Program-made: the position numbers and the translations under genes | Assembly (NCBI RefSeq): GCF_033366695.1 | Contig: NZ_JAOBTQ010000001.1 | Coordinates: 3,968,001 to 4,032,000, forward strand | From: Streptomyces sp. SCL15-4 | Lineage (GTDB): Bacteria; Actinomycetota; Actinomycetes; Streptomycetales; Streptomycetaceae | DNA length: 64,000 nucleotides | Reading direction: 5' to 3' | Notes under the pieces: generated by a model | What the model was told of the DNA's origin: nothing | Database searches by the model: none | Seen by the model: the letters and a program-made list of their open reading frames with translations, nothing else | In this document: positions 1 to 64,000 of the stretch, piece after piece | How the letters are laid out: every line of letters begins with the position of its first letter | Numbering within the stretch: position 1 is the stretch's first letter

Positions 1-1
1 C

Positions 2-1633
<1,632 letters not shown>

Positions 1634-1710
1634 CGGTCCCGGCGGGAACCGGGCACCGGTCCGGGCCACTCTTTCCTCTCGTGGCGAGCGTTCCGTATCA
1701 AGGGGGGCCG

Positions 1711-3537
1711 GTGGGCCCGCAGGCGCACATGGTGGTGTGCGGCGACGACGGGCTCGCGCACCGGCTGGCCGCCGAGCTGCGCGGGGTCTACGGCGAGCAG
1801 GTCACCCTGGTCGTACCGCCGGACCGGCGCACCGCCGGGCCCCCCGTGGTCGGCCGGGCCCGGGCCGCGTCGGCGGCGCTGTTCGACCGGATGGTCAGCG
1901 CCGCGGTGGGGACGGTGGGCCGGGGCGGCGGCACCGGGCCGCCCGCCGGCCCGGCCGCCGGCCAGCGCGCGGACGGCGAGGCGGTCATGGAGGCCGCCGA
2001 ACCGACCGAGGCGGTGCTCGCGGAGGCCGGGGTGGCACGGGCCGCCGCGCTGGCCCTCGTGTACGACGACGACGAGACCAACATCCGGGCCGCGCTGACC
2101 GCCCGCCGGCTCAACCCCCGGCTGCGGCTGGTCCTCAGGCTGTACAACCGGCGGCTCGGCCAGCACATCGAGGAACTCCTCGACCAGGCCGCCGCGCTGG
2201 CCGCCGGGGACGCGGCGGACGGCCCGGGCGCCGGCCCGGAGGCCTCCACGACCGTACTGTCCGACGCCGACACCGCCGCGCCCGCGCTCGCGGCCACCGC
2301 CGTCGCCGGTACCGGCAAGGTCGTACAGACCGAGGGCCTGCTGCTGCGCGCCGTGGAACGCCCGCCGGCCGGCGAGGAGGGGGCGGGCGCCGATCCCGGC
2401 CTGTGCACGCTCGCGTTGCTGTCCGGCGGGGAGCAGCCGCCGCGCCTGCTCCCCGGCGACGAGGAGGTACGGCAGGCCGCCGGACGGCCCGCCGTGGTGC
2501 TGGAACACGTCTCCTCCCCCGCCGACGCCGAATCCGCGAGGCCCGCCCGCCGGCTGACCGGTGTCATGCCGCTCGCCTCGCTCTTCTCCCGGCGGCTGCG
2601 CTGGTCGCTGGCCGGGCTGGTCGGCTGCGTGGTCGCGCTCGCCGTCACCCTGTCGCTGGTCACCGGCATCCATCCGCTGCGCGCCTGCTACATCACCCTG
2701 CTCGACCTGTTCGCCATCGACGACCCGGCGCTGAAGGAACCCCTCGGCCGACAGGTCCTGCAACTGCTGTCCGCACTCGTCGGGCTGCTCCTGCTGCCGG
2801 TGCTGCTGGCCGCCGGGCTGGAGGCGCTGGGCACCTTCCGCACCGCCTCCACCCTGCGCAGACCGCCGCGCGGGCTGAGCGGACACGTGGTGCTGCTCGG
2901 ACTCGGCAAGATCGGCACCCGGGTGCTGACCCGGCTGCGCGAGCTGAACGTCCCCGTCGTGTGCGTCGAGTCCGACCCGGAGGCACGCGGCCTGGCCACC
3001 GCCCGGCGGCTACGGGTGCCGGTGGTCCTCGGCGACGTCACCCAGGAAGGCGTACTGGAGGCGGCCCAGATCCACCGGGCGGGGACGCTGCTCGCGGTGA
3101 CCAGCGCCGACACCACCAACCTGGAGGCCGTCCTCTACGCCCGCACGGTCCGCCCCGACCTCCGCGTGGTCCTGCGCCTGTACGACGACGACTTCGCCAC
3201 CGCCGTCTACCGCACCCTGCGCGCCGCCCACCCGCACGCCCTGACCCGCAGCCGCAGCGTCACCCATCTGGCCGCGCCCGCGTTCGCCGGGGCGATGCTC
3301 GGCCGGCAGGTCCTGGGCGCGATCGCGGTGGAGCGCCGCGTCCTGCTCTTCGCCGCGGTCGACGTCGACGGCCACCCCCGGCTGGAGGGCCGCACCCTGT
3401 CCGAGGCCTTCCACACCGGCTCCTGGCGCGCCCTGGCCCGCCTGGGCCACCCCGACACCGCCGCCGACCACGTACTGGCGAAGGGGGACCGGGTGGTCGT
3501 GGCGGCAACACGCAGGGGCCTGGCGGAACTCCGCTGA
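1711..3537 (+). CDS. TrkA/RCK-like NAD-binding membrane protein
   Basis: A 608-residue protein with two nucleotide-binding RCK/TrkA-N-like units around a central membrane part. The first unit begins at the N terminus (VVCGDDG). Two hydrophobic stretches lie near residues 300-325 and 350-372. The second Rossmann unit starts near residue 395 with GLGKIG. This arrangement suggests control or formation of a potassium/cation channel, but no canonical pore filter was recognised. I chose the GTG at 1711 because an AAGGGGGG run ends three bases upstream; an in-frame GTG at 1681 is possible. The function is inferred from architecture only. Confidence 0.75.
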   Translation: MGPQAHMVVCGDDGLAHRLAAELRGVYGEQVTLVVPPDRRTAGPPVVGRARAASAALFDRMVSAAVGTVGRGGGTGPPAGPAAGQRADGEAVMEAAEPTEAVLAEAGVARAAALALVYDDDETNIRAALTARRLNPRLRLVLRLYNRRLGQHIEELLDQAAALAAGDAADGPGAGPEASTTVLSDADTAAPALAATAVAGTGKVVQTEGLLLRAVERPPAGEEGAGADPGLCTLALLSGGEQPPRLLPGDEEVRQAAGRPAVVLEHVSSPADAESARPARRLTGVMPLASLFSRRLRWSLAGLVGCVVALAVTLSLVTGIHPLRACYITLLDLFAIDDPALKEPLGRQVLQLLSALVGLLLLPVLLAAGLEALGTFRTASTLRRPPRGLSGHVVLLGLGKIGTRVLTRLRELNVPVVCVESDPEARGLATARRLRVPVVLGDVTQEGVLEAAQIHRAGTLLAVTSADTTNLEAVLYARTVRPDLRVVLRLYDDDFATAVYRTLRAAHPHALTRSRSVTHLAAPAFAGAMLGRQVLGAIAVERRVLLFAAVDVDGHPRLEGRTLSEAFHTGSWRALARLGHPDTAADHVLAKGDRVVVAATRRGLAELR

Positions 3538-3715
3538 CCGCGCCGCGTCACAGGGCCCGGCTGAAGCGCGGCTCTCGAGGACTCGGCCGATCGAGCGCGG
3601 AGATACCGCAGTCCGGCGGACCCGGCCACACACGGGCCCGTGGAGTGGCCGGGCACGCCGGTGTGGGAGCAGCGGCCATGGTGGCCGTCCTCGGCCGGCG
3701 CGCGTCCGGCACCGG

Positions 3716-5521
3716 TTACGCGGGCAGGTGCCGGGCCGCGAAGTCCAGTTCCAGGCCGACCTGCTTGATGCGTTCGTCGACCACCAGGGAGCCGTGGCCC
3801 GCGTCGTAGCGGTAGACCTCGTGGGGCGCGTCGCGGGTCTCCAGGCGTTTGACGTAGTTGTCGATCTGGCGGATCGGGCAGCGGGGGTCGTTGACGCCCG
3901 CCGAGATGTAGACCGGGGCCTTGACCCGGTCGACGTAGGTGAGCGGGGAGGACGCGGCGAAGCGGTCCGGGACCTCCTCGGGCGTGCCGCCGAGCAGGGT
4001 GCGGTCCATGGCCTTCAGGGACTCCATCTCGTCGTGGTACGCCGTGACGTAGTCCGCGACCGGGACCACCGCGATGCCCAGCGCCCAGGCGTCCGGCTCG
4101 GTGCCGATGCCGAGCAGGGTGAGGTAGCCGCCCCAGGACGCGCCGGTGAGGACCAGGCGGGCGGGGTCGGCGAGGCCCGAGGAGACCGCCCAGTCCCGGA
4201 CCGCGGCCACGTCCTCCAGCTCGATCAGGCCCACCCGGTGCTTGAGGGCGTCGGTCCAGGCGCGGCCGTAGCCGGTGGAGCCGCGGTAGTTGACGCGGAT
4301 CACCGCGTAACCGTGGTCGACCCAGGCCGCCGGGCCCGCCGCGAAGGAGTCGCTGTCGTGCCAGGTCGGGCCGCCGTGCAGGTCGAAGACGGTGGGCAGG
4401 GGGCCCGTGGCGCCCGCCGGCTTCTGGACGAGGGCGTGGATGCGTCCGCCGGGCCCTTCCACCCACACGTCCTCCACCGGCACCGACGGCGGGCACGCCA
4501 TGCCCGGCGGGTCCAGCACCGCACCGCCGGACGTGGACCGCACCACCGGCGGCTCGGCGGCCGACGACCACAGGTACTCCACGCTGCCGTCGGGGCGGGC
4601 CGTCGCACCGGAGACCGTGCCGGGCGGGGTCGGGATGCGGGTCAGCTCGCGGGCCGCCAGATCGAAGCGGAACAGCTCGCTGCGGGCCTCGAAGCCGTGC
4701 ACGACGAGCAGCGCCGAACCGTCCGGATACCACTCGGCGCCGACGTCGCCCGGCAGCTCCAGCGCCAGCTCCGTCTCCTCGCCCGTCGCCACGTCCCACA
4801 CCATGGGCTCCCAGCGGCCCCGGCGCTGATGGCCGACGAGCAGCCGGGTGTCGCCGTCGACCGGGGCGAAGCCCAGCACCTCCAGGCCCAGTTCCTCGAC
4901 GCCGCCCTTGGTGTCGTCCAGCTCGGCGACCGTCGTGCCGTCCGGGCGGAGCACGCGCAGGGCGGCGTGCATGGCGTCGCCGTGCTCGGTGTGCTCGACC
5001 GCGATCAGCGAGCCGTCGTGCGAGAGGTCGCCGACGCCCGCCGACTCGCGGTGCCGGTAGATCTCCACCGGCTCCGCGCCCTCGCGCGCCAGGTGGATCG
5101 TCGTACCGTCATCGTCCGTGGAGCGGCCCACGACCGCCGTGCGGCCGTCGCGGGACAGGGCCAGGCCGGCCGGGTAGGACGGGGCCAGGCCGGGCACGGC
5201 CGGCTCGTCGGGGCCGCCCGTGAACGGCTGGCGGCGCCAGACGCCGAACTCGTCGCCGTCCTTGTCGTCGAACCACCAGATCCACGCGCCGTCCGGGGAG
5301 AGCACGCCGTCCGTCGTGCCGTTCGGCCGGTCCGTCGCCTGCCGCTGCTCGCCCGTCGCGCGGTCCCACGCGTACAGCTCGTACGTCCCCGTCGCGTTCG
5401 ACACGAACAAGGCGCGGTCCGGCGCGTCCTCCGCCCAGTCGGGCAGGGAGACCCGCGGCGCCCTGAACCGCTTCTCCCAGTCCGGCATGTCCGGTGTGTC
5501 CGGTGTCCTGTTTTCACTCAT
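3716..5521 (-). CDS. S9 family prolyl oligopeptidase-like peptidase
   Basis: A 601-residue serine peptidase. The N-terminal ~370 residues are a beta-propeller-like region with repeated short beta motifs. The C-terminal alpha/beta-hydrolase domain has GASWGGY (nucleophile Ser near residue 461), an Asp in GVNDPRCP (near 544) and a His in AGHGS (near 575). No signal peptide is visible, so it is probably cytoplasmic and cleaves short peptides or acyl-peptides. The ATG at 5521 is chosen; an ATG four codons upstream (5533) is an alternative. The gene converges with the TrkA-like gene and diverges from the SURF1-family gene. Confidence 0.88.
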   Translation of the reverse strand: MSENRTPDTPDMPDWEKRFRAPRVSLPDWAEDAPDRALFVSNATGTYELYAWDRATGEQRQATDRPNGTTDGVLSPDGAWIWWFDDKDGDEFGVWRRQPFTGGPDEPAVPGLAPSYPAGLALSRDGRTAVVGRSTDDDGTTIHLAREGAEPVEIYRHRESAGVGDLSHDGSLIAVEHTEHGDAMHAALRVLRPDGTTVAELDDTKGGVEELGLEVLGFAPVDGDTRLLVGHQRRGRWEPMVWDVATGEETELALELPGDVGAEWYPDGSALLVVHGFEARSELFRFDLAARELTRIPTPPGTVSGATARPDGSVEYLWSSAAEPPVVRSTSGGAVLDPPGMACPPSVPVEDVWVEGPGGRIHALVQKPAGATGPLPTVFDLHGGPTWHDSDSFAAGPAAWVDHGYAVIRVNYRGSTGYGRAWTDALKHRVGLIELEDVAAVRDWAVSSGLADPARLVLTGASWGGYLTLLGIGTEPDAWALGIAVVPVADYVTAYHDEMESLKAMDRTLLGGTPEEVPDRFAASSPLTYVDRVKAPVYISAGVNDPRCPIRQIDNYVKRLETRDAPHEVYRYDAGHGSLVVDERIKQVGLELDFAARHLPA

Positions 5522-5751
5522 GGCCCCAGTCATGCGCCCATACTGCCCGGCCGGGCCGACAAGTGGGTGACGGGTGTGCGCAGCCTGTGGACAACTTCCG
5601 GGCCATGGGCGTTTCCGCCGGTTCCTCGTCCCCGTACGACGGCTCCGCGTCCGGCGCGGCGGAGGCCGCCGGGCCGGCAGGTGCCGCCGGAGCCGGTCCA
5701 AGAGCCGACCCGCGCCCCGGACCCCGCGGCGGGCGCCGTACCGTGGAGGGC

Positions 5752-6543
5752 GTGTACCGGTTTCTGCTGACACCCCGCTGGTGGGGCATCAACGTCTTCG
5801 TGCTGCTCGCCATCCCGTTCTGCGTGTTCATGGGGTCGTGGCAGCTGAGCCGGTTCGAGGGGCGCGTGGAGGACCACCGCACCGCGACCGAGCAGGCCAC
5901 GTCCGGCCGGAGCGAGGCCGCGCGCCCGCTGGACTCGATGCTGCCCGTCGACAAGAGCACCTCGGGCCGGCGGGTCACGGCGAGCGGGCACTACGGCAGG
6001 CAGTTGCTGGTGCCCGGCCGGGAGCTGGACGGCAGGAGCGGCTTCTACGTCCTCACCCTGCTGCGCACCGGCTCCGGCAAGGCACTGCCCGTGGTGCGGG
6101 GCTGGCTGCCCGGCACGGCGGACCCGGCGAAGGCCCCCGCCGCGCCCGCCGGCGAGGTCACCGTGACCGGCGCGCTCCAGGCGTCCGAGACCCCGGGGGA
6201 CAACGGGGTCAGCGCGCGGGGCGGGCTGCCGGCCGGGCAGACGGCGGCGATCAGCTCGGCGTCGCTGGTCAACCTGGTGCCGTACCGGCTGTACGACGCG
6301 TGGGTGACGCTGGACAAGGGCGACGCCGGGATGAAGGCCGTGCCCGCGAGCGCGCCGACCGGTACGGGCCTGGACCTGAAGGCGTTCCAGAACCTCGGTT
6401 ACACCGGCGAGTGGTTCGTCTTCGCGGGGTTCGTGGTGTTCATGTGGTTCCGGCTGCTGCGGCGGGAGCTGGAGTTCCAGCGGGACGCGGCGCTGGGCCT
6501 GGTACCGGAGGACGCGGAGCGCACCCCGGTCCCGAGCGGCTGA
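5752..6543 (+). CDS. SURF1 family membrane protein
   Basis: A 263-residue protein with an N-terminal transmembrane helix (WGINVFVLLAIPFCVFMGSW), an extracytoplasmic domain, and a second helix near residues 225-240 before a short charged tail. That two-helix layout is typical of SURF1/Shy1 proteins, which assist heme-copper cytochrome c oxidase assembly. The GTG at 5752 is chosen because the protein then begins YRFLLTPRWW as usual for the family; a GTG at 5743 is also in frame. The GGAGGG at 5745-5750 is rather close to 5752, so the start is uncertain. Confidence 0.85.
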   Translation: MYRFLLTPRWWGINVFVLLAIPFCVFMGSWQLSRFEGRVEDHRTATEQATSGRSEAARPLDSMLPVDKSTSGRRVTASGHYGRQLLVPGRELDGRSGFYVLTLLRTGSGKALPVVRGWLPGTADPAKAPAAPAGEVTVTGALQASETPGDNGVSARGGLPAGQTAAISSASLVNLVPYRLYDAWVTLDKGDAGMKAVPASAPTGTGLDLKAFQNLGYTGEWFVFAGFVVFMWFRLLRRELEFQRDAALGLVPEDAERTPVPSG

Positions 6544-6574
6544 CCCACCGGGTCCCGGCGCCGGCCGGCAGGGC

Positions 6575-7807
6575 TCACGCCCCCGCCAGCAGCCCCGTGT
6601 AGTACACCGTCCCCGCGCACGCTCCCGGCACCACCGCGGTCGCCGCAGGCGCGCCGCCCTGAGCCGTGTGGGTGACCGCGACGCTGCCGTCGGCCGTGCC
6701 CTCCTCGGTCGTCAGCTGGGTCGTGGCGCCCGGCGTGCCGGTGCTGGTGTCGGTCGTCCCGCCGGTCGCGCTCGCCTCCTGGGTCGGCGACGGATCGGGG
6801 GACGGGCCGCCCGTGTCGGAACCTCCGGTGGTGCCGCCGCCCACGGCGGGACAGGTCTCGGACGGCACGAAGGCGAACTTCTCCTCGTACGCCGCCCCGG
6901 GCTGCAGGACCAGCGAGGCGACCTCCAGGGAGGGGTCGGGCAGGGCCGCCGCCGCGTCCCCCGCCGAGTGCCGCACGGCGCCGATCTTGGCCGGGTCGGC
7001 GGCGCCCTGGGCCGACGGGGCGACGCTGCCGGGGCCGGTCACCTTGCAGGCCCCGGCGGAGACGTTGACGACGCGGAAGGTGCCGTAGACCACGCCCGCG
7101 GAGTCGGGGGCGTCCACGGTGCCGACGGCGGAGCCGAGCCGGCCCGGCGAGCACGGCGGGATGCCGGCGGGGGTGGTGGCGGTGGGCTGGGCGCCGCCGG
7201 GAATGCCGGGGCGGTGGCCCTGCTTGTGGTCCTTCTCGCCCTCGGCCTCGTCCGGTTCCTTGCCGGGCTTGACCTCGGTGCTCGGGGTGTCCTTCTTGTC
7301 GTCCTTGCCGGCGGTGCCCTTGTCCTTGCCCTGGCCGGTGCCGCCCTGGGCCTGGGAGGTCTGGCCGGCCATAGCGGTGTTGGGGTCGGAGCCGCCGGCC
7401 TGGGAGACGTGCACCAGGGCGGGGATCGCGGTGCCGATGAACAGGGCCGCCGCCGCCGCGCCGACCAACGCCTGGCGCTTGCGGGCGCGGCGCGCGGGGA
7501 CCGCCCGGCGCAGGTGCTCCAGGGTGCCGCCGCGCGGTTCGAGGTCGTCCACCGCCGTGTGCAGCAGACGGCGCAGGGCCAGCTCGTCCGAGCCGAGTCC
7601 GTCGAGTTCGTCGAGTCCGTCGAGGCCGTCCGGTGAGTCGGTGACCGGGGCGGGCCTCGCGGGGCCCTTGCCGTCGGGGCCGTGGTTCACAGTTCCGTTC
7701 CCAGCGTGCGTTGGCGTGTGCGGTTGCCCGTGGTGGCGCGTCGGCTCGTGCCAGGCGTAGGGCTCGTGACGTTCATGGGAGTCGCCCCCTTCGGCGCGGT
7801 CGCTCAT
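6575..7807 (-). CDS. Membrane protein downstream of sigma factor, possible anti-sigma factor
   Basis: A 410-residue protein with no certain family. The N-terminal ~110 residues are hydrophilic, rich in His and Gly, with a helical stretch (ELALRRLLHTAVDDLEPRGG). A single transmembrane helix lies near residues 113-133, followed by an extracytoplasmic part with a Thr/Gly/Pro-rich linker and four scattered Cys. Its ATG lies in the ATGA that ends the upstream ECF sigma gene, so the two are translationally coupled. A one-helix protein with a cytoplasmic N terminus encoded right after an ECF sigma factor is a likely anti-sigma factor. No zinc anti-sigma motif (HxxxCxxC) was seen. Confidence 0.6.
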   Translation of the reverse strand: MSDRAEGGDSHERHEPYAWHEPTRHHGQPHTPTHAGNGTVNHGPDGKGPARPAPVTDSPDGLDGLDELDGLGSDELALRRLLHTAVDDLEPRGGTLEHLRRAVPARRARKRQALVGAAAAALFIGTAIPALVHVSQAGGSDPNTAMAGQTSQAQGGTGQGKDKGTAGKDDKKDTPSTEVKPGKEPDEAEGEKDHKQGHRPGIPGGAQPTATTPAGIPPCSPGRLGSAVGTVDAPDSAGVVYGTFRVVNVSAGACKVTGPGSVAPSAQGAADPAKIGAVRHSAGDAAAALPDPSLEVASLVLQPGAAYEEKFAFVPSETCPAVGGGTTGGSDTGGPSPDPSPTQEASATGGTTDTSTGTPGATTQLTTEEGTADGSVAVTHTAQGGAPAATAVVPGACAGTVYYTGLLAGA

Positions 7808-8484
7808 GCCAGGGCCCTCATGGCCACCCGAAGCGCGGCGATGCCCCGCGAGCCGTACGCCTTCACCGAGCCGAGGGATATGCCGAGCGTCTCGGCGACC
7901 TGGGCCTCGGTCATGTCCGCGAAGTACCGCAGCACGAGGACCTCGCGCTGGCGGCGCTGCAGGCCCTTCATCGCCTGGATGAGGTCCCGCCGCTCCAGCT
8001 GGTCGTAGGCGCCCTCCTCCGCGCTCGCCGCGTCGGGCATCGGCTTGGAGAGCAGCTTCAGGCCGAGGATGCGGCGGCGCAGCGTGGAACGGGAGAGGTT
8101 GACGACCGTCTGCCGCAGATAGGCGAGGGTCTTCTCGGGGTCACGGACGCGTTTGCGGGCCGAGTGGACGCGGATGAATGCCTCCTGGACGACGTCCTCG
8201 CAGGAGGCGGTGTCGTCGAGGAGGAGCGCGGCGAGACCCAGCAGCGAGCGGTAGTGCGCCCGGTAGGTCTCGGTGAGGTGGTCGACGGTGGTCCCGGCGG
8301 CCTCGGCCGTCACGGCACCGGGCAGCTCCTCGGCACCGTCACGCTGACTGGGTATGCGGGCGGGCCGCGCTGCGGGCATGGGCGCGATCACCGGCATGCC
8401 GCCGGACGCGCGGGGCCGGAGCACCGCGGGAGGCCGCAGGGCCGTGCCGCCGCGGGCCACACTGAGTTCGAGTACCTCTGCCAC
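7804..8484 (-). CDS. ECF RNA polymerase sigma factor, SigE family
   Basis: A 226-residue ECF sigma factor. The N-terminal ~65 residues are a Pro/Arg-rich extension. Sigma region 2 covers about residues 70-130 (DTASCEDVVQEAFIRVH), and region 4 covers residues 170-226 (LQRRQREVLVLRYF, then the helix-turn-helix AQVAETLGISLGSVKAYGSR). The start is the GTG at 8484, the most upstream in-frame start; no strong ribosome site is visible. Its stop overlaps the ATG of the downstream membrane protein. The upstream 300 bases contain a 22-bp-period operator-like array at 8607-8660. Confidence 0.9.
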   Translation of the reverse strand: MAEVLELSVARGGTALRPPAVLRPRASGGMPVIAPMPAARPARIPSQRDGAEELPGAVTAEAAGTTVDHLTETYRAHYRSLLGLAALLLDDTASCEDVVQEAFIRVHSARKRVRDPEKTLAYLRQTVVNLSRSTLRRRILGLKLLSKPMPDAASAEEGAYDQLERRDLIQAMKGLQRRQREVLVLRYFADMTEAQVAETLGISLGSVKAYGSRGIAALRVAMRALA

Positions 8485-8606
8485 GTCAGTTGGACACGTT
8501 TCCCCCCTCGGGGGTTGTACGTGCCGGGCGTCACATGTGCAACAACCGGCCGGGCCTCAAGTGCCGTCATGCGTCCCGCTCTTCCCTTATATCCCATTTG
8601 AACGGG

Positions 8607-8660
8607 CGTCCCCACGCCCCGATCACGGCGTCCCCACGCCAGGATCATCACGTCCCCAGG
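8607..8660. promoter_or_regulatory. Three 22-bp-spaced direct repeats upstream of the sigma factor gene
   Basis: The motif CGTCCCCACGCC occurs at 8607-8618 and 8629-8640, with a shorter copy (CGTCCCCAGG) at 8651-8660, giving a period of exactly 22 bases, about two helical turns. On the coding strand of the sigma operon a TATAAG box (about 8588-8593) lies just downstream of the array. This looks like a cooperative activator or repressor site, but no regulator is assigned. The rest of the 8485-8795 gap shows no gene. Confidence 0.45.
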
Positions 8661-8795
8661 CCCCGCAAGGGTGACCGCAAAGACGCTCCCCGCCCTCCGT
8701 ACGGTTGCGGAAGACGGGGAGAGAATCCTCTGCCGCCAAGAGGGACGGTTCAAGTGGTTTCGACCATGCTCCCGGCCACACTTCTTACCCGGATC

Positions 8796-9887
8796 CTACA
8801 AAGCGTCAGACACGGCCGGCCGCCCGCCCGGCTCCCCGCCGGCCGGTCCGGCGAGCAGCTCCGCGAGCTGTACGCAGTTCAGCGCGGCGCCCTTGCGCAG
8901 ATTGTCGCCGCACACGAAGAACTCCAGCGCGGCCGGATCGTCCAGCGACCGGCGCAGGCGGCCCACCCAGGCCGGGTCGGTGCCCACCACGTCGGCCGGG
9001 GTGGGGAACTCGCCGGCGGCCGGGTCGTCGCACAGCACCACGCCCGGCGCGGTCGCGAGGATCTCCCGGGCGCCGTCGACTTCCACTTCGCGCTGGAAGC
9101 GGGCGTGCACGGTGAGCGCATGCGTGGTGACCACCGGAACCTGGACGCAGGTCACGGCGACCGGCAGCGCCGGCAGGCCGAGGATCCGGCGGGTCTCCTC
9201 GCGCACGGCCAGTTCCTGCGCCGACCGGCCGTCCGCCCGCGGCGGCCCGGTCCACGGGACGACGTTCAGCGCGACCGGCTCCGGGAAGGGCCCGGTGGCG
9301 TCCCCGACGGCCCGCCTCAGGTCTCCCGGCCGGGTGCCCAGCTCGGTCCCGGCCACCAGGGCCAGCTGGGTCCGCAGGGCGTCCACGCCGGCCCGCCCGG
9401 CCCCGCTCGCCGCCTGGTACGACGAGACCACCAGCTCGCGCAGGCCGTACTCGGCGTGCAGCGCGCCCAGGGCGACGATCATCGTCAGGGTGGCGCTGTC
9501 GGGGCTCGCGACGATGCCGCGCGGGCGGGAGCGCAGCGCGTGCGGATTGACCTCGGGCACCACGAGCGGCACGTCCGCGTCGGCCCGGAAGGCGCCGGAG
9601 CCGTCGACGACGACCGCGCCGCACGCGGCGGCGACCGGTGCCCAGGCGGCGGCGACGTCCGCGGGGACGCCGAACAGCGCGATGTCGACGCCGTCGAAGG
9701 CGTCCTCCGCCAGGGCCGTCACCTCGACCTCCGCCCCGCGCACGGTCAGCTTGCGGCCGGCCGAGCGCGGCGAGGCGAGCAGCCGGATCTCGCCCCAGAT
9801 GTCGGCGCGCTGGGACAGGATCCGGAGCATGACCGTGCCGACGGCCCCGGTCGCTCCCACGACCGCGAGCGTCGGCCTGCCGGTCAT
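8796..9887 (-). CDS. asd: Aspartate-semialdehyde dehydrogenase family protein, catalytic Cys missing
   Basis: The 363-residue product aligns by eye with Asd, the second enzyme of Lys/Thr/Met biosynthesis (beta-aspartyl phosphate to aspartate semialdehyde, NADPH). It has the nucleotide loop VGATGAVG near residue 10, VVPEVNP, SSYQA, the His in VVTTHAL and GDNLRKGAA. The usual nucleophile motif NPNCTTM reads SPDSATL, so the catalytic Cys codon is AGC (Ser). The rest of the family fold is intact. It may be inactive, altered in function, or backed by another asd elsewhere. The ATG lies 16 bases after the lysC stop, so the two form an operon. Confidence 0.85.
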   Translation of the reverse strand: MTGRPTLAVVGATGAVGTVMLRILSQRADIWGEIRLLASPRSAGRKLTVRGAEVEVTALAEDAFDGVDIALFGVPADVAAAWAPVAAACGAVVVDGSGAFRADADVPLVVPEVNPHALRSRPRGIVASPDSATLTMIVALGALHAEYGLRELVVSSYQAASGAGRAGVDALRTQLALVAGTELGTRPGDLRRAVGDATGPFPEPVALNVVPWTGPPRADGRSAQELAVREETRRILGLPALPVAVTCVQVPVVTTHALTVHARFQREVEVDGAREILATAPGVVLCDDPAAGEFPTPADVVGTDPAWVGRLRRSLDDPAALEFFVCGDNLRKGAALNCVQLAELLAGPAGGEPGGRPAVSDAL

Positions 9888-9903
9888 CGGCCCGTACCCC
9901 GGC

Positions 9904-11175
9904 TCATCGGCCGGTGCCTCCGTAGACGACGGCCTCGTCGGAGTCGGAGTCGAGCCCGAAGGCGGTGTGCACGGCGCGGACGGCCTCGGGCACGTCGTCG
10001 GCGCGGGTGACGACCGAGATGCGGATCTCGGAGGTCGAGATCAGCTCGATGTTCACGCCCGCGTTGCTCAGCGCCTCGAAGAAGGCGGCGGTGACGCCCG
10101 GGTTGGTCTTCATACCGGCGCCGACCAGGGAGATCTTGCCGATCTGGTCGTCGTAGCGCAGCGAGTCGAAGCCGATGCCGGGACGGTTGCGCTCCAGCGC
10201 GTCGATGGCCTTGCGGCCCTCGGTCTTCGGCAGGGTGAAGGAGATGTCCGTCAGCCCGGTGGCGGCGGCGGACACGTTCTGCACGACCATGTCGATGTTG
10301 ACCTCGGCATCGGCGATGGTCCGGAAGATCGCGGCGGCCTCACCCGGCTTGTCCGGCACGCCGACGACCGTGATCTTGGCCTCGGAGGTGTCGTGCGCGA
10401 CACCGGAGATGATGGCCTGCTCCACCTTCTTGTCCCCAATCGGCTCACTGCTGACCCATGTGCCCTGAAGTCCGCTGAACGAGGACCGGACATGGATCGG
10501 GATGTTGTAGCGGCGGGCGTACTCCACACAGCGGTGCAGCAGCACCTTGGACCCGGACGAGGCCAGCTCCAGCATGTCCTCGAAGGAGATCCAGTCGATC
10601 TTCCGGGCCTTCTTCACCACACGCGGGTCGGCGGTGAACACGCCGTCGACGTCGGTGTAGATCTCGCAGACCTCGGCGTCGAGCGCGGCGGCGAGCGCCA
10701 CGGCCGTCGTGTCGGACCCACCGCGGCCCAGCGTGGTGATGTCCTTCTTGTCCTGGCTGACGCCCTGGAAACCGGCGACGATGGCGATGTTGCCCTCGTC
10801 CAGGGCCGTCCGGATCCGGCCCGGCGTGACGTCGATGATCCGGGCTTTGTTGTGGACCGAGTCGGTGATGACGCCTGCCTGGCTGCCGGTGAAGGACTGC
10901 GCCTCGTGGCCCAGGTTTTTGATCGCCATCGCCAGCAGGGCCATGGAGATCCGCTCTCCGGCGGTCAGCAGCATGTCGAACTCCCGCCCGGCAGGCATCG
11001 GAGACACCTGCTCGGCGAGATCGATCAGCTCGTCCGTCGTGTCGCCCATCGCGGAAACGACGACGACAACCTGGTTGCCGTTCTTCTTCGCTTCCACGAT
11101 CCGCTTGGCGACGCGCTTGATGCCCTCGGCATCGGCTACGGAGGAGCCTCCGTACTTCTGCACGACAAGGCCCAC
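9904..11175 (-). CDS. lysC: Aspartokinase
   Basis: A 423-residue aspartokinase catalysing ATP-dependent phosphorylation of aspartate, the first step to Lys, Thr and Met. The kinase domain begins [17 protein letters not shown] and contains [15 protein letters not shown]. Two C-terminal ACT domains (about residues 265-423) provide amino-acid feedback control. The GTG at 11175 is chosen because GAGGAG lies six bases upstream; in-frame starts further upstream lack such a site. Related actinobacterial genes also make a beta subunit from an internal start near the ACT domains; a GTG before EQAIISG could serve here, but that is inference. Confidence 0.97.
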
Positions 11176-11339
11176 GTGCGCTCCTCGCTCGGTTCGTTTG
11201 TGTCGGCTCAGTCTAACGAGCGTCCGAATTCCACCATCCTGCTCCCGCATGGTGAGACATCGTCCGCCCCGGTCGGACCCTGCCCAGCGCGCGGCGCACC
11301 ACTCCCAAAGTGCCCCGGCTCACAACCGGCGGACGGGCG

Positions 11340-12002
11340 CTACTGCGCCGGCCGGATGCCCAGCGGAGCGCCGATCTCCTCGGCCATGACCCGGCCCGCC
11401 TCGAACTCCAGCGTCTCGTCGCCTATGTCGGCCTGGTCGGTGTCCAGGCCGTCCAGCTCCTCCAGGGGCTGGTTCAGCCGGACGTGGATGAGGACGGACT
11501 GCAGGGCGCGCAGCACCGCCGAGGCCATCCCTCCCCAGTTGGAGAAGTACGAGAACTGCCACCACCACAGGGCCTCGGTGGTACGGCCCGCGCGGTAGTG
11601 GGCCATGCCGTGCCTGAGGTCGGTGATGATGTCGGCGAGGTCGTCGGAGATCCGGGCCGGCACGGGCGCCTTGCGGGGCTCGTACGGGTCGAAGACCTCG
11701 GAGTAGACGTCGACCGGGTCCAGCAGCCGGGCGAAGTTCTCGCGCAGCTCGTCCACGTCCGGCTCGGGGCCCGGGTCGGGCTCGTAGCGCTCGTCGGGGA
11801 CGAAGTCCTCGTGGGCGCCCAGCCGGCCGCCGGCCAGCAGCAGCTGGGAGACCTCCAGGAGGAGGAAGGGGACCGCCGAGCCCGGCTCGGCGCCCCTGGC
11901 CACCTCCGTGACGGCCACCAGGAAGCTCTCCACCTGGTCCGCGATCTGCACCGCGAAGTCGTCCGGGTTCTGCGTCGTGGCATGCAGCGTGGCATCAGAC
12001 AT
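11340..12002 (-). CDS. DUF5063 domain protein
   Basis: A 220-residue soluble protein resembling the DUF5063 family found next to recR in actinobacteria. It is acidic, with a Pro/Asp-rich segment near residues 75-85 ([14 protein letters not shown]) and a Trp-rich core ([16 protein letters not shown]) near residues 140-158. No catalytic motif is visible. Its ATG lies inside the end of recR (eight-base overlap), so it is translationally coupled to DNA repair genes. Function unknown. Confidence 0.8.
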
Positions 12003-12594
12003 CTAGCAGTCGTCTCCCCTCGAAGGCGCGGCCGAGGGTCACCTCGTCCGCGTATTCCAGGTCGCCACCCACCGGGAGGCCGCTGGCCAGGCGGGTGACC
12101 TTCAGGCCCATGGGCTTGATCATGCGGGCGAGGTACGTGGCCGTCGCCTCGCCTTCCAGATTCGGGTCCGTGGCCAGGATCAGCTCCGTGACCGACCCGT
12201 CGGCCAACCGCGCGAGAAGTTCCCGTATACGCAGGTCGTCGGGTCCGACGCCCTCGATCGGGCTGATCGCGCCGCCGAGCACGTGGTACCGGCCGCGGAA
12301 CTCACGGGTGCGCTCGATCGCGACGACGTCCTTCGGCTCCTCCACCACACAGATGACGGCGGGGTCGCGGCGCGGGTCGCGGCAGATGCCGCACAGCTCC
12401 TCCTGCGCCACGTTGCCGCAGGTGGCGCAGAAGCGCACCTTCGCCTTGACCTCCAGCAGGGCGTGCGCGAGCCGCTTCACGTCGGCCGGCTCGGCCTGCA
12501 GGACGTGGAAGGCGATCCGCTGCGCGCTCTTGGGACCGACGCCGGGCAGCCGCCCCAGCTCGTCGATGAGGTCCTGGACCACGCCTTCGTACAA
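11995..12594 (-). CDS. recR: Recombination mediator protein RecR
   Basis: A 199-residue RecR, acting with RecF and RecO in loading RecA at single-strand gaps. It has the N-terminal helix-hairpin-helix ([18 protein letters not shown]), a four-Cys zinc finger near residues 57-72 ([16 protein letters not shown]) and a Toprim domain with [13 protein letters not shown]. The length matches the family. It lies downstream of the YbaB gene in the same direction, the conserved ybaB-recR order. Confidence 0.97.
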
Positions 12595-12676
12595 CGGACT
12601 GCCTTTCCTGGAGACCTTTCGGTACGTACGGTAGTTGCCCTGCGCCGCCGCCCGGAAGGCGGCGGCCCGGAGCGGG

Positions 12677-13018
12677 TCAGAACGGCAGGCCCGGGATGCC
12701 GCTGCCGCCGCCCAGCCCCTGCGCCAGCGGGCCGAGCTTCTGCTGCTGGAGCGTCTGCGCGTTCTGGTTGGCCGCCTGGACGGCCGCCAGGATCAGGTCG
12801 GCGAGGGTCTCGGTGTCCTCCGGGTCCACCGCCTTCGGGTCGATCCTCAGCGCGCGCAGCTCGCCGGCGCCGGTCACGGTGGCCTTCACCAGGCCGCCGC
12901 CCGCCTGCCCGTCGACCTCGGTGTTCGCCAGTTCCTCCTGCGCCCGCGCCAGGTCCTGCTGCATCTTCTGGGCCTGCTGGAGCAACTGCTGCATGTTGGG
13001 CTGGCCACCGGGGATCAC
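12677..13018 (-). CDS. YbaB/EbfC family nucleoid-associated protein
   Basis: A 113-residue DNA-binding protein of the YbaB/EbfC family. The N-terminal half is a Gln/Met-rich helix ([20 protein letters not shown]), followed by the conserved [22 protein letters not shown] strand region and a [15 protein letters not shown] helix. It binds DNA as a dimer in characterised relatives. It precedes recR by 82 bases. In many bacteria dnaX lies upstream, but it is not present here. Confidence 0.93.
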
Positions 13019-13279
13019 GATCAGCTCCTCGCCGTCTTCCGCGTCGTCGTCTCCGACGTTTTCTCAGTCGTCAACGAGCCTACGTGGTCCACGCGGTCGC
13101 TGCCCTGCCACTCTTTCGAGTGAGAAAGACGGCTGTCCTATACCTGATCAAGGCCCTCTTCCGGGCGGAAAAGCGGGGAAACCTCCCTCTCCGCCACCCG
13201 TTGGGCGGTAGGAAGGGGGCCGCGCGTCGGCATGGAATGTCACGCAACGCGACCGGTCGTGATCAGTAGGGAGTGCCGG

Positions 13280-14032
13280 GTGGGTCAGCCGGAGATGCAG
13301 CCCGAGGGTCCGCCTCAGGACGGGCGGGGCGAGGGGGCGGCCGGGCTGCGGCCGGGCGATCTGACCGGGCGGACGTTTCCGCTCGGGGACTGGGGCGAAC
13401 CGGCCGAGCGGCTGGACGAGCTGTACCGCTGGGTGGAGCGCCGGGGACTGGAGACGGCCGCCTGGTATCTGCGGGACCGGTCCCGGAAGCGGCGCGGGGC
13501 GCGCGCGCTGCGGGTCACCACGGCGGCCGGGGCGGTGGCCGGGGCGGCGCTGCCGCTGCTGGACCTCACCGGGGTGGCCGCCGGGACGGCACCCTGGGGC
13601 TGTCTGGCGCTGCTGCTCGCGGGGGCCGGCGTGGGTGTCGACCGGTTCTTCGGGTGCACGTCCGGCTGGATGCGGGACGTGGCCACCGCCCAGGCGGTGC
13701 AGCGGCGGCTCCAGGCGTTGCAGTTCGACTGGGCCTCGGAGAGCGTGCGGGAGGTGCTGGGCCCGGCGGAGGGCACGGCGAGCGAGGCGGCCGAGCGGTG
13801 CCTGGCGGTGCTGCGGCGCTTCTCCGAGGACCTCGCGGAACTGGTGCGCACGGAGACGACCGACTGGATGGCGCAGTTCCGCGCGGGCCCGGCCCCGCTG
13901 GACCTCCAGACGGCGGTGGCCGCGGTGCCCCGGCAGGAGACGGGCGGCGCGGGCGGGGCGCGCTTCCCCCTGCCGCCGGCGAGCGGCAGCCGCCCCAACA
14001 TGCCGAGGCAGCGCCCACCGGAGCCGCGCTGA
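13280..14032 (+). CDS. SLATT-like two-helix membrane protein
   Basis: A 250-residue protein resembling SLATT-domain proteins (two-transmembrane domains found with nucleotide-signalling systems). A hydrophobic hairpin lies near residues 80-125 (GAVAGAALPLLDLTG and CLALLLAGAGVGVDRFFG), followed by a long helical region with MRDVATAQAVQRRLQALQFDW and a Pro-rich tail. The GTG at 13280 is chosen for its GGGAG seven bases upstream; upstream in-frame ATG codons lack a site. It faces the Ser/Thr kinase gene tail to tail. No nucleotidyltransferase or other SLATT partner is adjacent. The family call is by pattern only. Confidence 0.6.
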   Translation: MGQPEMQPEGPPQDGRGEGAAGLRPGDLTGRTFPLGDWGEPAERLDELYRWVERRGLETAAWYLRDRSRKRRGARALRVTTAAGAVAGAALPLLDLTGVAAGTAPWGCLALLLAGAGVGVDRFFGCTSGWMRDVATAQAVQRRLQALQFDWASESVREVLGPAEGTASEAAERCLAVLRRFSEDLAELVRTETTDWMAQFRAGPAPLDLQTAVAAVPRQETGGAGGARFPLPPASGSRPNMPRQRPPEPR

Positions 14033-14124
14033 CCCTCGGCCGCAGGGCCGGCGCACCGCCGTCGAGGCCCGGCACCGACCTCCTTCGCCCGCCGTTCGAC
14101 CACCCGGCCGCCAGAGCGGGTTCG

Positions 14125-17058
14125 TCACTCCTTGCTGTACGTCAGGCTCTCCCCGCCGCTCGCCTTGGCCCGCTTCAGGCGTCCGTCCGGCAGCAGGGTG
14201 ATCTCGGTGGCCTCGCCCGGGGTGCAGGAGGAGGCGGGCTCCCCGGTGGTGACGGTGGACGGCCCGATCGCCAACGGCCCGTTCCCGGCGGGTGCTTCGG
14301 CCAGCTCGGCCTCGAAGACACAGTGGTACGACCCGCCGCTCTCGGCCGGCCCGTCCGCGACCAGGGTCAGCACGGTGTCCCCGACCTCGCCCTGCCGGAT
14401 GGTCAGTTCACGGGTGCCGGTGCCGCCCGCGTTGCCGAGGGTCGTCCGCCAGGTGCCCAGATAGGCGTCCGGGACCGACCCCGCGGCGGACGTCCGCGAA
14501 GTGCTCGGAGTGGGCGCGGCCGACGTGGCCGTGGGGGCGGCCGAGCCGTCCCGGGGCGTGGCGGCGTGCGTGGGGACCGGGCCGCTGCCCTGGTTCCGGG
14601 CGCCGCTGCCGTTCTTCATCAGCGCGTACACCGAGCCGCCCGCGCCCAGCGCCACGACCAGCGCGATCACGACGAGCAGTGCGGTGGACCGGCCGCTGCG
14701 CCGCTCCGGCTCCGCCGGTGGGCCGGCGTCCGGCGGGCCGTACGGCGGTGTGGAGCCGAGTCCGCCGGCATAGGGCTGGTACGCCGGCGCCTGCCGCGCC
14801 CCGCCCCAGGCTCCGGCCCCGGTCTGCTGGGGGTAGCCGTAGGCGGGGTGGGGGTGCTGGGGATGCGGCTGGGGCTGCGGAGCACCGTACGCCGGGGGCG
14901 CGGCGGGCGGAGTCCGGCGGGTGGCGGCGGGGGGCAGGTGGCTGCCGGGAGCGGAGGCGCCGCCGTCGGAGACGGGCGCGTGCTCGGGAGACCCGTCGAC
15001 GACCGGCCCCCTGTACGGCCCCCCGGCCCCGGCGGACCCACCGGCACCGCCGGACACCGCGGACGCGGTGGGCATCGTCGTACCGGCGGGCTCCCCCGGC
15101 CCAGGCGTCCCCGGCCCTCCGGGCGTCTCCGGACCAGCGGGCCACCCCGTGCCGACGGGCGTTCCCGGCCCGGGAGGCGTGCCCGGCCCGGCGGGTGCGC
15201 CCGGTCCAGGAGGTGTGTACGGCCCGGCAGGTGCCCCCGGCCCGGCGGGTGCCCCCGGACCATAAGGCGCGTCCGGCCCGGCGGACGTCCCCGACCCATA
15301 AGACGTTCCCGGCCCGGCGGGTGCCCCCGGACCATAAGGCGCGTCCGGCCCGGCGGACGTCCCCGACCCATAAGACGTTCCCGGCCCGGCGGGTGCCCCC
15401 GGACCATAAGGCGCGTCCGGCCCGGCGGACGTCCCCGACCCATAAGGCGCGCCCGCCCCGGCAGGCACCCCCGGTCCAGCGAGCGCGCCCGACCCGGGAG
15501 GCGTTCCCGGCGCTGCGGGTGTCCCCGGCCCATAAGGCGTTCCATGCCCGGCGGGCTCCCCCGGTCCAGCGGGCGCCCCCGGCCTCGGAGGCGTCCACGG
15601 CCCTGCGGGTGTCCCCGGCCCATAAGGCGTGTGCGCCCCGGCGGGCATTCCCGACCCATGAGGCGTTCCCGCCCCGGCAGGCGCCCCCGGTCCAGCGGGC
15701 GCCCCCGGCCTCGGAGGCGTCCACGGCCCTGCGGGTGTCCCCGGCCCATGAGGCGTTCCCGGCTCAGCGGGCGCCCCCGGTCCAGCGAGCGCGCCCGACC
15801 CGGGAGGCGTTCCCGGGCCGGCGGTCCCGCCCGCACCGGCGGGCCATCCCGCTCCGGCCACGCCCGCGCCCGGGTGTCCCCCGCCGGGCTGACTCCCACC
15901 CGCGTGCGCCCGGCCCGAGTCACGGTGGCCGTCCCAGCCGACGGGCCCACCAGGTTCACCGGCGAGCCACCCCGCACCGACGGCCGCTCCCGGTCCGTGA
16001 GGCGTTCCGGGCCCGGCAGGTGCTCCCGGTCCCGCGGCCCCGCCCATACCGGCGGGCCACCCCGGTCCGGCCGTGTCCGTGCCCGCCGGAGCCGTGCCCG
16101 GGTGTCTCCCGTCGGTGGTGCCGTCGTCCTCCTCCGGGCTTTCCGCCTCCAGTAGCCGTACGGCGTGCCGGCCGAGTTGGGCGACCAGGGCGCTGGGCAG
16201 CCAGGGATCGCGGGAGCGGCCGCCGGTGACCGTGTCCTCCACCCCGGTCCGCTCCAGGATCGCCTCCAGCGAGGGCCGGTTCGCCGGGTCCTTGCGCAGG
16301 CAGTCCCGTACCAGGTCGGCGACGCCCTCCGGCACGCCCGTCAGGTCCGGCTCCTCCTGGGCGATGCGGAACATCAGCGCGTGGACCCCGCTGTCGGCGG
16401 TCCCGAAGGGCAGCGACCCGGTCGCCGCGTAGGCGAGCACGGACCCCAGGCAGAACACGTCGCACGCGGGCGTGATCCGGTCCCCGCGCACCTGCTCGGG
16501 CGCCATGAACCCGGGCGACCCGACGAGCGCGCCGGTCCGGGTGAGCCCCTCCACGCCCGAAGCCGGGCTCTCCAGCGCCCGCGCGATTCCGAAGTCGATC
16601 ACACGCGGCCCGTCGATGGTGACCAGCACGTTCGACGGCTTGAGGTCCCGGTGCACGATCCCGGCCGCGTGGATGTCCCGGAGCGCCTGCGCGAGCCCCG
16701 CCGCCAGGATCCGTACCGACCGCTCGGGCAGCGCCCCGTGGTCGTGCCCGACGACCCGCTGGAGGCTCGGCCCGGCCACGTACCCGGTCGCCACCCAGGG
16801 CACCGGCGCCTCGGTGTCCGCGTCCAGCACCGGCGCGGTCCAGTACCCGCCGACCCGGCGCGCGGCGTGCACCTCCTGCCGGAACCGCGCCCGGAACTCC
16901 TCCCGCTCGGCCAGTTCCGCCCGGACGAGCTTCACCGCCACGGTCCGGCCCCGGTCCGACCGGGCCAGGTACACCCGGCCCATGCCGCCCGCGCCGAGCC
17001 GCGCCAGCAGCCGGTAGGCCCCGATCGCCGACGGATCCCCCGGTCCCAGCTTCTCCAT
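14125..17058 (-). CDS. Ser/Thr protein kinase with collagen-like Gly-Pro linker and extracellular domain
   Basis: A 977-residue Hanks-type kinase. The catalytic domain (about residues 10-265) has the ATP loop LGAGGMGRVYLA, VAVKL, the catalytic loop HRDLKPSNVLV near residue 136 and DFG in VIDFGIARAL. From about residue 330 to 650 runs a low-complexity linker of Gly-Pro-Gly and Pro-Ala-Gly triplets. One transmembrane helix lies near residue 790 (LLVVIALVVALGAGGSVYAL), followed by a Ser/Thr-rich stalk and a ~130-residue extracellular domain with two Cys. The ATG at 17058 gives a normal kinase N terminus; the open frame far upstream is not coding. It probably senses an external signal and phosphorylates cytoplasmic targets. 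Confidence 0.9.
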   Translation of the reverse strand: MEKLGPGDPSAIGAYRLLARLGAGGMGRVYLARSDRGRTVAVKLVRAELAEREEFRARFRQEVHAARRVGGYWTAPVLDADTEAPVPWVATGYVAGPSLQRVVGHDHGALPERSVRILAAGLAQALRDIHAAGIVHRDLKPSNVLVTIDGPRVIDFGIARALESPASGVEGLTRTGALVGSPGFMAPEQVRGDRITPACDVFCLGSVLAYAATGSLPFGTADSGVHALMFRIAQEEPDLTGVPEGVADLVRDCLRKDPANRPSLEAILERTGVEDTVTGGRSRDPWLPSALVAQLGRHAVRLLEAESPEEDDGTTDGRHPGTAPAGTDTAGPGWPAGMGGAAGPGAPAGPGTPHGPGAAVGAGWLAGEPGGPVGWDGHRDSGRAHAGGSQPGGGHPGAGVAGAGWPAGAGGTAGPGTPPGSGALAGPGAPAEPGTPHGPGTPAGPWTPPRPGAPAGPGAPAGAGTPHGSGMPAGAHTPYGPGTPAGPWTPPRPGAPAGPGEPAGHGTPYGPGTPAAPGTPPGSGALAGPGVPAGAGAPYGSGTSAGPDAPYGPGAPAGPGTSYGSGTSAGPDAPYGPGAPAGPGTSYGSGTSAGPDAPYGPGAPAGPGAPAGPYTPPGPGAPAGPGTPPGPGTPVGTGWPAGPETPGGPGTPGPGEPAGTTMPTASAVSGGAGGSAGAGGPYRGPVVDGSPEHAPVSDGGASAPGSHLPPAATRRTPPAAPPAYGAPQPQPHPQHPHPAYGYPQQTGAGAWGGARQAPAYQPYAGGLGSTPPYGPPDAGPPAEPERRSGRSTALLVVIALVVALGAGGSVYALMKNGSGARNQGSGPVPTHAATPRDGSAAPTATSAAPTPSTSRTSAAGSVPDAYLGTWRTTLGNAGGTGTRELTIRQGEVGDTVLTLVADGPAESGGSYHCVFEAELAEAPAGNGPLAIGPSTVTTGEPASSCTPGEATEITLLPDGRLKRAKASGGESLTYSKE
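15251..15446. repeat. 72-bp tandem repeat inside the kinase linker
   Basis: A 72-base unit starting GCCCCCGGACCATAAGG repeats exactly at 15251, 15323 and 15395, the last copy breaking off near 15446. It encodes a 24-residue unit (YGSGTSAGPD-APYGPGAPAGPG pattern) on the minus strand. Shorter imperfect repeats continue to about 16040. Copy number is likely to vary between strains or assemblies. Confidence 0.9.
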
Positions 17059-17313
17059 CCCCGCGCCGCCTTCCCCCCCATAGGTCTGCAACGCCCGACA
17101 ATAGTGCGCCGGTACGTCACCTCGCCCGGGCCCGGTCCCACGGTTCCGCGACAGGAACCGACCGCGCCGGGAACCGGCCACGCCGGGCATCGCCGGGAAC
17201 GCGCCACGCCCGCCCGGTGCCGCCGCCCGTCGACAATCTGTCGCGGATTCCCCCTGTCCACGGAACAGGACGCCGATATGCCTTCCGCATCGCGGACATC
17301 TACCCTCACCGGC

Positions 17314-18669
17314 ATGACCCCTCAGCCCAGCCCCGAAGCCGGCGCCGCAGTGAAGGCCGCCGACCGCGCGCACGTCTTCCACTCCTGGTCCGCCCAGGAC
17401 CTCATCGACCCGCTCGCCGTCGCCGGCGCCGAGGGGTCGTACTTCTGGGACTACGACGGCACCCGGTACCTGGACTTCACCAGCGGGCTCGTCTTCACCA
17501 ACATCGGCTACCAGCACCCCAAGGTCGTCGCGGCGATCCAGGAGCAGGCCGCGAAGCTGACCACCTTCGCGCCCGCGTTCGCCGTCGAGGCCCGCTCGGA
17601 GGCGGCCCGGCTGATCGCCGAGCGGACCCCCGGCGACCTGGACAAGATCTTCTTCACCAACGGCGGCGCGGACGCCGTGGAGCACGCGGTGCGCATGGCC
17701 CGGCTGCACACCGGCCGCCCCAAGGTGCTCTCGGCCTACCGCTCGTACCACGGCGGCACCCAGCAGGCGGTCAACATCACCGGCGACCCGCGCCGCTGGG
17801 CGAACGACAGCGGCTCGAACGGCGTCGTCCACTTCTGGGCGCCGTTCCTCTACCGCTCCCGCTTCTACGCCGAGACCGAGGAGCAGGAATGCGCCCGGGC
17901 GCTGGAGCACCTGGAGACGACGATCGCCTTCGAGGGCCCGGGCACCATCGCCGCGATCATCCTGGAGACCGTCCCGGGCACCGCCGGCATCATGATCCCG
18001 CCGCCCGGTTACCTGGCCGGCGTGCGCGAGCTGTGCGACAAGTACGGGATCGTCTTCGTCCTGGACGAGGTCATGGCCGGTTTCGGCCGGACCGGCGAGT
18101 GGTTCGCGGCGGACCTGTTCGATGTCGTCCCCGACCTGATGACCTTCGCCAAGGGAGTGAACTCGGGGTACGTGCCGCTCGGCGGTGTCGCCATCTCCGG
18201 GAAGATCGCCGAGACCTTCGGCACGCGCCCCTACCCGGGCGGCCTCACCTACTCCGGCCACCCGCTGGCCTGCGCCGCCGCCGTCGCCACGATCAACGTG
18301 ATGGCGGAGGAAGGCATCGTGGAGAACGCCAGGCGGCTCGGCGAGAGCGTCGTCGGCCCCGGCCTCGCCGAGCTGGCCGCCCGCCACCCGAGCGTCGGCG
18401 AGGTGCGCGGCACCGGCATGTTCTGGGCGCTGGAGCTGGTGCGCAGCCGCGAGACCCGCGAGCCGCTGGTGCCGTACAACGCGGCCGGCGAGGCGAACGC
18501 CCCGATGGCCGCCTTCACCGCCGCCGCCAGGCGGCACGGGCTGTGGCCGTTCGTGAACATGAACCGCACCCACGTCGCCCCGCCGTGCACCGCCACCGAG
18601 GCCGAGCTGAAGGAGGGCCTGGCCGCACTCGACGCCGCGCTGAGCGCCGCCGACGAGCACACCGTGTGA
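17314..18669 (+). CDS. Class III PLP-dependent aminotransferase
   Basis: A 451-residue class III (omega) aminotransferase. It has the fold markers FTNGGADAVEHAVRMAR, SYHGG, the cofactor Asp in FVLDEVMAGFGRTG, and the PLP lysine in MTFAKGVNSGYVPLGG. The amino donor cannot be read from sequence; such enzymes use GABA, beta-alanine, taurine or diamines. The ATG at 17314 is preferred because the 12 codons after an upstream ATG at 17278 show poor codon bias, and TACCCT at 17301-17306 could be a -10 box for a leaderless message. The 17278 ATG has an AGGA and remains possible. A GntR regulator follows. Confidence 0.88.
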   Translation: MTPQPSPEAGAAVKAADRAHVFHSWSAQDLIDPLAVAGAEGSYFWDYDGTRYLDFTSGLVFTNIGYQHPKVVAAIQEQAAKLTTFAPAFAVEARSEAARLIAERTPGDLDKIFFTNGGADAVEHAVRMARLHTGRPKVLSAYRSYHGGTQQAVNITGDPRRWANDSGSNGVVHFWAPFLYRSRFYAETEEQECARALEHLETTIAFEGPGTIAAIILETVPGTAGIMIPPPGYLAGVRELCDKYGIVFVLDEVMAGFGRTGEWFAADLFDVVPDLMTFAKGVNSGYVPLGGVAISGKIAETFGTRPYPGGLTYSGHPLACAAAVATINVMAEEGIVENARRLGESVVGPGLAELAARHPSVGEVRGTGMFWALELVRSRETREPLVPYNAAGEANAPMAAFTAAARRHGLWPFVNMNRTHVAPPCTATEAELKEGLAALDAALSAADEHTV

Positions 18670-18730
18670 CCGCACACGACTGCCGCCGCACCGATTCGAA
18701 CGCGTAAGGTGGCGTGCCCGTAAGGAAGAG

Positions 18731-18753
18731 GGACCCGCGGATATCGCGGGTCC
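18731..18753. promoter_or_regulatory. Perfect inverted repeat upstream of the GntR gene
   Basis: GGACCCGCG and CGCGGGTCC form 9-bp perfect arms around the 5-base centre GATAT. The site lies 43 bases before the GntR start and 62 bases after the aminotransferase stop. With no T-run after it, an operator for the regulator is more attractive than a terminator, but both fit. Confidence 0.5.
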
Positions 18754-18795
18754 GTACGAGCACCGCACCCGGACGTGTGAGGAGAGGCACGGAGC

Positions 18796-19491
18796 ATGCC
18801 CGGAAACGGCCCCGTGACGCGCAGCACCCTGCGCCAGCAGATCGCGGACGCGCTCCGTGACGAGGTGCTGGCGGGACGGCTGCGCCCGGGCCGGGCGTTC
18901 ACGGTCAAGGAGATAGCCGACCAGTACGGCGTCTCCGCCACCCCGGTCCGCGAGGCGCTGGTCGACCTGTCCGCGCAGGGCATCCTGGAGGCCGACCAGC
19001 ACCGCGGCTTCCGCGTGCCGGAGTACTCGGTCACCGACTACCGGCACATGATCGAGGCCCGCGGCCTGGTCACCGACGGCATGTTCCAGGTCCTCACCGC
19101 GGGCCATCCCGCCTTCCGCACTCCGCCGGAGGACCCCCGCACCGGCGCGGCCCTGGCCACCGTGCGCCGCCGCGGCGAGGAGGCCCAGCGGGCGGCGACG
19201 GCCGGCGACCTGACCGTCCTCATCGGCTACGACCTGCGCTTCTGGCGCGAGCTGAGCGCCCTGTTCGGCAACCCCTACCTCGGCGACTTCCTGCACCGGC
19301 TGCGCGTGCAGTCCTGGGTCTGCGCCGTGCAGCACCTGCTGCGCCTGCCCGATCTGCGCGGCCGGCTGTGGGACCGGCACACCGAGCTGGTCGACGCGCT
19401 GGCCCGGCGCGAGGCGGAGACGGCCCGCGCGCTCGTCGCCGACTCGAGCGCGCACTCGCTGGCACTGCTGGAACACCTGGCGGCCGGGTAG
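18796..19491 (+). CDS. GntR family transcriptional regulator (FCD type)
   Basis: A 231-residue regulator. The N-terminal winged helix (about residues 8-75) contains QIADALRDEVLAGRLRPG and the recognition helix YGVSATPVREALVDL. The C-terminal all-helical effector domain resembles FadR/FCD, usually binding a small carboxylate. An ATG with GAGGAGAG upstream gives a clear start. Its position behind the aminotransferase gene, with an inverted repeat between, suggests control of that enzyme or of itself. Confidence 0.9.
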   Translation: MPGNGPVTRSTLRQQIADALRDEVLAGRLRPGRAFTVKEIADQYGVSATPVREALVDLSAQGILEADQHRGFRVPEYSVTDYRHMIEARGLVTDGMFQVLTAGHPAFRTPPEDPRTGAALATVRRRGEEAQRAATAGDLTVLIGYDLRFWRELSALFGNPYLGDFLHRLRVQSWVCAVQHLLRLPDLRGRLWDRHTELVDALARREAETARALVADSSAHSLALLEHLAAG

Positions 19492-19600
19492 ACGACCGAT
19501 ACGGGCCCACGGGGCAGCGCCCCGGGGCCCGAGCGACTACCCTTCCCTGACCACCCGCTGCCGTGCGTGACGGCGCACCCGCCGATGCGAGGAGCCTTCT

Positions 19601-20251
19601 TTGGCCTGTGACCTGTGGCTGGTACCGCTCGTGGACGTGTTGTGCCACACCCCGGACAACCCCTTCGCCGAGGAACTCGCGCAGTACGACAAGGCGCTGG
19701 CCGAGGCCGGCCTGCCGCCGGTGCCGGTGTACCAGTACATGCCGGGCCTGTCCGGCGACGTCGCCCCGGTCGCCGGTTTCGACTACGACGCCCTGCACTT
19801 CCTGCGCCGCGCCCACCTGCTCCAGGTCTGCGGCCTGCCGGTGACGCCGGTGGACGAACTCGGCGGCGACTACGAGCAGTTGCTGGAGATGTTCGAGACG
19901 ACGGCCCAGCAGTCGCACCTGGTCTGGCACTACGACCACGCGGGCGCCTACGTCCCCGTGGACTTCCCGCACCCGCTGTCCAACGACGAACTCCTGGCGG
20001 GCGGCGGCCCCTTGGGCTCCTCGCAGGCCCTGCTGCGGGAACTGCAGCACGTGGCTCCCGCGATCGGCATAGACCCCGCCAACCCCCCGGCCGCCCCCGC
20101 CCCGCCCCCGGCCCCCACGGAGCTGGAGGAACCGGCGGTCCCGGCCCCCTACGACCCCAGCCCCTTCGCCCGGGAACGCCACGTCTGGCTCGGCCTCCAC
20201 GCGGCCGCCACCCGCTCCCTCGCCCAGGGCTCGATGATCGTCTTCAGCTGA
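19601..20251 (+). CDS. Conserved hypothetical protein, TTG start
   Basis: A 216-residue protein I do not recognise by function; it looks like a conserved actinobacterial protein upstream of purA. It starts at TTG, supported by AGGAG six bases upstream and no better alternative. It is soluble and acidic, with a HLVWHYDHAGAYVPVDFPHPL segment near residue 105, a Pro-rich stretch near residues 160-185 and a tail rich in Arg and His. It converges with purA across a hairpin terminator. Confidence 0.75.
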   Translation: MACDLWLVPLVDVLCHTPDNPFAEELAQYDKALAEAGLPPVPVYQYMPGLSGDVAPVAGFDYDALHFLRRAHLLQVCGLPVTPVDELGGDYEQLLEMFETTAQQSHLVWHYDHAGAYVPVDFPHPLSNDELLAGGGPLGSSQALLRELQHVAPAIGIDPANPPAAPAPPPAPTELEEPAVPAPYDPSPFARERHVWLGLHAAATRSLAQGSMIVFS

Positions 20252-20267
20252 GCCGCGGAAAAACGGC

Positions 20268-20300
20268 GGACGCCCTGCCGGCCGGACCGACAGGGCGTCC
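20268..20300. terminator. Bidirectional hairpin terminator between hypothetical gene and purA
   Basis: The arms GGACGCCCTG (20268-20277) and CAGGGCGTCC (20291-20300) are perfect complements around a 13-base loop. The hairpin lies between two convergent stop codons. Confidence 0.75.
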
Positions 20301-20317
20301 CACGAGCGGCGCCCGCT

Positions 20318-21601
20318 CTACAGGAACGAGTTGATCTCGATCGTCTCGTCGCGGCCCGGGCCCACGCCGATCGCGGAGATCGGGGCGCCGGACATCTCCT
20401 CCAGCGCCTTGACGTAGCTCTGGGCGTTCTTCGGGAGGTCGGAGAAGGACTTCGCCTTGCTGATGTCCTCGCTCCAGCCCGGCAGCATCTCGTAGACCGG
20501 CTTCGCGTGGTGGAAGTCCGTCTGCGAGTAGGGCAGCTCCTCGACGCGCTTGCCGTCGATCTCGTAGGCCACGCAGACCGGGATCTGCTCCCAGCCGGTG
20601 AGGACGTCGAGCTTGGTCAGGAAGAAGTCGGTCAGGCCGTTGACGCGGGTGGCGTAGCGGGCGATGACCGCGTCGAACCAGCCGCAGCGGCGGTCCCGGC
20701 CGGTGGTGACGCCCCGCTCGCCGCCGATGCGGCGCAGCGCCTCGCCGTCCTCGTCGAACAGCTCCGTGGGGAACGGGCCCGCGCCCACACGGGTGGTGTA
20801 GGCCTTCAGGATGCCGATCACACGGCTGATCTTCGTCGGGCCCACGCCCGCGCCCGTGCAGGCGCCGCCCGCCGTCGGGTTCGAGGAGGTCACGAAGGGA
20901 TAGGTGCCGTGGTCGATGTCCAGCAGCGTGCCCTGGCCGCCCTCGAAGAGCACGACCTTGTCGTCCTCCAGGGCCTGGTTCAGGACCAGCACCGTGTCGG
21001 CGACGTACGGCCGGATCTGCTCGGCGTAGCCCAGCAGCTCCTCGACCACCTGGTCCGCGGCGATCGCGCGCCGGTTGTACAGCTTGGTCAGGATCTGGTT
21101 CTTGACGTCGAGCGCCGCCTCCACCTTCTGCTGGAGGATCGACTCGTCGTACAGGTCCTGGACCCGGATGCCCACGCGGTTGATCTTGTCCGCGTAGGTC
21201 GGGCCGATGCCGCGGCCGGTCGTACCGATCTTGCGCTTGCCGAGGAAACGCTCCGTCACCTTGTCGACGGTCACGTTGTACGGCGTGATGACGTGCGCGT
21301 TACCGCTGATCAGGAGCTTGGACGTGTCGACGCCACGCTCGTTCAGACCGCTCAGCTCGGAGAGCAGGACCGACGGGTCGACGACGACACCGTTGCCGAT
21401 GACCGGCGTACAGCCGGGCGACAGGATTCCGGAAGGGAGCAGGTGCAGTGCGTACTTCTGGTCGCCCACGACAACCGTGTGGCCGGCGTTGTTGCCGCCC
21501 TGATAACGCACCACGTAATCGACGGAACCACCGAGGAGATCCGTCGCCTTTCCCTTGCCTTCGTCACCCCACTGAGCACCGAGCAGCACAAGTGCGGGCA
21601 C
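20318..21601 (-). CDS. purA: Adenylosuccinate synthetase
   Basis: A 427-residue enzyme joining IMP and aspartate with GTP to give adenylosuccinate, the committed step to AMP. It has the N-terminal loop [11 protein letters not shown], the [11 protein letters not shown] motif, and the C-terminal [12 protein letters not shown] block. The length is exactly that of the family. The GTG at 21601 has AAGGGG nine bases upstream. The gene is monocistronic here, diverging from the diacylglycerol-kinase-like gene. Confidence 0.98.
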
Positions 21602-21798
21602 GCGCGTACACCCCTTCCGGGCGGGGCATGTCCAAGGTCGGGGGCATGGGCGTAACGTTCACCGCCGCGTACCACCGCGACCGTCGTCGGTCGCACAACC
21701 GTCGGACCGGATGCCCCGGAATAGACGAAGCCCCTGGCGCAATAGCGCAAGGGGCTCTTGCACAAAGATGCTACCCGAGGAAGCGAGGCAGGACCGAG

Positions 21799-22638
21799 GT
21801 GGCGACTTCCGCGATGTCCGAACAGCTGCTGGTGATCATCGATCCGGCGGCACGACAGGCGGACGGGGAGTCCGTACGGATCGCGAAAGACGTGCTCAGC
21901 GCGGGTGCGGCGGCCAAGCTCTGTCTGCCGGACGACCCCGAGGAATTCGCCCGCGCCCTGGGCCGCAGGGGGTCGCGGCGGCCGGTCGTGGTGGGCGACG
22001 GCCGGGCCCTGGCGCGGGCCGTCGCCCTGCTGCACCGGCAGGGGGAGCTGGGCGGGTGCGCGCTGTCGGTGGTCCCGGTCGGGGACACCTCGCTCGCCGA
22101 GTCCCTCGGGGTGCCCGGCGGCGCGGTGGCGGCGGCACGGGCGGTGCTGGACGGTACGGCGCGGCGGCTGGACCTGCTGGTCGACGACGGTGACGACGTG
22201 GTGCTGGGCGCGCTGCGCATCCCCTCGGCGCCGGTGCGGCCGCCCGCCGCCGCACCGGTGCCCATCTCCGCGGGCCGGCCCTGGTACCGCTCGCTGGTCC
22301 GCACGCTCGCCGCCCGCCCGGCCCGGCCGGCCACCGTGCCGGCGCCGAGCGCGGCCCGGCTGCGGGTGGAGGTCGACGGGCAGCCGGTGGTCGACACGGA
22401 CCAGCCGGTGGAGGCGGTGTCGGTGACGCCGGGCACGGCCGGGATGGCCTCGGTGGAGGTCCGGCCGATGTCCGTGGGCGCGGAGGCGACCCCGCTGCTG
22501 GCCGCCGGCCGCACGGTGACGGTCACCGGGGCGGAGTTCCGCTACCGGGCGGACGCCGTGGTGTCGGGTCCGGTGCGCCGGCGGAGCTGGCGGGTGGCGG
22601 AGGGCGCCTGGAGCCTTGTCCTGCCCGCCGGGCACTGA
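21799..22638 (+). CDS. Diacylglycerol kinase-like protein with eroded motifs
   Basis: A 279-residue protein whose first ~150 residues follow the layout of the diacylglycerol kinase catalytic domain. The usual GGDGT reads VVVGDGRA near residue 75, and the GTGND loop reads VGDTSLAESLGVP near residue 102. The second domain (about residues 180-279) is beta-rich, as in lipid kinases. Loss of both consensus motifs suggests changed or lost kinase activity. The GTG at 21799 has AGGA five bases upstream; an ATG at 21814 is also in frame. It converges with the P450 gene, 13 bases apart. Confidence 0.6.
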   Translation: MATSAMSEQLLVIIDPAARQADGESVRIAKDVLSAGAAAKLCLPDDPEEFARALGRRGSRRPVVVGDGRALARAVALLHRQGELGGCALSVVPVGDTSLAESLGVPGGAVAAARAVLDGTARRLDLLVDDGDDVVLGALRIPSAPVRPPAAAPVPISAGRPWYRSLVRTLAARPARPATVPAPSAARLRVEVDGQPVVDTDQPVEAVSVTPGTAGMASVEVRPMSVGAEATPLLAAGRTVTVTGAEFRYRADAVVSGPVRRRSWRVAEGAWSLVLPAGH

Positions 22639-22651
22639 ACGCCGCCACGGC

Positions 22652-23872
22652 TCACCGCACCTCCACGGCGAGCCCCCGCAGCCCCCTGATCACGAAGTTC
22701 GGGCGGCGTTCCGGCTCCGCCGCGAGGGCCAGCGTGGGCGCCCGCTCCAGCAGGGCCGTCAGGGAGGCGGCCAGCTCGACACGGGCCAGGGCGGCACCGA
22801 CGCAGTAGTGGATGCCGGCGCCGAAGGAGATGTGCGGGTTGTCCCGGCGGGCCAGGTCCAGGCGGCCGGGGTCGGCGAAGACGGCCGGGTCGTGGTTGGC
22901 GGAGCCGAAGAGCAGGGCCACCTCGGCGCCCCTCGGGACCGTCGTGCCGCCGATCTCGATGTCGTCCAGGACCCAGCGTTCGAAGAGCTGGAGCGGGGTG
23001 TCGTAGCGCAGCAGCTCCTCCACGGCGGACGGGACGAGGCTGTGGTCGGCGCGCAGGGCCGCGAGCCGGCCGGGATGGCGGAACAGGGCGTACCAGCCGT
23101 TCACCGTGGCGTTGACGGTCGCCTCGTGGCCCGCGTTCAGCAGCAGCACCACCGTGGAGACCAGCTCCTGCCCGGTGAGGCGGTCGCCCTCGTCGTGGGC
23201 CGCGATCAGGGCGGAGACCAGGTCCTCGCCGGGCTCGGCGCGGCGGGCCGCGATCAGTTCCCGGAGGTAGTCGGAGAACTCCACCGACGCCCGCACCGCC
23301 CGGGCCGCCGTCTCCTCGGACGGGTTCAGCTCGTACATCCCGCAGATGGCCGCCGACCACGGCCGCAGCAGCGCCCGGTCCGCCGCCGGGATGCCGAGCA
23401 GCTCGGCGATCACCGCGACCGGCAGGGGTTCCGCCACGTCCGTCAGCAGATCGCCGCCGCCGTCCGCGACCAGGGCGGCCACCAGCTCGTTCGCCAGCCC
23501 GTGCACGTACGGCGCGAGCCGCTCCACCGTGCGCGGGGTGAACGCCTTCGACACCAGGCGCCGGATCCGGGTGTGGTCCGGCGGCTCCAGGTCGAGCATC
23601 CCGTGGTCGTTGAGGGTGTGGAAGGGCTCGTGCTCCGGCGGGGGCGGGGTCCGGCCGAACTCCTCGTGCGTGAACCGGTGCAGATAGGTACGGCCGAGCC
23701 GGCGGTCCCGCAGCAGCGCCGAGACGTCCGCGTGGTGCGGGACCAGCCACTGGTCGGTCGGCTCGTACCGGATCACCCGGCCGCGGGCGCGCAGCTCGGC
23801 GTAGGCCGGATACGGGTCGGCGACGAACGCCGGGTCCCAGGGGTCGAAGACGTGGTCCGCAGCAGCTGCCAT
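22652..23872 (-). CDS. Cytochrome P450
   Basis: A 406-residue bacterial class I P450. It has the I-helix AGHEAT near residue 245, the K-helix ExxR in VEELLRYDTP and the heme-ligand motif FGAGIHYCVG with Cys near residue 356. It needs a ferredoxin and reductase; none is adjacent. Substrate unknown. No biosynthetic genes surround it, so a role in secondary metabolism cannot be claimed. It is followed on the same strand direction by no close partner; the response regulator gene upstream ends 59 bases before its start. Confidence 0.95.
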   Translation of the reverse strand: MAAAADHVFDPWDPAFVADPYPAYAELRARGRVIRYEPTDQWLVPHHADVSALLRDRRLGRTYLHRFTHEEFGRTPPPPEHEPFHTLNDHGMLDLEPPDHTRIRRLVSKAFTPRTVERLAPYVHGLANELVAALVADGGGDLLTDVAEPLPVAVIAELLGIPAADRALLRPWSAAICGMYELNPSEETAARAVRASVEFSDYLRELIAARRAEPGEDLVSALIAAHDEGDRLTGQELVSTVVLLLNAGHEATVNATVNGWYALFRHPGRLAALRADHSLVPSAVEELLRYDTPLQLFERWVLDDIEIGGTTVPRGAEVALLFGSANHDPAVFADPGRLDLARRDNPHISFGAGIHYCVGAALARVELAASLTALLERAPTLALAAEPERRPNFVIRGLRGLAVEVR

Positions 23873-23931
23873 GGACGGACGCTAGCCCGGCCCGCCCCGG
23901 TGTGGCCAGCGTCGCCGCGGCCCGTCCGGGG

Positions 23932-24612
23932 TCAGCGGACGCCGGGGCGGACCACGCCGGACTCGTAGGCGTACACCGCGGCCTGGGTGCGGTCGCGCAG
24001 GCCCAGCTTCACCAGGATCCGGCCCACGTGCGTCTTCACGGTCTGCTCGGCCACGACCAGCCGCTCGGCGATCTCCGCGTTCGACAGGCCGTGCGCGATC
24101 AGCGCCAGCACCTCCGTCTCCCGCTCGGTCAGCTCGCCGACGCGGCGCCTGAGCGGGGCCCGGCCGCTGCCGTCCAGGCGGGAGAACTCCGCGATGAGCC
24201 GCCGGGTGATGCCGGGGGCGAGCAGGGCGTCACCGGCGGCCACGACCCGGACCGCCTCGGCCAGCTGGTCGGCGGAGGCGTCCTTGAGCAGGAAGCCGGA
24301 GGCGCCCGCCCGCAGCGCGTCGTACACGTACTCGTCCAGGTCGAACGTGGTCAGCACCAGCACTCTTACGGCGGGATGGTCCTCGGTGATGCGGCGGGTC
24401 GCCTCGATGCCGCCCAGCTCCGGCATCCGGATGTCCATCAGCACCACGTCCGGGGCCAGTTCGGCCGTCCGGGCGATCGCGTCCCGGCCGTCCACGGCCT
24501 GTCCGGCCACCTCGATGTCCGGCTGGGCGTTGAGCAGCACGGTGAAGCCCTGCCGGACCATCTGCTGGTCGTCGGCGATCAGGACGCGGATGCTGCCGGT
24601 ACCGCTCGTCAT
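23932..24612 (-). CDS. NarL/LuxR-type response regulator
   Basis: A 226-residue response regulator. The receiver domain (residues 8-125) has the acidic pair in LIADDQQ, the phospho-acceptor Asp in VVLMDIRMP near residue 58 and the Lys in GFLLKDAS. The LuxR-type HTH lies at residues 155-220 (LTERETEVLALIAHGLSNAE). Its ATG lies in the ATGA at the end of the histidine kinase gene, so the pair is coupled. Confidence 0.96.
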   Translation of the reverse strand: MTSGTGSIRVLIADDQQMVRQGFTVLLNAQPDIEVAGQAVDGRDAIARTAELAPDVVLMDIRMPELGGIEATRRITEDHPAVRVLVLTTFDLDEYVYDALRAGASGFLLKDASADQLAEAVRVVAAGDALLAPGITRRLIAEFSRLDGSGRAPLRRRVGELTERETEVLALIAHGLSNAEIAERLVVAEQTVKTHVGRILVKLGLRDRTQAAVYAYESGVVRPGVR

Positions 24613-26000
24613 GAAGTCTGTTCTCCTGTCGGGCGCTTATCGGACGGGCCCGGGACGTCCCCGGGGAGGAAGGCCGTGACGGTGAAGCCGCCGTCCCCGG
24701 TGCCGCCCGCCACGAGCCGGCCGCCGAGCATGGCGGCGCGTTCGCGCATGCCGAGCAGTCCGTGTCCGGCGCCCGGGGAGGACGGGGCGGGGTGCGCGGG
24801 CGGGGAGTTGCGCACCATCAGGCGCAGGCCGTCCGGGAGGTGTCCGACCTCGACCCGCACCCGGGAACCGGGCGCGTGCCGCAGGGCGTTGCTCAGCGCC
24901 TCCTGCACGATCCGGTACGCCGACAGCTCCACGCCCGGCGCGTACGGCCGTGTGCCGCCCACGACCTCGGCGGTCACGTCCAGCCCGGCCGCGCGGGTGT
25001 TGTCGATCAGCGCGTCGAGCCGGTCCAGGGTGGGCTGGGGGGCGTCCGGGGCCGCGCCGGTGCCGGGGGCGGCCAGGCCGCCCGGGTCCTCGGGGTTCTC
25101 CGACCGCAGCACCCCGAGGACCCGGCGCAGCTCGGTCAGCGCCTCCAGCGCGTTGCCGCGGATGCCGGAGAGGTTCTCCAGCAGCTCCGGCGGCGGGTTC
25201 TCCACCAGGTGCGGGGCGACCTGGGCCTGGATGGAGATCACCGACATGTGGTGGGCGACCACGTCGTGCAGCTCGCGGGCGATCCGGCTGCGCTCCTCCA
25301 GCAGGGTGCGGCGGGCCCGCTCCTCGACGCTGATCGTCGTCTGCTGGACCAGTTCCCTGCGGGCCTCCTGCCGGCTGCGCAGGGCGGCGCCGGTGACGGC
25401 CGTGACGGCGCACAGGGCGACCGCCATCGGACCGGTGGCGGAGTAGTGCTCCGCTCCCATGAGGGCCTGGAGGGCCCAGGTCACCGCGGTGGTCACGGCG
25501 AGCGCGGCCACCACGGCTGCCAGCCGGACGCGCAGGGCGAGCAGCAGGAAGACCGCTATGTGGGCCACCAGCGCGGGAGTGGACCAGGGCCAGTTGGGGG
25601 CGGGGCCGTGGGCCGGGAGGGCGGCCAGGTGGGGGCGGGCGAGGAGGGCGGAGACGGCGGCGGCGGCCAGGGACAGCGCCCAGGCGGGGACGGGCCGCCA
25701 GCCGGCCAGGAGGAGGGCGGCGGCCTGGAGGGCGGTGGTGATCAGGGCGACGGGGAAGGCGATGCCGTAGGAGCCGGAGACCTCCGCGCCGCCGCCCACG
25801 GCGATGACCAGCGCGGTCCAGCCGAGGACGACATAGGTGAGCAGGCGGGCCCAGCGGTACCGGGAGTACGGGGGCGAGTTCCGGGTGGGGGCCTCGCCCA
25901 GCCAGGTCCGCAGGCGGCCGGGGACACGGGGCGGGGTGCGGGGGCCCTCGGCGGGGGCGGCGGTCGGGTCCTCGGGCTGCACGAGATCAACTTTAGGCAT
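24609..26000 (-). CDS. Two-component sensor histidine kinase (NarL-partner type)
   Basis: A 463-residue membrane kinase. After a Pro-rich leader come four to six hydrophobic helices (about residues 50-200), then a HisKA_3 dimerisation domain with the phospho-His in ARELHDVVAHHMS near residue 240, and an ATPase domain with the GHGLLGMRERAAML G-box. No large extracellular sensor domain is present, so it may sense the membrane state. Its start overlaps the end of the acyltransferase gene by eight bases and its stop overlaps the response regulator by four. Confidence 0.94.
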   Translation of the reverse strand: MPKVDLVQPEDPTAAPAEGPRTPPRVPGRLRTWLGEAPTRNSPPYSRYRWARLLTYVVLGWTALVIAVGGGAEVSGSYGIAFPVALITTALQAAALLLAGWRPVPAWALSLAAAAVSALLARPHLAALPAHGPAPNWPWSTPALVAHIAVFLLLALRVRLAAVVAALAVTTAVTWALQALMGAEHYSATGPMAVALCAVTAVTGAALRSRQEARRELVQQTTISVEERARRTLLEERSRIARELHDVVAHHMSVISIQAQVAPHLVENPPPELLENLSGIRGNALEALTELRRVLGVLRSENPEDPGGLAAPGTGAAPDAPQPTLDRLDALIDNTRAAGLDVTAEVVGGTRPYAPGVELSAYRIVQEALSNALRHAPGSRVRVEVGHLPDGLRLMVRNSPPAHPAPSSPGAGHGLLGMRERAAMLGGRLVAGGTGDGGFTVTAFLPGDVPGPSDKRPTGEQTS

Positions 26001-27204
26001 GGTGCGGGGACTTCGTCGGCGGCAGATGCCGGTGGACCACCCGCGACGGCCGGCGGCGCGGGCCCCGCTCGTGGTGGCGGAAGGCCGCCAGGCACAGGGC
26101 CAGCGCCAGCGCGAACACGGGCAGCCAGGCCAGGCGGTACGCCACCCAGAGCGGGGAGTCGGGAGCGGTGTGCAGACCGGGCAGGCGGCCGGCCATGAGA
26201 CCGGTGGCGGTGGTGGCCGCCATCGCCGTCTGGTGCCAGAGGAAGATCGTCGTCGCGGAGAGGTTGACCAGGGCCACCGCCGCCCCGACCAGGGGCCGGG
26301 CCGTCGCGCGGCGCAGCCGGTCGCGCAGCAGCAGCGCCAGACCGCACTGGGCCAGGCCGAAGGTGACGACCGCCAGGGTCGGCGGGTCCAGATGGGAGAC
26401 CGCGCCGCCGGGAACGCCTGCCATGGACGCCGGATAGCCCGCGCAGCCGACGAGGAGCGCCGTGGCCGCCGTACCGCCGAGCAGCAGGACCAGGGCCGCG
26501 CGGCGGCTGCGCAGCTCGCCCCGGGCCCATGCGGCGCCCAGGGTGTAGGGGACCAGCCACCCGGCGGCCAGGTTGGTCCAGCCGAGCCAGGACGGGCCGA
26601 GGTGCAGGCCGAAGCGGAGCAGGTCCACGTGCAGGACGACGGCGAGCGGCCAGAGCGGGCTCAGCCGGGCGACGAGCGGGGTCGCGGCCGTCAGCGCGGC
26701 GAGGACCAGCAGGAACCACAGCGGGGACAGCGCGAGTTCCACCAGGCTGTGGACGGTGGCCGCAGGGGCGCCGCCGAGCAGCAGGGCAACGGTCGTCACC
26801 GACCACAGGGCGGCCAGGGCGGCGACCGGGCGGAGCAGCCGGGTCAGCCGGGCGCGCAGCCAGCGGCCGTAGGAGTCGCCTCGGGCCTGGGACGCGGCCA
26901 GGCTCCGGGTCGCCGCGTGGCCGCCGACCAGGAAGAGCACGGCCAGTGCCTGGAACAGCCAGGAGACCGGGGCCGGCCAGGGCTGGTGGCGCAGCGGGCT
27001 CTCGGTGTGCAGGGCGCCGTCCCGCGCGACCAGGGCGGTGACCAGCCAGTGGCCGAGGACGACACCGAGGATCGCGAGGGCCCGCAGCGCGTCCACCGCG
27101 CGGTCCCGGGAGGCGGGAGTGGCGGCGTCCAGGCGCCGGGCGGCCGCGCGGAGGGCGTCCTGGGCGCGGCGCGGGGCGCGGGCCCGGGGGGTGTGCTCAG
27201 TCAC
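25993..27204 (-). CDS. Acyltransferase_3 family membrane protein
   Basis: A 403-residue polytopic membrane protein of the acyltransferase-3 type, which O-acylates sugars, lipids or peptidoglycan-linked polymers. Markers are VDALRALAILGVVLGHWLV near residue 38 (the conserved His in GHW) and about ten hydrophobic helices with ALAVLFLVGGHAATRSL and IFLWHQTAMA. It overlaps the hydrolase gene upstream and the kinase gene downstream by eight bases each, indicating one transcript and coupled translation. Confidence 0.88.
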   Translation of the reverse strand: MTEHTPRARAPRRAQDALRAAARRLDAATPASRDRAVDALRALAILGVVLGHWLVTALVARDGALHTESPLRHQPWPAPVSWLFQALAVLFLVGGHAATRSLAASQARGDSYGRWLRARLTRLLRPVAALAALWSVTTVALLLGGAPAATVHSLVELALSPLWFLLVLAALTAATPLVARLSPLWPLAVVLHVDLLRFGLHLGPSWLGWTNLAAGWLVPYTLGAAWARGELRSRRAALVLLLGGTAATALLVGCAGYPASMAGVPGGAVSHLDPPTLAVVTFGLAQCGLALLLRDRLRRATARPLVGAAVALVNLSATTIFLWHQTAMAATTATGLMAGRLPGLHTAPDSPLWVAYRLAWLPVFALALALCLAAFRHHERGPRRRPSRVVHRHLPPTKSPHHA

Positions 27205-28525
27205 CGGTCACCTCCGAGGTCTCGCCGAGGGTGATCCGGGCCAGGTTGGCGAGGGAGGCCGAGCCCGGGGTGAAGTAGCCGCTGTGGTCGGCGCCGGCCG
27301 CGTCGAAGACCCGGGCGCCGAAGGCGGCGGAGACGGGGTCGGTGCCGAAGCCGACGGTGGTGCCGGTGCCGAACAGGCCGGTCCGGATGTGCGGGACGTG
27401 CGCCACCCAGTCGTCGCTGCCGCGGGCCGCCCAGACGCGGGCGCGGGTGCGCAGGTCGGCGGCGGAGTCCGCGCCGGTGCCGGGGCTGCCGATCAGCGCG
27501 ATGTCGTCCGCGGCGAGGCCGGGGGCGGCTCGGCCGCAGACCACGGAGCCGTAGGAGTGGCAGAGGAGGGTGAGGTGGGTGGCGGCGGGGGCGGCGGTCC
27601 GCAGGTGGCGGACGAAGGCGCGGAGGCGCGGCGCGGCCTCGTCGGCCCGGGTGGTGGTGGTCACCGTGGTGCTGACCGTGGCCGGCGTGTCGTAGCCGAG
27701 CCAGGCTATGACGGCGACGGGGGTGTTCTCGGGAGTGCGGCCTTCGGTGGGGTGGTGGGTGAGTGCCGTGTACAGGGACGCGGCGGCGCGGTGGAAGCGG
27801 GGGTAGGTGTCGAGGGTGGTGTCCGAGCCGGGGACCAGGACGGCGACGCGGCGGGCGTGGGCCAAGTCGCCCATCACCTCGATGACTTGGCCGTTGCCCC
27901 GGCCGTCGAAGGCGAGGAGGCGGCGGGCGGGAGCGGCGAGGGCACGGTCGGCGGCGGCGCGGCGCGTGTCGCCGTGGGCGGCGGCCATGCGGGCGGCGTC
28001 GGCGGCGTTCTTCCTGTTCGCCGCGTAGGCGGAGGAGAGGGCGGCCGGGGTGAGGGAGGTCGTGAGGTGCGCGGGGGGTGGAGCGGGGATGGCGGGGCGG
28101 GCCGCGCCCGCGAGGGGGATGACTATGGCGGCGGTGAGGAGGGCGGCGAGCAGGGCGCGGAGGGGGGTGCGGCGCGCATGGGGATGGGGGCGCGGCGCGC
28201 GGGTGTTTCCCGCCCGCACCGACCGTGCGGCCACCGTCGCCGGGTGCGGGTGGCCCTCGCGGGACCCGATCCCCGTCGGCGGTTGCGGGTGCGCGGTGGA
28301 ACGGGCTTCCACCCGCACGGCCGGAACAGCCCGCACCGACCGTGCGACCGGCGTCGCCGGGTGCGGGTGGCTGTCGTAGAGCCCCGTCACCGTCGGCGGC
28401 CGCGAGTCCGTCGTGCGAGGGGTTTCCGCCCGCACGGGGTTCGTTGCCGGGTGCGAGTGGGCGTCGTCGGAGGTGATCGCGCTTGGCGGGTCCGGGTGGG
28501 TGGTGGGTCGTGCGTGGTGCCCCAT
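27197..28525 (-). CDS. DUF1023-type alpha/beta hydrolase, membrane-anchored or secreted
   Basis: A 442-residue protein. The N-terminal ~130 residues are His/Pro/Arg-rich with two and a half imperfect 39-residue repeats (HPHPATPVARSVRA pattern). A hydrophobic segment (LRALLAALLTAAIVIPLAGA) near residue 135 may be a membrane anchor or late signal peptide. The hydrolase domain has a Ser in LLCHSYGSVVCG and a late His in AGADHSGYF. The ATG at 28525 has AGAGGA upstream, supporting the long N terminus. It is the first gene of the overlapping operon with the acyltransferase and two-component system. Substrate unknown. Confidence 0.82.
   Translation of the reverse strand: MGHHARPTTHPDPPSAITSDDAHSHPATNPVRAETPRTTDSRPPTVTGLYDSHPHPATPVARSVRAVPAVRVEARSTAHPQPPTGIGSREGHPHPATVAARSVRAGNTRAPRPHPHARRTPLRALLAALLTAAIVIPLAGAARPAIPAPPPAHLTTSLTPAALSSAYAANRKNAADAARMAAAHGDTRRAAADRALAAPARRLLAFDGRGNGQVIEVMGDLAHARRVAVLVPGSDTTLDTYPRFHRAAASLYTALTHHPTEGRTPENTPVAVIAWLGYDTPATVSTTVTTTTRADEAAPRLRAFVRHLRTAAPAATHLTLLCHSYGSVVCGRAAPGLAADDIALIGSPGTGADSAADLRTRARVWAARGSDDWVAHVPHIRTGLFGTGTTVGFGTDPVSAAFGARVFDAAGADHSGYFTPGSASLANLARITLGETSEVTGD
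28213..28440. repeat. 117-bp imperfect direct repeat in the hydrolase N-terminal region
   Basis: CCCGCACCGACCGTGCG occurs at 28213 and 28330 (period 117), with a partial copy starting at 28429. Each copy is followed by a GCCGGGTGCGGGTGG segment. The repeat encodes the 39-residue His/Pro-rich unit on the minus strand. Confidence 0.75.
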
Positions 28526-28648
28526 GGTGGCTTCCTCTCGGTCGCCCGGCCATCGGGCTCGACTGTCGAGGAAGTTACGGATCGCCGGCTGTCGCCGGCG
28601 TCCCGCCAGGGAGCTGTTGTGGCGCGTAGCTCTCAGGTACTACGGGTA

Positions 28649-29572
28649 CTACCAGGCGAGTTGGGCGATCTCCTCCGCCACCACCGCGCAGGCGTCCGCC
28701 GCCGGGTCGATCAGCGGGAAGTGGCCCACGTCCTCCAGCAGCGTCAGCCCGGCCACCTCCCCCGCCTTCGCCGCCGCCTCCGCGTACGACTCGGCCACCT
28801 GATGCGGCACGACGATGTCCGCCCGGCCCTGGACCAGCGTCGTGGCGATTCCCGTCGGCAGCAGGAGCACCGGGTCCGCGTACGGACGGCGCCCGGCGAA
28901 CCCGCCCTGGCCGCCCAGCAACTGCCACGCCGCGTGGTCGCACACCCCGAGTTTCTCCGCCGCCTCGAAGTCCGCGATCGGCGCGAGCGCCACGACACCG
29001 CGCAGCGGCGCCGGACGGTCGACGCGCCACGGGGCGTCCGCCGGCAGCAGGTGCCGGGCCGCCGCCCACAGCGCCAGGTGGCCGCCCGCCGAGTGCCCGG
29101 TCAGCACCGTACGGCGGGCGTCCGCCTGCGGAAGCGCCGCACGGACCAGCGCGGGCAGGGCGTCCAGGGCCGCCGCCACGTCGTCGAAGGTGTCCGGCCA
29201 GCGGCCGGCGGGCGGCACGCTTCCCGCGCCGTCACCGACGTCACCACCGTCACCGCCGGTCCCGTCTTCCGCCCCGCCCCGCCGGTACTCGACGTTGGCC
29301 ACCGCGAAGCCCCTGCGGGCCAGGAAGTCGGCGAACGGGGTGACATGGCGTCGGTCGTAGCGGGCGCGCCAGGCACCGCCGTGCAGGACGACGACCAGCG
29401 GGGCGGCGGCTATGGGGCCGGCGGTCTCCGGGCCGGGGCGCGGGGCGTAGAAGTCGATCACCTGGTCGGGATGGTCGCCGTACGCCGCGGTGACGTCCGG
29501 GTCGACCGGCGGATGCGAGAGGGCCGACTCCTCTTCGGCGGCGGCGCGGGCTGCTGCGGCGTCGTCCGGCAT
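28649..29572 (-). CDS. Kynurenine formamidase-like alpha/beta hydrolase
   Basis: A 307-residue alpha/beta hydrolase of the arylformamidase/esterase type. It has the oxyanion motif HGGAW near residue 65, the nucleophile in GHSAGGH near residue 160, an Asp in GRADIVVP and the His in VGHFPLID. Such enzymes hydrolyse N-formylkynurenine to kynurenine. The assignment rests on its position behind kynureninase and tryptophan 2,3-dioxygenase in the same direction. It is separated from kynU by 264 bases of Pro-codon-like repeats with no gene, so it may have its own promoter. Confidence 0.8.
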   Translation of the reverse strand: MPDDAAAARAAAEEESALSHPPVDPDVTAAYGDHPDQVIDFYAPRPGPETAGPIAAAPLVVVLHGGAWRARYDRRHVTPFADFLARRGFAVANVEYRRGGAEDGTGGDGGDVGDGAGSVPPAGRWPDTFDDVAAALDALPALVRAALPQADARRTVLTGHSAGGHLALWAAARHLLPADAPWRVDRPAPLRGVVALAPIADFEAAEKLGVCDHAAWQLLGGQGGFAGRRPYADPVLLLPTGIATTLVQGRADIVVPHQVAESYAEAAAKAGEVAGLTLLEDVGHFPLIDPAADACAVVAEEIAQLAW

Positions 29573-29761
29573 GCTTCAACCTCTCAGCGGCGTAACAGGG
29601 GTGGCGGACCAGGAGGCAAACGGCCGTTGGCCGGGACGGTATCAGGCCGGTGACGTGCGGGGACACGGGTACATCGCGCACCACCGACGGCCCGTGCCCG
29701 GACCGCATCCGATGCGCACCCGCACCATCCGCACCACCCGCACCGCGTCCGCCCCCCGGCC

Positions 29762-29818
29762 CGCGCGTCCGCCCCCGGCCCGCGCGTCCGCCCCCGGCCC
29801 GCGCATCCGCCCCGGCCC
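29762..29818. repeat. 19-bp tandem repeat between kynU and the formamidase gene
   Basis: CGCGCGTCCGCCCCCGGCC repeats at 29762 and 29781, with a near copy (CGCGCATCC) at 29800. It lies in the 29573-29836 gap, in which I see no gene. The purpose is unknown; simple GC-rich slippage is likely. Confidence 0.7.
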
Positions 29819-29836
29819 CCCGTCCGCTCCCGCTCC

Positions 29837-31021
29837 CTAGACCAACTCCTCCCCCAGCACCCGAGCCGCCCGCTCCACGTCACGGAAGCCGACGTACAGC
29901 GGGGTGAAGCCGAAGCGGAGGATGTCGGGATGCCGGAAGTCGCCGACCACGCCCCGGGCGATCAGGCGCTTCATCACCTCGCCCGCGTCGGGACAGCGCA
30001 GCGCGATCTGGCTGCCCCGCTCAGCGTGCCGTTCGGGCGTCACGCACTCCACCCGGCCCGGCTCGGTGTACGCGGCCACGCACCGCAGGAAGAAGTCCGT
30101 CAGCGCCAGCGACTTGGCGCGGACGGCGGCGACGGACACCCCGTCCCAGACGTCGAGGGCGGCCTCCAGCGCCAGCAGCGAGAGGATGTCCGGCGTGCCG
30201 ACCCGCCCGCGCACGGCACCCGGCGCCGGAGCGTAGGCGGAACTCATCCCGAACGGCTCGGCGTGGGAGTTCCAGCCGGGCAGCGGGGAGTCGAAGCGGT
30301 CCTGCAGCTCCTCCCGCACATACAGGTACGCCGGCGAACCCGGGCCGCCGTTCAGGTACTTGTAGGTGCAGCCGACCGCGAGGTCCACGCCGTGCTCGTC
30401 CAGGCCCACCGGCAGCGCGCCCGCGCTGTGGCACAGGTCCCACACGGCGAGTGCGCCGGAGGCGTGGATCGCGGCGGTGAGCCCGGGGAGGTCGTGCAGC
30501 CGGCCGGTGCGGTAGTCGACGTGGTTGAGCAGCACCGCGGCCGTGCGCCCGGTCAGCGCGTCCGGCACCTCGTCCGGCGTGACCGCGCGCAGGGTGCGGC
30601 CGGTCAGGCGGGCCGCCGAGGCGGCGATGTAGCCGTCCGTCGGGAAGGTCGTCGCGTCGACCAGGAGTTCGTCACGGCCGTCGCCGGCCATGCGGACCGC
30701 CGCGACGAGCGCCTTGAAGACGTTGACGCTGGTCGAGTCGCCGACGACGATGCGGCCGGGCGCCGAGCCCACCAGCGGTGCGATCCGGTCGCCGATCCGC
30801 TCGGGCGCCGTCCACCAGCCGCTCTCCTCCCAGGAGCGGATGCGCAGTTCGCCCCACTCGCGGCGGACGACGTCCGCCAACCGGTCGGGAACGTGCGCGG
30901 GCAGGGCGCCCAGGGAGTTGCCGTCCAGGTACACGGCGTCGTCGAGGACGAAACGGTCGCGCAGGGACGCGAGTTCGTCCTCCGCGTCCAGTTTCTCCGC
31001 GCGCAGGGGCAACTCAGACAT
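29837..31021 (-). CDS. kynU: Kynureninase
   Basis: A 394-residue PLP enzyme cleaving kynurenine to anthranilate and alanine. The PLP lysine is in GCTYKYLNGGPGSPAYLYV near residue 225. The N-terminal DGNSLGALP motif and WDLCHSAGALPV are typical. Its ATG overlaps the end of the tryptophan dioxygenase gene by eight bases. Anthranilate can feed secondary metabolism or central catabolism; no such gene is adjacent. Confidence 0.96.
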   Translation of the reverse strand: MSELPLRAEKLDAEDELASLRDRFVLDDAVYLDGNSLGALPAHVPDRLADVVRREWGELRIRSWEESGWWTAPERIGDRIAPLVGSAPGRIVVGDSTSVNVFKALVAAVRMAGDGRDELLVDATTFPTDGYIAASAARLTGRTLRAVTPDEVPDALTGRTAAVLLNHVDYRTGRLHDLPGLTAAIHASGALAVWDLCHSAGALPVGLDEHGVDLAVGCTYKYLNGGPGSPAYLYVREELQDRFDSPLPGWNSHAEPFGMSSAYAPAPGAVRGRVGTPDILSLLALEAALDVWDGVSVAAVRAKSLALTDFFLRCVAAYTEPGRVECVTPERHAERGSQIALRCPDAGEVMKRLIARGVVGDFRHPDILRFGFTPLYVGFRDVERAARVLGEELV

Positions 31022-31862
31022 GGGACCTCGCCGTCCACAGCTCGGGGAACACGTTCTTGCGGGCGCGCTTCTCCAGCCAGGCCACGCCGGCCGAGCCGCC
31101 CGTGCCGGGCTTGGCGCCCATCGCGCGCCGGGTGGCGACCAGGTGGTCGTTGCGCCAGCGCCACACCAGCTCGGCGACGTCCGTCAACGCCTCGCCGAGA
31201 CGGGCGAGTTCGTCGCTCGCGTCACCCGCGTAGATCGCGGTCCAGGCGGCTTCCACGGCCTCCGAGGGCTCGTACCGGGCGCAGACGTCCCGGTGCAGAA
31301 CGGCGTCCGGGATCGCGTGGCCGCGGCGCGCGAGGAGCCGGAGCACCTCGTCGTACAAGCTCGGCTCGTGCAGGGCCTTCTCCAGTTCCGCGTGCACGCG
31401 CGGAGCGCCGTGGTGCGGTACGAGCATGGAGGCGGACTTCTCGCCGAGCAGGAACTCCAGGCGCCGGTACATCGCCGACTGGAAGCCGGAGCCCTCGCCG
31501 AGCGCGCCGCGGTAGGCGTTGAACTGGGCCGGGGTCAGCTGCCCGAGCGGCCTCCAGGAGGCGTTCAGGGCCTCCAGCTCGCGTACGGAACGTTTCAGCG
31601 CGGCGAGCGCGGTCGGTACGTCGTCCGAGCGGAGCGCGCGGGCGGCCGTCTCCCACTCGTGCACGAGCACCGTGAACCACAACTCCATGACCTGGGTGGT
31701 CACCAGGAAGACCATTTCGCCGGGGTCGTCGGAGAGAGTGCGCTGGAGGTGGGTGAGGACGTCGGCCTTGACGTAGTCCTCGTACGGCGTCGTCCCCGCG
31801 AAATCCAGGTTCGGGGTCTCGGGCTCAGCGGCCTGATGAGGGTGGTGAGCCTGTTGGGACAT
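31014..31862 (-). CDS. kynA: Tryptophan 2,3-dioxygenase
   Basis: A 282-residue heme dioxygenase opening the indole ring of tryptophan to N-formylkynurenine. It has the family signature TPYEDYVKADVLTHLQ near residue 25, HEWETAARAL and RWRNDHLVATRRAMG near the C terminus. The ATG at 31862 has CAGGAG seven bases upstream. It is the first gene of the kynurenine operon (dioxygenase, kynureninase, then the formamidase-like gene). Confidence 0.96.
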   Translation of the reverse strand: MSQQAHHPHQAAEPETPNLDFAGTTPYEDYVKADVLTHLQRTLSDDPGEMVFLVTTQVMELWFTVLVHEWETAARALRSDDVPTALAALKRSVRELEALNASWRPLGQLTPAQFNAYRGALGEGSGFQSAMYRRLEFLLGEKSASMLVPHHGAPRVHAELEKALHEPSLYDEVLRLLARRGHAIPDAVLHRDVCARYEPSEAVEAAWTAIYAGDASDELARLGEALTDVAELVWRWRNDHLVATRRAMGAKPGTGGSAGVAWLEKRARKNVFPELWTARSHV

Positions 31863-31968
31863 CGCTGTCTCCTGTGTTACTCCGGGTAGCGGTCCGCCCC
31901 TGCCGATGCCGGCACGGGGGCCCCGGTCCCCACCCCGCCATCCTCCGCAATGCCCCGGGGGACGGCAA

Positions 31969-31992
31969 GGCCCGCCTGCTGCCAGACGGGCC
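31969..31992. terminator. Hairpin downstream of DUF3151 gene
   Basis: GGCCCGCCTG and CAGACGGGCC pair with one mismatch around a 4-base loop. It lies just beyond the DUF3151 stop, in the promoter side of the kynurenine operon. Confidence 0.5.
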
Positions 31993-32014
31993 ACACCGGT
32001 GACATCCGTCCTGC

Positions 32015-32428
32015 TCAGCCCAGGGTCTGGGCCGCCGTCGGCGAAGAGTCCGTCAGGAACTGGGAGCAGCGCTCGTACTCCTCCTGCTCGCCGATCGCCT
32101 GGGCGGCGCGGGCGAGGGCGTGCAGGGCGCGCAGGAAGCCGCGGTTCGGCTCGTGCTCCCACGGCACCGGGCCGTGCCCCTTCCAGCCGTTGCGGCGCAG
32201 GGCGTCCAGGCCGCGGTGGTAGCCCGTACGGGCGTAGGCGTACGACTCCACGACCGAGCCCCGCTCGAACGCGTCGTCGGCGAGCTGGGCCCAGGCGAGG
32301 GAGGAGGTGGGGTGCCGGGCGGCGACGTCCGCCGGCGCGGTGCCCGCGGCGAGGGCCTGGCGGGGCTCCGGGTCGTCGGGCAGGTGGGTCGGGGGCGGCC
32401 CGCCGAGGAGGTTCTGATGAATCGACAT
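32015..32428 (-). CDS. DUF3151 family protein
   Basis: A 137-residue soluble protein of the DUF3151 type, function unknown, conserved near fba in actinobacteria. Recognisable segments are NLLGGPPPTHLP near the start, AWAQLADDAFERGSVVESYAYARTGYHRGLD and EHEPNRGFLRALHALARAA. It is helical and TPR-like in composition. It follows fba in the same direction across a strong hairpin. Confidence 0.85.
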   Translation of the reverse strand: MSIHQNLLGGPPPTHLPDDPEPRQALAAGTAPADVAARHPTSSLAWAQLADDAFERGSVVESYAYARTGYHRGLDALRRNGWKGHGPVPWEHEPNRGFLRALHALARAAQAIGEQEEYERCSQFLTDSSPTAAQTLG

Positions 32429-32550
32429 GCGTCCAGTGTGGCCCACGGGAGCGGGGCGGCGTGGGGCGGCTCCGCGGGCGCCGGACACCGCGCCGGCCCG
32501 CACGCGAGAACGCCGGCGTCGCCGGACACCGCCCGGAACGTACGACGTAC

Positions 32551-32586
32551 GGCGGGCCCGGCGGCAACGAAGCCGCCGGGCCCGCC
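32551..32586. terminator. fba hairpin terminator
   Basis: The 15-base arms GGCGGGCCCGGCGGC (32551-32565) and GCCGCCGGGCCCGCC (32572-32586) are perfect complements around the loop AACGAA. It lies 22 bases after the fba stop. Confidence 0.85.
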
Positions 32587-32607
32587 GGAGGTACCCGCAG
32601 GTACCGC

Positions 32608-33630
<1,023 letters not shown>

Positions 33631-33772
33631 CTGTCCGCTCCTTGTGTTGCGGGTAGGGGTTCTGCGTTACGGCCCTGACCTAGACCTTGGGGGCGACGTC
33701 ATCGTCGGCCCCATCTTTCCAGACATGAACCGATGGTCCACGTGCCGGTCAAGTCCAGGTCAATCCGGACCG

Positions 33773-34321
33773 TCAGTCCAGCCCCAGTTCATCCTTCGAG
33801 AAGGCGAACCGGTAGGGAACACCCGCGCCCGCTTCGATCTTCTCTGCGGCTCCGGTCGCCCGGTCCACGATCGTGGCGACGGCGACGACCTCCGCGCCGG
33901 CCTCCCGCACGGCCTCGACGGCGGTCAGCGGGGAACCGCCGGTGGTGGAGGTGTCCTCGACCACCAGGACCCGGCGGCCCGCGATGTCCGGGCCCTCGAC
34001 GCGCCGCTGGAGCCCGTGCGCCTTGGCCGCCTTGCGGACCACGAACGCGTCGAGCCGGCGGCCGCGCGCGGCGGCGGCGTGCAGCATGGCGGCGGCCACC
34101 GGGTCGGCGCCCATGGTGAGCCCGCCGACCGCGTCGAACTCCAGGTCCGCGGTCAGGTCCAGCAGCACCTGGCCGACCAGCGGGGCGGCCTCGCCGTCGA
34201 GGGTGATGCGGCGCAGGTCGACGTAGTAGTCGGCCTCCAGACCGGAGGAGAGGGTCACCTTGCCGTGCACCACGGCCTTGTCCTTGATCTGCTGCAGCAG
34301 CGCGCCGCGTACGTCCGTCAT
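33773..34321 (-). CDS. pyrE: Orotate phosphoribosyltransferase
   Basis: A 182-residue type I phosphoribosyltransferase making orotidine 5'-phosphate from orotate and PRPP in pyrimidine biosynthesis. The PRPP-binding loop VLVVEDTSTTGGS is near residue 118, and YYVDLRRITLDG lies near residue 30. It is only 10 bases from the aldose epimerase gene upstream, so the two are probably cotranscribed. Confidence 0.96.
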   Translation of the reverse strand: MTDVRGALLQQIKDKAVVHGKVTLSSGLEADYYVDLRRITLDGEAAPLVGQVLLDLTADLEFDAVGGLTMGADPVAAAMLHAAAARGRRLDAFVVRKAAKAHGLQRRVEGPDIAGRRVLVVEDTSTTGGSPLTAVEAVREAGAEVVAVATIVDRATGAAEKIEAGAGVPYRFAFSKDELGLD

Positions 34322-34331
34322 GCCGACCAGC

Positions 34332-35120
34332 TTAGAGCCGCCGCCAGCTCCAGGTCGTCCGCGCCTCCAGCGGCTCCAGCGGGGTGACCAGGCGCGGGAG
34401 GGTGTTCAGGCCGTTGGGCGGGCCGGTCTGCGGTTCGACGCAGACCGCCTCGGCCTGCTCGTCGTAGACCACCACCCACTCCTCCCGGCTGGCCACCCTC
34501 AGCTCCAGCCGGTCCGGCCAGGTGAGGGTGACGTCGACGCCGCCGGGCATGCCGAAGCAGTCGTCCCAGGGGCCGGGCCGGGGGTCGGTCCGGTTGCCGG
34601 TGGGCAGGTGGTCGGCGCCGCGCTCCTCCTGCCAGGCGGGCTTGAAGTCCAGCTCCACGCCGACGCCGTCGAGGTCACGGTTGAACCACGGGTGCCAGCC
34701 GAGCTGCGCCGGGAAGGAGTCGTCGTACGCCTCCACGGACATGGTCAGCGTCAGGCCGTCCCCGGTGAGGGCGACGACCTGGGTGACGCGGCCGGGGTGC
34801 GGCCAGGGGTCGGTCAGCTCGTACGTGATCACCGCCTCGTCCGCCGTGACGCGCGCGGTGCGCCAGGCGCCGTCGCGCGCGGTGCCGTGGATGGCGTGCG
34901 GCGGCGAGTTCAGCGGCATCTGACGGACGGTGCCGCCGTCCAGGAAGCGGCCGTCGCGGATCCGGCCGCACCAGGGCACCATCGGGAAGCAGCCGTAACG
35001 CGGGCCCTGCCGCAGCAGCTCCAGGGAGCCGACCCTGAGCCCGCTGATCCGGCCGCCGTTCGCGGGACTGACGCGCACTTCCGCTTCGCCTGCGGTCAGC
35101 GTGATGTCTTCGTTGCTCAC
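34332..35120 (-). CDS. Aldose 1-epimerase family protein
   Basis: A 262-residue galactose-mutarotase-like protein. It shows FPMVPWCGRIRDGRF near residue 47, the conserved His of SPPHAIHGTARD near residue 75, GWHPWFNR near residue 140 and CVEPQTGPPNGLN near residue 228. It probably interconverts sugar anomers; the exact sugar is unknown. It lies upstream of pyrE in the same direction. Confidence 0.9.
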   Translation of the reverse strand: MSNEDITLTAGEAEVRVSPANGGRISGLRVGSLELLRQGPRYGCFPMVPWCGRIRDGRFLDGGTVRQMPLNSPPHAIHGTARDGAWRTARVTADEAVITYELTDPWPHPGRVTQVVALTGDGLTLTMSVEAYDDSFPAQLGWHPWFNRDLDGVGVELDFKPAWQEERGADHLPTGNRTDPRPGPWDDCFGMPGGVDVTLTWPDRLELRVASREEWVVVYDEQAEAVCVEPQTGPPNGLNTLPRLVTPLEPLEARTTWSWRRL

Positions 35121-35175
35121 GGGACGACACTACTGGGGCGCTCAAGGGGGCGCGTGCGAACCGTTCAGCCTTTCC

Positions 35176-36162
35176 TCAGCGTCGTCTGCGCAGGGCGCGG
35201 GTGACCACGACGGCCGAGGCCAGCGCGACGGCCGCGGCGGGCGCCGCCCAGCGCAGGGCCGGGTTGCCGGCGACGGTCTGGGGAGCGGGCACGGGGGCGT
35301 AGCGGCCGCGCGGCGGCGCGTGGTCGACCTCCTCGGCGCTGCGTCCGATCATCGTCCGGCGCGCGTGCGCGGCCTCGGCGGGCGGCTGTCCGGTATCGGC
35401 GAAGTCCTCGACGGGCCGGTCGTCGGCGGAGCCGGTGCCTTCCGTGCCGTCGGTGCCGGTGCCTTCCGTGCCGGTGTCCTCGCTGCCCGCGTCCGCGTCC
35501 CGGTCCAGGGAGGGCGGAGGGACCTCGGTGTCGAAGACGGAGGGGCGGGGCGTGCCCGCGGGAGGCGGGGGCCGGTCGTCGGAGGAGGGCGCCGGAGGCT
35601 CGTCGGCGTCGGCGTCGGCACGGGGAGCGGGCTGTTCACCGGCTCCGGCCACCGGAGGCTCGTCGGCCGTCACGGCCCCGGCCTCCCCGGCTCCAGCGGG
35701 CTCCTCACCCTCTGCCTGCTCCCGGGCCTCCGCCGTCTCCCCGGCCTGCGCCGCCAGGGTCTGCAGGAACCGGTCCAGCAGCCTCGTCGCCGCCGCCGTC
35801 ACCTGCTCCGGCGGGAGTTCTGTGATCCGGCCGGTCGCGGTCGCCGTGCCCTCGGCCGTGACCGCGCAGCCGCCGTCCGCCGCCGTGAGGCGCAAGGTCA
35901 GGGCCAGCTCGACCGTGCCGCTGCCGCGGGCCTCGCCGGCGTCGGCCTCGACGGCGTACGTGCCGTCGGCGCGCGCGGTCACCCGGGCCGTGCCGCGATA
36001 GGTGACGGAGTGTCCGCCGACGCGCAGCTTCAGGCGGCCGGTGATCGGTTCGGCACCGGCGTCCTGCTGCAGCCCGGGGACGGCACGGGCGACGCGGGCG
36101 GGGTCGGCCAGGGCGGCGCCGAGCCGTTCGGTGGAAGCCTGGACGAAGACCTGGTGCTCCAT
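35176..36162 (-). CDS. CoxG/SRPBCC-like protein with C-terminal membrane anchor
   Basis: A 328-residue protein. The first ~145 residues are an SRPBCC/CoxG-type ligand-binding domain (MEHQVFVQASTERLGAALAD, VARAVPGLQQD, GRITELPPEQV). A long Pro/Asp/Glu-rich region follows, and a hydrophobic C-terminal segment (AAPAAAVALASAVVVTRAL) ends in four Arg, a tail anchor. The start at 36162 is chosen because this is the natural first residue of the domain; upstream codons look non-coding. Homologues accompany molybdenum hydroxylases, but none is next to it here. Confidence 0.75.
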   Translation of the reverse strand: MEHQVFVQASTERLGAALADPARVARAVPGLQQDAGAEPITGRLKLRVGGHSVTYRGTARVTARADGTYAVEADAGEARGSGTVELALTLRLTAADGGCAVTAEGTATATGRITELPPEQVTAAATRLLDRFLQTLAAQAGETAEAREQAEGEEPAGAGEAGAVTADEPPVAGAGEQPAPRADADADEPPAPSSDDRPPPPAGTPRPSVFDTEVPPPSLDRDADAGSEDTGTEGTGTDGTEGTGSADDRPVEDFADTGQPPAEAAHARRTMIGRSAEEVDHAPPRGRYAPVPAPQTVAGNPALRWAAPAAAVALASAVVVTRALRRRR

Positions 36163-36294
36163 GGTCCCGGAGCCTACCCACTCGCGGCCGGAACTCACCC
36201 GGGCCTGCGCCCGGCTCCGCCCCCGGACCCCCGTTCGCCCCGGCCCCCGCACCCGGCGCCCCCGCCTCCGGCCCTCTTGGGCCCTCTTGGGCCC

Positions 36295-37929
36295 TCAATA
36301 CCGGGGATGCACCAGCGTCGACGCCGGCAACCCGTCGACGCGGGTCCGCTCGGCCGCCCGCGCGTCCGCCGTCAGCCGGGCCTGGTCCAGGGTGCGCGGC
36401 CGCCAGGCGCCGAGGCGCAGGGGCGGAGGGGTGCGGCCCGGGGCCGCCAGCAGGAAACCCCAGTCGTGCGGGGCCCGGGACGCGCCCGTGGAGCGGTCGG
36501 GGCCGGCCGCGAAGCCGCTGTCGTGGCCCGGCACCCGGTAGGGACGGACGCCGTAGCCGGCCGCGCGGAGGGTCGCGGCGACGGTCCAGTAGGCGCGGGG
36601 CCGGGTGGTGACGGGCCCGGCGTGCACCACCAGGCGCCCGCCGGGAGCGAGCACCCGGCGGGCCAGGCCGTAGAACTCCTGGGAGTACAGCTTGGTGCTG
36701 GCGGTGATGCCGGGGTCGGGCAGGTCGCTGATCACGACGTCGTACGCCCGCCCGCGCGTCCTGCGCAGCCAGCCGAGCGCGTCGGCGGTGGTGACCCGGA
36801 CGCGCGGATCGGCGAGGGCGTGCGCGTTGACGGCGGCGAGGCCGGGGTCGTGCCGGGCCAGCTGCACCAGGCCCGGGTCCAGCTCGACGAGGTCGAGGCG
36901 GCGCACGTCGCGGTGGCGCAGCACCTCGCGTGCGGCCAGTCCGTCGCCGCCGCCGAGGATCAGCACGCGCGCGTGCGGGCCGGACAGGGCCGGGTGGACC
37001 AGGGCCTCGTGGTAGCGGCGCTCGTCCCGGCCGTCGACGCGGAGCCGGCCGTCCAGGAAGAGGTCGAGGGGCCGGCCGCGGGTGCCGCCGGCCAGGACGA
37101 CCTCCTGGACGTCGGTCCGCACGGCCACCCGGACGTCGGTGCCGTACACGGCGCGCCGCGCGGCCCGCTCGAAGTCGCCGGCGAGAGCGGCGGCGGAGGC
37201 GAGGACGCCGAGGACGGCGAGGCCGGTGAGCAGCAGGGTCCAGTGGGCGCGGCGGCCGAGGTCGCGGCGGAACAGGCCGAGGACCAGGGCGCCGCCCGCG
37301 ACCACGTTGACCGTGCCGGTCAGCAGCGCTCCGGTCAACTGGCCCAGGAACGGCAGGAGGAGGAAGGGAAAGGCGAGGCCGCCGACCAGGGCGCCGACGT
37401 AGTCCGCGGCGAACAGGTCGGCCACCGCGCCGCCCGCGTCCTGCCGGCGGATGCGCTGGATCAGCTCCATCAGCAGCGGCACCTCGGCACCCACGAGCAG
37501 ACCGATGGCCAGGGAGAAGGCGACGAGCAGACAGCGTGGCCCGGCGGCCCAGACCCCGCCCCAGCCGGCGGTCCAGGCGAACACGGCGTACAGCGCCATG
37601 GCGCTGCATCCGCCGACCAGCGCGAGGGCCGACTCGACGGCGCCGAAACCGGCCGCCGCGTGACAGCGCAGCCGTTTGGCGCCGAGGGAGCCGATGCCCA
37701 TGGCGAACACCATCACGGACAGCACCACGGACGCCTGGGTGACCGAGTCGCCGATCAAGTACGAGGCGAACGCCACGAGTTCCAGTTCGTACACGAGGCC
37801 GCAGGCGGCGCAGACGAAGACGCACGCGAGGACCAGGAACCGCCCGGTGCCGGGCCGGACGGGCAGCCGTGCGGGGCTCGTCCAGGAGGGCGGGGCGCCC
37901 GGGGGCGCGGGGGCGTGCGGTTCGATCAC
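36295..37929 (-). CDS. Membrane-bound spermidine synthase-like protein
   Basis: A 544-residue fusion. Residues ~30-245 carry about seven hydrophobic helices, beginning [20 protein letters not shown]. Residues ~260-500 form a spermidine-synthase-like Rossmann domain with [18 protein letters not shown] near residue 325, [12 protein letters not shown] and the catalytic-loop Asp in [10 protein letters not shown]. The substrate may be a polyamine or another amine. A DUF2617 gene lies upstream in the same direction. Confidence 0.87.
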
Positions 37930-38038
37930 GCTGCGACGTTACGTCACATCCCGGCCACGCTTCGTCACCCACACGTGTGGATGCAGGGGCGCTTGACGCA
38001 TTACGGGTTTATGTCACGGCAGAAGGGCGAGCCCGCGC

Positions 38039-38563
38039 TCAGCTCGGCCGGGCCGCCCGTGCCCGCTCGCCGACCCGGGTCCGGGTGGCCACCAGCTGTC
38101 CGTCCTGCGGGTAGGCGTGCCAGGTACGCCAGTGCACCTGGCCCTCGTGCCGCTGGGCCAGCATCGCGGTGAAGGCGTGCGGGCTGCCGGGGAAGACGCC
38201 GGCGAGGCCGTGCGGGTGGTCGGAGACGAGGGCCAGCAGTTCCTGGGCGCGGCCCGCGAAGGAACCCGGGGTGAGCACCTCCACGCGGGCGGCGAACTCG
38301 TACTCCCAGTCGCCGACGCGTTTGGCGACGCCCAGCGGCAGCGGGGTGCTGGAGCCGGGGATGCACGCGACCGTCTCCGAACAGGTGCCGCGCCGCTCCT
38401 CCAGGAGCACCTGGTGGGAGGCCCCGAGCAGCCGCAACTGGAGTTTGGCGCCGGTGAGTTCGAGATCGAGGGTGGCCAGTGCGGGCAGCGGTTCGCGGCC
38501 CAGGGCCCAGGCGAGATCGGCAGCGCGCGTATCGGTGTAGGAGGTATTCAGGGTCGTGAGCAT
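38039..38563 (-). CDS. DUF2617 family protein
   Basis: A 174-residue soluble protein of the DUF2617 type, function unknown. Recognisable parts are LLGASHQVLLEE near residue 45, VACIPGSSTPLP near residue 66 and SPHAFTAMLA near residue 127. It lies 109 bases upstream of the spermidine-synthase-like gene and the pair is conserved in this order in Streptomyces as far as I recall. The stretch upstream (38564-38890) holds no gene, only its promoter and a hairpin. Confidence 0.83.
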   Translation of the reverse strand: MLTTLNTSYTDTRAADLAWALGREPLPALATLDLELTGAKLQLRLLGASHQVLLEERRGTCSETVACIPGSSTPLPLGVAKRVGDWEYEFAARVEVLTPGSFAGRAQELLALVSDHPHGLAGVFPGSPHAFTAMLAQRHEGQVHWRTWHAYPQDGQLVATRTRVGERARAARPS

Positions 38564-38794
38564 GGATCGGCTCCGCTAACACGCAAGGAGGGGGAAATCA
38601 GCCAATCTCAGCCCGGCCGGCCCGGCCGGAATGGGGAGTCAGGGGGCGTTCGAGGGGCTGCGTTGGCGTTTAGAGGGAACCATGAACTAGGGCGCCGCCA
38701 CAGGGTTTTTACCCAACTTCGTAGCGTTTCCATCCCTCGGGGGGCTCACAGCTCAACTGTTCAACCAAGGCGCGCGCCGGTCGTGAATGAGACA

Positions 38795-38836
38795 CGCCGG
38801 GCGCCCGCCGGATGTCTGTCCGGCGAACGCCCGGCG
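38795..38836. terminator. Nested hairpin downstream of the Cys-Gly miniprotein gene
   Basis: The outer arms CGCCGGGCG (38795-38803) and CGCCCGGCG (38828-38836) enclose the inner arms CGCCGGA (38806-38812) and TCCGGCG (38819-38825). It lies just beyond the stop of the minus-strand miniprotein gene. Confidence 0.6.
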
Positions 38837-38890
38837 CGGTGCGGCCCGGATGCGGTCCCCCCGCTGTTCCGGAAGCCCGGCTGCCCCGTG

Positions 38891-39241
38891 TCAGCCGCCT
38901 CCCCCGCATCCGCCCCCGCCGCCGCCGCACGACGACCCCCCGCCGCACGAGGAACCCCCGCCGCACGACGAGCCGCCGCCGCAGGAGTGACCGCCGTGCC
39001 CGTGTCCCCCGTGGTGCCCGCCGTGGTGCCCCGACGGGCCGGAGTCGCCGCCGGCCCACCAGCTGCCCGCCGCCGACCCGCCGTAGGCCGAGGACGAGGC
39101 GGACGAGGACGACCCGCGGCGCGCCGCGCTCCCGCGTCCGCGTCCCGTGCGGCGCGGCGGCCCGGTCCGCCGGTTCCGGCGGGTCCGGCCCGCCGCGATG
39201 AACGCCAGCACGATCAACGCCAGGATGATGCCCCCGATCAT
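38891..39241 (-). CDS. Small membrane protein with Cys-Gly repeat tail
   Basis: A 116-residue protein of unknown function. It starts with a transmembrane helix (MIGGIILALIVLAFIAAG), followed by an Arg-rich stretch, a Ser-rich stretch, a His/Gly segment (GHHGGHHGGHGHGGHS) and a tail of four SCGGG units ending CGGGG. The start is very secure: AAGGAGGG lies seven bases upstream. The His and Cys content suggests metal binding or disulfide-linked assembly, which is inference. Confidence 0.8.
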   Translation of the reverse strand: MIGGIILALIVLAFIAAGRTRRNRRTGPPRRTGRGRGSAARRGSSSSASSSAYGGSAAGSWWAGGDSGPSGHHGGHHGGHGHGGHSCGGGSSCGGGSSCGGGSSCGGGGGGCGGGG

Positions 39242-39393
39242 GGCGCCACCCTCCTTCCCTTCCCCCCGAAGCGGCCCCCCGTGGGCGCCTCGCCGTGTCA
39301 CCGCGTCCCGCGCGGTGCCGGGGAGATGCCCGGCCGGTGAAGCGCCCAAAGCGGAGTTGAGGAACTCCAGAGCTTGAGCGCAGGATGACCGGC

Positions 39394-40569
39394 ATGACCT
39401 CCAGCGCACGCCCTCACCTCAACCGTCGGCTCGCCGAGTTCGGGACCACGATCTTCGCCGAGATGTCGGCCCTCGCCGTGGCCACCGGATCGATCAATCT
39501 GGGCCAGGGCTTCCCGGACACCGACGGCCCTCAGGAGATCCGGGAGGCGGCCGTCAGGGCGCTGCGCGACGGGCGCGGCAACCAGTACCCGCCGGGCCCC
39601 GGCGTCCCCGAGCTGCGCACCGCGATCGCCGCGCACCAGCTACGCCGCTACGGCCTGTCCTACGACCCCGACACCGAGGTGCTGGTCACGGCGGGCGCCA
39701 CGGAGGCGATCGCCGCCGCGCTGCTGGCGCTTGTGGAGCCGGGGGACGAGGTGGTGGCGCTGGAGCCGTACTACGACTCGTACGCGGCGAGCATCGCGAT
39801 GGCGGGCGGCCGGCGGGTGCCGGTGACCCTGCGGCCGCACGAGGGCAGCTTCCGGCTGGACCTGGACGAGCTGCGCGCGGCCGTCACCGACCGCACCCGG
39901 CTGCTGCTGGTCAACACCCCGCACAACCCGACCGGCACCGTCCTCACCCGCGCCGAGCTGGCCGCGATCGCGGAGCTGGCGGTGGAACGGGACCTGCTGG
40001 TGGTGACCGACGAGGTGTACGAGCACCTGGTCTTCGACGACGCCGAGCACCTGCCGCTCGCCACGTTCCCGGGGATGCGCGAGCGCACGGTGAGCATCGG
40101 CTCGGCCGGCAAGACGTACTCGTTCACGGGCTGGAAGGTCGGCTGGGTGACGGCCGCGCCGGAGCTGGTCGCCGCGGTCCGCTCGGCCAAGCAGTTCCTG
40201 ACCTACGTCGCCTCCGGCCCCTTCCAGTACGCGGTCGCCGAGGCACTGGCGCTGCCGGACTCGTACTACGAGGAGTTCCGCCGCGGCATGCTGGCCCGCC
40301 GGGAGATCCTCGCGGAGGGGCTCACGGCGGCCGGTTTCGAGGTGTTCCGGCCGGCCGGCACCTACTTCATCACCACCGACATCCGGCCGCTGGGCGAGAA
40401 GGACGGCTTCGCCTTCTGCCGCGCGCTGCCCGAGCGGGCGGGCGTGGTGGCCATCCCGAACGCGGTCTTCTACGACGACCGGGAGGCGGGAGCGCCGTTC
40501 GTGCGGTTCGCCTTCTGCAAGCGCGAGGAGGTCCTGCGGGAGGCGGCCGAGCGGCTGCGGGCCATGTGA
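39394..40569 (+). CDS. Class I/II PLP-dependent aminotransferase
   Basis: A 391-residue fold-type I aminotransferase. It has NLGQGFPDTDGP near residue 35, NTPHNPTGTVLT near residue 172, the Asp/Tyr pair in VVTDEVYEHLVF and the PLP lysine in SIGSAGKTYSFTGWKVGW near residue 245. The FPDTDGP start resembles kynurenine/methionine aminotransferases (YbdL/KAT type) more than classical AspC, so the substrate is uncertain. The ATG at 39394 has AGGA eight bases upstream; ATG 39385 has none. Confidence 0.92.
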   Translation: MTSSARPHLNRRLAEFGTTIFAEMSALAVATGSINLGQGFPDTDGPQEIREAAVRALRDGRGNQYPPGPGVPELRTAIAAHQLRRYGLSYDPDTEVLVTAGATEAIAAALLALVEPGDEVVALEPYYDSYAASIAMAGGRRVPVTLRPHEGSFRLDLDELRAAVTDRTRLLLVNTPHNPTGTVLTRAELAAIAELAVERDLLVVTDEVYEHLVFDDAEHLPLATFPGMRERTVSIGSAGKTYSFTGWKVGWVTAAPELVAAVRSAKQFLTYVASGPFQYAVAEALALPDSYYEEFRRGMLARREILAEGLTAAGFEVFRPAGTYFITTDIRPLGEKDGFAFCRALPERAGVVAIPNAVFYDDREAGAPFVRFAFCKREEVLREAAERLRAM

Positions 40570-40579
40570 GCGCGGTGCG

Positions 40580-40607
40580 CCCGGCCGGGGGCGGGCCCCC
40601 GGCCGGG
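40580..40607. terminator. Bidirectional hairpin terminator
   Basis: CCCGGCCGGGGG (40580-40591) and CCCCCGGCCGGG (40596-40607) are perfect complements around CGGG, between convergent stop codons. Confidence 0.8.
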
Positions 40608-40630
40608 ACGCGGGACCGTGTTGCTCGCCG

Positions 40631-41164
40631 TTACTCGCCGTCGGCCTCGGGCTGCTCGCCCTCGCCGGCCTCCGGCTCCAGGCCGAGCTGCTCCACCAGC
40701 CACTTGTCGAACTCGATCGCGGCCCGCACCCAGCTGACCGTGGAGGAGACGAAGTGGTTGATGTCGACGCCCGTGCCGATCAGCATCTGGGCCTCGCCGA
40801 TCAGCCGGACGGCGCCGTCGTCGTGGGTGTGGGTGTACACCTTGGGCCACAGGGTGCGGCGGTTCCAGTCGTCGATCGTCTCCAGCAGCTGCGGCTTCTC
40901 CTCGATCTTGTGCGGACGGTCGAAGAAGGTCCGCACCGAGAAGATGGCCTGCTCGGGCTCGTCGCCGCGGAACATGAAGTAGGTGCGGAACTGCTCCCAC
41001 GGCGCGACGAGGTCACCCTCCTCGTCGACGACGTACTTCAGCTCCATCTGGTCGAGAAGCTGCTTCACCAGGTCCTGATCCGGGAGGACGGGGCCCGCCG
41101 GTCCTTGGGGCTGCGGTTCGGGCTGGCCCCCGAAATTCGGAATCGAGGACGGGTCGATGCTCAC
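40631..41164 (-). CDS. YbjN domain protein
   Basis: A 177-residue acidic protein of the YbjN family (bacterial sensory-transduction-regulator-like fold). Markers are DGAVRLIGEAQMLIGTGV near residue 112 and SSTVSWVRAAIEFDKWL near residue 135. A Pro/Gln-rich N terminus and a Glu-rich tail flank the domain. The GTG at 41164 has AAGGGA eight bases upstream. Function in actinobacteria is not established. Confidence 0.88.
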   Translation of the reverse strand: MSIDPSSIPNFGGQPEPQPQGPAGPVLPDQDLVKQLLDQMELKYVVDEEGDLVAPWEQFRTYFMFRGDEPEQAIFSVRTFFDRPHKIEEKPQLLETIDDWNRRTLWPKVYTHTHDDGAVRLIGEAQMLIGTGVDINHFVSSTVSWVRAAIEFDKWLVEQLGLEPEAGEGEQPEADGE

Positions 41165-41606
41165 CGTGTTTTTCCCTTCATGCGGATTGCCGCCATCCTC
41201 CCCCATGCGGGGAGGGGCGTGGCAAGCCCCGACCCACCGCTCAGCCCTGAGCTGAAGCGCCGTGTCGGCGCGGGGTGGGCGCGGCCGGGCGCACGGCGGC
41301 CACCGGGCCGGGCCGCCGGGGCGGCCGAACCCGCCCGGACGCCCCGGCGCGGGTGTCCCGTCGCCCGGCCGCGCCGAAGGCCCGCGCCCCCGCGTCCCCG
41401 CGCCGGTGAAGGCCGTCCTCCGTCCGGTGCGCCGGGGTGACCGGCCGCTGCGCGCCCTCCGGCCCGGGCACGCGCCTGGCCCGCACCGGCCGGGCCGCCG
41501 GCGCCCGGCCCGAGCGGCGAGCGGCGAGCGGCGAAGAAGTCCCGCACCGTCGCCTCCGGCGGCACCTCGCCGCACGCCGGCACCGGCTCCGGTGCCGGAC
41601 CACGAA
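41165..41606. other. Gene-free GC-rich stretch upstream of YbjN gene and beyond clpB
   Basis: Open frames exist on both strands, but their products are Arg/Pro/Gly-only compositions without recognisable domains or ribosome sites. A small inverted repeat (CCGGCACCGG near 41577-41597) is present. I see no gene here. Confidence 0.6.
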
Positions 41607-41649
41607 GCGCCCCCGCCCGTCCGGGCGGAGCCGGGACGGGCGGGGGCGC
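41607..41649. terminator. clpB hairpin terminator
   Basis: The 16-base arms GCGCCCCCGCCCGTCC (41607-41622) and GGACGGGCGGGGGCGC (41634-41649) pair perfectly. The hairpin lies 20 bases beyond the clpB stop. Confidence 0.85.
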
Positions 41650-41668
41650 TTGCGCGCGAAGAGGCCGG

Positions 41669-44265
<2,597 letters not shown>

Positions 44266-44321
44266 GTTGCGTTCTCCTCCTCGACCGCTCTCCAGTTGCT
44301 GACTTAACCAGCGTACACAAA

Positions 44322-44342
44322 GTTGAGTCTATTCCACTCAAG
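44322..44342. promoter_or_regulatory. HAIR operator (HspR site) upstream of clpB
   Basis: GTTGAGT (44322-44328), a seven-base spacer, then ACTCAAG (44336-44342). This matches the known HspR-associated inverted repeat CTTGAGT-N7-ACTCAAG with one mismatch. It is placed for repression of clpB by HspR, encoded at 50802-51269. Confidence 0.88.
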
Positions 44343-44378
44343 CTTCAGCGGGGAGTGCCGAGGGGTTAGGTTGCGCGC

Positions 44379-44792
44379 ATGACCAGGCACTCCATGGACC
44401 CGGCCGCCCTCGACGAGCCGTACCTCGCCTTCTGGCGCGAACGGCACCTGTGCACCCTGACGACCCTGCGCCCGGACGGCAGCCCGCACGTGGTGCCGGT
44501 CGGGGTGACGTACGACGCCGGGGCGCGGCTGGCCCGGGTGATCACCAGCGGGAGCAGCGCGAAGGCGCGGTACGTGGCCGCGGCCGGCGAGGCGGGCGCC
44601 CGGGTCGCGGTGTGCCAGGTGGACGGCCGGCGCTGGGCGACGCTGGAGGGGTGGGCGCGGGTACGGACCGCGCCGGAGCAGGTGGCCGAGGCCGAGCGGC
44701 GCTACGCCGAGCGCTACCAGCACGCGCCCCGGCCGAATCCGGCGCGCGTGGTGATCGAGATCGAGGTCGAACGGGCGCTCGGGAACGGCTGA
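44379..44792 (+). CDS. PPOX-class F420-dependent oxidoreductase-like protein
   Basis: A 137-residue split-barrel flavin/F420-binding protein. Markers are the N-terminal LCTLTTLRPDGSPHVVPVGV, followed by ARVITSGSSAKARYV and VAVCQVDGRRWATLEGWARV. The layout is that of the pyridoxamine-5'-phosphate-oxidase-like family; F420 rather than FMN is usual for the actinobacterial subgroup. It runs divergently from clpB and ends before a strong hairpin. Substrate unknown. Confidence 0.87.
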   Translation: MTRHSMDPAALDEPYLAFWRERHLCTLTTLRPDGSPHVVPVGVTYDAGARLARVITSGSSAKARYVAAAGEAGARVAVCQVDGRRWATLEGWARVRTAPEQVAEAERRYAERYQHAPRPNPARVVIEIEVERALGNG

Positions 44793-44853
44793 CCTACGGC
44801 GATTTTCGGCCAGCATGAAAATATCTGCATACCGCGAAATATCCCCGCAAACA

Positions 44854-44894
44854 GCAGCGGCGTCACCGTGTTCAGGTCACGGTGACGCCGCTGC
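44854..44894. terminator. Strong bidirectional hairpin terminator
   Basis: The 17-base arms GCAGCGGCGTCACCGTG (44854-44870) and CACGGTGACGCCGCTGC (44878-44894) pair perfectly around a 7-base loop. It separates the PPOX gene (+) from the Rieske-like gene (-). Confidence 0.9.
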
Positions 44895-44917
44895 GGGGGA
44901 AGCGCCTGAGCGATCTT

Positions 44918-45271
44918 TTACGACGGGGGAATCGCGTCAGGCACTGCGGGGGTGGCCGAGATGGTCCTCAGGTCGGACTCCACCGGCTCGGAGAGCCGGT
45001 GGTCCCGCTGGTCCAGGTTCACAAAGATCATTCCGTACCGGATGGCACACCGCACCGGCTGCGGGGCGCCGCGCGGCCTGCGCAGGCACCGGTACGCCCG
45101 CACGTCGCCGTCCTCGTCCCGGGTGACGACGACCGGTTCGCCGAACACGGTCACCATCAGCGAATCACCGCTGTGGGGGATGGCGGTGACCAGGTCGATG
45201 AAGTGCCAGCCGGACCGGTACGCGGTGGCCATCTCGCGACGGAAGGAGCGGTCGTCGGGTGGAGTGGTCAT
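44918..45271 (-). CDS. Degenerate Rieske-like protein coupled to the DSSW peptide
   Basis: A 117-residue protein. The pattern VFGEPVVVTRDEDGDVRAYRC and RYGMIFVNLDQRD follows the fold markers of Rieske oxygenase N-terminal domains. The cluster ligands (CxH and CxxH) are missing: the first site reads CLRRPRGAP and the second loop is cut to a short QPVRC, so a 2Fe-2S centre cannot form. Its ATG (45269-45271) overlaps the TGA of the peptide gene in ATGA, so they are coupled. It ends just before a strong terminator. The Rieske relation is by pattern; function unknown. Confidence 0.6.
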   Translation of the reverse strand: MTTPPDDRSFRREMATAYRSGWHFIDLVTAIPHSGDSLMVTVFGEPVVVTRDEDGDVRAYRCLRRPRGAPQPVRCAIRYGMIFVNLDQRDHRLSEPVESDLRTISATPAVPDAIPPS

Positions 45272-45524
45272 GACCGCACAGCCCAACTGCTGTCCGCCGG
45301 CGGGACCCACGAGCTGTCGCCCGGGACATCGGACGCCACGATCACCCAGCTGCTGTCACCGGCGCCCGCGCAGCAGCGGCCTGTACGCGCCAACTGCTGT
45401 CCTGAGCGACAGCGTCCCCCGCCTCCGCATGACCGGTCAGTGCGCCGAAGGCCAAGGCGGCGGAGAAGGCGGCGACAAGCGCCGAGCGAAGCATTGTCTT
45501 ATGCATAGTCGGCTTCGTCCTCAT
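45268..45524 (-). CDS. Secreted peptide precursor with four DSSW repeats (frame break)
   Basis: The ATG at 45524 has GAGAGG upstream and starts a signal peptide (MLRSALVAAFSAALAFGALT, Ala-rich cleavage region TGHAEAG near residue 34). The first DSSW lies at residues 42-45 (45390-45401). The frame as read stops after 60 residues. The same strand carries three more DSSW motifs at 45346-45357, 45307-45318 and 45283-45294, all in one shifted frame whose TGA forms the ATGA overlap with the next gene. One missing base between 45358 and 45389 would join them into an 85-residue precursor ending WVPPADSSWAVRS. I know no family for it; a signalling or modified peptide is possible. Confidence 0.6.
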
Positions 45525-45637
45525 GTGAAGGTCACCTCTCCCCCGTCCAGATACGACGATGGCCCATTCCGGCACGTCATGGCCACACAAACGATGCATC
45601 ATGTTCCTGCACGTTCAGGACCCTGGGGGGTGGAGAT
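45525..45637. promoter_or_regulatory. Divergent promoter region of peptide and LuxR regulator
   Basis: The 113-base gap separates the DSSW peptide gene (-) from the LuxR-type gene (+). It has an inverted repeat TCCTG-N6-CAGGA at 45605-45620 and the 8-base palindrome GATGCATC just upstream. Either may be an operator for the adjacent regulators; I cannot assign promoter boxes. Confidence 0.4.
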
Positions 45638-46624
45638 TTGGCGATAAACGAGATAAAGCGGACACATCCCCATGGTCTGACCGACCTGTGCGAGGAGGGG
45701 AGCCGGCTCTACGGGAACGCTCTCCGGACGGGCCGCATAGCCCGTGCGGACGTGGAACCCGCGCCCTGCCTGATGGAGTTCGCCCTCCTCCATCCCGACC
45801 CCGACGACCCCAACTGGCTGCGCCCGGTGCCGCCGTCGATCGCTCTGGCCCAGCGGCTGAACCCGATCGAGCAGGAGATCACCCAGCGCCGCCGGGAGTC
45901 CATCGAACTCGCCGACGCTTTCGAGCCGTTCATGAGCATCAGTGCCCAGCCGACGGCGACCACTCACTCGATCACCGTGCTGGAAGGCCTGGACCGGATC
46001 AACGCGGCGCTGGATCTGGCCACCTCCCAGTGCCAGACCGAGATGCTCACGGTCCAGCCGAGCCGGAAACGTCTCGAACACACCCTCGCCAAGGCCCTGG
46101 AGCGCGACCGCCCGCTGATCGAGCGGGGCTGCCGCATCCGCACCCTGTACCAGCACCCCGCCCGCTACAGCCCGGAAACCCTGGCCTACGTGGCCCAGTT
46201 CGCCGACGGCAAGGTCGAATACCGGACGATCGACGAACTGGCCGAGCGGCTGATCATCTGCGACGAGACGGTGGCCTTCATCCCGACCCGGGACGACGGC
46301 GAGGTCGCGCTCGAACTCCGCCATCCCGGACTCGTCCGCTATCTGATCAAGGTCTTCGAGTTCATGTGGGCCCGCGCGGTCCCGCTGAGCGCCGGCGCAC
46401 CCTACGAGACCGCCTCCGACGGCATCACCGAGGTCCAGTACTCCATAGCCAAGCTCCTCGTCGAGGGGCACGTGGACGAGGCCATCGCCCGCCGCCTCGG
46501 CATGAACGTGCGCACCTGCCGCGCGCACATAGCCAAGCTGCTGGCCCACGCCCTCGGCAGCGGCAGCCGCGCCCAGCTCGGCTATCTCATCGCCCAGTCC
46601 GGCATCCTGGACCGGGCCCACTGA
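45638..46624 (+). CDS. LuxR-type regulator with PLD/TrmB-like sensor region, TTG start
   Basis: A 328-residue regulator. The first ~100 residues contain HPHGLTDLCEEGSRLYG, PCLMEFALLHPDPDDPNWL and a coiled segment. Residues ~110-240 resemble the TrmB/phospholipase-D-like effector region (EMLTVQPSRKRLEHTLAKAL, CRIRTLYQHP, VAFIPTRDD). The C-terminal LuxR-type HTH is VQYSIAKLLVEGHVDEAIAR followed by RLGMNVRTCRAHIAKLL. The TTG at 45638 is chosen for the GGGTGGAG just upstream. It diverges from the DSSW peptide gene and has a paralogue at 46640-47684. Confidence 0.82.
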   Translation: MAINEIKRTHPHGLTDLCEEGSRLYGNALRTGRIARADVEPAPCLMEFALLHPDPDDPNWLRPVPPSIALAQRLNPIEQEITQRRRESIELADAFEPFMSISAQPTATTHSITVLEGLDRINAALDLATSQCQTEMLTVQPSRKRLEHTLAKALERDRPLIERGCRIRTLYQHPARYSPETLAYVAQFADGKVEYRTIDELAERLIICDETVAFIPTRDDGEVALELRHPGLVRYLIKVFEFMWARAVPLSAGAPYETASDGITEVQYSIAKLLVEGHVDEAIARRLGMNVRTCRAHIAKLLAHALGSGSRAQLGYLIAQSGILDRAH

Positions 46625-46639
46625 GGCCACCCGCCCGGC

Positions 46640-47684
46640 TCAGCGCGCGGCCGGCGGCTCGGGGTCGGCCCCGGTGAGCGCCCCGGCCGGCCGGGGCGGG
46701 CGGTGGCCGTCCAGTCCCACCTGGGCGATGCGCACGCCGAGCTGGGTCCGGCTGGCCGCGCCGAGGGTCTCCGACAGCCGGGCGATGTGCGCCCGGCAGG
46801 TGCGCACGCTGATGCCCAGCCGCTCGGCGATCACCGCGTCCTGGTGGCCCTCCGCCAGCAGCTCGGCGATGGACTGCTCCCGGTGCGAGATGCCCTCGAT
46901 GCCGGTGTCGGGCAGCGGCGCGGTCAGCGGGATGGCGAGCCGCCAGAGCCGCTCGAAGACCGTCACCAGGTACTCCACCAGCGCCGGATGGCGCAGCTCC
47001 AGCGCCATCGTGCGGTCGGCGTTGGCGGGGATGAAGGCCACCGTGCGGTCGAAGAGGATGAGCCGGTCGATGACCTCGTCCAGGGTGCGGGCCTCCACCG
47101 TGTCGCCCATCAGCTCCAGGTAGTTCAGCAGTCCCTGTCCGTGCCGCGCCACATGCGTGTAGAGGTCGCGCATGCGCACGCCACGGCCGCGCAGCGCCAG
47201 CGCCCGGTGCAGGCCCTCGGTGAGCTCCGCCTCCCGCCGGATGCCGCCGGGCTGCACGGTGAGCACCTCGGTGGTGCACGCCTCGGTCGCCTCGTCCATC
47301 GCCGCCTGGATGCGGGCGAGCCCGTCCAGGACCCGGATGGCGCTGCCCTCGGCCGGTGCCGTCAGGGCGTCGCGCTGCCGGCCCAGGCCCGCGTACCACT
47401 CGAACGCGGCCACCGCCGAGCCCACCCGCCGCTGGCTCGCGCTGACCTCGTCGTAGACCCCGCGCAGCAGCCGGGTCATGACCTCCTGCGGGGAGGTCGG
47501 CACCAGCCAGTCCATGTCGTCGGGATCGGGGTGGAGCAGGGCCAGTTCCGAGCAGACAGGGCACCGGCTCGGCGTCCGAGCGCGGCACCCGTCCCCGGCG
47601 CACGGCACGGGAGTACACGCGATCCCCGGCCTCACACAGCCGGTCGGCACCGTGAGGGTGCTCCTCCGTCCCGCGCCCGGCCAT
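46640..47684 (-). pseudogene. Paralogous LuxR-type regulator, frameshifted
   Basis: A paralogue of the 45638-46624 product, corrected length 347 residues. The N terminus (MAGRGTEEHPHGADRLCEAG) reads from an ATG at 47684. It continues in another frame from SELALLHPDPDDMDWL to the end, with a TrmB-like region (EVLTVQPGGIRREAEL, VRMRDLYTHVARHG, TVAFIPANADRTMALELRHP) and a LuxR HTH (AELLAEGHQDAVIAERLGIS). One extra base near 47547-47551 explains the break; the paralogue shows the joined sequence PCL-x-ELALLHP. It converges with the first regulator, 15 bases apart. Probably functional if the base is an error. Confidence 0.8.
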
Positions 47685-47905
47685 CGCCCATTTCACCCCC
47701 GGTGTGCTGCCACTTCCGCAGCGCAACTATGCGCGGCGCCGACCGGGTCCGCAACACGGCTGCCCGGGCGACGGCGCCCAAGTGGTCCCGCTCTGCCCGG
47801 GTTCGGGTGACGCTCCGGCCTTCACATCGCGACACGACGCCGGTGGTGGCGCGGACCCGGCTCCGGCACGGCGGGCCGGACGCCGGTTACGGGTGCCCGC
47901 GGCGG

Positions 47906-49010
47906 CTACTTCAGCCCGAGCGCCGCGCAGTCCGCCTTGTACTTGGCGGTGCAGATGTCGCCGGCCGTGTAGATGCCGTCCGCGATGACGGTGTCCTTGA
48001 TGGTGCGCTTGGTCAGCGCGGCCACCTGCACCAGCTTGGCCGGGATGTCCTTGGCGGTGGGGCTGTCCACCCGGTCCCGGGTGAGGGCGTCGAACTGGAT
48101 GTCCTTGCCCTGGAGCTTGGTGACGGCGATCTGCGCGGCGGCCTCGGCCTCGTCCGGGTAGGACTTGTAGACGCTCATGTACTGCTCGCCGGCCACGATC
48201 CGCTGCACCGCGTCCAGGTCGGCGTCCTGGCCGGTGACCGGAGGCAGGTCGGTGACGCCCGCCGCCTTCAGGGCCTTGATGACACCGCCCGCCATGCCGT
48301 CGTTGGCGGAGTAGACGCCGGCGATGTTGCCCTTGCCCAGCTCGGCGATCGCCTTGGCCATGTTCGCCTCGGCGTTCTCCGGCTTCCAGTCCGTGGTGTC
48401 GTAGCTCTCGGCGATCGTCACCTTGCCGTTCAGCTCGGAGAGCGCGCCCTCCTTGAACTGCTTGGCGTTGGGGTCGGTGGGCGAGCCGTTCATCATGACG
48501 ACCTTGTCGGAGGTGTCCGCGGCCGAGCCCAGGGCCTCCATCAGGGTCCGGCCCTGCACCTCGCCGACGTTCGTTGTCGAAGGAGACGTAGGCGTCGATC
48601 GGGCCCTCGGCGAGCCGGTCGTAGGCGATGACCGGGATGCCCGCGTCCTTGGCCTTCTTCACCTGGCCGGCGATGGCGTGCGCGTCCACCGCGTCCAGCA
48701 GGATGACGTCGGCCTTGGCGTCGATCAGGTTCTGCATCTGCTCGGCCTGCCGGGCGGCGCTCGCCTCGGCGTTGGCGTACTCGACCTTGCCCTTGTTCCG
48801 GGTGAGTTCGGCGACCTTGCGCTTGATGATGGGGTAGTCGAACTTGTCGTAGCGGGTGTTCGCCTTCTCCGGCAGCAGCAGGCCCACGGTGATGTCGTCA
48901 CCCTTGGTCGGGCTCGCGCTCGCGCCGTCCCCCGTCGCGTTCAGCACGCCGCAGCCGGCGAGCGAGAGAGTCATCGTGGAGGCGGCCACGGACATGGCGA
49001 TACGACGCAT
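47906..49010 (-). pseudogene. Sugar ABC transporter substrate-binding lipoprotein, frameshifted
   Basis: A periplasmic-binding-protein-1-like lipoprotein, corrected length 368 residues. It has a lipobox LSLAGC near residue 18, DITVGLLLPEKANTRYDKFD, ILLDAVDAHAIAGQVKKA and VSFDNE in the first frame, then VQGRTLMEAL, GVYSANDGMAGGVIKALK and VTGQDADLDAVQRIVAGEQ in the second. The pattern resembles XylF/ChvE-type sugar binding. Two bases are missing near 48569-48576 (DNE-VGEVQGR). No permease or ATPase gene is adjacent, so it is an orphan in this window. The ATG at 49010 is chosen; a GTG at 49022 is also in frame. Confidence 0.83.
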
Positions 49011-49300
49011 TCGGGGGCTCACTTCAGGTGTGGTACGGAGGGGTGGTGCGCTACGACCCGGGTGTCTGAAAAGACAACGCGGCGCGCCCACCCGGCGTCA
49101 AGAAAAATCACTTAACGAGTGCGCAACACCACGCTCAGCAGCAACTGTGAAGATCACGCGAAACCCTCTGCAAAGGGCCGTTACCTCCCCTCCACGCCAA
49201 GGAAGTTCCCGGGTGACGAAGATCCGTACAACCAACCCGGTTCACCACGAGTCGTGATCACCGGCGGCCCCAGCCGCACTCGACTCGATCAGAGGAACGA

Positions 49301-50748
49301 ATGAACCCAGCCAGACGCGCGACCGCCACGGCCGTCGTGCTCGCCGCCGCCGGCGCCCTGCTGAGCGCCGTCGCCCCGTCCGCGTCCGCCGCCGTGAGCT
49401 GCGCCTCTCCCGCCTACCAGCGGCAGTTCTTCGCGAACACCACCTTCTCGGGCAGCCCGAAGAAGACCGACTGCGACAGCACGGTCGCCGAGAAGTGGGG
49501 CACCGCCGCCCCGGCCACGGGCCTGCCCAAGGACAACTTCGGCGTCCGCTGGACCGTGACCCGCGACTTCGGCTCCGGCGGTCCCTTCGCCCTGCCGGTG
49601 ACCGCCCAGGACGGCATCCGGGTGTACCTGGACGGCAGCCGCAAGGTCGACCTGTGGAAGAACGTCTCCACGACCCAGAAGAAGACCGTCAACGTCACGA
49701 TCCCCTCCGGCAAGCACACGCTCCGCGTGGACTTCGTCAACTGGACCGGCGCCGCGGACGTCTCCTTCGCCTACACCCCCGCACCACGGCCGACGTGGAC
49801 AAGGTCAAGCCCCTGGTGCCGTCCGGGGCCTCGGTGTCGTACGACTCCGCGACCGGCCGGGCCAAGGTGAGCTGGTCGAAGAACAAGGAGATGGACCTCG
49901 CCGGTTACCGCCTCTACCGGCGGCTCCAGGGCCACCCGTTCGAGGCCGTGCCGCTGGCGACGACCACCGCCACCAGCTACACCGACACCACTCTGCCGGT
50001 GACCGGCGAGACCTTCTACTACGAGGTCCGCGCCTACGACAAGGCCCGCAACGAGTCCGCGGGCACGGCCGACAAGCCCGTCACCACCGCCGACCGCACC
50101 GCGCCCGGCGCGCCGGCCGGCCTGGAGATCACCGACGCCTCCGAGCGGGACGGCCTGCGCCTCGGCTGGTCCGCCGCATCCGGCGCGGCCTCCTACCGGG
50201 TCTACCGGGCGGCGAGCGCCACCGGCACCTACGCCCTCCTCGGCAGCACGGCGGAGCCGTCCTACCGGGACGCCACGGCCGCGGTGGGCACCACCTACTC
50301 CTACCAGGTGACCGCGGTGGACGCGGCGGGCAACGAGTCCGCCCGGTCCGCCGCCGTCGCCGGCAAGCGCCGGGACGACACCCCGCCGCCGCCCGTCACC
50401 GGGCTGAAGGCCACCCCGACCGACTACGGCTTCGAGCTGACCTGGGACCAGAACCCGGCGACCGACCTGTACCGGTACTCCGTCTACGTGGGCATGGTCC
50501 TCAGCGACGGCGAGGAGAGCGTCTGTTCCGCCTCCGAGACCGCCTGGCTGACGCCCGACGTCACCTCCTACCGGCACACCACGGTCCCCGACGGCGATCA
50601 GCGCTGCTTCTTCGTCGATGCCGTCGACTCGTCCGGGAACTCCCGCTACAAGCAGACCGGCGAGGCCGACGTGGTGGTCGCCACCGAGCTGGGCACGCCG
50701 GAGGAGGGCACCGAGCCCGAGCCCACGGCCGGCGGCGCCGGAGCATAG
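49301..50748 (+). pseudogene. Secreted fibronectin type III protein, frameshifted
   Basis: A secreted protein, corrected length 482 residues. A signal peptide (ATAVVLAAAGALLSAVAPSA, then SASAA cleavage) is followed by a PA14-like beta domain (about residues 45-160, with YLDGSRKVDLWKN and TLRVDFVNWTG). Three fibronectin-III repeats follow (ending near residues 265, 360 and 470). The last carries two Cys. The frame is broken by one missing C in the C-run at 49776-49780 (AYTP to TTADVDKVKPL). The ATG at 49301 has AGAGGA upstream. Probably a cell-surface or matrix-binding protein. Confidence 0.82.
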
Positions 50749-50750
50749 AA

Positions 50751-50783
50751 GAAGAGGGCCCGGGTGAACCCGGGCCCCTCTTC
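50751..50783. terminator. Bidirectional hairpin terminator
   Basis: GAAGAGGGCCCGGGT (50751-50765) pairs with ACCCGGGCCCCTCTTC (50768-50783) with one bulged base. It lies between the FnIII gene and the hspR stop, both converging on it. Confidence 0.8.
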
Positions 50784-50801
50784 GTGCGCCTGTACGCGCC
50801 G

Positions 50802-51269
50802 TCAGTCCTGCTGCTGCCGCTTGGGCCGCCACACCACCAGCGCGCTGGTCTGCTGGACCTCCTGGTACGGCACCAGGTCGCGCCGGTAGGAGGCGTGCAC
50901 CGCGGCCTCGCGCTGCCGCATCGCCGCCGCCGCGCCGTCCAGGGCCGCCTCCAGCTCCGCGACCCGGGACTGGAGCGCGGCGACCTGGTTCTCCAGCTCG
51001 ATGATCCGCTTGATGCCGGCCAGGTTGATGCCCTCGTCCTGCGACAGCTGCTGTACCTGGCGGAGCAGTTCGATGTCCCGCGCCGAGTAGCGCCGGCCCC
51101 GTCCCGCGGTGCGGTCCGGGGAGACCAGGCCGAGCCGGTCGTACTGGCGCAGCGTCTGCGGGTGGAGTCCGGAGAGCTGGGCCGCCACCGAGATGACGTA
51201 GACCGGGGTCTCATCGGTCAGTTCGTACGGTGAGAAACCACCGCGCTGGCGGGGACGACGGCCATCCAT
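50802..51269 (-). CDS. hspR: Heat-shock repressor HspR (MerR family)
   Basis: A 155-residue MerR-type repressor of chaperone genes. The N-terminal HTH contains VYVISVAAQLSGLHPQTLRQ and YDRLGLVSPDRTAGRGRRYS. A coiled-coil dimer helix (ELENQVAALQSRVAELEAAL) and a C-terminal conserved VQQTSALVVWRPK follow. It binds HAIR sites and needs DnaK as corepressor in characterised Streptomyces. The ATG at 51269 is preferred. It is last in the dnaK operon, six bases from the dnaJ stop. Confidence 0.97.
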   Translation of the reverse strand: MDGRRPRQRGGFSPYELTDETPVYVISVAAQLSGLHPQTLRQYDRLGLVSPDRTAGRGRRYSARDIELLRQVQQLSQDEGINLAGIKRIIELENQVAALQSRVAELEAALDGAAAAMRQREAAVHASYRRDLVPYQEVQQTSALVVWRPKRQQQD

Positions 51270-51274
51270 CTCTC

Positions 51275-52437
51275 TCAAGCTCCCTTCGCGGCCTCGAACA
51301 GCTCCGCCCGCGGGTCCTCGCCCGCGGTCGCCTCGCGATACGCCTCCAGTGCGTCACGAGCCTTCCCCGACAGGTCCGTGGGGACACGCACCTCCACGGT
51401 GACCAGCAGATCGCCGCGGGTGCCGTCCTTGCGGACCGCGCCCTTGCCCCGGGCCCGCATCGTACGGCCGTTCGGGGTTCCGGGGGCAGTTTCAGGGTCA
51501 CGGGCGGGCCGCCGAGGGTCGGCACCCGCACCTCGCCGCCGAGGGCCGCCTCGGGATACGTCACCGGCACGGTGACGGTGAGGTTGTCGCCCTTGCGTCC
51601 GAACACCGGGTGCTCCCCGACCCGCACGACCACGTACAGATCGCCGGCCGGGCCGCCCCGCTCGCCGGGCGCGCCCTTGCCGCGCAGCCGGATGCGCTGG
51701 CCGTCGGTCACCCCCGCGGGGATGCGGACCTGCATGGTCCGCGACGACTTGGCGCGTCCGCTGCCCTTGCACTCCGCACAGGGGTGCTCGGCGATCAGGC
51801 CGCGGCCCTTGCAGTCGGGGCAGGGGTCGGTGAGCGAGAAGCCGCCGCCGGAGCCCCGCGCGACCTGTCCGGTGCCGACGCAGGTCGGGCACACCCGCGG
51901 TGTGCCGTTCTTGTCGCCGGTGCCCGAGCAGGCCTTGCACGGCGCCTGGGAGGACATCCGCAGGGGCACCGTGGCGCCCTCGATGGCCTCCGTGAAGCTC
52001 AGCGTCACCTCGGACTCCACGTCCTGGCCACGCCGGGGCTGGGTACGCGGGCCCGCGGTGCCGCCGCGGTTGAACAGGCCCCCGAAGACGTCACCGATCC
52101 CACCGCCGAAGCCTCCGCCCTGGGCGGCGCCTCCGAAGAGGTCGCCCAGGTCGAAGTTGAACGAGCCGCCGGCGCCCGGCCCGGGGCGGAAGCCGCCGTT
52201 GCCGAAGAGCGCGCGCGCCTCGTCGTACTCCTTGCGCTTCTTGGGGTCGCCGAGGATGTCGTTCGCCTCGGAGATCTCCTTGAAGCGCTCCTCGGCCTTG
52301 GCGTTGCCCTTGTTGGCGTCCGGGTGGAACTCGCGGGCGAGCTTCCGGTACGCCTTCTTGATCTCGGCCTCGGTGGCGTCCTTGGGGACGCCGAGGACCT
52401 TGTAGTAGTCCTTCTCGATGAAGTCCTTGGTGCTCAT
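51275..52437 (-). pseudogene. dnaJ: Chaperone DnaJ, frameshifted near the C terminus
   Basis: The Hsp40 co-chaperone that stimulates the DnaK ATPase, corrected length 387 residues. The J domain has YYKVLGVPKDATEAEIKKAY and the HPD motif. A Gly/Phe-rich region (to about residue 130) and four CxxCxGxG zinc repeats (CKACSGTG, CPTCVGTG, CPDCKGRG, CAECKGSG) follow. The C-terminal domain loses its frame near 51477-51483 (one missing base between TLKLPPG and TPNGRTMRARGKG) and continues in another frame to AELFEAAKGA. Sequencing error is likely since the operon is otherwise intact in order. Confidence 0.92.
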
Positions 52438-52470
52438 CCCCGACGTCCCTCCTTCCCCTCTGTTGTCACG

Positions 52471-55065
<2,595 letters not shown>

Positions 55066-56091
55066 TTATCCGCTCCTTACACGCAAGTGCCCGCTGACCT
55101 GCGTGGATTCCGTCCGCCGCGGCTGCGGGACAGGCACCCGAAGGAGTACGAGGACGACCACGGCGACGACGACCGCGCCGGCCACCCAGAGCGCGGCCTC
55201 CTTCCCGGTCCACCCCGCGTGCACCAGTACCCCCACCAGCACCGAGGAGAACGAGGCGGCCCCGAGCAGCACGACCGAACCCTGCGGGGTGAGCCCGGTC
55301 CGGCGCAGCCGGTGCGCGAGGTGGTCCGGGCCGCGCCGCAGCAGCGGACGCCGGGCGACGGACCGGGCGAGGACGACCAGCAGGGCGTCGGCGACGGCGA
55401 CGGCGCCCAGGCAGAACACCACGGCCGCGCTCGGCCCGAGCGCGTACCCCGCGCGCGTGAAGACGACGGCGGAGGACAGCACGAACCCGGTGAACAGCGA
55501 GCCGCAGGCCCCGAGGCCGACCCGCGCCGGGTGCCAGTTGTGCATCAGGAAGCCGGTGAGGGCGGCGGCGACCACGCTCAGCAGCACCGCGAGGCCGTCC
55601 ATCACCTCGGCGGCGGCGCAGGCGCCCACCCCGAAGGCGGTGATCACGCCGACCGTCCCGGCCAGCCCGTCGGCGTGGTCCAGCCCCCGGAAGGCGAGGG
55701 TGGTGAGCACGATCCAGCCGACGGCCAGCACCCCGCCCGGCAGACCCGTGTCGTCGTAGGGCACCACCCAGACCGCCGCCACGGCCGTACCGGCGACGAG
55801 CACCCGGGCGCGCAGCCGCCACACGTCGGCCACCAGGCCCAGGGCCGCGATCACGGCGGCGGCCGTCAGCAGGTCCCCGACGCCCTCTCCGAGCGGGGCC
55901 ACCCGGCTCCACTGCCCCACCCCGGCGACCAGGCAGGTGACGACCACGACGGCGAGCCCGCCGAGCAGCGGGAGGGGACGCTGCCGGCGCCGGTCGAGGA
56001 TCCCGGCCCGCAGGGCGGGCGCCCGGAGCGCCGCGGCGAGCACGGCGGTCAGGAGGAGGGCGGCGGTAGCGGCGGTGATCCCGTAGAGCAC
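55066..56091 (-). CDS. MraY/WecA-like undecaprenyl-phosphate glycosyltransferase
   Basis: A 341-residue polytopic membrane enzyme of the phospho-N-acetylhexosamine-1-transferase type, linking a UDP-sugar phosphate to a polyprenyl phosphate. About ten hydrophobic helices are visible. Conserved-looking segments are the Mg2+-binding Asp-Asp-like site in FRGLDHADGLAGTVG near residue 133 and MHNWHPARVGLGACGSLFTGF (NxxxxxxxxD/E region altered). The GTG at 56091 is the best start. Similar genes make cell-wall polymers. The acceptor sugar cannot be read. Confidence 0.75.
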   Translation of the reverse strand: MLYGITAATAALLLTAVLAAALRAPALRAGILDRRRQRPLPLLGGLAVVVVTCLVAGVGQWSRVAPLGEGVGDLLTAAAVIAALGLVADVWRLRARVLVAGTAVAAVWVVPYDDTGLPGGVLAVGWIVLTTLAFRGLDHADGLAGTVGVITAFGVGACAAAEVMDGLAVLLSVVAAALTGFLMHNWHPARVGLGACGSLFTGFVLSSAVVFTRAGYALGPSAAVVFCLGAVAVADALLVVLARSVARRPLLRRGPDHLAHRLRRTGLTPQGSVVLLGAASFSSVLVGVLVHAGWTGKEAALWVAGAVVVAVVVLVLLRVPVPQPRRTESTQVSGHLRVRSG

Positions 56092-56225
56092 GGCTCTAAG
56101 GTAGGGGCGAAAGTATCAATTCGGTACGAATAACACGATCCGATTGCCTGGCGGCGATCCAGATCACCCCGCGCTCTGCTGCATCCCGACGGAAGATAGG
56201 GGTAGTCTCAGACGGACTACATAAG

Positions 56226-56239
56226 TTACCGCTTAGTAA
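56226..56239. promoter_or_regulatory. Palindrome-like site upstream of the Fe-S reductase gene
   Basis: TTACCGCTTAGTAA has TTAC/GTAA-type outer arms with a four-to-six base centre, 53 bases before the ATG. TTAC-N6-GTAA-like sequences are typical of small dimeric regulators; none is assigned. The 56092-56291 gap also holds AT-richer promoter-like DNA. Confidence 0.4.
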
Positions 56240-56291
56240 TGTCCGTCAGCCCAGACAGCTCGTTCCGACCGAGGCCGCTTCAGGAGCCCCA

Positions 56292-58574
56292 ATGCAACTC
56301 GCCGCGATCATCGTGTCGCTGGTCCTGATCGTGGTCGGCGTGGCACTGTTCGGCCGCGCCCTCCTCCAGATCTACAACCACATGCGGCTGGGCCAGCCGG
56401 TACCGGCCGGTACGCGGACCGACGATCCCGCACAGCGCACCATGACCGTGGTCCGGGAGTTCCTCGGCCACACCCGCATGAACCGCTGGGGCATCGTCGG
56501 CGTGGCGCACTGGTTCGTGGCCGTCGGCTTCTTCACGCTGCTGCTGACGATCGTCAACGCGTTCGGGCAGCTGTTCAAGGCGGAGTGGATCCTGCCCGTC
56601 CTCGGCGACTGGGCCCCGTACAACGTCTACGTCGAGTTCATCGGCACGATGACCGTCGTCGGCATCCTCGTCCTGATCGCGGTCCGCCAGCTGAGCCATC
56701 CGCGCGACCCGGGCCGCAAGTCCCGCTTCGCCGGCTCCAACTTCGGCCAGGCGTACTTCGTCGAGGCCGTCATCCTCATCGTCGGCGTCTGCATCTTCAT
56801 GCTGCACGCCCTCGAAGGCGCCCAGCACCACGTCGACGGCTACGAGGCCTCGTTCTTCATCTCGTACCCGGTCGTCGCCTGGCTGCGGGACATGGACCTC
56901 TCCACGCTCCAGAACCTCACCTACTTCTTCGCCGGCCTGAAGATCGCGACCAGCTTCATCTGGATGATCACGGTCTCCCTGAAGACCGACATGGGCGTGG
57001 CCTGGCACCGCTTCCTGGCCTTCCCGAACATCTGGTTCAAGCGCAACGCCGACGGCTCCACCGCGCTCGGCGCGCTCCAGCCGATGACCTCGGCCGGCAA
57101 GCCGATCGACTTCGAGGACCCGGGCGAGGACGACGTCTTCGGCGTCTCCCAGGTCGAGCAGTTCTCCTGGAAGGGCCTGCTGGACTTCTCCACCTGCACC
57201 GAGTGCGGCCGCTGCCAGTCGCAGTGCCCCGCCTGGAACACCGGCAAGCCGCTCTCCCCCAAGCTGCTGATCATGTCGCTGCGGGACCACGCGCACGCCA
57301 AGGCGCCGTACCTGCTCGCGGGCGGCGGCAAGACCATGGAGGGCGAGGAGAAGGCGTCCGAGGAGCAGCTGAAGGATGTCCCCGCCGCCGCCCTGGCCGA
57401 GGCCGAGCGCCCGCTGATCGGCACCGTCGAGGAGAACGGCGTCATCGACCCGGACGTGCTGTGGTCCTGCACCACCTGCGGCGCCTGCGTCGAGCAGTGC
57501 CCGGTGGACATCGAGCACGTCGACCACATCGTGGACATGCGCCGCTACCAGGTGATGATCGAGAGCGCCTTCCCGTCCGAGGCGGGCACGATGCTCAAGA
57601 ACCTGGAGAAGAAGGGCAACCCCTGGGGCCTGGCGAAGAAGCAGCGCCTGGAGTGGACCAAGGAGGTCGACTTCGAGGTCCCGGTCGTCGGCAAGGACAT
57701 CGAGGACCTCACCGAGGTCGAGTACCTGTACTGGGTCGGCTGCGCCGGCGCGCTGGAGGACCGCGCGAAGAAGACCACCAAGGCCTTCGCCGAGCTGCTG
57801 CACATCGCGGGCGTGAAGTTCGCGATCATGGGCGGCGACGAGAAGTGCACCGGTGACTCCGCCCGCCGCCTGGGCAACGAGCCGCTGTTCCAGCAGCTCG
57901 GCATGGAGAACGTCATGGCCCTGAACACGGCGTTCGGCGAGGAGCTGGACGACGAGGGCAAGGTCACGCCGGAGTCGAAGAAGCCGAAGGCGGCGAAGAA
58001 GATCGTCGCGACCTGCCCGCACTGCCTGAACACGATCGGCAACGAGTACCCGCAGCTCGGCGGCGACTACGAGGTCATCCACCACACCCAGTTGCTCCAG
58101 CACCTGGTGGACGAGGGCAAGCTGGTCCCCGTCACCCCGGTCGAGGGCATCATCACCTACCACGACCCCTGCTACCTGGGCCGCCACAACAAGATCTACA
58201 CGCCTCCGCGCGAGATCATCGGCAAGGTCCCGGGTCTCAGGAACGAGGAGATGCACCGCCACAAGGAGCGCGGCTTCTGCTGCGGCGCCGGCGGCGCGCG
58301 GATGTGGATGGAGGAGCGGATCGGCAAGCGCATCAACAACGAGCGCGTCGACGAGGCCCTCTCCCTCAACCCCGACATCGTCTCCACCGCCTGCCCGTTC
58401 TGCCTGGTCATGCTCACCGACTCGGTGAACGGCAAGAAGAACGACGGCAAGGCCAAGGAGTCCGTCCAGGTCGTGGACGTCGCGCAGCTGCTGCTCGACT
58501 CCGTCAGGACGCCGGCCGACCCGGCGGGCGAGGCGGAGACCGAGAGCGCGCCGGAGCCGGAGCCGGTGAAGTAA
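56292..58574 (+). CDS. Membrane iron-sulfur reductase (heterodisulfide reductase-like)
   Basis: A 760-residue fusion. The N-terminal ~240 residues carry about five membrane helices like a cytochrome-b/NarI-type quinone-interacting domain. Two 4Fe-4S ferredoxin motifs follow: CTECGRCQSQCP near residue 303 and CTTCGACVEQCP near residue 395. Two CCG domains complete it: VGCAGALEDRAKK near residue 483 and YHDPCYLGRH with GFCCGAGG near residues 624-662, as in HdrD/GlpC. It probably passes electrons between quinone and an unknown donor, perhaps from acyl-CoA or lactate oxidation. A single gene with its own terminator. Confidence 0.92.
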   Translation: MQLAAIIVSLVLIVVGVALFGRALLQIYNHMRLGQPVPAGTRTDDPAQRTMTVVREFLGHTRMNRWGIVGVAHWFVAVGFFTLLLTIVNAFGQLFKAEWILPVLGDWAPYNVYVEFIGTMTVVGILVLIAVRQLSHPRDPGRKSRFAGSNFGQAYFVEAVILIVGVCIFMLHALEGAQHHVDGYEASFFISYPVVAWLRDMDLSTLQNLTYFFAGLKIATSFIWMITVSLKTDMGVAWHRFLAFPNIWFKRNADGSTALGALQPMTSAGKPIDFEDPGEDDVFGVSQVEQFSWKGLLDFSTCTECGRCQSQCPAWNTGKPLSPKLLIMSLRDHAHAKAPYLLAGGGKTMEGEEKASEEQLKDVPAAALAEAERPLIGTVEENGVIDPDVLWSCTTCGACVEQCPVDIEHVDHIVDMRRYQVMIESAFPSEAGTMLKNLEKKGNPWGLAKKQRLEWTKEVDFEVPVVGKDIEDLTEVEYLYWVGCAGALEDRAKKTTKAFAELLHIAGVKFAIMGGDEKCTGDSARRLGNEPLFQQLGMENVMALNTAFGEELDDEGKVTPESKKPKAAKKIVATCPHCLNTIGNEYPQLGGDYEVIHHTQLLQHLVDEGKLVPVTPVEGIITYHDPCYLGRHNKIYTPPREIIGKVPGLRNEEMHRHKERGFCCGAGGARMWMEERIGKRINNERVDEALSLNPDIVSTACPFCLVMLTDSVNGKKNDGKAKESVQVVDVAQLLLDSVRTPADPAGEAETESAPEPEPVK

Positions 58575-58593
58575 CCCCGCTCCCCGCGCGCGT

Positions 58594-58630
58594 ACGGCGC
58601 CCCCTGCTTCGCACAGGCAGGGGGCGCCGT
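58594..58630. terminator. Hairpin terminator of the Fe-S reductase gene
   Basis: The 14-base arms ACGGCGCCCCCTGC (58594-58607) and GCAGGGGGCGCCGT (58617-58630) are perfect complements around a 9-base loop. Confidence 0.9.
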
Positions 58631-58677
58631 CGTGTGTCAGGGGCCGGGCTTTGGCGGTCTCCGCTACACGGTGCGGC

Positions 58678-59016
58678 TCAGGCGCTCTTGGGGCCGGCCT
58701 GCTGGACCACGTCGAAGGACCACAGGGTCGAGCCGGAGGCCGCGGGCTTCGGGCGCTCGCCGCCTTCTCCGCCGCCCTCGCCGCCGCCTTGGTGCGCGGC
58801 CTTCATCGGCCCCTCCATCCAGGCCTGGAAGGACTCCTCGTCCCGCCAGCGGGTGTAGACGAGGTACTGGTCGGTGCCCTCGACGGGCCGCAGCAGCTCG
58901 AACCACTCGAAGCCGTCGGAGTTCTCCACCGCGTGGGCCCGCGAGGCGAACCGCTTCTCCAGCACCTCCCGCTGCTCGGCGGGAACGGTCAGCACGTTGA
59001 TCTTCACTACGCTCAT
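58678..59016 (-). CDS. Antibiotic biosynthesis monooxygenase (ABM) family protein
   Basis: A 112-residue small ferredoxin-like-fold protein of the ABM/HmoA type. Markers are VVKINVLTVPAEQREVLEKRF, GFEWFELLRP and YLVYTRWRDEESFQAWM. The tail has a GGGEGGGEGGE stretch. Relatives act as cofactor-free oxygenases or heme-degrading proteins; the His/Asn/Trp pattern (AHQ in GPMKAAHQ) fits but does not prove heme oxygenase activity. It converges with the Fe-S reductase gene across a terminator. Confidence 0.85.
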   Translation of the reverse strand: MSVVKINVLTVPAEQREVLEKRFASRAHAVENSDGFEWFELLRPVEGTDQYLVYTRWRDEESFQAWMEGPMKAAHQGGGEGGGEGGERPKPAASGSTLWSFDVVQQAGPKSA

Positions 59017-59183
59017 GGACCCATCCTGGACCATGAGGCCCCGCCGAACGGCGCGGAACCCCGAGGGAATTCGGGGTACGGCGCCGGGCGGTCCCTTAGG
59101 GGATGTCACAGGTCGGCCGCAAAGCCGGGCCAGGGCCACAGGCCCCGTCACGCGGTCCGCCCGGACCAGGTACGTTCGATGAC

Positions 59184-60169
59184 GTGGCTGGATTCAGGAT
59201 CGGACGCGGGGACCGGAACGACCGTACCCCTCAAGGACAGCAGGCGCCCCAGGGACCGTCGCACGGCCGCGGGCACGGCCCCGCGCAGCCCGGGGGACCG
59301 TCGTACGGGCAGCCGCCGTACGGCCGCCCGGGCCCGTCGGGACCGGCGGGCCCCTCGTACGGCTACCCGTCGGCGCCGCAGCCGCCGTACCCGCACCAGG
59401 GACAGTCCTACGGCTACCCGGGCCCCGCGGACGACGGCCCCGAGTACTTCGGCGACGGCGGCCGAGCGGGTGGCGGCCACGGCGGGCACGGCGGGCACGG
59501 CGGGCACGACCCCTACGCGGCCGACCAGCCGGGCCACACCCAGGCGTTCTCCGTCGACGAGGCCGCGAGCTACACCCAGGGGGCGACCTACCAGGCCGGC
59601 TCGGCCCCCGCTCCGGCCGCCCCGATCGGCCCGCCCCTGCACTGGAAGGAACTGCTGAAGGGCATCGTCCTCGCCCCGAACGACACCTTCCTGCGCATGC
59701 GGGACTACACGATGTGGATCCCCGCCCTCATCGTGACCTTCCTCTACGGCCTGCTCGCCGTCTTCGGCTTCGACGGCGCCCGCCACGACGCGATCAGCGC
59801 GACGCTGTCCAACGCGGTGCCGATCGTGCTGGTGACGGCGGTCGTGATGGTGCTGGGCCTGTTCGTCCTCGGCGCGGTCACCCACACCCTGGCCCGCCAG
59901 CTCGGCGGCGACGGCGCCTGGCAGCCCACGGTGGGCCTGTCCATGCTGATCACGGCCCTCACCGACGCGCCCCGGCTGATCGTCGCCATGTTCTTCGGCG
60001 GCGACGCCGGCTTCGTCCAGATCCTCGGCTGGGTCACCTGGATCGCCGCCGCGCCCTGCTGACCCTGATGGTCTCCCGCTCCCACGACCTGCCCTGGCCG
60101 AGGGCGCTGGGCGCCTCGGCGATCCAGCTGATCGCGCTGCTGTCGATCGTGAAGCTCGGCACGTTCTGA
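59184..60169 (+). pseudogene. Yip1 family membrane protein, frameshifted near the C terminus
   Basis: A 328-residue (corrected) protein. The N-terminal ~150 residues are Gly/Pro/Tyr/Gln-rich and disordered. The Yip1-like membrane domain (about residues 170-328) has KGIVLAPNDTFLRMRDY and four to five helices (WIPALIVTFLYGLLAVFGF, VPIVLVTAVVMVLGLFVLG). One missing base near 60046-60056 cuts it after GWVTWIAA; the rest (LLTLMVSRSHDLPWPRALGA to the TGA at 60167-60169) is in another frame. The GTG at 59184 is chosen. Confidence 0.78.
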
Positions 60170-60180
60170 GCGTGCGCGCA

Positions 60181-60222
60181 CGCGAAAGGGCCCCCGGCTG
60201 CCGTGCCGGGGGCCCTTTCGCG
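60181..60222. terminator. Very strong hairpin terminator
   Basis: The 18-base arms CGCGAAAGGGCCCCCGGC (60181-60198) and GCCGGGGGCCCTTTCGCG (60205-60222) pair perfectly around a 6-base loop. It separates the Yip1 gene (+) from the phosphoribosyltransferase gene (-). Confidence 0.92.
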
Positions 60223-60234
60223 TGCGTACCGGGC

Positions 60235-60738
60235 TCAGGCGTCGAGGACCTGTCCGGCCCGCTTCACGACCGGCGGCTCGACGCTCCACGGGAAGTTGAT
60301 CCAGTCGTCGGTCCGCTTCCACACGTACTCGCACTTCACGAGGGAGTGGGACTTCTCGTAGACCACCGCGGAGCGCACCTCGGCGACGGTGTCCAGGCAG
60401 AAGTCGCGGACGAGCTTCAGCGTCTTGCCGGTGTCGGCCACGTCGTCGGTGATCAGCACCTTCTTGTCGGAGAAGTCGATCACGTTGGGAACCGGGGCGA
60501 GCATGACCGGCATCTCGAGGGTGGTGCCCACACCGGTGTAGAACTCCACGTTGACCAGGTGGATGTTCTTGCAGTCGAGGGCGTAGGCGAGCCCGCCGGC
60601 GACGAAGACACCGCCGCGGGCGATGCTCAGCACGATGTCCGGCTCGTACCCGTCGTCGGCGATGGTCTGCGCCAGCTCCCGGATCGCGGACCCGAACAGG
60701 TCGTAGGTCAGGTTCTCCCGCACTTCTGCGCTGCTCAT
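60235..60738 (-). CDS. Purine-type phosphoribosyltransferase
   Basis: A 167-residue type I phosphoribosyltransferase (hypoxanthine/xanthine-guanine-like). The PRPP motif KVLITDDVADTGKT is near residue 92, and VLSIARGGVFVAGGLAYAL lies near residue 35. Likely purine salvage. ATG start at 60738, just downstream of dcd in the same direction (14 bases), suggesting one transcript. Confidence 0.88.
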   Translation of the reverse strand: MSSAEVRENLTYDLFGSAIRELAQTIADDGYEPDIVLSIARGGVFVAGGLAYALDCKNIHLVNVEFYTGVGTTLEMPVMLAPVPNVIDFSDKKVLITDDVADTGKTLKLVRDFCLDTVAEVRSAVVYEKSHSLVKCEYVWKRTDDWINFPWSVEPPVVKRAGQVLDA

Positions 60739-60751
60739 GCTGTACTGGCCC

Positions 60752-61327
60752 TCACACCTGGGTCCGATGGAAATTGAGGAAGGACCGCGAGGCGGTCGGC
60801 CCGCGCTGCCCCTGGTACCGCGAGCCGTAGCGCTCACTGCCGTACGGGGACTCGGCGGGCGAGGTCAGCCGGAACATGCACAGCTGCCCGATCTTCATGC
60901 CCGGCCACAGCTTGATGGGGAGCGTGGCGAGGTTGGACAGCTCGAGGGTGACGTGCCCGCTGAAGCCGGGGTCGATGAACCCGGCGGTGGAGTGCGTGAC
61001 CAGCCCGAGCCGCCCGAGCGAACTCTTCCCCTCGAGCCGCGAGGCGAGGTCGTCGGGAAGCGTGATGACCTCGTAGGTGGACGCCAGCACGAACTCCCCG
61101 GGATGCAGGATGAACGGCTCGTCGCCCTCGGGCTCCACCAGCCGCGTCAGGTCCGCCTGCTCGACGGAGGGGTCGATGTGCGGGTAGCGGTGGTTCTCGA
61201 ACACCCGGAAGTAACGGTCCAGCCGCACGTCGATGCTCGACGGCTGGACCATGGATTCGTCATAGGGATCGATCCGTACCCGCCCGGCGTCGATCTCGGC
61301 CCGGATGTCCTTGTCTGAGAGAAGCAC
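60752..61327 (-). CDS. dcd: dCTP deaminase
   Basis: A 191-residue enzyme turning dCTP into dUTP, feeding dTMP synthesis. It has the signature [11 protein letters not shown] near residue 32, [20 protein letters not shown] near residue 105 (the catalytic Glu-rich trimer site) and [12 protein letters not shown]. The start is GTG at 61327 with no ribosome site. A TATCCT box (61334-61339) lies only six bases upstream, so the message is probably leaderless. Confidence 0.96.
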
Positions 61328-61333
61328 GTAGCG

Positions 61334-61364
61334 AGGATACGCAAGGCGCGCGGAACCATCGCAA
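61334..61364 (-). promoter_or_regulatory. Likely leaderless promoter of dcd
   Basis: Minus strand: TTGCGA (61359-61364), a 19-base spacer, then TATCCT (61334-61339), six bases before the GTG. Spacing is slightly long. Transcription would start at or next to the start codon. Confidence 0.45.
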
Positions 61365-61424
61365 TCACGACGGCACCGCGCGCTCCCTGTCACGCTCCGG
61401 CTACTGCCGGTACCGCTTTGCCGC

Positions 61425-61583
61425 CTACCGCCGCTCCAGGACGACAGGCACCGCGCTCCGCAGCCGGGCGCACCGCGGACACCGCACGAGCCGGCCGGGG
61501 CCGAGCCGACCGGCCTGCTGCATCGGGAACGAAGCGGTGCTGAAGACGTGCCCGTCCGCGCAGCGGACGACGGTGCGTTCCAT
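61425..61583 (-). CDS. Mini zinc-ribbon-like protein
   Basis: A 52-residue protein with [20 protein letters not shown] at the start and [20 protein letters not shown] at the end. The CxxxH and CPRC pairs are a likely zinc ribbon. The ATG at 61583 has GAGGGA seven bases upstream. No function can be given; small zinc ribbons often bind nucleic acid or ribosomes. Confidence 0.75.
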
Positions 61584-61832
61584 CAAGTCCCTCAAGTCCC
61601 TTCCCCAAGAGCCGCGTCCGGCGTTCTGCCCGGACGCCAAAAGCCACATTACGGGATCAAAGAGACGACTCTCTAGGCGGCACTCCGGCCCCCACGGTAC
61701 GCCCCAACTCACCACCACCCACAGCCGGATCCCACCTGCGCCCCTGGAGCCCGGACCACCAGACTTCCGCGATGATGTAGAGTGAGCGAGCGTCCGGACA
61801 AGGACTTCTCGGAACTCCATGTCCGTACATAC

Positions 61833-61906
61833 GCGGGTGTAGTTTAATGGTAGAACATCAGCTTCCCAAGCTGAGAGCGCGAGTTCGATTCTCGTCACCC
61901 GCTCCA
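61833..61906 (+). tRNA. tRNA-Gly (anticodon CCC)
   Basis: The acceptor GCGGGTG (61833-61839) pairs with CACCCGC (61896-61902). The anticodon stem TCAGC/GCTGA holds the loop TTCCCAA, giving anticodon CCC. The T-arm has GAGTTCGATTCTC. The 3' CCA is encoded. It lies where core genes give way to accessory genes. Confidence 0.96.
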
Positions 61907-61911
61907 GAGAA

Positions 61912-61938
61912 AAACCCCAGGTCAGCGGCCTGGGGTTT
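61912..61938 (+). terminator. tRNA-Gly intrinsic terminator
   Basis: AAACCCCAGG (61912-61921) and CCTGGGGTTT (61929-61938) form a perfect 10-bp stem, followed by a T-rich tail. Confidence 0.9.
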
Positions 61939-61942
61939 GTTT

Positions 61943-62262
61943 GTTGTCTAGTCCAATTCGAGGGTGGCGTGCCCTTCGCGTGCCCTAAGTCGAGGCAAGC
62001 GGGCGGGTCGAGGGGCCTTGCGCGGCAGTTGCGGGCCGCGCAACCCCGGATCGTCTCGGATCGCGAGATCGATTTCGCGTGATCCGCGCCATGGCCACGC
62101 AGCACGACTGGGACCGCAGCCATGCCCCACCACCCGGATGCGTCCGCTACAGCGCGAACTGCTGAGCCCGCCAGGGGCACCTCCCGACCCTGTTGGACGC
62201 ACTCCATCCAGCAGCTCAAGCTCGTCACGGCACCTTCAGACCAGTGCGGCGCGACTCTCCCT
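61943..62262. other. Gene-free stretch after tRNA-Gly
   Basis: No recognisable gene. Minus-strand frames give Arg/Gly/Pro-rich peptides without family markers. No copy of the tRNA 3' end was seen within the window, so no att repeat can be named. A decayed element end is possible. Confidence 0.5.
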
Positions 62263-63087
62263 CTACCGAGCCGTCGGCATCGCTGCCCTACCCGCCCCTG
62301 GACCTACCTGGTCAGCCAACAGACTCGCCAGCGCCCGAGGCCCCAGAGTGCTCAGAGCCCACAAGCTGCTGGCGTGCCGCGCCGTCTGCCAGAGGGGATC
62401 ATCCGTGTCTACAGGGGTGCGGAACGGAACGACGGGGATGCCGTGGGCATCGAAGGGCGCGTGATCGAGGTAGCGCATGCCGCCGGTGCCGCACACGTAG
62501 TGGGTGCTGCCGGTGGCGGCCGCGAGGTCGGCGAGGCGCTCGGAGCGGCCTTGGCGGCACGGTATCCCGCTGCTGACGAGTACTTCGCCGTTCCATTCGA
62601 GGGCGGTCAATAGGGCGACCGTGGATACCTGGGCGATGCCGGCCACCCGGTCGGTCGTATCGATGCTGTCCAGTACCGCACCGAGGACATCACGCACGAC
62701 AGGCCAGTGGCGGCTGCGGCGGTAGTACTGGCGCACAAGAAGTTCGATCGACCGGCGGGAACGGTGCCGATCCACGAGCCGGGCCTCGCTGATCAGCGTC
62801 GGCCGCCCGCGGGGCAGGTGCGTCGGCAGCGAGAGCCACTGCTGCCGAGCGGGGTCGTCCAGGGCGGCGAGACGGGCGCGGTGCTGGTAGTCGCGGCGGG
62901 CGAACTGTACGTCGTCGAGAACGATCCACCGGTCGGCGGCGAAGAGCTTCGCCAGCGTGGCCAGCCGGGGGAACAAGTTCGGCTGGTGGATCGCGCAGCG
63001 CCCGCCCGACGCGCCGACACCCAGCAGTTCAGGTACTGATGAGGCGGCTGTCGAAGCCGGCGCCGAGGAGGCGTTCGTAGGCGTCAT
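62263..63087 (-). CDS. WbqC family protein
   Basis: A 274-residue protein of the WbqC type, associated with surface sugar or glycan genes but without a defined reaction. Markers are CAIHQPNLFPRLATLAKLF near residue 31, WIVLDDVQFARRDYQHRAR near residue 53, LSLPTHLPRGRPTLI and YVCGTGGMRYLDHAPF. The ATG at 63087 is preferred for its GGGGGA seven bases upstream. Its first 59 bases overlap the 3' end of the YdcF gene in another frame. Confidence 0.85.
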   Translation of the reverse strand: MTPTNASSAPASTAASSVPELLGVGASGGRCAIHQPNLFPRLATLAKLFAADRWIVLDDVQFARRDYQHRARLAALDDPARQQWLSLPTHLPRGRPTLISEARLVDRHRSRRSIELLVRQYYRRSRHWPVVRDVLGAVLDSIDTTDRVAGIAQVSTVALLTALEWNGEVLVSSGIPCRQGRSERLADLAAATGSTHYVCGTGGMRYLDHAPFDAHGIPVVPFRTPVDTDDPLWQTARHASSLWALSTLGPRALASLLADQVGPGAGRAAMPTAR

Positions 63088-63718
63088 ACACATCCCCCGG
63101 TACCTCCTGCTCGACGGCGAAGCCGAGCTTCGGGTACTCGATCACCCGTTGCAGATCGCCGACAAGCATGTCCACGACCAGCTTCTCGTCACCGATGGAC
63201 TTGATGTAGTCGTCCAGCTCCAGCGGCTCGGAAGCGCACACGACCTCCACCTCGGGCCAGAGCTTGCGGCAGGTGGCGTACGCACGCCGTTCCATGTACG
63301 GCTTGGAGATCAGCAGCAGCGACTCGACCGCAATGCCGGCCTCGGCCAGCAGCTCCCGCGAGAAGGTGATGTTCTGCCCGGTGTTCGCGGCCTTCGGCTC
63401 GACCAGGATCGCCTCGTCCGGCACGCCCAGGTTCAGCGCGTGCTCGCGGTAGTGGACGGCTTCGCCGCGTGGGAAGCGGGCACGGGTCGTGGGGCTGTTG
63501 CCACCGCTGAAGACCAGGACCGGGAACAGGCCGGCGCGGTAGAGATCGGCGGCCGTGGTCGCCACTCCGAGATCATGGCTTCCCAGGCCGATCGCCGCCG
63601 AGCAGGGCCGCTGTTCGTGGCCCATCTGGTGGTAGTCCCAGATCAGCGTCGCGTCGTGGAACTGCTCGTCGGTGATCTGGCGCTGCTCGTGCTGCGGCAC
63701 TGGCACTCCCTGGCTCAT
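63029..63718 (-). CDS. YdcF/DUF218 family protein
   Basis: A 229-residue DUF218-type protein of the ElyC/YdcF fold. Markers are GLGSHDLGVATTAADLYRAG near residue 45, VLVFSGGNSP near residue 68, EAVHYREHALNLGVPDEAIL and TGQNITFSRELL. It lacks membrane helices, so it is a cytoplasmic version. Function unknown; the fold binds SAM or acts on envelope precursors in relatives. The ATG at 63718 overlaps the TGA of the upstream gene (ATGA). Confidence 0.87.
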   Translation of the reverse strand: MSQGVPVPQHEQRQITDEQFHDATLIWDYHQMGHEQRPCSAAIGLGSHDLGVATTAADLYRAGLFPVLVFSGGNSPTTRARFPRGEAVHYREHALNLGVPDEAILVEPKAANTGQNITFSRELLAEAGIAVESLLLISKPYMERRAYATCRKLWPEVEVVCASEPLELDDYIKSIGDEKLVVDMLVGDLQRVIEYPKLGFAVEQEVPGDVYDAYERLLGAGFDSRLIST

Positions 63719-64000
63719 CCCTGCTGGCCCTTCCGGATGCCCTCGATGCTGCGCAACTGGTGGCTCAGCCCGTACTGCCGGGCCACCTGCGCCGCCTGAT
63801 CGAGGACGGACAGCCCATCATTCCGGGTCGCCGCGTCGGACAGAAGGATGTGCCCGTAGGCGGTGTCCAGCCGTACGCGCTGCATCGGGGAGTCGACCGT
63901 GCCGGTGGTGCGTGCGATGTCGATGTGGTGCAGGGCCTGGGTCAAGTCACCGGCTCCGCGGTGGGCCAAGGCCAGCTTCTGGTGGGCGACCGACCAGTCC
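63715..64000 (-). CDS. TPR-type regulator C-terminal part, truncated by the window edge
   Basis: The frame is open to base 64000, so the 5' part is outside. About 95 residues are visible, helical TPR-like (GDLTQALHHIDIARTTG, LDTAYGHILLSDAA, LSVLDQAAQVARQYG). Such tails occur in XRE-type transcriptional regulators of actinobacteria, but the DNA-binding part is not visible. It is coupled to the YdcF gene by ATGA. Confidence 0.6.
   Translation of the reverse strand, partial: DWSVAHQKLALAHRGAGDLTQALHHIDIARTTGTVDSPMQRVRLDTAYGHILLSDAATRNDGLSVLDQAAQVARQYGLSHQLRSIEGIRKGQQG

Follow-up and report, generated by a model that had tools for sequence, protein, structure and literature searches.

A multi-copy precursor of a probable peptide pheromone and its putative LuxR-type receptor in Streptomyces

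A small gene in the 64,000-nucleotide stretch of Streptomyces sp. SCL15-4 DNA analysed here (the window) very probably encodes a multi-copy pheromone precursor, from which an exported, processed and re-imported pentapeptide, DxxWx, would be sensed by LuxR1, the product of the divergent neighbouring gene. For the window strain this predicts DSSW as the ligand, with Met136 and Gly221 in the receptor. The precursor, which is broken by a change of frame in the window, and the gene that it overlaps have the following features:

45342..45524, minus strand: N-terminal piece of the precursor, with a signal-peptide-like N-terminus and DSSW copy 1, ending early through the frame break (from the open frame and intact orthologues)
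45390..45401, minus strand: DSSW copy 1, then R, in the signal-peptide frame
45268..45390, minus strand: C-terminal piece of the precursor in the other frame, with three DSSW (from intact orthologues with the same 4-base overlap)
45346..45357, minus strand: DSSW copy 2, then V, in the second frame
45307..45318, minus strand: DSSW copy 3, then V, in the second frame
45283..45294, minus strand: DSSW copy 4, then A, in the second frame
44918..45271, minus strand: Rieske-like protein that has no cluster ligands and overlaps the stop of the precursor; relatives have a different frame at its C-terminus

The precursor ATG lies at 45524-45522 on the minus strand, and its frame is open to 45342, reading MRTKPTMHKTMLRSALVAAFSAALAFGALTGHAEAGDAVAQDSSWRVQAAAARAPVTAAG before the stop. 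The second frame ends in a TGA at 45270-45268 that overlaps the ATG of the Rieske-like gene (45271) as ATGA. The original prediction had described four DSSW blocks in these two frames together with the ATGA overlap, and all were located on the minus strand where it had put them. It had also proposed that the pieces belong to an 85-residue signal-peptide-bearing precursor. This product exists intact, as one uninterrupted frame of 85 residues that holds four DSSW and overlaps the next gene by the same 4 bases, in three near relatives: S. achromogenes NRRL B-2120 (L220), strain WELS2 (L221) and S. eurythermus (L222); L041 and L042 duplicate the records of L221 and L222. Orthologues ending after the first DSSW would have spoken against the proposal, and these relatives continue through all four. 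The four-DSSW arrangement is thus not a matter of chance, given that three relatives have the intact frame and the same overlap. Neither precursor piece had a match in Pfam or NCBIfam up to E 0.1.

Judged by its homologues, the precursor gene is a member of an unnamed family found in most of the Streptomyces sampled. At E <= 1e-10, the Rieske-like gene was matched in 327 of 392 genomes of the genus. The 283 loci examined include the window's own and, for some genomes, several reads; 276 of them yielded a precursor, and these amount to 252 distinct combinations of precursor and regulator with 247 distinct precursors. Six of the seven missing loci were lost through the Rieske regular expression and one (L022) had no frame that passed the script; L022 does have a precursor, with two unlike units, DVVW and DRAW. 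A profile of the precursor matched 303 database proteins, and among the 120 matches listed the named ones were mostly ‘hypothetical protein’, with several ‘5'-nucleotidase’ and a few ‘secreted protein’ or ‘uncharacterized membrane protein’. In a survey of 150 genomes of the family, which covered 17 genera, 30 had the Rieske-like gene, all of them in a single genus; in 24 genomes from outside the genus, a signal-peptide query gave no convincing match (best E 0.007). Within the genus, 65 of the 392 genomes had no Rieske-like match at E <= 1e-10.

Every recovered precursor has the unit [D/E/N]-x-x-W (747 copies, 1-18 per precursor, 38 majority tetrads), of which positions 1 and 4 were set by the search pattern, with Trp fixed and residue 1 restricted. 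Conservation of the repeats at the protein level, on which the original prediction depended, was thus found genus-wide across the recovered precursors. Single-copy precursors account for 46 of the 252; in the 206 multi-copy rows, copies are identical in 195 and unlike in 11. Codon differences between copies were 1,078 synonymous and 31 non-synonymous in total, and 981 and 28, respectively, at residues 2-3, which are free in the search pattern and give the fair count. The four residues flanking the unit are 30% (before) and 48% (after) identical. On these codon counts, strong purifying selection acts on the tetrad within a precursor: given the synonymous excess and the variable flanks, recent duplication alone is not a sufficient explanation, and it is the tetrad that selection maintains. 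After residue 26, 731 of 755 Trp residues lie inside a unit. The precursor ends exactly one residue past the last Trp in 92 of 252 cases and at the Trp itself in none, which suggests that the mature unit is the pentapeptide DxxWx.

Most precursors share an N-terminus, [MV]RTKPTM..MLRS followed by a hydrophobic stretch, judged by eye to be a signal peptide. A divergent clade among L173-L217 has another, unrelated N-terminus (MTRMVRAL-like and others) and keeps acidic-x-x-Trp repeats (EPSWE, EPTWE, DPGWH), which suggests that the leader was replaced and the ligand logic retained. The largest repeat arrays have 18 units each, in L170 (DTGWT) and L243 (DSTW); two to four are usual.

The candidate receptor and its surroundings occupy the following positions:

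45595..45634, no strand assigned: conserved block between the precursor and luxR1, candidate promoter/operator
45638..46624, plus strand: luxR1, divergent regulator and proposed cytoplasmic receptor, start codon uncertain (from coevolution with the tetrad and from fold)
45956..46396, plus strand: LuxR1 residues 107-253, PLD/TrmB-like sensor domain (from profile and fold comparison and covariation)
46043..46045, plus strand: LuxR1 codon 136 (Met), which tracks tetrad residue 2
46298..46300, plus strand: LuxR1 codon 221 (Gly); Gly221 receptors pair with precursors of variable residue 5
46415..46609, plus strand: LuxR1 residues 260-324, probable LuxR/NarL-type helix-turn-helix (from profile and fold comparison)
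46640..47650, minus strand: luxR2, LuxR1 paralogue (about 47% identical), showing no covariation with the tetrad

Adjacency of the two genes was observed: precursors came from 276 of the 283 loci, and a divergent LuxR1 was aligned in 184 rows and found in 74 further. Profile and fold comparisons assign LuxR1 a TrmB/PLD-like sensor domain and a probable LuxR helix-turn-helix (HTH), and the TPR repeats of RRNPP receptors were not found; the structure model is moderate (pLDDT 76.5, pTM 0.49). Of the ten columns covarying best with a given ligand residue, the sensor domain holds eight for residue 2, seven for residue 3 and all ten for residue 5. The window's LuxR1 has Met136 and Gly221, matching the need of its DSSW-R/V/V/A copies. 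In an alignment of 253 upstream regions (window included), the conserved block contains the heptad GAACRTG twice, at 45616 and 45606 on the minus strand with a spacing of 10 bp, and is a plausible operator. The number of LuxR1-type ORFs per locus ranges from one to five across 80 named loci, with three in 45, a count that overlapping frames may inflate. In many loci, L223, L243, L270 and L332 among those noted, a further gene, LuxR1b, lies between luxR1 and luxR2.

According to the covariation of its aligned columns, LuxR1 coevolves with the tetrad residue by residue. Per-column LuxR1 differences were correlated with per-residue tetrad differences, with overall LuxR1 distance removed, in 184 LuxR1 sequences (252 rows less 46 with no LuxR ORF of 290-420 aa and 22 with wrong-frame ORFs). 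Column 136 had a partial correlation of 0.84 with tetrad residue 2 over all pairs (next, column 157 with 0.39) and of 0.98 in pairs under 25% distance (next 0.21). Ser2 goes with Met136 in 95 of 95 cases, Thr2 with Val in 45 of 45 and Pro2 with Leu in 19 of 19; among rarer states, Ile or Val2 goes with Val (15 of 15), Leu2 with Val (7) or Ala (2) and Phe2 with Ala (1). Residue 157 is Asp with Ser2 or Thr2 (140/140) and non-acidic with others. Small ligand side chains would thus meet the large Met and larger ones smaller receptor residues, like a fitted pocket.

The remaining ligand positions gave weaker signals. Tetrad residue 1 correlated with Thr/Ser197 at 0.78 in close pairs, but Ser is present in just 5 of 8 Asn cases; residue 3 correlated with LuxR1 143, 145 and 181 at about 0.3, and residue 5 with LuxR1 221 (0.47) and 149 (0.45). 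Pro5 occurs with Gln221 in 37 of 37 cases, and Gln221 also with Gly5 in three more. Among multi-copy precursors, residue 5 is constant in none of 20 Gly221 systems, in 108 of 124 Arg/Gln221 systems and in neither of two Asp221 systems.

For INDEPENDENCE, a LuxR1 tree was built without residues 75-230 and a second tree from the Rieske gene. By parsimony on the LuxR1 tree, residue 2 changes 30 times, residue 136 25 times and the joint states 30 times, with about 81 changes for shuffled labels; the corresponding figures on the Rieske-gene tree are 53, 45 and 53. Switches would number at least about 25, the true number being tree-dependent. Receptors just 6% apart can switch together with their ligands, as in L159 (DTGWT/Val) and L160 (DSGWT/Met). 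The rule, in a form that lets Val136 pair with Thr, Ile, Leu or Val, held in 73 of 74 precursors outside the set of the 184, which are not an independent sample since many are closely related to the 184 or come from rows left out earlier because LuxR1 frames were mis-called; the exception was DLSW with Ile136. These 74 were drawn from the re-read 68 dropped rows and L300-L327, precursors already seen being skipped; in this re-reading no precursor was found in L300, L304, L305, L310 or L327.

Controls were much weaker than the LuxR1 signal. For residue 2, Rieske-like columns reached at most 0.11 and signal-peptide columns at most 0.15; one Rieske-like column reached 0.50 in close pairs for the sparse tetrad residue 1. 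LuxR2 and LuxR1b were tried and rejected as second receptors: no LuxR2 column exceeded 0.21 for residue 2 (58 sequences), and in LuxR1b (29 sequences) column 136 was patternless and the best other column, outside the sensor, reached 0.52. Small sets reach such values, as LuxR1's own second-best column gave 0.53 in a 37-sequence subset.

In the proposed mechanism, the N-terminus would drive Sec export of the precursor, and proteases would free the pentapeptide DxxWx. An oligopeptide transporter, perhaps a permease such as BldK, would then re-import it, a step that is assumed because LuxR1 is taken to be cytoplasmic. Inside the cell, DxxWx would bind LuxR1 in the PLD-like cleft and alter its activity, and thereby the way in which LuxR1 controls antibiotic production and the shared promoter region. 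The fifth residue would be ignored in DSSW/DSTW species whose receptor has Gly221.

Three other explanations of these data were weighed against this mechanism. That the precursor and luxR1 are exchanged as a cassette, with covariation by hitch-hiking and no physical recognition, appears extremely improbable. The two genes are indeed adjacent and differ between species; however, the Rieske-like gene, which overlaps the precursor's other side, is nearly silent for residue 2, a single LuxR1 column stands far above the next in close pairs, and receptors merely 6% apart switch together with their ligands. It also seems decidedly unlikely that the repeats form a RiPP or antimicrobial peptide precursor, with LuxR1 merely its regulator or immunity sensor. 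The signal-like leader, the repeated cores ending in Trp and the oxygenase-like neighbour would fit such a product, as would a gene for an F420-type PPOX oxidoreductase that lies close by in the window and in L220, but this gene was not seen at the matching place in L270 or L332. The Rieske-like fold is weakly Rieske-oxygenase-like (best E 8e-3), and the cluster ligands CxH..CxxH were found in none of the 223 distinct sequences extracted. In the window, L220, L270 and L332, inspected by eye, the neighbours include clpB, the ligand-less Rieske-like gene, regulators and a sugar-binding protein, and no typical RiPP enzyme was seen among them. A residue-by-residue receptor code is, moreover, expected of a signal and not of an antibiotic. 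The original prediction had offered both a processed signalling peptide and a RiPP-like peptide; receptor coevolution lends independent support to the former, and the latter gained none. Export itself could be doubted, in that LuxR1 might bind tetrads in the cytoplasm, in the intact precursor or its breakdown products, as an internal switch. LuxR1 looks cytoplasmic and lies divergently adjacent to the precursor, and the Rieske-like partner is also without a signal peptide by eye. Such a switch is nonetheless unlikely: the basic-hydrophobic N-terminus is strongly conserved, the last unit lies at a free C-terminus in 92 of 252 cases and the divergence between species resembles that of extracellular pheromones, which are known to diverge in this way.

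The frame break in the window precursor is probably an assembly error and not biology. Within 9 kb around the precursor, comparison with L220, L221 and L222 revealed seven window-specific frame-changing indels in five of seven genes (clpB three; the Rieske-like, precursor, luxR2 and sugar-binding-protein genes one each), and none in the PPOX gene or luxR1. With clpB broken three times, base-calling error is indicated. A real break, through which the window strain lost its pheromone or programmed frameshifting yields the full precursor, is improbable. The break is present in the assembly, and pheromone loss occurs in other systems; against it, the near relatives encode the precursor without a frameshift, and a three-frame scan found a tetrad outside the open frame in the window's own locus (L040) only, the other 251 of 252 combinations having none. 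Error is the simpler cause given the density of indels in the same 9 kb. In the window, clpB (41669-44265, minus strand) and the sugar-ABC substrate-binding-protein gene (47727-49091, minus strand) are split by frame changes that the three near relatives do not have; the assembly seems indel-rich, so other broken genes in the window should be distrusted.

A link to antibiotic production comes from S. coelicolor. A study of insertion mutants places SCO3664 (‘regulator’) among the insertions that raised actinorhodin >50-fold, and gives about three quarters of tested mutants as restored by the wild-type gene, a figure not specific to SCO3664 (PMC6585502). Three published S. coelicolor primers have exact matches in genome G270; the first is exact in three of the 392 genus genomes, and of the other two G270 has both, G142 one and G239 neither. 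Its locus (L332) reads, by eye, dnaK, grpE, dnaJ, hspR, sugar-binding protein, LuxR2 (394 aa), LuxR1b (327 aa), LuxR1 (345 aa, L332 7336-8373), a precursor ending DTIWS, Rieske-like and clpB. In published work, SCO3666 has 394 aa and SCO3665 327 aa (PMC3282765), and clpB is SCO3661 (PMC2687793). Since gene order and sizes match these, LuxR1 should be SCO3664, as placed by gene order in a genome recognised by its primers.

The proposed system would work on the principle of peptide quorum sensing but departs from known cases in the class of its receptor, its ligand motif, the repeated layout of the precursor and its host. In Bacillota, ribosomal peptide pheromones whose receptors are known have been well described. 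RRNPP and arbitrium systems pair a small precursor that is exported with an adjacent cytoplasmic transcription factor, and their signal is a short linear peptide. As in the present case, RRNPP systems of Bacillota (Rap-Phr, Rgg-SHP, PlcR-PapR, ComR-XIP) and the phage arbitrium AimR-AimP are described as coevolved pairs (PMC10075063, PMC8605241). Unlike these, the proposed Streptomyces receptor has a PLD/TrmB-like domain and a probable LuxR HTH in place of TPR repeats, and there are several copies per precursor with an acidic-x-x-Trp core. The yeast alpha-factor precursor has the same layout as the precursors here: its signal peptide precedes several pheromone copies that are nearly identical and separated by variable spacers. 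However, the present system is bacterial, its unit has 4-5 residues, its proposed receptor is a one-component intracellular protein and not a GPCR, and no fixed processing site was noticed. Compared with archaeal TrmB and TrmBL2, LuxR1 adds a probable C-terminal LuxR HTH, and its proposed ligand is a peptide and not a sugar. In LuxR solos and gamma-butyrolactone receptors of actinomycetes, a small signal controls antibiotic production in Streptomyces, as is likewise proposed here, whereas the present signal would be a ribosomal peptide and the sensor fold is different. A further likeness is the BldK-imported bld261 oligopeptide of S. coelicolor, an ABC-imported peptide signal affecting antibiotics and development (PMC11303876). 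The idea that the present peptide might be that signal was considered and dropped. A search of open-access literature (PMC subset) found no description of this Streptomyces peptide family, which weighs little because subscription journals lie mostly outside its scope.

With some reserve, we lean towards the broader proposal that most of Streptomyces has one orthologous pheromone system, with dozens of pherotypes, a legible code between DxxWx and a PLD-like receptor, and a receptor that restrains antibiotics. Streptomyces is the main antibiotic-producing genus, and SCO3664, the presumed LuxR1 of S. coelicolor, has already been reported to restrain actinorhodin strongly; if the proposal is true, cognate synthetic pentapeptides could switch antibiotic production on or off species-selectively. 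For about 250 pairs of precursor and regulator, the family predicts the ligand, the receptor and the residues that set specificity, so that Streptomyces cell-cell signalling becomes directly testable with short synthetic peptides, and the dense ligand-receptor code would be a natural data set on the evolution of peptide specificity.

LuxR1-like paralogues also occur elsewhere in the same genome (G000:C1:507082-508011, 37% identity; 1491117-1491953, 34%; 1991986-1992927, 25%). No ORF of <200 aa with at least two units was seen in the stretches fetched beside four LuxR1-like paralogues of this genome, and these paralogues may sense other peptides.
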